Of a stretch of 37,981 nt of DNA, positions 1 through 37,981 are shown piece by piece. Location of the stretch: IMG/VR virus record IMGVR_UViG_3300011997_000007, positions 1 through 37,981 of that record. One strand, written 5' to 3'. A model generated the notes under the pieces. It was not told the DNA's origin. It ran no database searches and saw only the letters and a program-made list of their open reading frames with translations. This DNA is from a virus. A program made the translations under genes and the position numbers. Within the stretch, counting starts at the first letter, position 1. Each line of letters starts with the position of its first letter.

Positions 1-131
1 GCGGTTTTGGACATGAGCATTCCGCCGAGGACGGCTCGTTCTGCGGCGGGGTCGTTGGGTGGTGTTCTGGGGTCGTGGTCCTGGTTGTCGGGGACGGGGT
101 GGAGGTGTTGCCGGTGGTCGTCGTTGCTCAC
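1..131 (-). CDS. dnaB: Replicative DNA helicase, DnaB type, N-terminal part (continues at base 37981)
   Basis: Start of the phage replicative helicase, which unwinds DNA at the phage fork. A GTG at 129-131 has a GGAAGGGA ribosome site about 5 bases before it. An in-frame ATG at 168-170 has none, so the GTG is preferred. A polar, Pro/His/Asp-rich leader is followed by the DnaB N-domain start, with residues AERAVLGGMLMSKT running into base 1. The last two bases give only GC of an alanine codon. The frame entering at 37981 starts IADAVDTT, and the distance from VLGG to the FY motif is then 25 residues, as in E. coli and mycobacterial DnaB. The two pieces fit with one base missing. The upstream gene ends at 246 in the same frame, leaving a 114-base spacer. 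Confidence 0.85.
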   Translation of the reverse strand, partial: MSNDDHRQHLHPVPDNQDHDPRTPPNDPAAERAVLGGMLMSKT

Positions 132-245
132 CGTGTCCCTTCCGGTCGTGTTGCCTGTTGGCCAGTCCATGGGGTCTATGGGTTGGCCGGTGTGGTGCTG
201 CTGTTTTGCGTCGCGACCCTGGGCGACGGCGGCGGGGTGCCGCGT

Positions 246-482
246 TTACGGGCTGCTGGTGGGGCGCGGCCCGGGCAGGGTCTTCGCGGGCAGGTCGGGG
301 CTGGCGAGCGCGTAGGTGAGGCGGGTCTGCACTGTCTCCTGCTCGACAGCGAGGGCGCGTGCGTGGACTTCGACAGCGGACTTCTGCACCTTGATCTTGC
401 TGAGGCGCCTGGTGAGGACGTCGACGGTTTCCTGCGCCCTCTGCGCCGGCGTCTTCGAGTGGCGGGTGGCCTTGGCGGTCAT
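246..482 (-). CDS. Small hypothetical protein upstream of dnaB
   Basis: A 78-residue protein, mostly charged helix with Lys/Arg in the first half and a Pro-rich tail. The start overlaps the stop of the FtsK-gamma gene by 4 bases (ATGA), so it is translated as part of the early operon, directly before the helicase. No family was recognised. The position beside dnaB suggests a replication accessory role, but this is only context. Confidence 0.6.
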
Positions 483-1066
483 GAGGTGAGCACCTCTCCG
501 GTGGCGTGCTCTCCACGTATCCGGGCCAAGTGAGCCGGCATGTCGCCGACCATCACCAGGACGTCTCGGGCCTTCGTGCCATCAGCGGGACTGATGATGC
601 CGCGGGCCTCCAGCAGGTCCATGAGCCGGCCGGCTTTGGCGAAGCCGACGCGCAGCTTGCGTTGGAGCATCGAGGCCGAGCCGAACTGGGTGCTGATGAC
701 GAGCTCGGCGGCTTGTGCCAGTAGGGCCAGGTCGTCGTCGCCGATCTCGCCGATCTCGCCGTTGGTCACGTCGAACTCGGTGACGTGGCTGCCGCCGCTG
801 AAGTCGAGGCCTTCCAGCACGGTCTTCCCGGTCCTCTTCTCGAGGGCGCGCCTGTAGATCTTTTGGGCGTCCTGCGCGTCGGCGGTGTTGACGATCTCGG
901 CAGACAGGACTCTGACGGTGGGTTCGACGTCGCCGGTGTCGACGTCTGTGGTCAGCACTTTGACGTCGATGGTGGCGATGACGAGGTGGGTTGCTTCGGG
1001 GTTGTTGGTGAGGATGCTTGCCCTGAGGCCGTGGTCGTTGGGGAGTTTTGAGGCGAGTTTCGTCAT
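479..1066 (-). CDS. Phage protein with C-terminal FtsK gamma (DNA-binding) domain
   Basis: A 195-residue protein. Residues about 112-171 match the winged-helix gamma domain of FtsK/SpoIIIE DNA translocases, including the stretches [20 protein letters not shown] and [12 protein letters not shown]. In FtsK this domain reads the KOPS sequence and contacts XerD. Here it stands alone: there is no membrane part and no RecA-like motor. The N-terminal 90 residues (motif [22 protein letters not shown]) form a separate domain seen in other actinophage proteins, of unknown role. It overlaps its neighbours by 4 bases on both sides. Inferred role: sequence-specific DNA binding in replication or recombination, or interference with host chromosome segregation. 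Confidence 0.8.
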
Positions 1067-1821
1067 GATGGGTCCTGTTCTGTTGGGGTGGTGGGTGGTC
1101 TCGTGCTGGGCTTACGACGCTTTGGCGTGAGGGTTGAATCCCTCGTGGGCGCGGCGGCGGTGAGTGACTGCGCCCTGAATGGTGGGGAAGGTGCGGTCGC
1201 AATCCGACCTGGCGCAGGAGTAGGAGTGTTCACCGTTGGCGGGCTGCTCCAGGCGTGGCGTGGCGTGGCCACCTTGTCGGTCTTGGCTGGTTTGCGTTTC
1301 AGCTTGTCGATCTCGGCCTGCAGGGTGGCGATCCTGGAGGCGATACGGGCGCTCTCACGGTCAGCCGAGGCCTTTGCCTCGACCTGCTGCTGTTCGTCGT
1401 TCAGGCGGGCTGTGAGGTCGGCCAGGAGGGCGTGGATCTTGGTGCCGATGTTCTGGGTGCGGATGAACGGGGACTCGCTGGCCTGGTGCAGGAGGTCGGC
1501 GGTGGTGTCGGCTGTGGTCGGCGGGTTGTGGGTGATGGCGAAGGGGTTCGGGCGTACTGCGTGCTGAGTGTTGGGCCTCGGCGGATCGAGCGGTGTCCCG
1601 GTACGCAGTTGGGACTCGGGGATCTTCCCGACGGTCTTGGTCAGGATGTCGACAGCCCACGCCATCTTGTCGACGTCGGGGTAGCCGTGCGCGGAGACAA
1701 TGCCCAGGACGTCGTCTCGTGGCACGCGGGTGACGGTGGCGACGAAGTCGAGGTCCTTGCCGGCGACCAGGTGCTTGAGCATGGTCACCTTCAGCTGGGG
1801 GGTGATGGTGATGGTCGTCAT
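1063..1821 (-). CDS. Coiled-coil early protein, C-terminus probably frame-shifted away from a C2H2 zinc finger
   Basis: As read, 252 residues: an HTH-like N-terminus (about 10-60), a charged coiled coil (about 124-176), then a Pro/Thr/Ser-rich tail that does not look like folded protein. At 1255-1269 lie three copies of the pentamer GTGGC. With one copy fewer, the same frame would run on to TAA at 1112-1114 and encode a perfect C2H2 finger (C-x4-C-x12-H-x4-H, residues [13 protein letters not shown] and then THRRRAHEG). So the gene is probably a coiled coil plus zinc finger, broken by repeat slippage, an assembly error, or a real phase switch. As read, its stop overlaps the next start (ATGA). 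Translation ending at 1112 would leave an AGGAC ribosome site for the next gene. Confidence 0.65.
1112..1250 (-). pseudogene. Out-of-frame C2H2 zinc-finger tail
   Basis: In the frame -1 to the upstream coiled-coil gene, this stretch encodes a classical zinc finger with both Cys and both His at canonical spacing and a TAA stop at 1112-1114. There is no ATG or GTG start with a ribosome site of its own. It is best seen as the separated C-terminus of the 1063-1821 gene. Three other small early proteins in this operon also carry C2H2-like fingers, which supports its being real coding sequence. Confidence 0.6.
1255..1269. repeat. Pentanucleotide repeat (GTGGC)x3 at a reading-frame break
   Basis: Three perfect tandem GTGGC units, with a partial GGC before them. 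The repeat sits exactly where the in-frame coding quality of the 1063-1821 gene ends and where the alternative zinc-finger frame begins. Because the unit is 5 bases, any change of one unit shifts the frame. Losing one unit joins the two parts into one protein. Confidence 0.8.
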
Positions 1822-2450
1822 GACGCGGTCCTTTCGGTGTTGGTGTCGTGTTGGTGGACGTAGCGGGCGTGTCGTTTGCGACCGGCTTCGGTGGCGAAGA
1901 AATCGGGGCACTCGGCGCATGGCACGGTGCAGGCTGGGGCGGGTTCGGGGTGTTGGACCTTGCGGCGTTCGCGCTCGGACAGCCCGCCCCAGATGCCGAA
2001 GCGTTCGTTGGTGGTGAGCGCCCAGTCGAGGCATTCGGCTTGGACGAAGCACTGTGCGCAGACCTTCTTGGCTTCGCGGGTACTGCCCCCTTTGTCGGGG
2101 AAAAACGTGTCCGGATCCGTTTGAGCACACAAGGCGTCGTCGGCCCAGGGCTGGTCGACGAACAGGTTCGAGGGCGCGGCTGGTTGTGGGTCGGGTTCGT
2201 AGCCGAAGGCGTCTAGGGGTTGGCCTGTGCGCCAGGACCAGCCGCTGGTGTTGAGGCGTCCTTGGATTGTTGATGTGGACAGCCCGAACGCGACGGCGAC
2301 TTCGGCTTGGGTGTGGCCGTCGCGGAGCATCTGCGCCATGTCGAAGGTCGAGGTGCGCTTGACCTTCGAGTAGTCGACGCCAACGTCGATGCCGGACCGG
2401 TTCAGCTGGAACTGTCCGAACGCGGACCGTTCACGTGCCGGGGTGCTCAC
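1818..2450 (-). CDS. Three-domain regulator: HTH, WhiB-type iron-sulfur domain, zinc finger
   Basis: A 210-residue protein. The middle is a WhiB domain: one Cys after WADDAL, then C-x2-C-x5-C (VCAQCFVQAEC), then the GIWGGLSERERR turn that binds the principal sigma factor in this family. Four Cys would hold a 4Fe-4S cluster. Before it, residues about 40-75 form a helix-turn-helix (TQAEVAVAFGLSTSTIQGRL). After it, the C-terminus has C-x3-C-x2-C followed by His residues (KRHARYVHQHD), like a C2H2 finger. WhiB proteins usually hold only the WhiB domain, about 80-130 residues. The start is GTG, overlapping the upstream stop (GTGA). Probable role: redirecting transcription of phage or host genes during early infection, by analogy with the WhiB of phage TM4. 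Confidence 0.88.
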   Translation of the reverse strand: MSTPARERSAFGQFQLNRSGIDVGVDYSKVKRTSTFDMAQMLRDGHTQAEVAVAFGLSTSTIQGRLNTSGWSWRTGQPLDAFGYEPDPQPAAPSNLFVDQPWADDALCAQTDPDTFFPDKGGSTREAKKVCAQCFVQAECLDWALTTNERFGIWGGLSERERRKVQHPEPAPACTVPCAECPDFFATEAGRKRHARYVHQHDTNTERTAS

Positions 2451-3337
2451 GCCGCCACCCGTCGACAGTGCGCCCGGACTTTGGGGTCATCGATCGTCTC
2501 GTCGTCCCACGCCATCGGCACAGCCCAACGCGCCAGTGCGGCGTAGCGGATGGAACGCGAGTAGGCAATCTTGTCCCGGTGCCCTGCCTGTGGTGGCGCC
2601 GTGTTCCACAGCTGGTCGTACAGGTCTGCTACGGCCTTGGCGCGAGCTGTGGTGACCTGGGTTCGGCCTTGGGCGATCGCGGTGAAGTTAGACCGGCCGA
2701 TACCCAGGCGGGCGGCGATCTTGGACTGTGACCAGCCGATCGCGACGAGGGCTTGGATGCGGCGTGTGGTGCCGGTGGAGTCGATGCGGGCGCCGCCGGC
2801 GAGGTCGAGGGTGATGGCGAGGATCGTCTGCTCAGTGACCGGGCGGATCCGTTGGGAGGTGGTGCGGGTGCCGTCAGGGCGGCGTTTGCCGTAGATGAGT
2901 TTCCAGAGCAGGCCTTGGGAGATGTCGGAGACGGCGACGATCCGTTTCAGTCCCATCCCGCCGGCCATGAGCGCGACGATGTGTGCGCGGGCGGGCGCGG
3001 CGGGGACGTAGACGACTTTGCCGTAGAGGTGGCGGCGGGTGAGGTCCTTCTCGTAGGCGCGGTTGGCGTCGCGGCAGGGGCGGCAGTGGCAACCGTCGAT
3101 GACGTAGCAGACGTAGGTGCCGTGCTGGTGGTGGGTCTTGTGGGTGCAGGGCTGCTCGGGGCCGGACAGGGCGAGTCGGTCGAGGCGGCGCTGGGCCCGC
3201 TCTGCACGCATCCGGGTGGTGGCGCAGGAGTGGCGGCGCAGAGCGTAGGCGGCCAGGGCTGGTGTGGTCACGGGCGTGGTGTGTCCGCAGTCGTCGCAGA
3301 TTTCGATGACGTGGTTGGCTGTGCTGGGTTTGGTCAT
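2447..3337 (-). CDS. Zinc-binding and helix-turn-helix DNA-binding protein
   Basis: A 296-residue protein with three parts. An N-terminal treble-clef-like finger (CDDCGHTT, later RRHSC) is followed by a Cys/His-rich block (CTHKTHHQHGTYVCYVIDGC, then CRPCRDA). The C-terminal half carries helix-turn-helix motifs, notably GWSQSKIAARLGIGRSNFTA. This combination recurs in actinophage early regions and is taken as a DNA-binding regulator. It overlaps the WhiB-type gene by 4 bases, so the two regulators are co-translated. The target is unknown. Confidence 0.75.
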   Translation of the reverse strand: MTKPSTANHVIEICDDCGHTTPVTTPALAAYALRRHSCATTRMRAERAQRRLDRLALSGPEQPCTHKTHHQHGTYVCYVIDGCHCRPCRDANRAYEKDLTRRHLYGKVVYVPAAPARAHIVALMAGGMGLKRIVAVSDISQGLLWKLIYGKRRPDGTRTTSQRIRPVTEQTILAITLDLAGGARIDSTGTTRRIQALVAIGWSQSKIAARLGIGRSNFTAIAQGRTQVTTARAKAVADLYDQLWNTAPPQAGHRDKIAYSRSIRYAALARWAVPMAWDDETIDDPKVRAHCRRVAA

Positions 3338-3525
3338 GGCGCGTCTGCCTTGGTGACGACGGTGAGTCGGTCAGGGGTGACGCTGATGTTGGCGTATCCG
3401 GTGAGGGCGCACAGGAGCACGTAGGACTTGCCGTCGGCGAACACGTCGAATCCCTCGACCTGCCAGAGGACTTTGCCTTTGCCGATGCGGACGGTGTCGA
3501 GGAGGCCGATGTCGTTGTCGGTCAT
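3334..3525 (-). CDS. Small hypothetical protein
   Basis: A 63-residue protein, predicted mostly beta strand with the look of a small barrel (VRIGKGKVLWQVEGFDVFADGK). Such small SH3-like proteins are common in phage early operons. Both ends overlap neighbours by 4 bases. No function assigned. Confidence 0.65.
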   Translation of the reverse strand: MTDNDIGLLDTVRIGKGKVLWQVEGFDVFADGKSYVLLCALTGYANISVTPDRLTVVTKADAP

Positions 3526-3719
3526 CGGCCGGCGTCCGCGTGGCGTTGTCCGACCTCGGCGAGAGTGTCGAACAGGGTGTCCTCGTCGAAGACGATGGGG
3601 CCGCTGCTGGTCTTGGCGAGGTACTCGACGTCGCGCATGAGGTCGTCCGCTTCGATGATCTGGGAGCCGTCGAGGTGGTGGACGAGCGCAGCCAGGCAGT
3701 CTTTCTCGCGGGTGTTCAC
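3522..3719 (-). CDS. Small acidic hypothetical protein
   Basis: A 65-residue helical, acidic protein. The start is GTG at 3717-3719, with a good AAGGAG ribosome site 6 bases before it and a GTGA overlap with the upstream stop. Longer in-frame starts have neither. Not recognised. Confidence 0.65.
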   Translation of the reverse strand: MNTREKDCLAALVHHLDGSQIIEADDLMRDVEYLAKTSSGPIVFDEDTLFDTLAEVGQRHADAGR

Positions 3720-3880
3720 GACTGCTCCTTGGGCTGGTAGTGCTCGCGGTTGTAATGCGCGTAGAACGCGGCCTGTCCGCCTCTGTCGTGGATGTTCGGC
3801 ACGCACGCCTTGCATGTCCACCAGCCGAGGGGAAGCACTCCCTTGTAGGCGTCCTGCGGGGTGGACGTCGACGGGCTCAT
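3716..3880 (-). CDS. Small zinc-finger-like protein
   Basis: A 54-residue protein containing WTCKAC followed by H-x4-H-type residues (YAHYNREHYQ), a C2H2-like pattern. The start at 3880 overlaps the upstream stop (ATGA). It is one of several tiny zinc-binding proteins in this operon. A nucleic-acid-binding role is likely but unproven. Confidence 0.65.
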   Translation of the reverse strand: MSPSTSTPQDAYKGVLPLGWWTCKACVPNIHDRGGQAAFYAHYNREHYQPKEQS

Positions 3881-4083
3881 GAGATGGCCGCCGTCCATGC
3901 CTGCGGGATGCGAACGTCTTCGCGGCCGTTGTAGGCCTGGGCGATAGGTTCGGCAGTCGCGGCGGCGAGCGCGAGGGTGGCGTGGGCTTGAGCCGCAGCG
4001 AAGAACGTGGCGCCGCCATCGCTGGCCCGTTCCCCTCGAATGAGGAAGTTCTCGGCTTCGCGGTAGTGCTCGGGGCCGGTCAT
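3877..4083 (-). CDS. Small helical protein
   Basis: A 68-residue Ala-rich helical protein (HYREAENFLIRGERASDG, then AHATLALAAATAE) of a type common in Streptomyces and its phages, thought to fold as a helical hairpin. The start at 4083 follows an AGGGC ribosome site and overlaps the upstream stop by 4 bases. Function unknown. Confidence 0.65.
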   Translation of the reverse strand: MTGPEHYREAENFLIRGERASDGGATFFAAAQAHATLALAAATAEPIAQAYNGREDVRIPQAWTAAIS

Positions 4084-4391
4084 TGTTCTGCCCTGGCCAG
4101 GAGCGCGTCGTCGCGAGCTTCGGCGGCGCACGAGGCGCTGGCGCAGCCCTCGCGGTGGCACAAGGCGTGAACAACCTCGCCGTCGCAGTCGTCGACGTCG
4201 TCGTGTTCCTTGCAGACCACGCCGCCGCACAGGTAGCAGACCGACCGCTGGCCGCACACGTAGGCGTCGTCAGTGTCGGTCTCAGGGTAGGAACCGAGGC
4301 ACTTCGTCTCAACCTCGTCGGTGAGCTCGCGGACGTCAGGGGTCGCTCCGTCGTAGCGCGCCTGGGCGAGGTCGAAGCCGGAGATGCTCAC
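4080..4391 (-). CDS. Cys/His-rich small protein
   Basis: A 103-residue protein with many Cys and His (CYLCGGVVCKEH, HALCHREGC, CAAEA) that suggest two zinc sites, and an acidic middle. The GTG start at 4389-4391 overlaps the upstream stop (GTGA). The longer open frame upstream of it is out of frame with the neighbouring gene and is not used. Function unknown. Confidence 0.6.
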   Translation of the reverse strand: MSISGFDLAQARYDGATPDVRELTDEVETKCLGSYPETDTDDAYVCGQRSVCYLCGGVVCKEHDDVDDCDGEVVHALCHREGCASASCAAEARDDALLARAEQ

Positions 4392-4498
4392 GTCAGCACC
4401 TCGGGGTGGGACCACGTCGTCAACGAGACCGAGCCGATGCTGGGGTTGGCGACCATGAACTCTGCGATCTTGGTTTGGAGTTCGGTGAAGCCGGGCAT
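4388..4498 (-). CDS. Very small hypothetical protein (start uncertain)
   Basis: The short form, from the ATG at 4498, is 36 residues (MPGFTELQTKIAEFM...) with a weak AGAGGC ribosome site. A longer form from the ATG at 4597 (69 residues) would overlap the upstream stop as ATGA, like its neighbours. Its extra part has poorer third-position G+C than the rest of the operon. An older frame break in 4500-4597 is possible. Function unknown. Confidence 0.45.
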   Translation of the reverse strand: MPGFTELQTKIAEFMVANPSIGSVSLTTWSHPEVLT

Positions 4499-4593
4499 CG
4501 CATTGGCCTCTGGTGGTGAACTCGACGCGACCGTTCCCACTGGTGAACGGTGTGCGCTGATAAGGCATCGCTGAACGACGGTGTCGGCGGCGG

Positions 4594-5046
4594 TCATGCC
4601 AGCACCTCGGGGTGCTCGTGCGCCCACGTCGGGTGCTGGGTGGCGATGTGTGACTTGACGTTGTTGAAGGGACGCCGACAGGTGCCCACCGGGCAGACCC
4701 CGGCGGTGATCTTGTTCTTCATCCGGGTCAGGTGCCCGCGGTAGGCCCGAGCAGAACGCTCGGCGGCCTGCGCCTGGTCGTAGGCTGCGGTGGCCCGGAT
4801 CCTGGCCGACGTCTCTCGTCTCTCGGCCGCGGCCTGCAACCGCTTGGCCTTGTCGATCTCACTCTCGCCGAAGGACCCGCTGTGCCCGTTGGGGCACCAG
4901 AAGCCCTTGCCATCTTCGCGACGGCGCTTCTCGTAGTCGGTGGTGATCCCGTAGATCACCCCACAGTTCGGGCAGTCGCTGACGTACATCTGGATCGAGA
5001 CGCCGTTGATCCATCCCTGGATCCGGTTCTCCGTGGTGGCGCTCAT
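4594..5046 (-). CDS. Zinc-ribbon, coiled-coil, C2H2 zinc-finger protein
   Basis: A 150-residue protein in three parts. An N-terminal ribbon (CPNCGVIYG, later FWCPNGH) is followed by a charged coiled coil (about 60-110) and a C-terminal C2H2 finger (CPVGTCRRPFNNVKSHIATQH). The plan, coil then finger, is the same as that inferred for the broken gene at 1063-1821. This suggests related DNA-binding proteins. It overlaps both neighbours by 4 bases. Confidence 0.75.
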   Translation of the reverse strand: MSATTENRIQGWINGVSIQMYVSDCPNCGVIYGITTDYEKRRREDGKGFWCPNGHSGSFGESEIDKAKRLQAAAERRETSARIRATAAYDQAQAAERSARAYRGHLTRMKNKITAGVCPVGTCRRPFNNVKSHIATQHPTWAHEHPEVLA

Positions 5047-6152
5047 GCCGCACCGACTTCGCCAGTACGCAACGTCTCCAAGAACGTGGCCAGCTGCTCA
5101 CCAGTGGCGTCCTCAGCGAACACACCGCACACGTTGTGCAGCTCGGCGCGCAGGGTCGGGTCGTCCATGTCCAGGCGGCCAGCCTCAGCCACGATCTGCA
5201 CCCACAACGCGTCCGCGTCGGGGCGCTGGTACTTGCCTGTCGGACCCGGATCGGCACCCTCGCTGGAGGACTCAGGCGCCGACCCGGGAGTCTCAAAGTT
5301 GGCCGCAGTAATCGAAGCGGCCTTGGCCGTGATCGCCTCTTTCAGCACGATGGTCAGATGGCCCGCCTGCCCGGCAGTGCGCCAGATCAGGGTGCAGTCA
5401 TCCACCGACGTGACCCGCTCCAGCTCGCCCAGGTAGTCCGGGCGACCAGCCTCGATCGCGGTGCGCTCAGGGGCAGCGGACACGGCGCCCGTAGCGGTCC
5501 CGGACTTCGCCGCGACGATCTCCTTCAGCCGTGCCGTCCCGATCTGCAGGTCAAGAACAGGCACCACGAACCGGGACGTGGTCCCGTCCTTCACGGACCG
5601 GCGCTCGACTAGGTGCAGGATGGCCGGGACCAGGTCGCCGACGAACAGGGCGAGCTCGGCCACGGCGGGGATCTCCGCGGCCGCGTTCCACCCGTGCGAC
5701 TCGAGGCGCCAGACGCCGATGGCCTCGAGCTCGGGGAGCATCACGGACAGGCGGGTGGTGGGTTTGCAGATCCGGTCCCGGTTCTCGGTCGCGCAGATGC
5801 ACGGGGAGTCGGACAGGATCTCGCGTTCGCCGTCGCAGCGGCGCTGGCATCCGCCACCTGACCAGGCCTCGAGCCACTGCGACAGTCCGCCCTTGACGGC
5901 GATGACGGGGATCGCCTTGGCGGTGGTGTAGACCTCCCATTCGGGTTTGCCGTTGTTGTCCCACTCGCGGGCTTCGCCGCCGTACAGCGCGGCGAGGTCG
6001 TTGATGTACCCCTGGGAGGGTGAGGTGAAGCGGAACGCCTCGAGCTTGGCCGGGCGGGACTTCCCGGCTGTGCCGACGGGGATCTTCTCGCCGAGCCTGA
6101 TGCGGCCCAGTTCGGCGTGGCGTCGTTGCAGGACGATCGGTGAGATGGGCAT
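5043..6152 (-). CDS. phiC31 gp3-like protein (recombination directionality factor family)
   Basis: A 369-residue protein. The N-terminus (ISPIVLQRRHAELGRIRLGE), the LEAFRFTSPS and YGGEAREWD stretches, the Cys cluster GGGCQRRCDGEREILSDSPC with CKPTTRLSVMLPEL, and WRLESHGWNAA are the hallmarks of the family named after phage phiC31 gp3. phiC31 gp3 turns the serine integrase from integration to excision. Here the integrase is a tyrosine recombinase, so the protein more likely has the older family role in early DNA metabolism. The four clustered Cys could bind zinc. It lies next to the RecB-like nuclease. Confidence 0.75.
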   Translation of the reverse strand: MPISPIVLQRRHAELGRIRLGEKIPVGTAGKSRPAKLEAFRFTSPSQGYINDLAALYGGEAREWDNNGKPEWEVYTTAKAIPVIAVKGGLSQWLEAWSGGGCQRRCDGEREILSDSPCICATENRDRICKPTTRLSVMLPELEAIGVWRLESHGWNAAAEIPAVAELALFVGDLVPAILHLVERRSVKDGTTSRFVVPVLDLQIGTARLKEIVAAKSGTATGAVSAAPERTAIEAGRPDYLGELERVTSVDDCTLIWRTAGQAGHLTIVLKEAITAKAASITAANFETPGSAPESSSEGADPGPTGKYQRPDADALWVQIVAEAGRLDMDDPTLRAELHNVCGVFAEDATGEQLATFLETLRTGEVGAA

Positions 6153-6154
6153 GG

Positions 6155-7075
6155 TCAGGCCACTTTCTTGGTGTCGGTGTCAGTGGTGGGGGTGGTGCTC
6201 TTCTTGGCGCCGCCGCCTCGTTTGGGCTCGAAGGTGCCCTTCGGGGTGACGGGGCGGTGGTCGTAGTTGCCCGGCCAGGACCCGTGGATCCACTTCGTCA
6301 AAGTGAGGGCGCCCTTGAACGCGGAGAACTCGGCCGGGCCGGACGGCAGCGGGATGAGCTTGTACGTCTTGGTCCGCAGGGACAGGACGGCGGCGCCGGT
6401 GATGCCGCGCATCATCGGGACGATCGTGTCGTCGGGCATCCACATCTCACTGCAGCCGCGCAGCGCGGTGACCTGGAGGGCGTGCTCGGGGTAGCACTCG
6501 GTTGAGGAGCGGGTCTTGGAGGTTTTGATGTCGATCAACCACAAGGACCGCTTGCCGTCTGGCAGGAGCTTCACCTTGCCTTCGGCGTACCCGTCGAGGC
6601 GGAGCATGAGCAGGATGTCCAGGGTGCCGGCGTAGCCGAGGGCGGGGTTGGCGACGGTGAGCTCGGTGGAGACGACATCGCGGTTCAGGTCGACGTCGAA
6701 GTCGGTCAGAAACTTCTCGTACTGGGCGACGTAGGGTCGCGCTTCGTCGTCGGGTACGAGTGCGCGGCCGGTGAGGTGGCCTTCGGCTTGGTCGTGGATG
6801 CGGGTGCCGAGGTCGCCAAGGATGTCCCGCACAGTTTCGGGGTACCCCTTGATCTCCTTGATCGCGCCGTCCCTGTCGGTCCGGGACCTGGCGACGATCT
6901 GCGGCAGGTGATCCATGGCGTACTCGGCTGCGAGCCGGGAGTACCACAGGGGGATGCCGAACTTGCTCACGCCGGTGCCGAGGGTGTTGGTGACGGAGAC
7001 GAGCTGCTGGCCGGTGACCGGATGCGTGTAATACCGGCCGTTGCTCCCAGTTTCTGCATGGCGCGGGGATGTCAT
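6155..7075 (-). CDS. RecB/Cas4-like PD-(D/E)XK nuclease
   Basis: A 306-residue nuclease. The active-site set is visible in order: E138 (STELTV), D153 (YAGTLDIL), D182-x-K184 (LIDIKTSKT) and Q201 with the helix HALQVTAL. This spacing is that of RecB/Cas4-type exonucleases found in phages, which resect DNA ends for recombination or genome processing. No iron-sulfur Cys set is seen. The C-terminus is Lys/Thr-rich. It begins in an ATGA overlap with the HNH gene. With the Rad50-like ATPase and RuvC-like resolvase it forms a recombination set. Confidence 0.85.
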   Translation of the reverse strand: MTSPRHAETGSNGRYYTHPVTGQQLVSVTNTLGTGVSKFGIPLWYSRLAAEYAMDHLPQIVARSRTDRDGAIKEIKGYPETVRDILGDLGTRIHDQAEGHLTGRALVPDDEARPYVAQYEKFLTDFDVDLNRDVVSTELTVANPALGYAGTLDILLMLRLDGYAEGKVKLLPDGKRSLWLIDIKTSKTRSSTECYPEHALQVTALRGCSEMWMPDDTIVPMMRGITGAAVLSLRTKTYKLIPLPSGPAEFSAFKGALTLTKWIHGSWPGNYDHRPVTPKGTFEPKRGGGAKKSTTPTTDTDTKKVA

Positions 7076-7626
7076 CGCTTGCCCCTCTTGTTGGCGGCCT
7101 GCATGGCTGGGTCAGCCCACCGGCAGTTCAGCGGTGAGTAGGGGCCGTCGTTGTCGATGCGATCGATGGACCAGTGCCGCTTCGCGCCGGTCGGCGTATC
7201 GGGGCGATCTCCCATGTCGGACAGGAAGCTGGCGAAGCCCTGAGGTCCACGCCACCGTTCGCACACAGTGATGCCACGGCCGCCGTAGTAGGAGTAGGTC
7301 CTCGCGTTGGGGTTGGTGCAGCGCTGGATCATCGTTCGCCACACGCCATACAGGGGGTGCTCCGACTTGCGCCGGGCCTGTCCGTGTGTGGTGTTGCGCT
7401 CGGTGGTCATCTCGCGGTGGAGGCATCCACATGATTGGGTCTTGCCTTGTCGCAGGTCGGACCCGTGCGATGCGACCGTCTGTCCGCAATCACAGGTGCA
7501 CTGCCACCGAGGGTGACGTATCGCCCCTGAAGGGGAGACGTAGTCGTCTGTGCGACCAGTAACCAGGAGGCGACCGAAGCGTTGGCCGGTGAGGTCCTTG
7601 AGGGTGGTCCGCCGTGGACTGGTCAT
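7072..7626 (-). CDS. HNH/homing-endonuclease-like protein
   Basis: A 184-residue protein. The N-terminus has a zinc pattern CTCDCG, then SCGCLHRE, as in AP2/NUMOD-associated phage endonucleases. The C-terminus has YYGGRGI and SIDRIDNDGPYSPLNCRWAD, the core of an HNH-related nuclease family. These usually act as free-standing homing endonucleases. Unlike many such insertions it overlaps both neighbours by 4 bases, so it is well fitted into the operon. A DNA-binding role without cleavage cannot be excluded. Confidence 0.75.
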   Translation of the reverse strand: MTSPRRTTLKDLTGQRFGRLLVTGRTDDYVSPSGAIRHPRWQCTCDCGQTVASHGSDLRQGKTQSCGCLHREMTTERNTTHGQARRKSEHPLYGVWRTMIQRCTNPNARTYSYYGGRGITVCERWRGPQGFASFLSDMGDRPDTPTGAKRHWSIDRIDNDGPYSPLNCRWADPAMQAANKRGKR

Positions 7627-7991
7627 GCGGGCATCTCCTTTTCCCACTTGGCGAGGTCTGTGGCGGGGTCGAGTTCTTGGTCGTAAACCCGGTTGTCGAC
7701 TCCGACCCACTGGCCGACGATGCCGGCGCATTGGCGGCAGGCGAACAGGACACCGCCTGGGGTGTTGAAGGGGACGACGCCGGGGCGGGTGCACTTCTGG
7801 ATGCAGCAGGTGTCGTCGTAGGCGGCCGGTGCCGGTTCGGGCTCGTCCTGCGCGTCGTCCTCGCGGCGGTCGTGGAGGTTTTCGGCTATGACGATGATCA
7901 CGGCCGCGATGAGCAGGATGGCGACGATGATCCCGAAGCCGGTCGGGGTGACCCAGTCGTTCAGGAGGGTGGGCGCCGGGCCGGGGTTCAT
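7623..7991 (-). CDS. Single-pass membrane protein with zinc-binding tail
   Basis: A 122-residue protein with one strong membrane segment near residues 19-41 (GIIVAILLIAAVIIVIAENL), then an acidic linker and a Cys-rich tail (CCIQKC, later CRQC). The topology is probably N-out with the tail in the cytoplasm. The start overlaps the upstream stop (ATGA). Function unknown. An early membrane protein could act in host takeover or exclusion. Confidence 0.65.
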   Translation of the reverse strand: MNPGPAPTLLNDWVTPTGFGIIVAILLIAAVIIVIAENLHDRREDDAQDEPEPAPAAYDDTCCIQKCTRPGVVPFNTPGGVLFACRQCAGIVGQWVGVDNRVYDQELDPATDLAKWEKEMPA

Positions 7992-8479
7992 GAGAACGCC
8001 CCCAGCCATGCCAGGAGGTCCGCCATGTTGGGCGCCAGGTGGTCGACCATCTTGTACATCAGCTCGGGCACTATCACGGTCCGAGACCCATCGAGCAGGA
8101 TCGCCGTGCGCTTGCCCGCACCGACCGCCCATCCGAGCTCGAGGTGCGCCGACCGACCGCAGGGCAGGACGAGGACGAACGTGTCGGCACGCTCCATCGC
8201 GGCGAAGTCCGACGCATACCCCTCGACCGCGCGGGGGTGCTCGATGGCATCGAGGTAGTCCCCCACGGCCATGAACTCTGCGATGGCGTAGCCGGGCACG
8301 TAGGCGTCGGGCATGACCTCGTGCCAACCGAACTGGGCACCCTCGTCGCGCTTGAAGTCGTAGCAGGGGATGCCCTCCGCGCGGAGTCTGTCGACGACGT
8401 CCGGGTGGATCGGGTTACGCCAACTCGATGCGACGTAGACGTAATCCGGGCGGGTGTCGTAATCCGGGCGGGCGCTCAT
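7988..8479 (-). CDS. Nucleoside 2-deoxyribosyltransferase-like protein
   Basis: A 163-residue Rossmann-like protein. It has YVASSWRNPIHPDVVDRLRA near the start, DFAAMERADTFVLVLPCG in the middle, and SAHLELGWAVGAGKRTAILL, where the Glu of HLELG matches the catalytic residue of nucleoside 2-deoxyribosyltransferases. These enzymes move or remove bases on (deoxy)nucleosides. The phage may use it to tune the nucleotide pool or make a modified nucleotide. Substrate unknown. Confidence 0.75.
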   Translation of the reverse strand: MSARPDYDTRPDYVYVASSWRNPIHPDVVDRLRAEGIPCYDFKRDEGAQFGWHEVMPDAYVPGYAIAEFMAVGDYLDAIEHPRAVEGYASDFAAMERADTFVLVLPCGRSAHLELGWAVGAGKRTAILLDGSRTVIVPELMYKMVDHLAPNMADLLAWLGAFS

Positions 8480-8760
8480 GACGCGTCTCGCAGGGTGACC
8501 AGGATCGTGGCGGCGTCTTGGAGGATCTCGATGATCTCCTCAGCGGTCCACGTCCGCATCTGGCGGAGGCCTTCGTCGAGGATGGATCTCTCGAAGAGGT
8601 CGGCTTCGTGGCCCTTGTCGAGAACGGCACGTTCAAGGAGAGCCGCACCGTCCTCGACAAGGGGGTTCTTGGGGGCGATCGGGCAGGCCAGGCCCATCAG
8701 GGCGGCATACGCCTTCGCGGTCGGCCACCACGTGGACTGCTGCTGGGCCCGGGTGCTCAT
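8476..8760 (-). CDS. Small hypothetical protein
   Basis: A 94-residue, mainly helical and acidic protein with no recognised domain (WWPTAKAYAALMGLACPIAP near the start, TAEEIIEILQDAATILVTLR near the end). The start overlaps the upstream stop (ATGA). Confidence 0.6.
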   Translation of the reverse strand: MSTRAQQQSTWWPTAKAYAALMGLACPIAPKNPLVEDGAALLERAVLDKGHEADLFERSILDEGLRQMRTWTAEEIIEILQDAATILVTLRDAS

Positions 8761-9152
8761 GCCTTCACCGACTCTTCGACGGCGCGGTCGTGAGCGGCGG
8801 CGTGACCATGACACATCGGAGTGCCTTCGATCGTGGCTACCATGTACTTCTCGTCGTAATGGCACTGCTCGGGTGGGATGGTGGCCGCGTACAGGTCCTG
8901 CTCCAGGGCTCCGGCCTGCGCCTTGTCCAGCGTCCACGTGAACGTCTCTTGCAGGGCGACGATCAGCGCAGCCAAAGCCCTCTGGTGTTCGGGGTTGTCG
9001 GCGGGCAGGTGGGCGACCATGACACGTTTCGCGTTGTGCCGGTCCAAGTCATGACACAGGCGGGTGACGAGCTCGGGGGTGGGGTCGGCGTGGACCTGCA
9101 CGGTCCAGGTGTCGACGTCGACACACTGTTCGGCAGTCACAGGGGCGGTCAT
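8757..9152 (-). CDS. Hypothetical protein
   Basis: A 131-residue protein with a predicted alpha/beta fold in the first half (WTVQVHADPTPELVTRL, RVMVAHLPAD) and a Cys/His-containing end (QCHYDEKY, CHGHAAAH). It lies between the ATPase and smaller genes with 4-base overlaps. Not recognised. Confidence 0.6.
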   Translation of the reverse strand: MTAPVTAEQCVDVDTWTVQVHADPTPELVTRLCHDLDRHNAKRVMVAHLPADNPEHQRALAALIVALQETFTWTLDKAQAGALEQDLYAATIPPEQCHYDEKYMVATIEGTPMCHGHAAAHDRAVEESVKA

Positions 9153-10357
9153 GACGCGACCTGCCCATCCTCGATGACCACGCCGACACCGGTGTCGTCA
9201 CTGACGCGTTCGATCCATACCTGGTAGTCGCCCGCCGCCGCCATTCCCGCGATGAGCGCCATGTTGTCGGCATCCAACAGCGACCCGTCCAAGATCCGGA
9301 TGACCCGGAGCTTCGGGTTCAAGCTCATGGCCATCGCCAGCGAGACGCGGATCTGCTCGGCGCTCGACGCCTGCGAGAACGGCACACCCTGGTAGGTCAC
9401 GCCGTCGTCGTCGAACCCCAGACCGTCCACCGGGAACTTCGCACCCGCGAGAGCTTCGGCCTTCGCCTGGTCGATCGCCTCGATGGTCTTGGTCAGCCGG
9501 TCCGACTCGCCACGGACCGCTGTCAGGCTCGCCTGGGCCTGGTCGCGTTGGACGTTGGCTCGCACGTGCGCGTTCACGTCCTCGGCGGAGTCGATCTGCG
9601 CCTGGATGGCGTCAAGGTCCGGGACTTCGGGGAGCGCGTCGAGCAGGCTCTGCGCGAAAGCCAGGTTCTGCTCAGCGGCCGCGAGCTGCGACTTGAGCGA
9701 CGCGACCCGGCCGGCCTCGCGGGCCTGGTCCCGGACGGTGGTCTGGTAGGTGCGGTTCGCTTCGTCGGCCTGCCGGTAGGCCGCGAGGAGGTCAGAGACG
9801 GACACCTCTACCTCGGGCACACCGGCGACAGGCTCACCGAAACCGAAGACCTGCCCTTCAAGGGCTTTGACGGTGCGCCCGACCTCGGTGCGCTCGTCAT
9901 AGGCGGCCTTCCGGTCGGCGGCCAGCTCGCCGATGTCGACGCCGATGTCGACGATGTCGAGCAGTGCGACAACCTGGTTGGCTGCGGACAGGCGGGTGAA
10001 CTCGAGCGGATCGAACGACAGGCGACCGACGAGGGAGTCGAGGACGCCTTGCGGGCTGGAGTACTTCGCGCCGTCAGCGGCCGTGACTGTGAGTGTGGTT
10101 TTGTCGCCGACCCATGCACGTCTGACGATGAGATCGCCGAGGTCGAGCTGGACACTCGCGCGGTCCTGTCCGTCGCGGATGGGTTTGGCGGTGCTCTTGG
10201 ATGCGGCCCCACCACCGAGGGCGAGCCAGATCGCATCGAGCACGGACGTCTTGCCGGCCGCGTTCTTCCCGGTGATGACCTGCACGGTCCCGTCCGGAGT
10301 GATCTCGACGGCACGGAGCCGTTTCACGTTCTCGGCGGTGAACCTGATGATCTTCAA
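9149..10357 (-). CDS. Rad50/RecF-like (SMC-type) ATPase
   Basis: A 402-residue ATPase. Walker A is GKNAAGKTS at residues about 30-38. The middle is a coiled coil (about 165-300) with Gln/Ala-rich helices. The ABC signature SSAEQIRVSLAMA and a Walker B ending LRVIRILDGSLLD follow at about 330-360. The family holds DNA ends or loops for repair nucleases. The coil is short compared with Rad50 and SbcC, giving a compact form typical of phages. The start is TTG (10355-10357), overlapping the upstream TGA. The N-terminus MKIIRFTAENVKRL fits the family start well, so TTG is accepted. No Mre11/SbcD partner is present. Confidence 0.85.
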   Translation of the reverse strand: MKIIRFTAENVKRLRAVEITPDGTVQVITGKNAAGKTSVLDAIWLALGGGAASKSTAKPIRDGQDRASVQLDLGDLIVRRAWVGDKTTLTVTAADGAKYSSPQGVLDSLVGRLSFDPLEFTRLSAANQVVALLDIVDIGVDIGELAADRKAAYDERTEVGRTVKALEGQVFGFGEPVAGVPEVEVSVSDLLAAYRQADEANRTYQTTVRDQAREAGRVASLKSQLAAAEQNLAFAQSLLDALPEVPDLDAIQAQIDSAEDVNAHVRANVQRDQAQASLTAVRGESDRLTKTIEAIDQAKAEALAGAKFPVDGLGFDDDGVTYQGVPFSQASSAEQIRVSLAMAMSLNPKLRVIRILDGSLLDADNMALIAGMAAAGDYQVWIERVSDDTGVGVVIEDGQVAS

Positions 10358-10653
10358 GACGTCACCCGCTCGGCGGCGCGCTCGGCGTCCTCATCAGACT
10401 CTTCACGGGGCACGTATGGCGTCGGCACCGGGAGGTTGTCGTCCCCGTCAGTGGTGTAGCCCTCTTCGCCGGGCATGAGCCCGCCGGCGGACCAGTAGCG
10501 GTAGTGCAGCTCCTTGACGACTTCGGGGAACGCCACCTGAAGCTTGGCGGCGTTGTCGCCGTCGGCCTTGCGCATTGCGGCCATGATCAGGGCGTGGAAC
10601 GGGTGGTTCGCCGCCTCGATCTGTTGGGAGACGAGATAGTCGTGGTGGCTCAT
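10354..10653 (-). CDS. Hypothetical protein
   Basis: A 99-residue protein. The N-terminal half is helical (FHALIMAAMRKADGDNAAKL) and the C-terminal half acidic and disordered. It overlaps the ATPase gene by 4 bases (TTGA) and the upstream gene by 4 bases. Proteins like this are frequent in actinophage early operons. Function unknown. Confidence 0.6.
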   Translation of the reverse strand: MSHHDYLVSQQIEAANHPFHALIMAAMRKADGDNAAKLQVAFPEVVKELHYRYWSAGGLMPGEEGYTTDGDDNLPVPTPYVPREESDEDAERAAERVTS

Positions 10654-10970
10654 GCCGACACCTCGTGAGCAACCTCATCGGCGTAGAAGCCGTTGCGGTT
10701 CTTGGTGCTGCGGTGCCACTCGCGCACGATCTGGTCGGCTGGCAGAGTGGTGAGGCGGGCGTGCGGCAGGTGGATCTCGACGGGCTCACCACAGGCGCTG
10801 CAGATGCCGTGGTCGACCGTGGGGGGCTGGCCCAGGTAGTTGGGGTCGTCCTCGATGTGGATTGGGAGCCCGGCGTGCCACGGCGTGCCGGTACAGGGCT
10901 TCCCGTCGATGAGCAGGCCGCACGAGGTCATGACGTTCGGGCCTGTGATCGCCCGATCGGTGTCTTTCAT
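10650..10970 (-). CDS. Small zinc-ribbon-like hypothetical protein
   Basis: A 106-residue protein with two Cys pairs (SCGLLIDGKPC and CSACGEPVEIHLPH) that could hold zinc. An AAGGAG ribosome site lies 10 bases before the ATG. It is the first larger gene after the short leader genes of the early operon. Not recognised. Confidence 0.6.
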   Translation of the reverse strand: MKDTDRAITGPNVMTSCGLLIDGKPCTGTPWHAGLPIHIEDDPNYLGQPPTVDHGICSACGEPVEIHLPHARLTTLPADQIVREWHRSTKNRNGFYADEVAHEVSA

Positions 10971-11045
10971 TTGGTATCGTTCTCCTTGAGGTAGTGGTGG
11001 GGCCGGTTCTCTAGCGGGGGCCGGTCTCGCTGTCTGTGGTGGGGG

Positions 11046-11147
11046 TCAGCGGTTGTTGCGACGTGCGGCGCGTGCGGCCTTCTGCTCGCGGGTCCAGTCG
11101 GAAAGGCGCTTGCCGACGGAATCCACGATGTGAGGGTGGTGGCTCAT
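11046..11147 (-). CDS. 33-residue basic protein
   Basis: A short gene with ATG at 11145-11147 and a perfect AAGGAG ribosome site 6 bases before it. It ends in TGA at 11046-11048. The product is strongly basic (RLSDWTREQKAARAARRNNR) and probably one helix. It is second in the early operon, right after a hairpin. Function unknown. A nucleic-acid-binding or RNA-polymerase-binding peptide is conceivable. Confidence 0.6.
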   Translation of the reverse strand: MSHHPHIVDSVGKRLSDWTREQKAARAARRNNR

Positions 11148-11172
11148 GTCGATCTCCTTGTGGTGGTGGCCC

Positions 11173-11206
11173 GGTCGGTGCGCGGGACGATCCGCACGCA
11201 CCGACC
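11173..11206 (-). terminator. Hairpin between first and second early genes
   Basis: A perfect 10-base stem (GGTCGGTGCG / CGCACCGACC) with a 14-base loop, just after the stop of the excisionase-like gene. There is no T tract, so it may be an attenuator, an antitermination site or an mRNA-stability element rather than a full terminator. Confidence 0.5.
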
Positions 11207-11229
11207 AGGGGGTCGGAGGGGGAATACCG

Positions 11230-11421
11230 TTACGCGGCAGGGGTTTTCGTGGTGGAGTCCTTGAACGCCTTGACGTCCTCAGGACGGAACCGGTAGTGAC
11301 CGCCGGGGGTGCGGAAGGACGGGAGGTCGCCCTTCTCAGCCCAGCGTTTGGCGGTGGTCAGGGTCACACCGAAGATGGCTGCTACTTGGCCGGTAGTCAG
11401 CGGCCCGTCCATGTGGTTCAT
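11230..11421 (-). CDS. Excisionase/Cro-like helix-turn-helix protein
   Basis: A 63-residue protein with one MerR/excisionase-type winged HTH (LTTGQVAAIFGVTLTTAKRWAEKGDLPSFRTPGGHYRF), the fold of phage Xis proteins and of some Cro-type regulators. It is the first gene of the leftward early operon, divergent from the repressor. That position fits a lytic-side regulator, an excisionase, or both. The open frame continues upstream, but the ATG at 11419-11421 is exactly 7 bases after a TTGACT-N17-TTCGAT promoter-like pair, which fits a leaderless mRNA. A second ATG at 11412 is possible. Confidence 0.75.
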   Translation of the reverse strand: MNHMDGPLTTGQVAAIFGVTLTTAKRWAEKGDLPSFRTPGGHYRFRPEDVKAFKDSTTKTPAA

Positions 11422-11543
11422 GACCACATCGAACCACGCCCGTCGCCGATAGTCAACAACTACATCGGTAGATATTAAACTGACATCGCTGTAATTTCCG
11501 CACATCAGTTGCAAAAACGCGCACCTGGGGCCATTCTGAGCAC
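11422..11543. promoter_or_regulatory. Divergent control region between early operon and repressor
   Basis: This 122-base region is A+T-richer than its surroundings. Rightward: TTGCAA at 11509-11514, 17 bases, CATTCT at 11532-11537, then 6 bases to the repressor ATG, which points to a leaderless mRNA. Leftward: TTGACT (read from 11456-11451), 17 bases, TTCGAT, 6 bases, ATG at 11421. A second leftward -10 (TAATAT) lies at 11472-11477. Candidate operator elements: ACATCG/ACATCA at 11426, 11462, 11483 and 11502 (the last three 21 and 19 bases apart), and inverted AACTGA at 11478-11483 with TCAGTT at 11505-11510. Confidence 0.6.
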
Positions 11544-11918
11544 ATGAGCATCGATACCGCACACGCGTGGGTCCCCACGGACACCTTCGGTACGCGACTA
11601 CTCCTGGCACGCCGTGAGCTGGGCCTGAACGTCAAGAAGGCTGCCGCGAAGTGTGGCCTGCACTACGCGACCTGGTCGACGTGGGAGAACGGGCGAACAC
11701 CCGCCGACATGGCGGCTGTGGTGAAGGCCGTCTCTGACGGGCTGGGGTGTCGGCGTGAGTGGCTGATGTGGGGGCTGGCACCAGAAGATCCCCACCCGGG
11801 TCAACCAGGCGAGGGCTCTGTGAGCGAAGTGCGCCGTGAGGGAATTGAACCCCCAACCCGCTGGTTTAGAGGCAACGATCTGGCAAGTAGAGGCAACGAT
11901 TTGGTAAGAGCGGCCTGA
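11544..11918 (+). CDS. Immunity repressor whose 3' end contains attP
   Basis: A 124-residue protein. Residues about 15-75 form an XRE-type helix-turn-helix (FGTRLLLARRELGLNVKKAA, then TWSTWENGRTP) ending REWLMWG, as in actinophage repressors. From about residue 95 the coding sequence is the reverse complement of a tRNA 3' half (REGIEPPTRW is the typical translation). It is followed by a 7-residue tandem repeat, RGNDLAS/RGNDLVR, and the C-terminus -AA. The tRNA-like part is the expected attP core. Integration would replace everything after about residue 107 by host-encoded residues, removing the -AA end. Terminal -AA resembles ssrA tags read by ClpXP. The matching arrangement in phages BPs and Brujita makes the phage-form repressor unstable. 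Leaderless start. Confidence 0.85.
   Translation: MSIDTAHAWVPTDTFGTRLLLARRELGLNVKKAAAKCGLHYATWSTWENGRTPADMAAVVKAVSDGLGCRREWLMWGLAPEDPHPGQPGEGSVSEVRREGIEPPTRWFRGNDLASRGNDLVRAA
11830..11871 (-). other. attP: Probable attP core: 3' half of a tRNA
   Basis: Read on the minus strand, the parts of a tRNA 3' half follow with exact spacing. There is a 7-base anticodon loop CTCTAAA (11871-11865), stem CCAGC, a 5-base variable loop GGGTT, T-stem GGGGG, T-loop TTCAATT, T-stem CCCTC, acceptor ACGGCGC and discriminator A at 11830. No 5' half exists here, so this is not a gene. Bases resemble actinobacterial tRNA-Lys most (acceptor ACGGCGC, loop CTCTTAA), but the isotype is not certain. CCA is not encoded. 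Crossover would be expected at or near the anticodon loop. Confidence 0.8.
11868..11908 (+). repeat. 21-base tandem repeat next to the attP core
   Basis: Two imperfect copies at 11868-11887 and 11889-11908 differ at two C/T positions (AGAGGCAACGAT is shared). The period of 21 bases is two helical turns and seven codons, so it also gives a protein repeat. The position beside the core suggests integrase or excisionase binding sites. Confidence 0.7.
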
Positions 11919-11943
11919 GCGGGCAGAGCTTGGGGCCAAGGTC

Positions 11944-12765
11944 ATGCCCATGACTGCCAACGTGCCTTCGCCCTGGGTTGCGCCGCTCAACCAGTGGGAG
12001 GCATGGATGCGAGCCGCCGACAGACCAGCAACCACCCGGTACCTGCGGGACTACCAGATGCGCCGGTTCGCGGCCGAGCAAGGCGGCAAACCGTGGGACG
12101 TGACCACCGACCAGCTGGTCGCATGGCTGGGCGGGCAGGAGTGGGCCACAGAGACGAGGCGGTCCTACCGGGCCGCGTTGCGCAGCTTCTACGGGTGGGC
12201 GCACGCCTCCGGTCGGATGGCCCATAACCCGGCTGGTCTGCTACCCCCGATCAAGCCACCGCGCAGGCTGCCCCGGCCGACCCCTGAGACCGTCCTCGCG
12301 TCCGCGTTGCTGGCCGCTGACGAGCGAGTCACGTTGATGGTGCTGCTCGCTGCCCGTGAGGGATTGCGCCGGTCCGAGATAGCCCAGGTGCACACCCGCG
12401 ACCTTGAGCAGGACCTGCTCGGGTGGTCGCTGCACGTCCACGGCAAAGGCGCCAAGGAACGGATGGTGCCGCTGTCCGAGCATGTGCGGGTGCTACTGAG
12501 TAGCGCTCCGGCAGGGTTCCTGTTCCCTGGTGCGATCGACGGGCACCTGTCCCCGGCGCACGTCGGCAAGCTGGTCAGCAAGGCGCTTGGGGCGGGGTGG
12601 ACGACGCACACGTTGCGGCACAGGTTTGCGACCGTCGCCTATGCCGGTGAGCGTGACCTGTTCGCGGTGCAGAGGCTGCTGGGTCATTCGAAGCCGGAGA
12701 CGACGCAGCTGTACGTTCTGATCCCTGATGCTTCGCTACGGGCTGCGGTCGCATGGGCGGCCTGA
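11944..12765 (+). CDS. int: Tyrosine-family integrase, short form
   Basis: A 273-residue site-specific recombinase that would join attP to the host tRNA. The core-binding domain starts almost at once (TTRYLRDYQMRRFA near residue 35), so the usual N-terminal arm-binding domain is missing. The catalytic residues are present: Arg in EGLRRSEI, Lys in GKGAKER, His-x-x-Arg in HTLRHRF, His in LLGHSKPETT, and Tyr in QLYVL. It starts 25 bases after the repressor stop, with AAGG before the ATG, so the two are probably co-transcribed. The C-terminus is AVAWAA. Terminal -AA is shared with the repressor and may be a degradation tag. Brujita integrase is a known arm-less relative in design. Confidence 0.93.
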   Translation: MPMTANVPSPWVAPLNQWEAWMRAADRPATTRYLRDYQMRRFAAEQGGKPWDVTTDQLVAWLGGQEWATETRRSYRAALRSFYGWAHASGRMAHNPAGLLPPIKPPRRLPRPTPETVLASALLAADERVTLMVLLAAREGLRRSEIAQVHTRDLEQDLLGWSLHVHGKGAKERMVPLSEHVRVLLSSAPAGFLFPGAIDGHLSPAHVGKLVSKALGAGWTTHTLRHRFATVAYAGERDLFAVQRLLGHSKPETTQLYVLIPDASLRAAVAWAA

Positions 12766-12836
12766 CGTGGCGAAAGGGCTGCGGGTGACGCGTGAGGGGT
12801 CTAGGTTCCGATCATCACCATCGAAGGGGAACATCC

Positions 12837-13061
12837 ATGTCACGCACGTTCAGTACCGTCACCTGGGGTATCGCACTCCTGGCCGCTGCCATCGTTCTGG
12901 CGTGGGCGCAGTCTTTGCCGTGGGCGCTTGCCGTGGCGGGTGTGGTGGCTGTCCTTGGTGGCTTCCTCACTGTGCTGGTAGATGACAAGGTGGCCCGTGA
13001 CGCCAAGACCGCGGTCGGTGAGCAGGTGAAGGCTGATCGGGCTGCCGGGCAACCGTTCTGA
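12837..13061 (+). CDS. Small membrane protein downstream of integrase
   Basis: A 74-residue protein with two hydrophobic segments (WGIALLAAAIVLAWAQ, then ALAVAGVVAVLGGFLTVLV) and a charged tail. The start is the ATG at 12837, preceded by GAAGGGGA. An upstream in-frame ATG at 12792 lacks such a site. Being in the repressor-integrase transcript, it could be expressed in the lysogen, for example for superinfection exclusion. That is inference. Confidence 0.65.
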   Translation: MSRTFSTVTWGIALLAAAIVLAWAQSLPWALAVAGVVAVLGGFLTVLVDDKVARDAKTAVGEQVKADRAAGQPF

Positions 13062-13072
13062 GAACGCGCGAA

Positions 13073-13104
13073 ACGCCCCCCGATCCGTGAGGACCGAGGG
13101 GCGT
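13073..13104. terminator. Bidirectional terminator hairpin
   Basis: Stem ACGCCCC / GGGGCGT with an 18-base loop, between two convergent transcription units (the rightward integrase unit and the leftward lysis genes). It probably ends both. Confidence 0.75.
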
Positions 13105-13118
13105 CGTTGTGCAGTGGG

Positions 13119-13307
13119 CTAGACGGGGTTGAGTAGTCGGGCGAGCAGGATGAGCAGCAGACCAAGCAGAAGGGCGTACAGGCCGTTCCGAACGATGGGG
13201 TCGCGGGGCAGGCGCACCCGGATCCGTGGCCGGTCGTCCCTGACGTACCTCGAGGCGATCAGACGGGCGCGGGCTTGCTCATAGCCCGGACTGCGACGGG
13301 CAGGCAT
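13119..13307 (-). CDS. Small membrane protein of the lysis region
   Basis: A 62-residue protein. The N-terminal two thirds are basic (ARARLIASRYVRDDRPRIRV). The C-terminus is one membrane segment (LYALLLGLLLILLARLL). It is the last gene of the late operon, 2 bases after the holin-like gene. It could be a second holin component or a spanin-like factor. No lipobox is seen. Confidence 0.6.
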   Translation of the reverse strand: MPARRSPGYEQARARLIASRYVRDDRPRIRVRLPRDPIVRNGLYALLLGLLLILLARLLNPV

Positions 13308-13309
13308 GG

Positions 13310-13537
13310 CTAGCCGATCGCGGCCGAGGTGGGGTCGCCAACGTGTCGGGCGACGACACCCTTGACCCAGGCGAGGCCGGCGGCGACGGGCACGAGCGCC
13401 CACTCGGGCAGGCCGATGCTGGTCACGACGACGGCGGAGAGGGCGACCTGTGCGGCCGTCCAGGCGACCCGTTCGGCGACGTCCTTGGCCCACTTGGTCC
13501 GGGCCGGGGTGAAGTAGCTCTTGATGGCGTTGAACAT
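13310..13537 (-). CDS. Holin-like protein
   Basis: A 75-residue protein with an amphipathic start (MFNAIKSYFTPARTKWAKDV) and hydrophobic helices (QVALSAVVVTSIGL, WALVPVAAGLAWVKGVVA). This form is common for small membrane proteins next to actinophage endolysins. It follows the endolysin gene by 9 bases and has an AGGAGACC ribosome site. Holin function rests on size, membrane pattern and position. Confidence 0.65.
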   Translation of the reverse strand: MFNAIKSYFTPARTKWAKDVAERVAWTAAQVALSAVVVTSIGLPEWALVPVAAGLAWVKGVVARHVGDPTSAAIG

Positions 13538-13546
13538 GGTGGTCTC

Positions 13547-14416
13547 CTAGCGGTGGTGAGCGGTGCGGAACTTGGCGTAGGCGGTCTGGGTTACTGCATC
13601 CCATGAGCCCGTCTGACGAACGCCGAGGAAGGCTTGGGCGCGCTTGGTCCACGCAGTCATGGCGGCCCGTGAGGCTGGCCCCCAGGCGCCGTCGTCCTTG
13701 GCTCCGACGATGCGTTGGATGAGGCGGATCGTGGCGTCGGCGGAACCAGCCAGGGTGCCGCCCTTGGCTCGGGCTGCGGTGACCATCCATGTAGAACGCT
13801 GGTCGGTAGCGGGACCCCACACGCCATCACGTCGGGCAGGGGCGAACGCTAGGAGCTCCTGCCATCCCTTGACTGTGGGCTTGCGGGTGACGATGGCTTT
13901 GATGACAGCGATGATGGGGCGCACCCAGCCGCCGCGGGACACGGTCACCGGGGCGGGTTTGGGGTCGACCCCTGGCCAGTAGTCGGCCACGACGGAGATG
14001 TCGACCGGGCCGGGGTTGGCGTACTGGTGCGCCACAGCGCCGGGGTACAGGTTCGGGCCGTTGCCGGGGTAGGCGGCGATCCACCAGTGCGGCTCGGTCA
14101 CGCCGGCGTTGTGGAACGCAGTCCGGACTGTCGGCCACGCGCTCAGCGAGCAGTAGACGGTCGGGTCGATACCCTTGGCGCGGCGGCGCACAACCCAGCC
14201 GGGGGCGTTGGCCGGTGAGGAGCAGCCCGCCTCGACGTCGAGGATGTGCCCGTCGTTGGTCGAGGAGAACACTGCGATCCGGGCCTTGACTGAGTGAGGG
14301 AAGCGCGCCCAGCTCGCGGCTGTCCATGCGTACTTGCCGTCGACGTAACCGGCGACCATCTGCGCAGTGACTGGGATGTTGGCGGGCGTGATCGCGTCAT
14401 ACATGGTGCGCGTCAT
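13547..14416 (-). CDS. Endolysin: glycoside-hydrolase-like domain plus peptidoglycan-binding repeats
   Basis: A 289-residue protein. The N-terminal half (MVAGYVDGKYAW, DVEAGCSS, WWIAAYPGN, VAHQYANPG) resembles the TIM-barrel, glycoside-hydrolase-like domain of actinophage lysins. An acidic pair for catalysis is plausible (YVDG, DVEAG). The C-terminal half has three copies of a peptidoglycan-binding motif (RDGVWGPATD, DDGAWGPASRAA, QTGSWDAVTQ). The start is the ATG at 14416, with GAGAGGAC before it and an ATGA overlap. It cuts host wall peptidoglycan at lysis. The exact bond is not known. Confidence 0.82.
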   Translation of the reverse strand: MTRTMYDAITPANIPVTAQMVAGYVDGKYAWTAASWARFPHSVKARIAVFSSTNDGHILDVEAGCSSPANAPGWVVRRRAKGIDPTVYCSLSAWPTVRTAFHNAGVTEPHWWIAAYPGNGPNLYPGAVAHQYANPGPVDISVVADYWPGVDPKPAPVTVSRGGWVRPIIAVIKAIVTRKPTVKGWQELLAFAPARRDGVWGPATDQRSTWMVTAARAKGGTLAGSADATIRLIQRIVGAKDDGAWGPASRAAMTAWTKRAQAFLGVRQTGSWDAVTQTAYAKFRTAHHR

Positions 14417-14892
14417 GGCAGTCCTCTCACAGATGGCGGGGTGCCGGTCTTGAGGGCCCAGACGATCCCAAAGACTCCGACGATGATGGCCACGATGAAC
14501 CCGCCAATGGCAGCCATGGTCTGACGCTTCGACCACGTGGTGGTCGACTGCTCGACTAGCGTCTTGGCGTCAGCCACCTTCTTGTCGTCGGCAGCCTTCG
14601 CTTCTTTCAGCGTCTTCTCTGTGGCTTCCTTCAGGAGGTCCGCAGTGGTCAGCCGTTGCTGTTCCGCATCAATGACAGCCTTCGCCGCGACCGTGGCATC
14701 AGACTGGAGCTGTTGGACGTGCGACTCGATCACGCCGATCTGGCCACGGTGCTGGATGACCTCGGCCTTGATGTCTACAAGAAGTTCCTTGACGTTGACG
14801 ACGTCTTTGGCGGTCTCGCTGACTTTGACCTCTATGCGGGTGAGTGTCGCGGCCAAACTTTTGTCTTCGCGTGGCTGTGTAACCTCGGTCAT
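14413..14892 (-). CDS. Coiled-coil protein with C-terminal membrane anchor
   Basis: A 159-residue protein. It is a long charged coiled coil (residues about 15-125) ending in one membrane segment (MAAIGGFIVAIIVGVFGIVWAL). It has an AGAAGGGC ribosome site and lies first in the lysis cluster, overlapping the endolysin gene by 4 bases. Such proteins are often annotated as holins or as membrane proteins of the lysis module. A role in membrane disruption is inferred. Confidence 0.65.
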   Translation of the reverse strand: MTEVTQPREDKSLAATLTRIEVKVSETAKDVVNVKELLVDIKAEVIQHRGQIGVIESHVQQLQSDATVAAKAVIDAEQQRLTTADLLKEATEKTLKEAKAADDKKVADAKTLVEQSTTTWSKRQTMAAIGGFIVAIIVGVFGIVWALKTGTPPSVRGLP

Positions 14893-14983
14893 TGTCAGCC
14901 CTTCTGTTGGGGGTTGATGCTCGGTCCCCGTCGTCGCTGGTCGCGGCGGCGGGGTTCGGGGGGGAACTCGTCGGGTTGGGCTA

Positions 14984-15012
14984 TTGACAGGGTGCATTAC
15001 ACCTGTCATGTT
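14984..15012 (+). promoter_or_regulatory. Promoter with built-in operator palindrome for the RHH-membrane cassette
   Basis: TTGACA at 14984-14989, 17 bases, CATGTT at 15007-15012, then 6 bases to the ATG at 15019, which predicts a leaderless mRNA. A perfect inverted repeat, TGACAGG (14985-14991) and CCTGTCA (15002-15008), covers the space between the two boxes. A ribbon-helix-helix dimer bound there would block RNA polymerase, so autoregulation is likely. Confidence 0.75.
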
Positions 15013-15018
15013 GGGGAC

Positions 15019-15381
15019 ATGCCAAACCAGCCGAAGACACCGGGACACACCATCCGCGTCCCAGACGACGAGTGGGTTCCAGCGCGGGACAAGGCAGCCG
15101 AGGAAGGCGAGACGATGACCGACATCATCCGCAGAGCACTCCGTAAGTACGTGGTCGGCGCGCTGATCGTGGCGTGCTTCGTCGGGGCAGGGTTCCTCGC
15201 GGCCGGCTACTTCCAGCCCGCGCCCACGGTGGACAACTCGGTCTGGAAGGACCAGCACCAGCAGCAGGTCTGGAAAGACCTTCAGCAGCGACGAGACCAG
15301 TTACAGCGGGACCTGCAACAGCAGGGACCGGTGGCACCAACGCCTGCACCAACCACTCACGACACTGAGAGAAGCATCTGA
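15019..15381 (+). CDS. Ribbon-helix-helix protein fused to a membrane segment
   Basis: A 120-residue protein. Residues about 9-43 form an Arc/MetJ-type RHH domain (HTIRVPDDEWVPARDKAAEE, then TDIIRRALRKYV). A membrane helix follows directly (GALIVACFVGAGFLAAGYF). The last part is a Gln-rich coil (WKDLQQRRDQLQRDLQQQ), outside the cell if the RHH domain is inside. A membrane-tethered RHH protein is unusual. The gene faces against the late operon, has its own promoter and operator, and overlaps the next gene by one base. It may be a lysogeny-expressed moron such as an exclusion factor, or a membrane-anchored repressor. Confidence 0.75.
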   Translation: MPNQPKTPGHTIRVPDDEWVPARDKAAEEGETMTDIIRRALRKYVVGALIVACFVGAGFLAAGYFQPAPTVDNSVWKDQHQQQVWKDLQQRRDQLQRDLQQQGPVAPTPAPTTHDTERSI

Positions 15382-15587
15382 TGGAACTGTTCACCAACGG
15401 CAGGCTCACCGACCTCGGCGCCCTCATCGCCGCGGTGGTGGTGACCGTCGCCATCTTCCGCGTGGTCCTCGCCCGCGCGTACCGCACCGAGACCGAGCGC
15501 CTCACGTGGCCGACCACAGCACGGCGTGAGGCCCGCCGGTTGAGTGACGCCGCAGACCTGGACGCAGCGAACGAGGCCGGGCACTAG
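15381..15587 (+). CDS. Small membrane protein, second gene of the cassette
   Basis: A 68-residue protein with one membrane segment (LGALIAAVVVTVAIFRVVLA) followed by a basic then acidic helix. Its ATG shares a base with the stop of the RHH-membrane gene (TGATG), so the two are coupled. It ends 34 bases before the convergent tail gene. Function unknown. Confidence 0.65.
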   Translation: MELFTNGRLTDLGALIAAVVVTVAIFRVVLARAYRTETERLTWPTTARREARRLSDAADLDAANEAGH

Positions 15588-15621
15588 ATCAGCGGGGCCT
15601 CACCAACGAGGACGGTGCGGG

Positions 15622-16179
15622 TCAGGCGTCCGCGGGGAACGGTCGGATGGAACCGATGCTCCACAAGGTCACCGCGGCAGTAGTGATTTGCGTCACCGCC
15701 CCCGCGGGGGTGACGACGCTGCGGGTTAGGACGCCACTTGTGTCGGTAATCGAGACGACTGCCTGGATGTTGGGACGGAACGTCGGTGGCAGAGTGAAAG
15801 CGGTCGCGGTAGCGCCGGTCGATGTTGCCCGCCCGTTCAGGTAGGTGATCCCATTCAGACGCCGGTACGCAGGGAGCTCGCCCGCGGCACCCGTCCACCC
15901 AGATCCGAGGGTGGCGGTGATCCAGCCCGTGTTGTCCAGGGCGGAGACGAGCACCCACCCGGTCCCGTTGTGCACGTACAACTGGTTGGTGTCGTTCAGC
16001 CACGAGACCATCCCCTCGACCGGGGTGGGGACCGCCGCGGCGCGGGCGGCGGCCGACGCGAACCGCATGACGATGCGCGTCGCAGCCCAGTCGACGACCG
16101 CTTTGGAGATGTTGGCCAGGTCCGGGGGGTCACTGGGGGCCAGGTACGGTCCGGCCTGGACCGGCTCAAAGGACGTCAT
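15622..16179 (-). CDS. Minor tail / tip protein
   Basis: A 185-residue protein. The N-terminal helical part (DLANISKAVVDWAATRIVMRFAS) is followed by a short beta unit (MVSWLNDTNQLYVHNGTGW, as in many phage tail tips) and a C-terminal beta-rich domain that looks like a receptor-facing tip. It is last of the tail genes and overlaps the previous one by 4 bases. Contact with the host surface is inferred from position and fold. Confidence 0.7.
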   Translation of the reverse strand: MTSFEPVQAGPYLAPSDPPDLANISKAVVDWAATRIVMRFASAAARAAAVPTPVEGMVSWLNDTNQLYVHNGTGWVLVSALDNTGWITATLGSGWTGAAGELPAYRRLNGITYLNGRATSTGATATAFTLPPTFRPNIQAVVSITDTSGVLTRSVVTPAGAVTQITTAAVTLWSIGSIRPFPADA

Positions 16180-16385
16180 CAGGTGCCTTCCGGTGGGACG
16201 TAGGGCTGCGGGTAGTCGACGCTGATCGCGACCGCAGACGTGGGGGTCAGGACCACCGCCTGGACCAGGGACGGGTCGAAGCCCAGGGAACGCATCGCGT
16301 CCATCAGGACCGGGGGGTCGGTCGGCGTCTCAGGCAACGGCTCCGGCGGCAGGTCGGGGGTCGGGTCGGCGGTCGGCACGGTCAT
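16179..16385 (-). CDS. Small tail-region protein
   Basis: A 68-residue protein, Pro-rich first half, then LMDAMRSLGFDPSLVQAVVL and a short strand region. The ATG at 16385 has GAAGGG before it. Another ATG at 16409 overlaps the upstream stop but has no ribosome site. Small proteins like this accompany tail tip genes in actinophages. Role unknown. Confidence 0.6.
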   Translation of the reverse strand: MTVPTADPTPDLPPEPLPETPTDPPVLMDAMRSLGFDPSLVQAVVLTPTSAVAISVDYPQPYVPPEGT

Positions 16386-16405
16386 CGTGGGAGCCCTTCG
16401 GGTGG

Positions 16406-17194
16406 TCATGTGGGCACGGAGTAAGAGAGCTCGAGCTGCAGGCCCGAGAAGGTCGTGTAGTCCGCATAGGCCGCGGAGTCGACGCCGACACCCGTGGCGG
16501 TCCCGGCCAGCAACGCGGTCAGCCACGTCGAGGGCAGGTCCCACACACCAGTCTGTCCCGCAGTCAACGTCCCCGGCGACCACGCCGAACCCGTCCACGT
16601 GGGAGCGCCGGGTGGCATGGTCGTGTAGGCGTGCATCCGCAGGCGTGGGGTGACCAGCGTCGACTCACTGGGCCCCATAAAAACCGGCAGTCGGGTCAGG
16701 CGCAGCTTCGCCGCGGTGACCGTCGCCCCAGCGGGCAGCGCCGCGGAGATCCCGGGCACGTACCAGACACCCGAAAGCCGAAGAGGGATACCCGGCCCCC
16801 CTAACCAGTTATCCAGGAGGTACGTACCCTGCCCGACCGCAGAGGCGGCATGCCAGGTCCAGACTGAGGAGTAGTCACCCCACCACGACGTAACTGGCAG
16901 CACCGGCGATGTCGAACCCGGCTGGTAGATGACGGGCGGCGGCGTAGTGCCGATCTGCTTGGACAACTTGCCCAACACCACCCACATGGCGCCCACCCGG
17001 GACACCACCACAACGTCGGCCACGACCGGGGTATACGACCCGATCCAACGAACACCGGTGATGACATCCCCCGCCAAGCTCAGCGTCAACGACGCGTCCG
17101 ACGCGTCGATGACGGTCACCGAGCCCAGGCGCATCCCAGCCCGCGACGAGCGGGCGATCCGCTCGAGCAGCGGGTCGAGCAGCGGGTCAGGCAT
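16406..17194 (-). CDS. Minor tail protein with DNRLRE-like domain
   Basis: 262 residues. The N-terminus forms a small beta barrel (AGMRLGSVTVIDASDASLTLSL, then VVADVVVVSRVGAMWVVLG). The C-terminal half resembles DNRLRE-type beta domains (AAKLRLTRLPVFMGPSE, WDLPSTWLTALLAG). The start at 17194 overlaps the upstream gene by 8 bases. An ATG at 17212 is also possible and neither has a strong ribosome site. Probably part of the tail tip or fibre. Confidence 0.7.
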   Translation of the reverse strand: MPDPLLDPLLERIARSSRAGMRLGSVTVIDASDASLTLSLAGDVITGVRWIGSYTPVVADVVVVSRVGAMWVVLGKLSKQIGTTPPPVIYQPGSTSPVLPVTSWWGDYSSVWTWHAASAVGQGTYLLDNWLGGPGIPLRLSGVWYVPGISAALPAGATVTAAKLRLTRLPVFMGPSESTLVTPRLRMHAYTTMPPGAPTWTGSAWSPGTLTAGQTGVWDLPSTWLTALLAGTATGVGVDSAAYADYTTFSGLQLELSYSVPT

Positions 17195-18338
17195 AGGTGA
17201 TCGACCCCACATCCCTGGTCTTCATCGGGAACTCCCCGCCCGCAACAAGGGGCAGGGTGAACGCGTCCACGACATGGCGGTGCACCGACCCGGCCGGGTC
17301 GCCCGCATCGGGGATGACCTCGACAACATCCCCAGCCTCGAGTGCGGCGTTGGGAACCGCGGACACATCCAGAGAGGCGGCGGCGCCAACGTGCTTGGCC
17401 AGGTTCGCTCGTGCCACAGCAACGGCCTGCTCGGCGGTGGTGACGGTGGGGATGGCCATGAACATGGGGACCATCCCGAAGGCCCCCGCCCCAGGGTCGC
17501 CCCAGCGGGTTGGTGAGCCGACCGTCAGGTCGTAGGCGCTGCCCTGCACGGGGGCAGCATCGGAGGAGGGTGACTCGCCGCGGACGATGACGCCGTTGTA
17601 AACCCGGGCCCTCGAAGCGGCCGCGTTGGCGCTTACCAGGACGCCACCGGTCCCGGCGGCGACCCGCCACACCGGCGGGGAGCTCAAGGTGGGGGCGTCG
17701 GCGATGACGAACCGGCCGTACGGGTCGGCGTACACCACCGCGGCGATCGAGGTGGCGAGGTCGGTGATCGCACCCCACCGGTCCTCATCCCAGGTGGTCA
17801 GCGGCACCCGGCGGTCCATGGTCGCCGTGACGACAACCTCCACCGTGGGCAGCACCTCATGGATCAGGGTCCCGATCAGCGACTGCGCAGAGGGGCTCGA
17901 TGCCGTGTAAGGGGCGGTGAAGCGGGCGTCGGCGACGAACGCCTCCCGCGACACCCCAGACATCTGCACCGGGCCGTCGGACAGCAGCGACCCGGACGCG
18001 CCCTCGATCCTGAACACACCCACGGGGATCCACTCGGTGACCCCGCCGGAGTACGTCAGACCCCACGAGACGGTGATCTCCTGGCCGTAGTGACCCAGCG
18101 GGTCCCCGGGGTTGCGCGGCAGCGTCGGGGCGTCGCCATACGTGCCCACCGGTAGGCGTGGTGCCAGCTGGCAGGACAGGCGCCGGCGGGTGATCGAGGA
18201 GGAGTCCACCTCGATGGAGCCGCCGACCACCGGCAGGCCGGAGTACAGGCGCACCCCGGCCTTGGACACGTCAGCGCGGACAGTGACCTGGTGCGGGGCC
18301 GCGAGCGCGGCCAAGAACCCCGGCGAGACCGACAGCAT
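17187..18338 (-). CDS. Minor tail protein, DUF5047-like (tail tip)
   Basis: A 383-residue protein. The sequence (MLSVSPGFLAALAAPHQVTV, GGSIEVDSSSITRRRLSCQL, then WIPVGVFRIE) matches the actinophage minor tail family with a DUF5047-type start. Later parts (DLATSIAAVVYADPYGRFVI, HVVDAFTLPL) resemble phage tail hub proteins. The start has an AGGGGG ribosome site and an ATGA overlap with the upstream gene. Probable baseplate or hub component. Confidence 0.8.
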   Translation of the reverse strand: MLSVSPGFLAALAAPHQVTVRADVSKAGVRLYSGLPVVGGSIEVDSSSITRRRLSCQLAPRLPVGTYGDAPTLPRNPGDPLGHYGQEITVSWGLTYSGGVTEWIPVGVFRIEGASGSLLSDGPVQMSGVSREAFVADARFTAPYTASSPSAQSLIGTLIHEVLPTVEVVVTATMDRRVPLTTWDEDRWGAITDLATSIAAVVYADPYGRFVIADAPTLSSPPVWRVAAGTGGVLVSANAAASRARVYNGVIVRGESPSSDAAPVQGSAYDLTVGSPTRWGDPGAGAFGMVPMFMAIPTVTTAEQAVAVARANLAKHVGAAASLDVSAVPNAALEAGDVVEVIPDAGDPAGSVHRHVVDAFTLPLVAGGEFPMKTRDVGSITYA

Positions 18339-19681
18339 CACACCCCCTGGAGCAGGTCGAAACAGGTCGCCTTCGCGGCCAACATCAGGGTGCACGTGGC
18401 GTAGGTGTCAAGGACCGCCGCGCAGGACCAGCCCGGGATGCCCTGGCCGTCACCGGCAGGGACGCCGACACGGGTCAGGCCCAAGGACACGAGCCGATAC
18501 AGGTAGGAGTCGTACTGGCCCGGGTTGGACCTTGAGACGTTGCCCACGAAATACCAGCCGGCGTCGACATCCTGGACATTGACGGGCTGGATCAGCAGGA
18601 CCCGTGATGCCTCCAGCGCAGCCCGGACGCGAGTGAGGGCGTCCCCTGGTTCGACCTGAAGTGTCACTCCCAACTGGTCGGCAGAGATGCCGGACCAGCT
18701 CGCTACCGCTTGGGATACGGCGCCGCCGCCGATGATCTGGTAGATGCCGCCGATGGTGGGTGACGATACGTCCCCTACTGCGATCACGGCACATCGCACT
18801 GTCGCGGAGGGGTCGCCGGGGACTTTCAGCCAGAGGCCGCGAACTGCACCGGTGGTGTCGACGGTGGCTGTGGCTGACTGGACGAACACCGCGGCGAGGT
18901 AGCCGTCGACCCGGTAGGTCACCGAAGACTCGAGAGGGGCTTCCGGGTCGGACCCGACGAAGTACCCGCCGAGCACGGCCAATGATTCGACGCCTCGAAC
19001 AGGGAGGTCCTCCTGGCCTGTGACCTGCCGGGTGATGGTGATGTTTGTGATGGCATAGGTGGTCTCAGTGGATGTCGATGCGCCCGGGGTGCCGGTCCAT
19101 GCGTAGACGGTCGGGGGAACGTCGGGGGTGTCCCCGTCGAAGTAGGAGTTGAGGTTAGGGGACTCCTCCAGCATCACGTCATCGACGTAGAAGACCGTTG
19201 GTGTGTGTGCTGCGTTTATCCGGACCGATGTCCGAACTGTCGTAGCACCAGCCGGAGCAACGGTAGTAACGCTGATCCGTGTCCACGTATTTATTGCAGG
19301 GGTTACCACGACATTGGGGGCACCGCCAACGTCAAAAATGCTATAAAAGATGATTGGTACGGCTATTGTTGTGTAAACCCAGCATGACGCGGTGTACGTA
19401 TGCCCAGGGATAACCCCAGGAAGTGCCCCAAGGTGATTGTCCATGCCCTCGCCGGAAGCACCGGTGGTGGTAACGGCAAGGGAGGCCGTTCCGCTGTGAG
19501 CCATAGCGGTAGATCGGGCCACAGTCCCAGTGGCGAGGATGGCCCATGGAGTTGCAGCGGTCTCAAAGTTCGGGTTCACGAGCAGGTTCGTGCGAACCGC
19601 CGGTGTGGGCCAGAAGGACCCGTCGACAACCAGGCCAACAGTCGCCCACGCCGGGTCGAATGTGGCGGTGAACAGTGGCAT
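18338..19681 (-). CDS. Minor tail protein with inserted carbohydrate-binding-like domain
   Basis: A 447-residue protein. Residues about 1-28 and 215-447 resemble the distal tail protein type that follows the tape measure. Between them lies a jelly-roll domain like CBM4/9 modules (NLLVNPNFETAATPWAI, HTYTASCWVYT, VFYVDDVMLEE). The DNA for this insert is poorer in G+C (25 of 60 bases at 19321-19380, 42%). Such modules bind sugars and may recognise the host wall. The insert was probably gained from another source. It overlaps the tape measure gene by 4 bases. Confidence 0.8.
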   Translation of the reverse strand: MPLFTATFDPAWATVGLVVDGSFWPTPAVRTNLLVNPNFETAATPWAILATGTVARSTAMAHSGTASLAVTTTGASGEGMDNHLGALPGVIPGHTYTASCWVYTTIAVPIIFYSIFDVGGAPNVVVTPAINTWTRISVTTVAPAGATTVRTSVRINAAHTPTVFYVDDVMLEESPNLNSYFDGDTPDVPPTVYAWTGTPGASTSTETTYAITNITITRQVTGQEDLPVRGVESLAVLGGYFVGSDPEAPLESSVTYRVDGYLAAVFVQSATATVDTTGAVRGLWLKVPGDPSATVRCAVIAVGDVSSPTIGGIYQIIGGGAVSQAVASWSGISADQLGVTLQVEPGDALTRVRAALEASRVLLIQPVNVQDVDAGWYFVGNVSRSNPGQYDSYLYRLVSLGLTRVGVPAGDGQGIPGWSCAAVLDTYATCTLMLAAKATCFDLLQGV

Positions 19682-22320
19682 CAGGCGCCCCTTCCCGCGT
19701 ACCGGAGTTTCGCACCGGACTCAGCCATCTCGGACTTGACCACGCCGCGCATCACACCGATCAGCCCGCCGCCGAGATCGAGAGTCCCCTCGATCGCCAA
19801 CCCCACCAGCCCGGCTTGTCCTGCCCGGCCGCCGCCGCCGACGGAGCCGCCGCCTGCGAAACCGTTTGTGCCGTCGTTGATCGCGTTCACCAGTGCTTTG
19901 TTCTTCGCATAGGCTGCGGCTTTGACCACGAACTCATCCCGGGACACCTTGATGATCGGTGTGCCGGACGCGTCGACACCCGTGATGGAGTCGGATGTGG
20001 GCGTGCCGGGGCCGGTGACGAGACCGCCGCCAGCGCGGCCGATGAGACGGCTGATGAGACCACCGCCGGCTGCGACTGGCCCACCCGAACCGCCAGGCCC
20101 GCTCGCCCAGGAGTGTGTTTGGACGTTGACGGTGACGTTCTTGCCGCGCAGGGCGTCGATCTTCGCCTGCAACGCCCTGATCTGCGCCAACGCATTCTGC
20201 GTACCCATGTGCGTCTCAGGGACTTTGCCCTGCCGGATCGCGTTGATCTTCGCCTGCAGATCCGCGATCTTCTGGTCGGCTGCGGTCTTGTTCACATCCA
20301 GCTTCGTCGGCGGGACGCTCTTCGGGATCTTGAGCAGCTTGTCGATGTACGCCGTCACCGCCGCACGGTCCACGCCGTGCGCGACCGCGTTGTCGATGAT
20401 CTGCTGACGCATCGTGACCATCTGCGCCCGGGCTTTGCCTGTCATGTTGGCCAGGCCGCCGTTGGCCTCGGCAACGGCCTGCAGGTTCGTGACCTGGCTG
20501 TTCAGCTGACCACGCAACGCCACCGACGCCGAGGACATGTCCTTGATGGACGTGGTCGTGAAGGTGATCTTCTTACCGGTCGCGTTGACGTGGTCACCCA
20601 TGTTCACCAGTGACGAGTCGAACGAGTTCTGGGCCTGGGCGGCGTTGAGGGTCTTGCCGTTGAGGATGTCGAGGGTGGTCTTCAGGATGCCCGCGGCGTC
20701 GTTCTCCAGGTACATCTTCGCCGCCGCCTGGGCTGCGGCGTCACGTGTTGTCTGCTGTGCAGTCGTGGCAAGCACCAGGGCTGCGGCCGTCGTGCCGACC
20801 TTGGCGGCGAGCGCCTGCTGTGCGGCGTTCTGTCCACCGAGGGCACCGGTACTCGCGGCTGTGGCTGCGGCCTGGTCTTTCCATGTTTGGGTCCCACTCC
20901 GGAGCGCGGTGTTCTGCCCACCAAGAGCGACCATCAAGTCTTCGGCTGCTTGGCCGTTCTTTGCGAACGCTGCAGTGCTCTTGCCAGTGCTCATCTGCGC
21001 CTGGCTGTAGGCGTCGATCATGGGCTTGGTGACTGCGGTCACCTTCGCCATGGCGTCACCCACCGAGAGTGCAGCATCAGTGACAAGGGGCAGACTGAGC
21101 CCGAGCTGCCGAGCCGCGGCAAGGGCTCCTGAGTCTGAGAGGTTCTTGACTGCCATCTGACGGATGTTCTCGTCGATGACGCCGTTGGACTGACGCAGCG
21201 CGTCGGCGTAGTCGTTGGCGGCCTGAGTGTTCTGCCGGGTCGCGTCGGCGTTCGCCGTGTACAGGAGTGTCGCGACGGTGAGGATCGCACCGATGACCCC
21301 GGCAGCGATGTTTAGGGCCCGCACACCGGTCGCTGCAGTCTCAGCGGAGAGGCCAACCTTCTGCAGCGTCGTGCCGAACCCGGCCATATCGACTGACAGC
21401 ATCTTGAAAGCCGAGAACCCGATGTAGGCCGTGGCCGCGACCTGCACCAGCAAGGCGAGGTGCTCGACAGGCAGGGCGTTGATCAGGTCAGCGAAGACAC
21501 GCAGGATCCCCAGCGACCCCACACCCAGCGGGGCAATCGCGGCCACAAGGTGGAACACGGCGCCAACAATGGACTCGAAAGCCTGCATCACCTGCGGGAA
21601 CACGGAGCGCACGTAGTCACCGAAGCTGACGACGCCAGGCCCGGACATCGCAGCAACGAACCGTTGCGTCAGGGTCAGAATGTACACGCCTGCGTCACGC
21701 GCCAGCGGGGCCAACGCGATGAACGCCGCCACCAAACCGGTCATCAATGCCCCGGCCGTCTTGCCGGTGATGACCGAGAACTCGCCAACGATCGTGTTGA
21801 GGAACGGCATCCGCGTCTGCAGGTCCGCCACGGCCTGCTGGAACGGTGCCAGGGTGCCAGACGCGGCAGTGCGACCCAACGTTGTCAGGTCGCCCTTGAG
21901 CGTCGCCAGCATCCCCGTGTAGGCCAAACCCAGCGGGGTCCCAGCCTTCATCTCCTTCGCGATGCCGACAACAGCCAGAACCCCGGCAGCACCCATCGCA
22001 CCGAACCCGACAGCCAGACCGGCAGCACCAGCGAGCAAAGCCACCAGCGGCGGGCCGAGGAGGACAATCGCTTTGAGGATCATGCCCATGCTCGAACCCA
22101 TGCCCTGCTGCATGTCGTGGCCTTGGTGGGCGACCTCTTTCTCAGCCGCGGCCACAGCAGCCAGCTTCGCCTCAGCGGCAGCCGTGTCGGCCTCGACCTT
22201 GACGTCGACGTTCTTCCCGTCGAGCTTGTCAGCCAGGGCAGTGCCCCTGGCCATACCCGACTCGAAGTCGCCCATGTCCAGGCGCAGGTACCCGACGAGC
22301 TCGCCGACGTTTAGGCTCAC
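19681..22320 (-). CDS. Tape measure protein
   Basis: An 879-residue protein that sets tail length and passes through the tail. The N-terminus (VGELVGYLRLDMGDFESGMA) is typical of the family. Hydrophobic stretches lie at about 80-125 and again mid-protein. The rest is long Ala-rich helix, with a Gly-rich end (GGSVGGGGRAGQAG). At about 0.15 nm per residue the tail would be about 130 nm. The start is GTG with a near-perfect AGAGGAGGT ribosome site, which is stronger than in most genes here. No lysozyme or peptidase domain was noticed. Confidence 0.92.
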   Translation of the reverse strand: MSLNVGELVGYLRLDMGDFESGMARGTALADKLDGKNVDVKVEADTAAAEAKLAAVAAAEKEVAHQGHDMQQGMGSSMGMILKAIVLLGPPLVALLAGAAGLAVGFGAMGAAGVLAVVGIAKEMKAGTPLGLAYTGMLATLKGDLTTLGRTAASGTLAPFQQAVADLQTRMPFLNTIVGEFSVITGKTAGALMTGLVAAFIALAPLARDAGVYILTLTQRFVAAMSGPGVVSFGDYVRSVFPQVMQAFESIVGAVFHLVAAIAPLGVGSLGILRVFADLINALPVEHLALLVQVAATAYIGFSAFKMLSVDMAGFGTTLQKVGLSAETAATGVRALNIAAGVIGAILTVATLLYTANADATRQNTQAANDYADALRQSNGVIDENIRQMAVKNLSDSGALAAARQLGLSLPLVTDAALSVGDAMAKVTAVTKPMIDAYSQAQMSTGKSTAAFAKNGQAAEDLMVALGGQNTALRSGTQTWKDQAAATAASTGALGGQNAAQQALAAKVGTTAAALVLATTAQQTTRDAAAQAAAKMYLENDAAGILKTTLDILNGKTLNAAQAQNSFDSSLVNMGDHVNATGKKITFTTTSIKDMSSASVALRGQLNSQVTNLQAVAEANGGLANMTGKARAQMVTMRQQIIDNAVAHGVDRAAVTAYIDKLLKIPKSVPPTKLDVNKTAADQKIADLQAKINAIRQGKVPETHMGTQNALAQIRALQAKIDALRGKNVTVNVQTHSWASGPGGSGGPVAAGGGLISRLIGRAGGGLVTGPGTPTSDSITGVDASGTPIIKVSRDEFVVKAAAYAKNKALVNAINDGTNGFAGGGSVGGGGRAGQAGLVGLAIEGTLDLGGGLIGVMRGVVKSEMAESGAKLRYAGRGA

Positions 22321-22359
22321 CGGATACCTCCTCTCGACTCACACGGATTCTGGGTCGGT

Positions 22360-22376
22360 GCCACGGATTCCGTGGC
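22360..22376 (-). promoter_or_regulatory. Hairpin between chaperone stop and tape measure start
   Basis: GCCACGG / CCGTGGC with a 3-base loop, starting directly after the stop codon of the frameshifted chaperone. CACGGATTC occurs twice nearby. It may dampen read-through into, or protect, the tape measure mRNA. There is no T tract. Confidence 0.5.
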
Positions 22377-23113
22377 TCAGGTTTGTTGGAAGTGCCGGCC
22401 GAGACGAGACCCCGGTATGGGGAGCATCGACCCGTCAGCCAGGGGCAAATACTGCAACCTTGCGTCGAGCAGGCCCAGAATGCGGACCCGCAGCCACCGC
22501 CACGACCTCGACGTCATCAACACGGGGTCGCCGACGTCGATGCCGCGGTCGGCCAGGTCGCACTCGACCAGCGCCCACTGGCCCAGGATGTCGCCCCAGG
22601 TCAGACCTTTTTGGCCTTGGCCGCCGCCGCCTTCTTGCGGGTCGTCGATCCAGCGCGGGAGGCCCGCGGCGTTACGGGCTTCACCCGGGTCGTCTTCTTT
22701 GTGGCCCGGCGTGCCGCCCTGTTCGCCAAGGCTTGGGCTTCCCCCAACTGTCTCAACCCCGCAGCTGCGTCCTCACCCATCGCGAAATGGATGAACAGGT
22801 ACTTGTTCAGCTTCTGGATCCGAACCCAGGACACGCCGTCCGCGATCATCTCGTTCAGGGTGGCGCCCATGACGTCCCGCATCAGGTCGCGTTCCTGGTC
22901 GTCGTCCAGCTCCAGGGCGGCGGCCTGCTTGCCAATGTCGCCGCCGAGGCGGGCCTTGACTGCAAGGTTGGCCAGGGATGCGAGGAGCAGCCCGGTTTTG
23001 GCGTCCGGGCTGGCGAACTTGTACGTTTTGCCGTCCGGGTGGGCGGTCGACGGGATGCCGGGGACCTCGACGGAGTCGTCGTCGAGGTACCCGGTCAGAT
23101 CCAGTCTGGCCAT
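22377..23113 (-). CDS. Tail assembly chaperone, long form by -1 frameshift
   Basis: Reading starts with the short chaperone and moves to the -1 frame near C-AAA-AAG (22613-22607), then continues to TGA at 22377-22379. The extension is about 76 residues. It starts GLTWGDILGQWALVECDLAD and contains SWRWLRVRILGLL, the typical second half of siphophage tail chaperones (Trp and Leu at the expected places). Total about 245 residues. The slippery site is not a perfect X-XXY-YYZ heptamer. The extension has no start of its own, which supports frameshifting. The two forms hold the tape measure protein soluble during tail assembly. Confidence 0.8.
22601..23113 (-). CDS. Tail assembly chaperone, short form
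   Basis: A 170-residue protein, helical in the middle (GLLLASLANLAVKARLGGD, DLMRDVMGATLNEMIADGV, IQKLNKYLFIHFAMG), with a Lys/Ala/Arg-rich end that carries the frameshift site. It lies between the major tail protein and the tape measure, the fixed place of this gene in siphophages. The start overlaps the major tail protein stop (ATGA). Confidence 0.88.
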   Translation of the reverse strand: MARLDLTGYLDDDSVEVPGIPSTAHPDGKTYKFASPDAKTGLLLASLANLAVKARLGGDIGKQAAALELDDDQERDLMRDVMGATLNEMIADGVSWVRIQKLNKYLFIHFAMGEDAAAGLRQLGEAQALANRAARRATKKTTRVKPVTPRASRAGSTTRKKAAAAKAKKV

Positions 23114-23877
23114 CAGACGTAGGTGAAGCTGGCGCCGGTGATGGACGGGCCCGTGCCGTTGGTCACGACGACGGCCACAGCCCCGGCGGCGTGGGCGGGT
23201 GCGAGCGCGACGATCGTGTCGTCGTCGATCTGCGCGAAGCTGGTCGCGTTGGTGGCGCCGAACTTCACACCCGTGCCCGCGACGATCCCGGTGAACCCGA
23301 CACCCTTGATGGTCACCAGGGTTCCGCCGGCAGCCGGGCCGGTGATCGGGGTGAACGAGTAGATGACGGGCACAGTGGCGACCGTGTCCGGGTGGGTGAT
23401 GAGGGTGCGCCGGCCCTGACCGATGAGCTTCACAGACACGGCATCGGTGTCCGACATGGCCCCACCATCGGGGGACCACTCGACACCGGCAGTGCCCTGG
23501 TACGCCTCGACGCGGGGGCCTCCGGGCTCCATCTCGTAGAACCGGACCTCGACGGAGTTCAGCAGCCCGAGCTCCTCCGCGCGCAGGCGCAGCGCCTCCT
23601 GGCCGGGGTCGTAGGTGGTGGGGTCGGAGGCCGTCGACTTGCGCTCGACCTTGAGGTCAGCACCCCACGCGCGAGCGGTGGCCGTGGACGACATGTCGCC
23701 TTCGGAGTCGAAGTCGGAGGTGTCCTTCCACGTCGGGGCGAGGTTCGGCTTGAAGTTCGTCACACCGAACACACCGGTCCACTCGGGGGCGTCCGTGGTG
23801 CCGGTGTTGACGTCGAGGTACCACTTGCGGACGGTGGTGGCCGCACCAAGCTGGACCTTCGTTGTTGCAGGGGACAT
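23113..23877 (-). CDS. Major tail protein with C-terminal IPT/TIG domain
   Basis: A 254-residue tail tube protein. The core (VRKWYLDVNTG, ARAWGADLKVERK, VEVRFYEMEPGG, AVSVKLIGQG) is the tube fold. Residues from about 170 form an Ig-like IPT/TIG domain (YSFTPITGPAAGGTLVTIKG, then VVVTNGTGPSITGASFTYV), expected on the outside of the tail. Such added domains may help bind the cell surface. A GAAGGAG ribosome site precedes the ATG. Confidence 0.9.
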   Translation of the reverse strand: MSPATTKVQLGAATTVRKWYLDVNTGTTDAPEWTGVFGVTNFKPNLAPTWKDTSDFDSEGDMSSTATARAWGADLKVERKSTASDPTTYDPGQEALRLRAEELGLLNSVEVRFYEMEPGGPRVEAYQGTAGVEWSPDGGAMSDTDAVSVKLIGQGRRTLITHPDTVATVPVIYSFTPITGPAAGGTLVTIKGVGFTGIVAGTGVKFGATNATSFAQIDDDTIVALAPAHAAGAVAVVVTNGTGPSITGASFTYV

Positions 23878-23918
23878 GATGTTTCTCCTTCAGAGCGGGT
23901 GTTGCAGGAACGTGCCGG

Positions 23919-24365
23919 TTAGGTGCGGTTTTGCGAAGGCCTGTGCACGGTGGCGTAGTAGTTGCTCGAGCGGCCCCAACGGTTGTTGGCGTCCTGGCCC
24001 ATCGAAACCCCGGAGCGGCGGAACATGGACACGATTCGGACGCCGCCGGTCAGGGTCACGCCTTCGAGGCCGTGCAGGGCGTCGAAGATGCTCCCGTCGA
24101 GGTCTTTGACGGGGCGGGGGTCTTGGCCGCCCCACCGGGTGCGGACCTGCACGCCGATCACGGAGTCGGACAGGGTCGGGTCGTCACTGACGACATAGTC
24201 GGTCAGGGTGATGACCCGGTCCGGTGACTGCGGGACGGTGTCCATGACGATCCCTGTCTCAGCGGCGGTGTAAACCCCGGTGTCACGCCACGTTCCGAGG
24301 CCTGCGGCGGCCAGGAGCTGGGCGATGCCGGTCAGCAGGTTCGTCTCGAAGCCGCTCACGTCCAT
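23919..24365 (-). CDS. Tail terminator / minor capsid-like protein
   Basis: A 148-residue protein (FETNLLTGIAQLLAAAGLGTW, SVIGVQVRTRWGGQDPRPV, DALHGLEGVTL) of the type that caps the tail tube at the head side. The order connector, stopper, HK97-gp10-like, terminator, tail tube supports this. It overlaps the upstream gene by 10 bases. Confidence 0.78.
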   Translation of the reverse strand: MDVSGFETNLLTGIAQLLAAAGLGTWRDTGVYTAAETGIVMDTVPQSPDRVITLTDYVVSDDPTLSDSVIGVQVRTRWGGQDPRPVKDLDGSIFDALHGLEGVTLTGGVRIVSMFRRSGVSMGQDANNRWGRSSNYYATVHRPSQNRT

Positions 24366-24766
24366 TCCCTCCCGCGAGGTGCGTGGAACAGCGGCGGTTG
24401 GTTCGTCTGCGAAGCCACGGCGGCCCGGACCTCGTTGGCGAGAATCTCCTCCATGGCGTAGCCCTCGGTGAGCATCGCGGTCTCCAGGAACTTGGCGATG
24501 CGGTCGACTGCGCCGGGGTTGGCGTTGCCGGGGCCGGGGTGCCGGAAGTCCATGGACTCGTGCTGGTTCACTGCGTACGGTGTGTCATAGCTCACGGCAG
24601 CGCGCAGGGTGGCCTCGTCCACGCTGGCGACGCCGGAGCGCTCCAACGTGCCTTCCTCGATGGGAACGAGGGTGTTGCTCACTTGGAGCAGGTGCTCAGC
24701 AGCCTTGGTCAGCCCACGGACGGCTGCGGCGTGGAGTTCACTGTTGCTCGGGAGGTTGAGGCCCAT
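24356..24766 (-). CDS. HK97 gp10-like head-tail joining protein
   Basis: A 136-residue protein. The helical start (ELHAAAVRGLTKAAEHLLQVSNTLVPIEEGTL) followed by YAVNQHESMDFRHPGPGNAN is typical of the HK97 gp10-like family, which acts between head closure and tail. It has 4- to 10-base overlaps with its neighbours. Confidence 0.8.
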   Translation of the reverse strand: MGLNLPSNSELHAAAVRGLTKAAEHLLQVSNTLVPIEEGTLERSGVASVDEATLRAAVSYDTPYAVNQHESMDFRHPGPGNANPGAVDRIAKFLETAMLTEGYAMEEILANEVRAAVASQTNQPPLFHAPRGREWT

Positions 24767-24948
24767 CAGTCCTCCTCCCTGTCGCAGCGGTCACAGCGGC
24801 GGATCGTGCCGAACAGGTGCACCCCGTTGGGGGCCAGCCGGTAGAGGCTGACCTCGAAGCCTGCCGAGGTCATGCACCGGTTGCACCACAGGTGCAGGCG
24901 CGGCGTCCCGGGAGCGAGGGTGATGACCAGGACGCCGCGAGATGCCAT
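24766..24948 (-). CDS. Small zinc-ribbon-like protein in the connector region
   Basis: A 60-residue protein with two CxxC pairs (LWCNRC and RCDRC) that likely bind one zinc. Both ends overlap neighbours by 4 bases (ATGA). Its place among connector genes suggests a structural or assembly role, but none is known. Confidence 0.65.
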   Translation of the reverse strand: MASRGVLVITLAPGTPRLHLWCNRCMTSAGFEVSLYRLAPNGVHLFGTIRRCDRCDREED

Positions 24949-25208
24949 CAGACACCCACCCATGCGCCGTTGGTGATGAAGCCGTGGGTTTGGCAGCGAC
25001 CGCAGAGGATCGAGGGTGTGACGGTCAGCGGCTCGACCTGCTGGACCTGCCATCCGTTGGCCTTGATCGGGAGATATGTCTTTGCGCGCTCAGGGATCAG
25101 CGCGCCGCCCTCACCGAGGTAGGTCATGCAGTCGTGGAACCACCAGACGTGGCAGCCATCCTCGTCCAGGCGGAACGTCGGCGCGGTGCCTGTCGGCGGG
25201 GTGACCAT
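24948..25208 (-). CDS. Small protein resembling DUF6527
   Basis: An 86-residue protein. The pattern PLTVTPSILC followed by CQTHGFITNGAW is close to the signature of DUF6527, a small metal-binding phage family. Its DGCHVWWFHDC start adds a second Cys/His group. It overlaps both neighbours by 4 bases. Function unknown. Confidence 0.6.
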   Translation of the reverse strand: MVTPPTGTAPTFRLDEDGCHVWWFHDCMTYLGEGGALIPERAKTYLPIKANGWQVQQVEPLTVTPSILCGRCQTHGFITNGAWVGV

Positions 25209-25552
25209 CAGGTGGTCGTCACCTTCACGAACACGGTGCGCCCGCGAACCGTGTTCGGCTTCACACCAATCACCTTCGCCAGACGCCCACTGATGGTGAC
25301 CCCCGACTCTGGGGCGAACAGGGCCACAGCGTCCAAGAGCAGCCCGGTGGTCTCATCACGAGGAGCCGGATGCACAGCCAACGTCGACTCAGACACAACC
25401 TCGTCACCAGCAGGGTTGCGGACCAGGCGCCTGGTTTGGTCGACGTTCACCTTGACCGTGACCGGGTCCGCGTAGACAGGACCGTAGGATCCCTCGCCCG
25501 TGTAGGTTTCGACGGACACTCGGTCCTTCAAGAGGGAGCGGCGGATCTTCAC
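25208..25552 (-). CDS. Head closure (stopper) protein
   Basis: A 114-residue beta-rich protein (RVSVETYTGEGSYGPVYADP, VTISGRLAKVIGVKPNTVRG), like head-tail stopper proteins that follow the connector. The start is GTG, overlapping the upstream stop (GTGA). It keeps packaged DNA in the head before the tail joins. Confidence 0.78.
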   Translation of the reverse strand: MKIRRSLLKDRVSVETYTGEGSYGPVYADPVTVKVNVDQTRRLVRNPAGDEVVSESTLAVHPAPRDETTGLLLDAVALFAPESGVTISGRLAKVIGVKPNTVRGRTVFVKVTTT

Positions 25553-25947
25553 CAGGACACCGGTTGGCCGTCACGCAAACCAGCGTTGACCAGGATCCGG
25601 TGAGCCCGCGGCGCCAGATACGTCGGCGCCACACGACCGCCGCTCACAACCCCCGAACCGCCGTACTGGATCTGCATCCCAGCCAGGGAGATGGACTGGA
25701 CGGGTCCGAGGATGTCGTCCTCCTCGTCACCTGTCTCCCAGAACTCGACCTGCGCGCACACAGCGTCCACCAACGCCGCAATGACAGCCGCATCGGTGGG
25801 TGCCCCTGCGGTGTCGACGTCGTAGACCGCGGTGCGCAACGCCTGGTCGATGACTTCCGACGCGCGGACGAGCAGCCGGGCAGCACCGGGCGGGGTCAAA
25901 CCCCAAGGGTCTGCCGCGAGCTGCTCGACCGTCGCGTAGGTGGTCAC
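25549..25947 (-). CDS. Head-tail connector (adaptor) protein
   Basis: A 132-residue helical protein (YATVEQLAADPWGLTPPGAA, ARLLVRASEVIDQALRTAVY, AALVDAVCAQVEFWETGDE), the HK97 gp6-like adaptor plan. The GTG start is at 25947. It binds below the portal. Confidence 0.78.
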   Translation of the reverse strand: MTTYATVEQLAADPWGLTPPGAARLLVRASEVIDQALRTAVYDVDTAGAPTDAAVIAALVDAVCAQVEFWETGDEEDDILGPVQSISLAGMQIQYGGSGVVSGGRVAPTYLAPRAHRILVNAGLRDGQPVSW

Positions 25948-25955
25948 GGCTGCGG

Positions 25956-26279
25956 TCAGGCCTTCTCAGCCTTGGGCGCAGTCGTCACGCCGCCCTTGAG
26001 GCCCTTGGCGTCGCCGATGTCATCAGCGTTCGGACGCTGCGGCACCTCGCCTTGGTGGGGCTGGTACCCGGGCCCGCCGAGGCGGTCGCGGTAGTCCCCA
26101 CGCTTGGGACCCTCGCCCAGCGCGTCCTCGGGACCTTGCGGCTCCGACGGGTCGCCGGGCAGCATCGGGACACCCAGGTCGAGGGCATCGTCGCGGGTCG
26201 TAACACCGCCTTGGGAATGGGACAGCTTGTCGTTCTGTGCTTTCGACGCGACACCTTCACTGGACTTATTTGCAGCCAT
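25956..26279 (-). CDS. Small disordered head-region protein
   Basis: A 107-residue hydrophilic, Gly/Pro/Lys-rich protein with no clear fold. A good AAGGAG ribosome site lies before the ATG. It sits between the capsid and connector genes. It may be a capsid decoration or assembly factor, but nothing shows this directly. Confidence 0.6.
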   Translation of the reverse strand: MAANKSSEGVASKAQNDKLSHSQGGVTTRDDALDLGVPMLPGDPSEPQGPEDALGEGPKRGDYRDRLGGPGYQPHQGEVPQRPNADDIGDAKGLKGGVTTAPKAEKA

Positions 26280-26351
26280 TGTTCGTTCTCCTTCTCAGCG
26301 ATTGCGGTTTCCCCGCAGTCCATGCAGCGGGTGATGATGACTGTTAGCGGA

Positions 26352-26555
26352 CTACTCGGAGACAATCTCCGTGGTGCCCTTGTCGAGGTTGTGCTCGACC
26401 GTGACGACCGTGCCATCGGGCCGCACAGCCTCGTACCGCTCGATGCGGTCCTTCGGGACCTTCGGGGCCTTCGGTGCCTTCGGCTTGCTCGCGACGGGCG
26501 CGACGGGCGGGTCCGGGGTCTCAGGTGGGGTGGGTGGGGTCGGTTCGACGTCCAC
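26352..26555 (-). CDS. Small Pro/Lys-rich protein after the major capsid gene
   Basis: A 67-residue protein starting with GTG at 26553-26555, with AGGAG 7 bases before it. A Pro-rich start and PKAPKAPKVPK are followed by a short strand unit (RYEAVRPDGTVVTVEHNLD). Similar small proteins follow capsid genes in other actinophages. Role unknown. It lies beyond a strong hairpin, so its level may be lower than that of the capsid gene. Confidence 0.62.
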   Translation of the reverse strand: MDVEPTPPTPPETPDPPVAPVASKPKAPKAPKVPKDRIERYEAVRPDGTVVTVEHNLDKGTTEIVSE

Positions 26556-26570
26556 GAGGTGCTCCTGTTC

Positions 26571-26597
26571 GGTGTGTGAAGTGAAGTGTGAAGTGAG
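26571..26597. repeat. Short GTGAAGT repeats between capsid gene and next gene
   Basis: GTGAAGTGAAGTGTGAAGTG forms a short imperfect tandem array between the terminator hairpin and the ribosome site of the next gene. Purpose unknown. It may be spacer sequence. Confidence 0.5.
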
Positions 26598-26599
26598 AG

Positions 26600-26646
26600 T
26601 CCTGCCGCGACCCGGCTCAAAGGAGGTGAGCCGGGGCACGACAGGA
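26600..26646 (-). terminator. Large hairpin after the major capsid gene
   Basis: The inner stem CCCGGCTCA / TGAGCCGGG (26611-26619 with 26627-26635) is perfect. The outer stem TCCTG / CAGGA (26600-26604 with 26642-26646) extends it. It lies 11 bases after the capsid stop. It has no long T tract, so it is either a partial terminator or an mRNA stabiliser that gives high capsid expression. Confidence 0.7.
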
Positions 26647-26656
26647 ACAGCGACGG

Positions 26657-27718
26657 TCAGGTCGCGAGGACGCCGGTCAGGCGAGCCGCGGCCCGGCCGG
26701 AGAACACGCCGAGCCCGACGAACCACTCGATGCGGGTCCGGTAGCACGGCTTGACGTCGATCTCGCCGAGGTCGCGGACGTCGATGGTGCCGTTCTGCAG
26801 ACCGGTGACACTGCCGTCGGACTCACCGGACCCGAACTTCACGGCGTAGATCGAGGATGTGACGGCGGATGTGCCCGTCGTCTCGGTCTGCGGGATCACG
26901 AGCGTCCCGTCACCCTTGTTCCCGATGTCCAGCAGCGGGATGCCGTTGTACGTCTGGATGTGACGACCGAACGAGTCGACCGTCTGGTCGTAGATGGTCA
27001 GGCGACGAGCCGAGCTGGCGATCTTCGCCTTCACTGCGGCGTTCATGTACAGCGCGCCGTTGGAGGCGTTGATGCCCAGGACCTGTGCGATGAGAAGGTC
27101 GAGCTGGTCGAGGAACGCGTGCCGGTCTGCGTCGGCCGCACCCAGGATGGACAGGCCGTTGACGCCGGCCACGATGACCTGGGCGCCGGTGAGACGCTTC
27201 TTCAGGCCGTCGAAGCTGTTCGCGTCCACGGCGGTGTCGCCGTTGATGAACGAGTCGTCAAACTTGTACGCCGCCGCCTTCGACTTCATGTTGTTCTGCG
27301 TGACACGCAGATCAGCAAGGTTCCCGCCGGTCTTGACCAGGAACGTGTCGACGTCCGCGTCGCCACCGAGGATGACGATGGACTCCGTCTTCGGGTTGAT
27401 CGTGCCTGTGGACTCGGAGTAGGCCTCGTTGACAGCACGGAACTCGACACCGGGGAGCGCCAGCTCCTCGTTGTACTTGTACGCGTTGCCGGAGATGTCC
27501 TTGAACTGGATCCGGTCGATGACCGGGGACTCCTTGACGAACGTCTCGACGATGCCGGGGACGATCGGGTTGTTGGTGAGCTTGTTGGCTTCCGCCAGGG
27601 TGAGGGCGCCAAGCTCGGGGATCGAGATGATCCGGGCGAGGCGGGCACGGAACCCACCCAGCTGAACGATGCGCATGACGGCGAGGACCGCCAGGAGCGC
27701 GAGGGTGATGAACAGCAT
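26657..27718 (-). CDS. Major capsid protein
   Basis: A 353-residue HK97-fold shell protein. The family part starts near residue 37 (LGALTLAEANKLTNNPIVPG) and contains VIDRIQFKDISGNAYKYNEE, ESIVILGGDADVDTFLV and KKRLTGAQVI. Before it there is an unusual hydrophobic stretch (MLFITLALLAVLAVMRIVQL) with a basic tail. The ATG at 27718 has an AAGGAG site and is the only start with one, so the stretch is real. It may be a scaffold-like or membrane-touching segment that is later removed. Scaffold is encoded separately just upstream. Confidence 0.9.
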   Translation of the reverse strand: MLFITLALLAVLAVMRIVQLGGFRARLARIISIPELGALTLAEANKLTNNPIVPGIVETFVKESPVIDRIQFKDISGNAYKYNEELALPGVEFRAVNEAYSESTGTINPKTESIVILGGDADVDTFLVKTGGNLADLRVTQNNMKSKAAAYKFDDSFINGDTAVDANSFDGLKKRLTGAQVIVAGVNGLSILGAADADRHAFLDQLDLLIAQVLGINASNGALYMNAAVKAKIASSARRLTIYDQTVDSFGRHIQTYNGIPLLDIGNKGDGTLVIPQTETTGTSAVTSSIYAVKFGSGESDGSVTGLQNGTIDVRDLGEIDVKPCYRTRIEWFVGLGVFSGRAAARLTGVLAT

Positions 27719-27778
27719 GGTTTTCTCCTTCGGGGTTGTTGCTGGTTGTCCGCCCTGGCACAACGCCGAGGGGTCGGG

Positions 27779-28462
27779 TTACTTGGTTGCTGCAGCGCTG
27801 TCGTAGTAGTCGCGGGCGCGTTGCTGCGGGTCGTCGGACTGTTTGACGGTTCCGCCACCAATGACCTCGCCGCCGGACTTGCCAGGCACGACGGTGCTCT
27901 TGAGGGTCGGGTCTGCGGTGACCGCGGTCGTGATGGCCTCGGTGACCTTCGTTGCGAAGTCGGCCGCCGTGGGGTCCAGCCCCTTGACGGTCGTGGTGAA
28001 CGAGTTGCGATCCAACAGTGCGACCGGGTTCGCGCCCGCGGCCTGCGCAGCCATGAACACTGCGAGCTTGACCTCAGCGGCGACCTTGGCCGTGCCGGCA
28101 GCGGTGAGCTGGTCGGCGAGCTTCTTCGGGTCGAGCTCGTCGTCCTTCAGACCGAGAGCCTTGGCGATCGCGTCCAACGTGGACTGCTTCTCAGCCTTGG
28201 TCGTGTCGAGGGCGGTCTTGTTGTCCTTGGAAAGCTTCTCCCACTTGCGGGCTTCGGCCTTCCAGTCCGTCTTGTCGTCCTCGGCAGCGGCCTTGGCTGC
28301 AGCTTCATCCGCTGCCGTCTTCGCCGCTGCTTCCGTCGCAGCCTGTGCTGCAGCCTGAGCAGCAGCGTCGCCACCACCACCACCACCATCGTCGGCCGCG
28401 AACAGCAGGCCGGGAACAGCGAAGGGGTTGAACGAGTTGGGGCGTGCAAATCTGCGGTTCAT
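27779..28462 (-). CDS. Scaffolding protein
   Basis: A 227-residue protein. A Gly-rich start (DDGGGGGGD) is followed by a long Ala/Lys/Glu coiled coil (about 35-110) and then DELDPKKLADQLTAAGTAKV and ALLDRNSFTTTVKGLDPTAADF. This pattern is that of phage scaffolds, which guide capsid assembly and leave the head. Position directly upstream of the major capsid gene fits. It has a GGGAGGAA ribosome site. Confidence 0.85.
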   Translation of the reverse strand: MNRRFARPNSFNPFAVPGLLFAADDGGGGGGDAAAQAAAQAATEAAAKTAADEAAAKAAAEDDKTDWKAEARKWEKLSKDNKTALDTTKAEKQSTLDAIAKALGLKDDELDPKKLADQLTAAGTAKVAAEVKLAVFMAAQAAGANPVALLDRNSFTTTVKGLDPTAADFATKVTEAITTAVTADPTLKSTVVPGKSGGEVIGGGTVKQSDDPQQRARDYYDSAAATK

Positions 28463-28527
28463 GGTGGTTCCTCCCGTGCGGGATCGGCCCGTCCGCTGTG
28501 CAGCGTCAGGGCATGGGGTGGTGCAGT

Positions 28528-28543
28528 CTCACCGTGCGGTGAG
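28528..28543. promoter_or_regulatory. Perfect 7-base inverted repeat upstream of the scaffold gene
   Basis: CTCACCG and CGGTGAG are separated by 2 bases in the 146-base gap before the scaffold gene, downstream of a terminator. It may be an operator or part of a promoter that restarts transcription. A weak TTGTCC box precedes it on the minus strand. Confidence 0.45.
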
Positions 28544-28560
28544 GACAAATGGGGGGGTGG

Positions 28561-28586
28561 AATAAAAACTGGCATAAAATCATGCC
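28561..28586 (-). terminator. Rho-independent terminator after the MuF-type gene
   Basis: On the minus strand, GGCAT, a 6-base loop, ATGCC, then AGTTTTTATT. It is the clearest T-tailed terminator in the window. It splits packaging genes from the scaffold-capsid genes, so the latter need read-through or their own promoter. Confidence 0.8.
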
Positions 28587-28608
28587 GGGAAGTCAGTAAC
28601 TCAGTAAC

Positions 28609-29697
28609 TCAGCGAGCGCGCCCGACCTGCTCCCGGGCCGGCTGCCTCTTCGCAGTAGTCGAAGCCACAAGCTCGCGGATCTTCCCCTGATACGCGCGCA
28701 CCTGCCCGCCAGTCCTACGTTCGGCGGCAGGATCCAACGCGACAGCCTGCGCACGCTTCCACGACCTGACCTGACGCTCCAGATACCGCAGCTTCTGCCG
28801 GGCCGCATCACCGGCCGGGTCCGCCGTGTCGTGCATCGCCTTGGTGATGCCAGGCTGGTAGGCGCCAAGACTGTGACGGCAACCGGGATGAAACAGGCCC
28901 GCGGCAGTGGCCTCCGGTAGCGTCCCCGCGACACGCACACCGCCGGCCCCGTCGATCATGCCGATCGTCGCGCCGGACAGGGACAACACTTCGCCCTCCC
29001 ACGGCCTGCACAGCGGGCACTCTTGCGGTGCGTCGCTGACGATGACCAGGTCCATGCCGTACGCCTGCAGACGATCAACGTGAGCCGCAACGGCCGCGTG
29101 AGCTGTCGAGGTCCGCACTGCCATCTCGACATACGAGGCCATGTCCCACCCGCGGCCGCGCTGATCCACGAACCCCGTCACCCCACGCTTGGCGAAGTCG
29201 TTGAGCGCAGCCTGTGCCGCCTGCCGCCGGGTCAGCGTCCCGAGCAGCACCTGCCCTGACGCCTTCGCGACCACCTCGCGGTAGACGTCCATCGTCGAAC
29301 GCAGAATCCGCGGGTGCGTACCCACAACCTTCGCCGTGGTCTCCTCCACCAGTCGCGCAACAGCCCGCGTCCCGGGCAGCGGGTCAACGACCTCGGCCAA
29401 CGCCCGCTCGAGCACCCCGGCCAGGTCAGTCGCGGCGACCGCGGAGCCGCGGTTCCACGCGGTCAGGATGGCGTAGGCCACGGACTGCCCCGCCGCCTGC
29501 TCCAACTGGGTGAGCAGCACCTTGGCGCGGGCCTGAATCAGCTGCACCTCGAGGAGCTTCTGCTCAGCCCACGCCGGGCCGTCGATGCCCTTCGCCAACG
29601 CCTTGGCGATCCGCTCGAGCAGGACCCGTTCCGCCTCGGTGTAATGCTCGACGACACCCGCGGCCAGGCCGGTGGCGAGCTCGGGTGAGACGGGCAT
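28609..29697 (-). CDS. MuF-type minor capsid (head morphogenesis) protein
   Basis: A 362-residue protein. The helical first half is followed by VEMAVRTSTAHAAVAAHVDR and the Cys/His motif CPLCRPWEGEV with HPGCRHSLGAYQPG, the core of phage minor capsid protein 2 / SPP1 gp7-like proteins. These bind the portal and enter the head. It follows portal by 9 bases. The C-terminal tail is basic. No toxin domain is attached. Confidence 0.88.
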   Translation of the reverse strand: MPVSPELATGLAAGVVEHYTEAERVLLERIAKALAKGIDGPAWAEQKLLEVQLIQARAKVLLTQLEQAAGQSVAYAILTAWNRGSAVAATDLAGVLERALAEVVDPLPGTRAVARLVEETTAKVVGTHPRILRSTMDVYREVVAKASGQVLLGTLTRRQAAQAALNDFAKRGVTGFVDQRGRGWDMASYVEMAVRTSTAHAAVAAHVDRLQAYGMDLVIVSDAPQECPLCRPWEGEVLSLSGATIGMIDGAGGVRVAGTLPEATAAGLFHPGCRHSLGAYQPGITKAMHDTADPAGDAARQKLRYLERQVRSWKRAQAVALDPAAERRTGGQVRAYQGKIRELVASTTAKRQPAREQVGRAR

Positions 29698-29706
29698 GGG
29701 TTGAGA

Positions 29707-31260
29707 CTAGGCCCCGGACGGGCTGTTCGCGGCAGCGAACGGGTCAGGCACAGCCATACCCTGCTCTGCCCGGATCAGATCCGCCTCTTTCTTCACGTCG
29801 AGGGCGTCGAGGTCGGGCTGCATGATCCGCACCCGCGTCTCCGTGGACGCAGCCTGAGCGAGGGCCATGGCCTGCACCGACTGGGAACGCACCAGCAGCG
29901 GCTCACGCGCACCATCAGGCCACGACAGGTCAACATCCTCCGACACCACGGCCCCACTGTGGAACACCAACGCGTCCAGCTGCAGCAACGTCGTGGCCAG
30001 CGGGCCCAACGCCGCAGACCAGTGCCGGATCTTCGACCCGCGCGTCTGCAAGGAGTCCTTCTCCCGGGAGTGGATCTCTGTGGCTGTGGCCGCAACCTCA
30101 TCAGGCATCCCGAACGTCAACGGGGAGTAGCCCGTCGCACGCAGGACCTCACGCAACGCCGCGTTGATCACCCCAAGGTGCTGCTCGACCCGGATGTCGA
30201 ACTGCTGCGGGGTGATCTGCTTCACGTTCATGTCTGAGGGCGGCATCGACAGGGGTGTGAAGATCTCCTGGTCCGCGTCAAACGCGGCACCCATGCCCGC
30301 ACCAAGGTTCGTCAGCATGTACTCCGGGACCACCAGTCGGCCCTTACCCAACCGCAGGTCACGCATCAGCGAGGACCACGCCTCGTCAATGTCCTGCATC
30401 AACGGCTCAACCCCGCCGGCCAGGTCGGGCTTCCCCAGGTCGCACAGTTTGGCGTTGGTCCGCCACGCCGGCATCGGCCGCGCGTTCGGCACATACGCCG
30501 CCGTCAGACCCTTCACCCCGGTCGAAATGGCACCCTCAGCGTCAACCAGGGTCGCGTAGGCCTTGGTGTCTGGGTGGTCTTCCAACGGCTGCGGCGCGCC
30601 GAGTTTGTCGGCGGTGCCCTTGTACAGGCCGTGCAGGATCCGGCCCGGCTCGTGGCGCTCGAGGTGCCGCCACACGGCCTGCTCAGATGTGCCCTCCGGG
30701 ACGGCCAGCTTGTCCCAGAACGTCACCCCAACCAGGTGCCCCCACCGGAAGTCAGGGATGGCCCGGTCGGCGTCAACAATATCGAGCATCACATGGTCGG
30801 CAACCTCTGTGTCCCAGACCAGGCGCAGGTACACCCCACCCAGCCCGGCGGCGTAGAACGCGCCCTCCAACAGTGCGGAGTGTGTGCCGGGGGTGTTCAC
30901 GATCCGGTCAAGGCGGGTCTTCGCGGCATCGTTGCCTTGTCTGTCTGGGACGGTGAACATTGGCGGCGCAGCAAACAGCAGCTGGGAGCTCATCCGGCAC
31001 AGGTCTGCGGCGACGGGCAGGTGCCGGCGACGATCCACCAGCCCGGCCTGCGGCTTCCCCCAGAACGCACGACTCGCGAGCCCGAGAAGCCCGCCGGAGT
31101 ACTGCGACGGCCTGGCTTGCTGCTGCTGTGCCTGCCATCCACCGTAGACGGCGATCAAACCTGCAGGGTCGCCGACAACCCAGGCGTCCCATGTGGACAT
31201 TGCGGCCAGGGCTTGGTCGTACGGCTTCGGGGGCCAAGGTCCACCGGTGGGAAGGCTCAT
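29707..31260 (-). CDS. Portal protein
   Basis: A 517-residue protein (motifs GLLGLASRAFWGKPQAG, LRLVWDTEVADHVMLDIVDA, REVLRATGYSPLTFGMP, THSREK-like helix with EIHSREKDSL) of the SPP1 gp6-type portal family in siphophages. It forms the ring through which DNA is packaged. The start at 31260 overlaps the terminase stop (ATGA). An earlier in-frame ATG at 31311 lies inside the terminase gene and is not used. Confidence 0.92.
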   Translation of the reverse strand: MSLPTGGPWPPKPYDQALAAMSTWDAWVVGDPAGLIAVYGGWQAQQQQARPSQYSGGLLGLASRAFWGKPQAGLVDRRRHLPVAADLCRMSSQLLFAAPPMFTVPDRQGNDAAKTRLDRIVNTPGTHSALLEGAFYAAGLGGVYLRLVWDTEVADHVMLDIVDADRAIPDFRWGHLVGVTFWDKLAVPEGTSEQAVWRHLERHEPGRILHGLYKGTADKLGAPQPLEDHPDTKAYATLVDAEGAISTGVKGLTAAYVPNARPMPAWRTNAKLCDLGKPDLAGGVEPLMQDIDEAWSSLMRDLRLGKGRLVVPEYMLTNLGAGMGAAFDADQEIFTPLSMPPSDMNVKQITPQQFDIRVEQHLGVINAALREVLRATGYSPLTFGMPDEVAATATEIHSREKDSLQTRGSKIRHWSAALGPLATTLLQLDALVFHSGAVVSEDVDLSWPDGAREPLLVRSQSVQAMALAQAASTETRVRIMQPDLDALDVKKEADLIRAEQGMAVPDPFAAANSPSGA

Positions 31261-32543
31261 GCGGCAGCTCCCATCGGGGTCTCGGTCAGTAGGTGGATGC
31301 TGCCCGACCACAATGCTCGGGTCGAGAAGATGCTGTAACGCAACGCGTCGACCTCGTCGTCCTCCGACTTGACCGGCTTGTCCTCACCACGCAACGTGGC
31401 TTTCGGGTCCCACACGTATGCCGGGATCTGGTCGATCAGGTTTGTGCACCGGTCGGAGACCAACAGTCGGTCGGTGGCCAGCAGCGAGGAGATGGTGCGG
31501 ATCCCGTCCAGCACAGCATTGGAGGCGTTGGCGACGTTGCCCATGCCGTCGTAGAACAGCTGATGCTTGAACGACGCGGCGGCCGGGTCGACGAACACCC
31601 ACTCTGGGGCCCGCCATGCCGGCGGCTCCAGCCTGCCAAGCCATGCTCGCAGGTTCGCGGAGTGCTCACCGATGGTCATGTTCCCTGGCGCCCACTCGTC
31701 CAGGACGTACAGCCGGGCCGTCTCCGCTTTGTCGCGACCCAAACCCAGGAGCATCCCGCGGGTCAGGTGCGTGTCGCCGTAGTCCACACCCAGAGCCAGC
31801 ACCCGGTCCATCGTGGGCAGCGCCTTGTGGGCGATGACGTGCCGGGCAGGGTCCCACATGTCGAATATCGCGCCCGCGGCGATGACCCAGTCCCCGTCGA
31901 TGAACCGGCGCCGCCACAGGCCGACGAACTCGCGGTTGATCTGCGCCACATAGGCCGGGTCGAGGTGCTCGTTGTCGGACAGGCGGAACCGGAACACCCG
32001 GTAGCCGAGCTCGACCGCCCGGTCGATGACCTGCCGTTTCACGAAGTGAGCCGGACTGTCAGGGTTCGTGGTTGCGAAGATCTGCGCACCAGGGACGCGC
32101 AGGCGCCCGAGGAGCTGGACCCAGAAGTCCTCGTTGACCAGGGTGAGCTCGTCGACGTAGGCGCCGGCGCAGGTGAGCCCGCGCAGCACCATTTCGGAGC
32201 GGGCGTCGGACGCGCCGAGGATGTGGATGGTGCGGCCAAGGATCTTGGCGGTGTCCGCGCCGGCCGTGTACTGGGAGTGCATGGCGAGCGGACCGAACAG
32301 GGACACGTCAGCGAGGGGTCCGAAGACGTTCCTAGCGATGGACTGGCGGGTGCGTCCGACCACGACGAGTTCACCGGCCGGGGCGGTTGCGATGTAGATG
32401 AGCCAGCGGAGGAGGGATGCGACGGTTTTGCCGCCGGAGATTGACCCGGTGTAGAGGTTGACGCGGGCGTCGGCTTGGACGATGGAGCGGATCTGCATGG
32501 GCGACATGGGGGCCACGTCGACGGCTTGCAGGACGTCAGTCAT
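31257..32543 (-). CDS. terL: Terminase large subunit
   Basis: A 428-residue packaging motor and nuclease. Walker A is TGSISGGKTVAS near residue 36, Walker B is AYVDELTLV, and the nuclease half begins with LALGVDYGDT (first metal Asp), with VDPAAASFKHQL and DEVDALRYSIF carrying the later acidic residues. This is the PBSX/Terminase_3-like branch. The start at 32543 overlaps the upstream stop. Packaging type (cos or headful) cannot be told from this gene alone. Confidence 0.94.
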   Translation of the reverse strand: MTDVLQAVDVAPMSPMQIRSIVQADARVNLYTGSISGGKTVASLLRWLIYIATAPAGELVVVGRTRQSIARNVFGPLADVSLFGPLAMHSQYTAGADTAKILGRTIHILGASDARSEMVLRGLTCAGAYVDELTLVNEDFWVQLLGRLRVPGAQIFATTNPDSPAHFVKRQVIDRAVELGYRVFRFRLSDNEHLDPAYVAQINREFVGLWRRRFIDGDWVIAAGAIFDMWDPARHVIAHKALPTMDRVLALGVDYGDTHLTRGMLLGLGRDKAETARLYVLDEWAPGNMTIGEHSANLRAWLGRLEPPAWRAPEWVFVDPAAASFKHQLFYDGMGNVANASNAVLDGIRTISSLLATDRLLVSDRCTNLIDQIPAYVWDPKATLRGEDKPVKSEDDEVDALRYSIFSTRALWSGSIHLLTETPMGAAA

Positions 32544-32785
32544 CGCCGGTACCAGTTCAGCCAGATCACGTGCACGTCGGCCGGGATCGGCTCGTGCTTC
32601 GGCAGGCGTCCGCAGCGCAGTTGGTAGCGCTTCTGTTGGGCGTTCCTGCGCCGGTTGACCATCCGCATCGACGTGACCAGATACCGCGAGCCCGCGTCGG
32701 TTGCGATCCAGTCGCCAGCCATCGGGCACGGAGCGTCGGGCTGCATGTCGATGTAGAGACCGCACTGGCCGAGCACGTCAGTCAC
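32540..32785 (-). CDS. Small protein between terminase subunits
   Basis: An 81-residue basic protein (GLYIDMQPDAPCPMAGDWIA, RMVNRRRNAQQKRYQLRCGR) with a beta-like fold. The GTG start at 32783-32785 overlaps the terminase small gene by 8 bases. Its MTDVL start resembles that of the terminase, by chance or by duplication. Function unknown. Confidence 0.62.
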   Translation of the reverse strand: MTDVLGQCGLYIDMQPDAPCPMAGDWIATDAGSRYLVTSMRMVNRRRNAQQKRYQLRCGRLPKHEPIPADVHVIWLNWYRR

Positions 32786-33296
32786 TGGCAGGCTCCTCTT
32801 GCGGTGTGCGGAACGCCAACCCCATAGCCGCAGCCAAACCAGTCAGCATCGACTTCGCGTCGTCGTGGGAGGAGTCGGAGTCGTGCACGGCGATCTTCAA
32901 GGAGCGGTCGACCGCGATCGTCGCAGCCTGCATGATCTTCAGCTGGTCCACGAACGTCGGCTGCTCCAACTCGACCTCAGCGTACGTGTTGAGGCTCCCG
33001 CCGAAATTGAACGCCTTACACGGGGCAAACATCTGCCCGCGCAACCTCTGGACGTCGGCCAACAACCCCGCCTCGATGGCGGAGCGGACGGCCCGGTTGT
33101 CCGCAACCCGAGCCTCTGTGGCGACCTTCGTTTTGGATCGGTCCCAGGTCAGGCCCAACGTTTTGGCGTGGTCGCCGACACCACTACGGGAGCGGCCGAT
33201 CCGGGTCGCGCATTCACGCAGCGAGAGGCCCTGGGCGTGCAGGTCACGTAGCTGCTGGTCGAGCTCGGGGGTCCAGGTGCTTCGGGTGACGGCCAT
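32778..33296 (-). CDS. terS: Terminase small subunit
   Basis: A 172-residue protein. The N-terminus is a Myb/HTH-type domain (WTPELDQQLRDLHAQGLSLR, ECATRIGRSRSGVGDHAKTL) that would bind the packaging site. The second half (FVDQLKIMQAATIAVDRSLK) is helical for oligomer formation. It precedes terL with one small gene between. The assignment rests on domain plan and position. Confidence 0.78.
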   Translation of the reverse strand: MAVTRSTWTPELDQQLRDLHAQGLSLRECATRIGRSRSGVGDHAKTLGLTWDRSKTKVATEARVADNRAVRSAIEAGLLADVQRLRGQMFAPCKAFNFGGSLNTYAEVELEQPTFVDQLKIMQAATIAVDRSLKIAVHDSDSSHDDAKSMLTGLAAAMGLAFRTPQEEPASD

Positions 33297-33328
33297 CAGG
33301 TCACCTCACTGGGCACTGTCAGGAAGGG

Positions 33329-33481
33329 TCAGAAGGTGGTTTGGGCGATGTTCGTGCCGCACACGCAGGACATCCACGAGCAGCGCGGGTGAGTCTTCCA
33401 GTCGCAGTGGGGCTTCGCATGCTCGGCCAGGAGCCGGTCGCAGTTGGGGCAGCGCGGAGGGTACTTCCGTTCGGTCGGCAT
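33329..33481 (-). CDS. 50-residue zinc-finger-like protein, first gene of the late operon
   Basis: ATG at 33479-33481 with a strong GGGAGGAA ribosome site, and TGA at 33329-33331. It has CPNCDRLLAEH followed by CSWMSCVCG, which could bind zinc. It lies just after a terminator and before terS. Small proteins of this type are common before actinophage terminase genes. Role unknown. Confidence 0.65.
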   Translation of the reverse strand: MPTERKYPPRCPNCDRLLAEHAKPHCDWKTHPRCSWMSCVCGTNIAQTTF

Positions 33482-33537
33482 ACGTTCCTCCCAACATTGG
33501 AGCAACTGGGCGGAAACTGGGAGTTAGGGGCAAAGTG

Positions 33538-33571
33538 AAGGCCCGGGAGCGGGATGCTCGGACCGGGCCTT
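33538..33571 (-). terminator. Strong hairpin terminator between early/middle and late operons
   Basis: A perfect 9-base stem AAGGCCCGG / CCGGGCCTT with a 16-base loop. It lies about 50 bases after the last early gene and marks the border with the late packaging genes. Late transcription must start after it (33482-33537) or pass it by antitermination. No clear promoter was seen in that gap. Confidence 0.75.
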
Positions 33572-33622
33572 GGACATAACTACGTCCGTGTGATTCGATG
33601 ATGCAACCCATCAGGGCACAAG

Positions 33623-33841
33623 TCAACGATCAGCCCTCTTGCGCCCATTCCGGGCGTGTCGCATCAGGTACTCCGTCTCGTAGAACTCAGCCTCAATGAC
33701 GTGCAGGCGGCTGTGAAGCCACACGGCGGTCAGCTGGTCGCGGCGGATCCACGACCGGATCGTTTTTGGGTTGACCTGAAACTGGATCGCTGCCTCGTTG
33801 ATGGTCAACAGACCCACATCCTCCTCGTTCAGCGGGCTCAT
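33623..33841 (-). CDS. Helix-turn-helix protein at the end of the early operon
   Basis: A 72-residue protein with a MerR/excisionase-like HTH (LLTINEAAIQFQVNPKTIRSW) and a basic end (ARNGRKRADR). It overlaps the upstream stop (ATGA) and is the last gene before the terminator. It could control late genes, or be a second Xis-like factor. Confidence 0.72.
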   Translation of the reverse strand: MSPLNEEDVGLLTINEAAIQFQVNPKTIRSWIRRDQLTAVWLHSRLHVIEAEFYETEYLMRHARNGRKRADR

Positions 33842-34020
33842 GAATGGAACCCAATAGGTCTCGGCCTGTGATCCAGCTCAGCGGAGGAGTCACGGTCGTT
33901 GCCGGAGCGTTCGACCAGAGCGTCTAAGTCCGGGTGCTCGTGCTGCTCAGGGCGCTTGGGATCGTTGCGCTCGATGGCGACGGTGAGGCGGTGGTGTAGT
34001 AGCTCGAGGGTGAGTCTCAT
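33838..34020 (-). CDS. Small hypothetical protein
   Basis: A 60-residue hydrophilic protein (MRLTLELLHHRLTVAIERND, then an Asp/Glu/His-rich end). It overlaps both neighbours by 4 bases. Not recognised. Confidence 0.58.
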   Translation of the reverse strand: MRLTLELLHHRLTVAIERNDPKRPEQHEHPDLDALVERSGNDRDSSAELDHRPRPIGFHS

Positions 34021-34739
34021 CCGGCACGCACCTCGTCAGCGTGCGCCCGTGCCAGGAAGTCGTACTGGTCCCAGTACCAGGTCGCCCCGCACGCCTTGCA
34101 TTTCACCAGCTCCTTGCCGTCCTCACGTTGCAACGACTTCCGGTCGCAGACCATGCAAGCCCCGGGCAGTCGGTGCACAAGCCGGTCGCTGCCGGTGACC
34201 TGGACCAGGCGGCGGTTCATTCGCAGGACGTCGAACCCGATGGCCACGGCGTCAGGGCTGGACAGCAGCGGGGTCGCATGGCTGGTGAGGTAGTACACCG
34301 CGGACCCGAGGTCGCGCCAGGGACGTGGGCCTCGGCCGAGGTCGCCGATGCGGGCCCGCAGCGTGTCCTCAGTGTTGACGGCCCAGCGGATGATCTCGTC
34401 GGCCTGGTCCCACGCCGGCGAGTTCGTGGGCGGGACGATCGCGGCGCTGTGCGGTCCGGTGTTGACGTCCCTGCCGGTGTTGAGGGGGCCTGGGGTGAGG
34501 GTGGCGCAGAGGTCGGGGAAGCCGGCGATGGTGGTGGTGATGTGCGCCTGGCAGTCGCGACACCAGACGGGGGCGGCGGGGATCATGGGGACGCCGTGGT
34601 TGAGCAGCTCGACGCGCGGCCGGCGGTTGTGTGACTCGTCCCAGGCGACACGTTCGGCAGCGACCCAGGCGCGGTTGCAGTCGCCGGGGCACGCGTCGGT
34701 GTCGTCGGACGGGTGATCCTCGCCGCACAGGCAGGCCAT
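34017..34739 (-). CDS. Multi-zinc-site protein
   Basis: A 240-residue protein with three Cys groups: MACLCGEDH with CPGDC at the start, WCRDCQAH in the first third, and CMVCDRKSLQ with CKACGATWYW near the end. The last resembles a zinc ribbon joined to an HTH-like end (FLARAHADEVRAG). The ATG at 34739 was chosen because the Cys motif starts there. ATGs at 34751 and 34757 are possible. Similar proteins occur in actinophages and probably bind nucleic acid. Confidence 0.68.
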   Translation of the reverse strand: MACLCGEDHPSDDTDACPGDCNRAWVAAERVAWDESHNRRPRVELLNHGVPMIPAAPVWCRDCQAHITTTIAGFPDLCATLTPGPLNTGRDVNTGPHSAAIVPPTNSPAWDQADEIIRWAVNTEDTLRARIGDLGRGPRPWRDLGSAVYYLTSHATPLLSSPDAVAIGFDVLRMNRRLVQVTGSDRLVHRLPGACMVCDRKSLQREDGKELVKCKACGATWYWDQYDFLARAHADEVRAG

Positions 34740-34744
34740 GACGC

Positions 34745-35155
34745 TCACCATGGCCATTGGACGGGCGCGTCCCAGGTGTCTTCAGGGACTTCCCACAGCC
34801 CGAGTCGACCCCGCATCGGGATCGGGTCGATCGCGTGCGCGTTGGACAACTCCCAGTGCCACAATGCAGTCATCGCCCACGGTGAGCACGCGCCGTGGCA
34901 GGCGATGCCGTCGTGGATCGCGACGACGGTGACGATTCCAATGAGCGCACCCATCCGATCCGCGCACTGCTCGCGAGTGAGTCGGCTGTAGTGGCTGGCG
35001 TTGCCGTCGAACACTTTGCCGGCGTGGACGTTCAGCCGGAATGGCGTCTCAAGGCGCGGCTTCCAGACTCGGTTCTCGACGTCCTTGCGACCGAGGATGA
35101 TCTCAAACGCCCACGGCTGGCGGATGCTGAGCGTGTGGAGCCCACTGTCGCCCAT
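34745..35155 (-). CDS. ASCH-domain protein
   Basis: A 136-residue protein. LSIRQPWAFEIILGRKDVENR is the hallmark of the ASCH domain (PUA-like fold), which binds RNA or modified bases. Later parts (ALIGIVTVVAIHD, RGRLGLWEV) complete the barrel. The ATG at 35155 has GGAGG 8 bases before it; a GTG at 35158 is also possible. It could act on phage or host RNA, or on modified nucleotides. Confidence 0.82.
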   Translation of the reverse strand: MGDSGLHTLSIRQPWAFEIILGRKDVENRVWKPRLETPFRLNVHAGKVFDGNASHYSRLTREQCADRMGALIGIVTVVAIHDGIACHGACSPWAMTALWHWELSNAHAIDPIPMRGRLGLWEVPEDTWDAPVQWPW

Positions 35156-35400
35156 CACTCGCCCTCCTCGTCGCCGCGGATCGCACGGACAACAGCCACT
35201 ACCGCTTCGAGTGCCGCCTCAGCAGCTTTCCGCACGGGGCCATCGAGCAGCGCAGCAGCACACGAGATGGTGCAAGCGTCGAAACGCTGATACGTCGTGC
35301 CGATCGTGACCCACGCAGCGTTCTCACCGTTCTCATCGTCGCCGCGATCGTCCAACGCCAGACTGCTTCCGCAGTTGTCGCAGACGATGCCCTTGCTCAT
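35155..35400 (-). CDS. Small zinc-ribbon protein
   Basis: An 81-residue protein with CDNCGSSLAL near the start, a later Cys pair (DACTISC) and an Ala-rich acidic helix. The ATG shares a base with the stop of the tiny upstream gene (TGATG). Function unknown. Confidence 0.62.
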   Translation of the reverse strand: MSKGIVCDNCGSSLALDDRGDDENGENAAWVTIGTTYQRFDACTISCAAALLDGPVRKAAEAALEAVVAVVRAIRGDEEGE

Positions 35401-35498
35401 CACTCGCCCCTCTCGTTGCGTGGCTGCCCGAGCGCGTCAAGTAGGCGCTCGAAGGCTCGGGCGGCGTAGTCAGCCAGCAGCCACAGCAGGCGCCTCAC
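35400..35498 (-). CDS. 32-residue helical peptide
   Basis: GTG at 35496-35498 overlaps the upstream stop (GTGA), and the TGA overlaps the next ATG (TGATG). The product is one amphipathic helix (LLWLLADYAARAFERLLDAL). The double overlap in an operon of coupled genes supports a real gene despite its size. Confidence 0.55.
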   Translation of the reverse strand: MRRLLWLLADYAARAFERLLDALGQPRNERGE

Positions 35499-35878
35499 GA
35501 CGACGGCTCCAATGCGGCACGGATGTCGGCGATGCTCACGAACTTGTTGCTGTCCGTGTACCCGTTGCCGACTAGGCTGCTCTGCCAGCCATTGAGCAGC
35601 GCCCGGACACGCTCGATCGTCGCGTCACGCTCGTTGCGCTCATCCAACGTGCGGACGAACAGCAGGCCCACCCGGGCAACCTCAGCCTCGAGGTGTTGGA
35701 TCTCCAGCTGCGCCGCACCCAAAGCACCATGCACAGCCACCGCGTCACGCACCTGCACATGAGCCAGGCTCTGACACGGGCAACGACACGGCTCGTCCTT
35801 CACCACGTCCCACGCCTCACCAGTGCAGTTCTGATGCTTGCCCTGCTCACAGTCAGGGCACGATCGCTGCTCGCTCAC
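35495..35878 (-). CDS. Zinc-binding, coiled-coil hypothetical protein
   Basis: A 127-residue protein. The Cys-rich start (CPDCEQGKHQNC, CRCPC) is followed by a coiled coil (about 50-100) and a C-terminal helix. This composition is common in actinophage proteins of unknown role. It overlaps both neighbours by 4 bases. Confidence 0.63.
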   Translation of the reverse strand: MSEQRSCPDCEQGKHQNCTGEAWDVVKDEPCRCPCQSLAHVQVRDAVAVHGALGAAQLEIQHLEAEVARVGLLFVRTLDERNERDATIERVRALLNGWQSSLVGNGYTDSNKFVSIADIRAALEPSS

Positions 35879-36399
35879 GACGCCACCTCCCGCGCATAAG
35901 ACCCAGACCGGACGTCCGCGGTCAGGTTGTGCTGGTCTGCGGTGTAGACGGCGAGTGCGTAGGCGGCCCAGATGTCAGCCTTGAAGCCGTAGAACCAGCC
36001 AGGATCAGCCACAGTGCCTTTGCCGCGGTTGCGGACGCCTGACGCGAAGCGGTCGACCAGGGCTTGGGTGATGTTGGAGTCTTTGGCTTTGCTCGAGTGG
36101 CAGTGGTGGAGTTTGATGTCCTTGCGGTAGACCAGGTCGACGTTGGATGTGGCCTGGAAGAGCTCGAGGTAGCGGCCGATCCACACGCAGGTTTCGAAGA
36201 CTTCTTTGCCGACGGCCATTCCGTATGAGGCAATCATTTCAATGGAGACATTCTCTGTGATGTCGAAGTCGCCGTTGAAGATCTGGTTGCGAAGAGCGTA
36301 GTTGTTTATCTTGCCGATATTGAGTGGTCGGCAGGTTGCTTGGTCGATGAGGGCGTATCCGGATTCGATGTTTCCTGGGTCAATGGCGAGGATTCTCAT
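35875..36399 (-). CDS. RuvC-like Holliday junction resolvase
   Basis: A 174-residue RNase H-fold nuclease. ILAIDPGNIESGYALID carries the first catalytic Asp, VSIEMIASYG the Glu, and FKADIWAAYALAV the late Asp. Phage resolvases of this type cut branched DNA before packaging. The ATG at 36399 has AGGAAGGAC before it. The open frame runs upstream through the repeat cluster, but that part translates the repeats and has no ribosome site. G+C at the third position is lower than in neighbours, hinting at a different origin. Confidence 0.82.
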   Translation of the reverse strand: MRILAIDPGNIESGYALIDQATCRPLNIGKINNYALRNQIFNGDFDITENVSIEMIASYGMAVGKEVFETCVWIGRYLELFQATSNVDLVYRKDIKLHHCHSSKAKDSNITQALVDRFASGVRNRGKGTVADPGWFYGFKADIWAAYALAVYTADQHNLTADVRSGSYAREVAS

Positions 36400-36442
36400 G
36401 GTTGTCCTTCCTGGTCTGCTGGGTGGGGTCGAGCTGTTGAGT

Positions 36443-36572
36443 GGTTCCCTCGGTTGTGTGGTTCCCGGGAACCGGTGGTCACTGGTTCCGGTTCCCGTAG
36501 GGATGGGAACCGGGAACCAGTGCCTCCCTGACCCCTGAAAAGGAACCAGTGGGGAACCAGTGGGGAACCAGT
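36443..36572. repeat. GGAACC repeat cluster, candidate replication origin or operator
   Basis: Ten copies of GGTTCC/GGAACC lie in 130 bases: 36443, 36460, 36468, 36484, 36490, 36506, 36513, 36542, 36553 and 36564. Three GGAACCAGT copies at 36542, 36553 and 36564 are exactly 11 bases apart. GGTTCCCGGGAACC at 36460-36473 is a perfect palindrome. 36481-36521 forms a longer inverted repeat with ACTGGTTCC and GGAACCAGT at its ends. This gene-free region (36400-36580) lies between the helicase and the resolvase. Helically phased iterons next to dnaB suggest the phage origin. A multi-site operator is the alternative. Confidence 0.7.
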
Positions 36573-36580
36573 CGCGGGGG

Positions 36581-37981
36581 TCATTGTGAGTCATCCTCGA
36601 AGGGGGTCTCGAGGTAGTGCTGGGAGGCGTTCCGGGGGCCTACTTCGACGCGGACGTAGCCTTCGCTGATGAGCGCGCTAATGGCCGCTGCTATGTGAGT
36701 GTCTTTCCCTCGGACGGCTTTCTTTATGTCGTTTGAATTGGCTCCGGCATTCACGAGGAGGAACTTGCTAACGCGGGTCATGTATCCGGTGGGGCGCCAT
36801 TCACCGGTTTCTGTGTGGTCGTCGCCGGGGGTGTCGAGCCAGGCGTAAAGAATGCCGTTGGGATCGGTGGCGTCGAGGTGCAAATCGGCGGCGGTGACTC
36901 CGTTGGGGCCGACGTCGCCGTGTTTGTCTTTGTCGATGACGAGCTTGGCGTGACCTTTGACCCCACGGCCGAAGGAGCGGATGGTGAGCATTTTGTAGGC
37001 GACGCCGGTGATGCCGGCGAGTTTGTGTTGGCCGCCGATGGCGTAGCGGCCGCGTTGGTCGGCGTTTTTGACGACGTGGTCGATTTGGACGGTGGCTGGT
37101 CCGAGGTCGGCGAGGATTTTGGGGACGAGGGCGAGCCAGCGGGCGACGTCTTCGTTGTCCATGAGGGATAGGCCGTGCATGGTCATGGCTTCGGTGATGC
37201 CGTCGATGACGGCGATGGTGCAGCTGGTGGCGGCGGTGGTCAGGAGTGCCCTGCTGGTGGGGTTGAGGGCTGTTTCTGGGCGGATGTAGCGGAGGTGGTT
37301 GGTGATGGCTTGGTCGGTGGTTCCGAGGGCGCGGAGGCGGTTGACGATGGTTTGTGGTCGGTCTTCGAAGTCGATGAAGAGGGTGTTGTTGCCGGCCTCG
37401 AGTTCTTGGGCGATGGCGACGAGGGCGGCCCAGGTTTTGCCGGATCCGGGTTCACCTGAGATGGAGTGGATGGCGTAGGGGTAGAGGAGGGCTTTGCCGT
37501 CGCGGCGGACCAGGGTGGTGGCGGTGGGGCCTTGGCTGGTGCCGGTGAGGATGTCGGCCAGGTCGACGGGTGCCCAGGTGTTGAGGGTGCCTGGGTGGTC
37601 GGTGCCAGGGACGCTTGTGGGGATGTGGGTGACGAGGTTGGTGGCGGCTTGGATGAGGTCGGGGATGTCGCCGTCGACGGAGTATCCGAGGGCGGCGATG
37701 CGGGTGCCGGCTTCGACGAGGCGTCGCAGGGTTGCTTGTTCGGCGACGATTTGGGCGTAGTAGGCGGCGGATGCTGGTGTGGTGCAGGCTTGGATGAGCT
37801 CGTGGAGGTAGGCGGGCCCGCCGGCCCGGGTGAGGTCTTTGGTTTTGGCGAGGTGGTTGGCGACGGTGATGGTGTCGACGGGTTCGAGGCGGTCGTAGAG
37901 GGCCCGGATGGTGTCGAAGATGAGTTCGTGTCGGGGGCGGTAGAAGTCTTTGCCGATGGTGGTGTCGACGGCGTCGGCGAT
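36581..37981 (-). CDS. dnaB: Replicative DNA helicase, DnaB type, main part (continues from base 1)
   Basis: 467 codons read in from the window edge. The first part is the DnaB N-domain (DFYRPRHELIFDTIRALYDR, ANHLAKTKDLTRAGG, AYYAQIVAEQATLRRLVEAG). The RecA-like motor follows, with Walker A GEPGSGKT at 37433-37456, LFIDFED, and Walker B AVIDGITEAM at about 37190-37213. The motor is of the compact RepA/AAA_25 type (KLAGITGVAYKMLTIRSFGR) rather than a full DnaB C-domain. The end (SKFLLVNAGANSNDIKKAV) is a winged helix. So a DnaB N-domain is joined to a RepA-like ATPase, as in other actinophages. No separate primase was found. The stop is directly beside the GGAACC cluster. Confidence 0.9.
   Translation of the reverse strand: MADAVDTTIGKDFYRPRHELIFDTIRALYDRLEPVDTITVANHLAKTKDLTRAGGPAYLHELIQACTTPASAAYYAQIVAEQATLRRLVEAGTRIAALGYSVDGDIPDLIQAATNLVTHIPTSVPGTDHPGTLNTWAPVDLADILTGTSQGPTATTLVRRDGKALLYPYAIHSISGEPGSGKTWAALVAIAQELEAGNNTLFIDFEDRPQTIVNRLRALGTTDQAITNHLRYIRPETALNPTSRALLTTAATSCTIAVIDGITEAMTMHGLSLMDNEDVARWLALVPKILADLGPATVQIDHVVKNADQRGRYAIGGQHKLAGITGVAYKMLTIRSFGRGVKGHAKLVIDKDKHGDVGPNGVTAADLHLDATDPNGILYAWLDTPGDDHTETGEWRPTGYMTRVSKFLLVNAGANSNDIKKAVRGKDTHIAAAISALISEGYVRVEVGPRNASQHYLETPFEDDSQ

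Follow-up and report, generated by a model that had tools for sequence, protein, structure and literature searches.

A probable integration-dependent immunity switch in an uncultivated phage with the attP core inside the repressor gene

INTRODUCTION

What becomes of a phage repressor when the site used for integration lies within its own gene? The question is raised by an IMG/VR virus record of 37,981 bases (the window, by which we mean the whole stretch of DNA analysed), in which a repressor gene reads through the 3' half of a tRNA lying on the opposite strand. Integration-dependent immunity was reportedly described by Broussard et al. in 2013 for BPs and its cluster G genes gp33/gp32. An earlier note on this DNA had proposed that the same logic operates here, and had named BPs, Giles and Brujita as precedents. 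The mechanism is described in several papers (PMC4557955, PMC8092301, PMC9262239), and as precedents Brujita and BPs are borne out by homology and by the literature (PMC4557955); Giles was not confirmed in the cited literature, which names clusters G, I, N and P, Gordonia phages and M. abscessus prophages.

RESULTS

The repressor gene (11544..11918, plus strand) encodes in its viral form an XRE-type DNA-binding protein of 124 amino acids, matching Pfam HTH_31 (7.7e-7) and PHROG 2328, "transcriptional repressor" (8.9e-22). In tblastn it is matched by Brujita gp34 (5e-13; 39% in alignment) and cluster G gp33 (5e-4), and its DNA-binding part is homologous in sequence to the Brujita/BPs repressor family. 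The translated ORF ends in ...SRGNDLVRAA, an ssrA-like -RAA that is probably a protease tag on the viral repressor. The integrase gene follows directly, as had been claimed: its ORF (11944..12765) starts 25 nt after the repressor stop on the same strand and encodes a tyrosine integrase of 273 amino acids, with the catalytic domain (Pfam Phage_integrase) at residues 126-258 (2.5e-16) and a weak Phage_int_SAM_1 match at 39-88, while no Pfam model matched an N-terminal arm-binding domain. The integrase is 48% identical to cluster G gp32 over 98% coverage and 52.5% identical to that of Gordonia phage Emperor, the range for Emperor, EricDab and Rahul being 51-55%. It too has an ssrA-like C-terminus, -AWAA; an -AA end is present in 20 of 49 related integrases versus 5-8% of long frames (6/110 long stop-to-stop frames in the window and 55/691 across all loci, integrases included).

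Divergent from the repressor lies a MerR-like HTH_17 gene (11230..11421, minus strand; 63 amino acids, ending -TPAA), supported by Pfam (8.7e-14) and by PHROG 66, excisionase/regulator (1.5e-9). Its place is occupied in Brujita by gp35, annotated as a putative excisionase, and the gene product is probably an excisionase or a Cro-like regulator; an evident excisionase is stated to be absent from integration-dependent immunity systems (PMC9262239). By analogy with the 33-34 region of BPs (PMC4557955), the operator and the promoters for the repressor and the early genes are expected in the intergenic region 11422..11543; no sigma-70 promoter consensus was found between the divergent genes.

The 43-bp putative attP core (11829..11871, minus strand) lies wholly within the repressor ORF, where it is translated in frame as VRREGIEPPTRWFR. 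Read on the minus strand from 11871 to 11830, it gives the parts of a tRNA 3' half from the anticodon loop to the discriminator: the 3' strand of the anticodon stem (CCAGC), a variable loop (GGGTT), a T arm (GGGGG-TTCAATT-CCCTC), the 3' strand of the acceptor stem (ACGGCGC) and the discriminator A. The antisense tRNA half recognised in the earlier note is confirmed by its fold parts and by identity to tRNA-Lys(CTT) genes at 41 of 43 bases. As expected of an attP core, ARAGORN found no complete tRNA here. The match stands well clear of chance, since the next-best position in the window differs at 18 bases and the closest position in each of five shuffles at 17-19.

The earlier note had advised looking for the host tRNA among tRNA-Lys genes first, and known relatives (Whirlwind, tRNA-Lys) directed the search likewise; in cluster CW a 37-bp attP lies in tRNA-Lys (PMC5559632). 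The exact 37-nt attB had zero matches in the genomes of 84,980 species. When actinobacterial genomes were sampled with mismatches allowed, every match checked with ARAGORN was tRNA-Lys CTT. These pattern scans, which sampled class, order and phylum, gave only near matches before reaching one actinobacterial family (that of genome G1307), in which ten species with genomes of about 2 Mb carry AACCAGCGGGTTGGGGGTTCGATTCCCTCACGGCGCAC, which over 38 nt differs from the phage at a single T-loop base; reversed-pattern controls gave 0 matches in the genome scans. Over the whole core, the best host tRNA-Lys genes of this family differ from attP at two bases, anticodon position 36 and the T-loop base. 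For the tRNA to retain its lysine identity, strand exchange would have to occur 3' of the first of these mismatches, at position 36.

In IMG/VR, the core block pattern had a sole match, the record IMGVR_UViG_3300012005_000101 (L002), whose integrase is 91% identical to that of the window (88% at the DNA level). This pair bears on the alternative that the core is a relic, a tRNA half left from past recombination while the integrase uses another site. The genome scans found neither an exact attB nor an integrated copy of the window phage, and the best known attB has two core mismatches, both of which such a relic would explain. BPs itself, however, carries two core mismatches (PMC9262239), the integrase retains its catalytic domain match, and core (43/43) and integrase have been maintained together in L002; a relic is, in our judgement, highly improbable. 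In two genomes of the matching family, two tRNA-Lys genes lie 5.46 kb apart (G1307:C1:785432-790933 and G1480:C3:536226-541726), the distance in sister species being mostly about 100-250 bp. The 5.46-kb spacer of G1307 was considered as an integrated element and rejected, as its ORFs are transporter, regulator and esterase-like and include no integrase.

If the core is the attachment site, integration should leave the virus-only tail GNDLASRGNDLVRAA (11872..11918, plus strand) beside the integrase at attL. A 21-bp tandem repeat (11867-11887 and 11888-11908) overlaps the boundary, its first unit beginning within the outermost bases of the tRNA block; the two units encode RGNDLAS and RGNDLVR and so underlie the RGNDL repeat of the protein. 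No extra copies occur elsewhere in the window; the repeat is common to the window and L002 and was not seen in Emperor or EricDab. The two units may be arm-type integrase sites, although such sites flanking the core are said to be absent in published systems (PMC9635641).

The earlier note had further predicted that integration swaps the repressor C-terminus, removing the RGNDL repeat and the -AA end, and the joints constructed in silico agree. Joined to a host tRNA-Lys with a CCAG stem, the repressor ends ...VRREGIEPPTRWLRASCSAN at 115 amino acids; joined to one with a TCAG stem, it ends ...VRREGIEPPTR at 106. In both cases the stop is supplied by the tRNA sequence itself. The RGNDLASRGNDLVRAA end is lost in joints to every fetched tRNA-Lys locus, and RGNDL and -RAA go with it. 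The predicted change is modest, from 124 to 115 or 106 residues, a net loss of 9 or 18.

What such joints look like in chromosomes could be seen in relatives, since scanning genomes with the integrase revealed actinobacterial prophages at 44-48% identity. In each of six integrated relatives a tRNA-Arg(ACG) 3' half occurs twice; in five genomes the copies share a contig and are separated by 15.7-16.8 kb, and in the SZAS-7 MAG they are on two contigs. One copy belongs to an intact tRNA into which an HTH ORF runs (attR), ending ...VRPKGLEPLTF, ...VRLEGLEPPTF or ...VRPEGLEPPTF in Microbacterium Leaf320, GCS4 and USTB-Y and in Mycetocola, and ...NPQPSDP in the SZAS-7 MAG; at the second copy this frame stays open for about 25-50 codons towards int. 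The junction thus lies inside a repressor-like HTH gene in all six relatives, and truncation was found there in five, the exception being Labedella, in which the joint lengthens the frame and a longer prophage form is predicted. At the Labedella site (L267; Labedella phragmitis, 643000-662900), a remnant repressor abuts the attL core and gives a chromosomal joint of the order rep2-core-tail1-int1. A tandem prophage was considered for this locus and rejected, the upstream copy being a mere remnant repressor beside other genes; neither a second integrase nor a further core was found nearby.

Comparison of the window with L002 (L002:1-478) revealed an abrupt joint. DNA similarity starts precisely at 11829, one base past the tRNA discriminator: the core is identical at 43/43 bases and core plus tail at 84/90, whereas the 60 bases upstream are 27% identical, as at random. 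The front half of the L002 repressor carries a different HTH (BetR/HTH_3), joined in the same frame, and resembles the repressors of Gordonia and Arthrobacter phages most. Just beyond the core, L002 has CCA and a terminator-like hairpin, absent from the window, features that the tRNA would use once the phage is integrated. L002 might instead be read as an attL with host DNA leftward, and CCA plus hairpin do resemble the normal 3' flank of a tRNA; this reading was judged less likely because on that side lies an in-frame coding sequence for a phage-type BetR/XRE repressor. The simplest reading of the aligned sequences is that the DNA-binding half of the repressor has been exchanged at the attachment core, by integrase or by homologous recombination. 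Since attP lies inside the repressor gene, the core could conceivably act as an immunity swap point, at which a new DNA-binding half joins the existing tail and integrase in frame and the integration site stays unchanged; recombination might occur, for example, among phages or remnant prophages with a tRNA in common, as at the Labedella site. We advance this only tentatively and lean somewhat against it. In cluster CW, repressors diverge while sharing attP (PMC5559632). Querying IMG/VR with the repressor yielded two further loci, L024 and L025. In the first (L024:5890-7291, a 60-kb phage), a homologous repressor ending -VAA lies directly before the integrase, and no tRNA half was recognised in the 3' region; in L025 the repressor homologue is short and has no int nearby.

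The comparisons also bear on whether the tail matters at all. The tag is not invariant: the L002 repressor ends -KVA and several integrated relatives are without -AA, members of this kind being likewise noted in PMC8092301. Among Gordonia phages, the annotated immunity repressors with a tRNA half end -VAA (Emperor, McGonagall), -WAA (EricDab) and -HAA (Rahul). The window, L002, Rahul and most integrated relatives read the core in one frame and Emperor, EricDab and McGonagall in another, so that tails mostly ending in Ala despite different core frames would fit selection on the end and not on the tRNA-encoded peptide, in what is a small and related sample. A tail without regulatory role, both repressor forms being equally functional, would account for a tail sequence that is not conserved between families, for the relatives lacking -AA and for the Labedella joint, which does not truncate the repressor. 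It would leave unexplained why the frame stays open through the antisense tRNA in differing frames, yet mostly reaches -AA or -A next to int, and why L002, whose repressor front is unrelated, has kept this frame and this tail; moreover, the homologous system has been tested in BPs (PMC4557955). We consider a tail devoid of function improbable.

DISCUSSION

Gene layout, the tRNA identity of the core, the reading frames, homology and the joints in relatives, all of them directly observed, make it very probable that the window carries an integration-dependent immunity switch. Such a switch would work as follows: (i) the viral repressor would carry the -RAA tail, probably a protease tag, which would keep repressor levels low and let lytic development proceed; (ii) the integrase, itself ending -WAA, would, if enough of it survives, catalyse recombination between the repressor-borne core and a host tRNA-Lys(CTT) 3' half; (iii) the repressor would be kept at attR, where its frame would enter the antisense of the intact tRNA and stop, tail-less, at 115 (or 106) residues, and tail and int would be kept at attL; and (iv) the altered prophage repressor, which is predicted to be stable, would confer immunity only after integration. 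Recombination at the exact core, the instability of the viral form and the activity of the prophage form are what we infer within this scheme.

The closest known arrangements are of the same kind. Brujita (cluster I; gp34/gp33/gp35) shares the homologous repressor, the gene order, the divergent MerR-like gene and a tRNA 3' half in the repressor; its gp34 ends -HAA, and it differs from the window in tRNA and tail. BPs and cluster G (gp33/gp32) likewise have attP in the repressor, a homologous integrase and a tail removed by integration, but use tRNA-Arg instead of tRNA-Lys, and BPs loses 33 residues compared with the predicted 9 (or 18). Degradation has been tested in the BPs system (PMC4557955) and is predicted for the window repressor. 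The Gordonia phages EricDab, Emperor, McGonagall, Rahul and GMA5, of 15-18 kb, also have a tRNA core in the repressor and -AA ends, the repressors of EricDab and Rahul being homologous to that of the window. Judged by these homologies, the switch is a new example of a mechanism known in mycobacterial and Gordonia phages, and one inherited or exchanged, not reinvented. The earlier description of a phage with otherwise different genes holds for the structural genes: among the closest known terminases to that of the window are those of the Streptomyces BC phages SV1, Picard and Tubberson (51-54%). Tubberson is reported to have a related immunity layout by synteny (PMC12243558) but is said to use a serine integrase, whereas the window carries a switch of the Brujita/Gordonia kind.

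The locus would take integration-dependent immunity beyond the cultured Mycobacterium and Gordonia phages in which it has mainly been described, into an uncultivated actinobacterial phage whose virion genes are Streptomyces-like. The core match suggests a host family, with its tRNA-Lys as the predicted target. The window/L002 pair offers a clean, testable case of apparent repressor exchange precisely at the core, one relevant to the diversification of superinfection immunity groups; should the swap reading prove true, phages could change immunity group with the integration site unchanged.

Two further observations concern the rest of the window. Short IMG/VR contigs (L135-L139, L156), some of them from the metagenome of L002, carry terminase genes 76-100% identical to that of the window (31257-32765), which suggests a group of related uncultivated phages. 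At 6362-6443, ARAGORN recognises a tRNA-Thr(GGT) on the plus strand, antisense to a minus-strand ORF (6155-7075).
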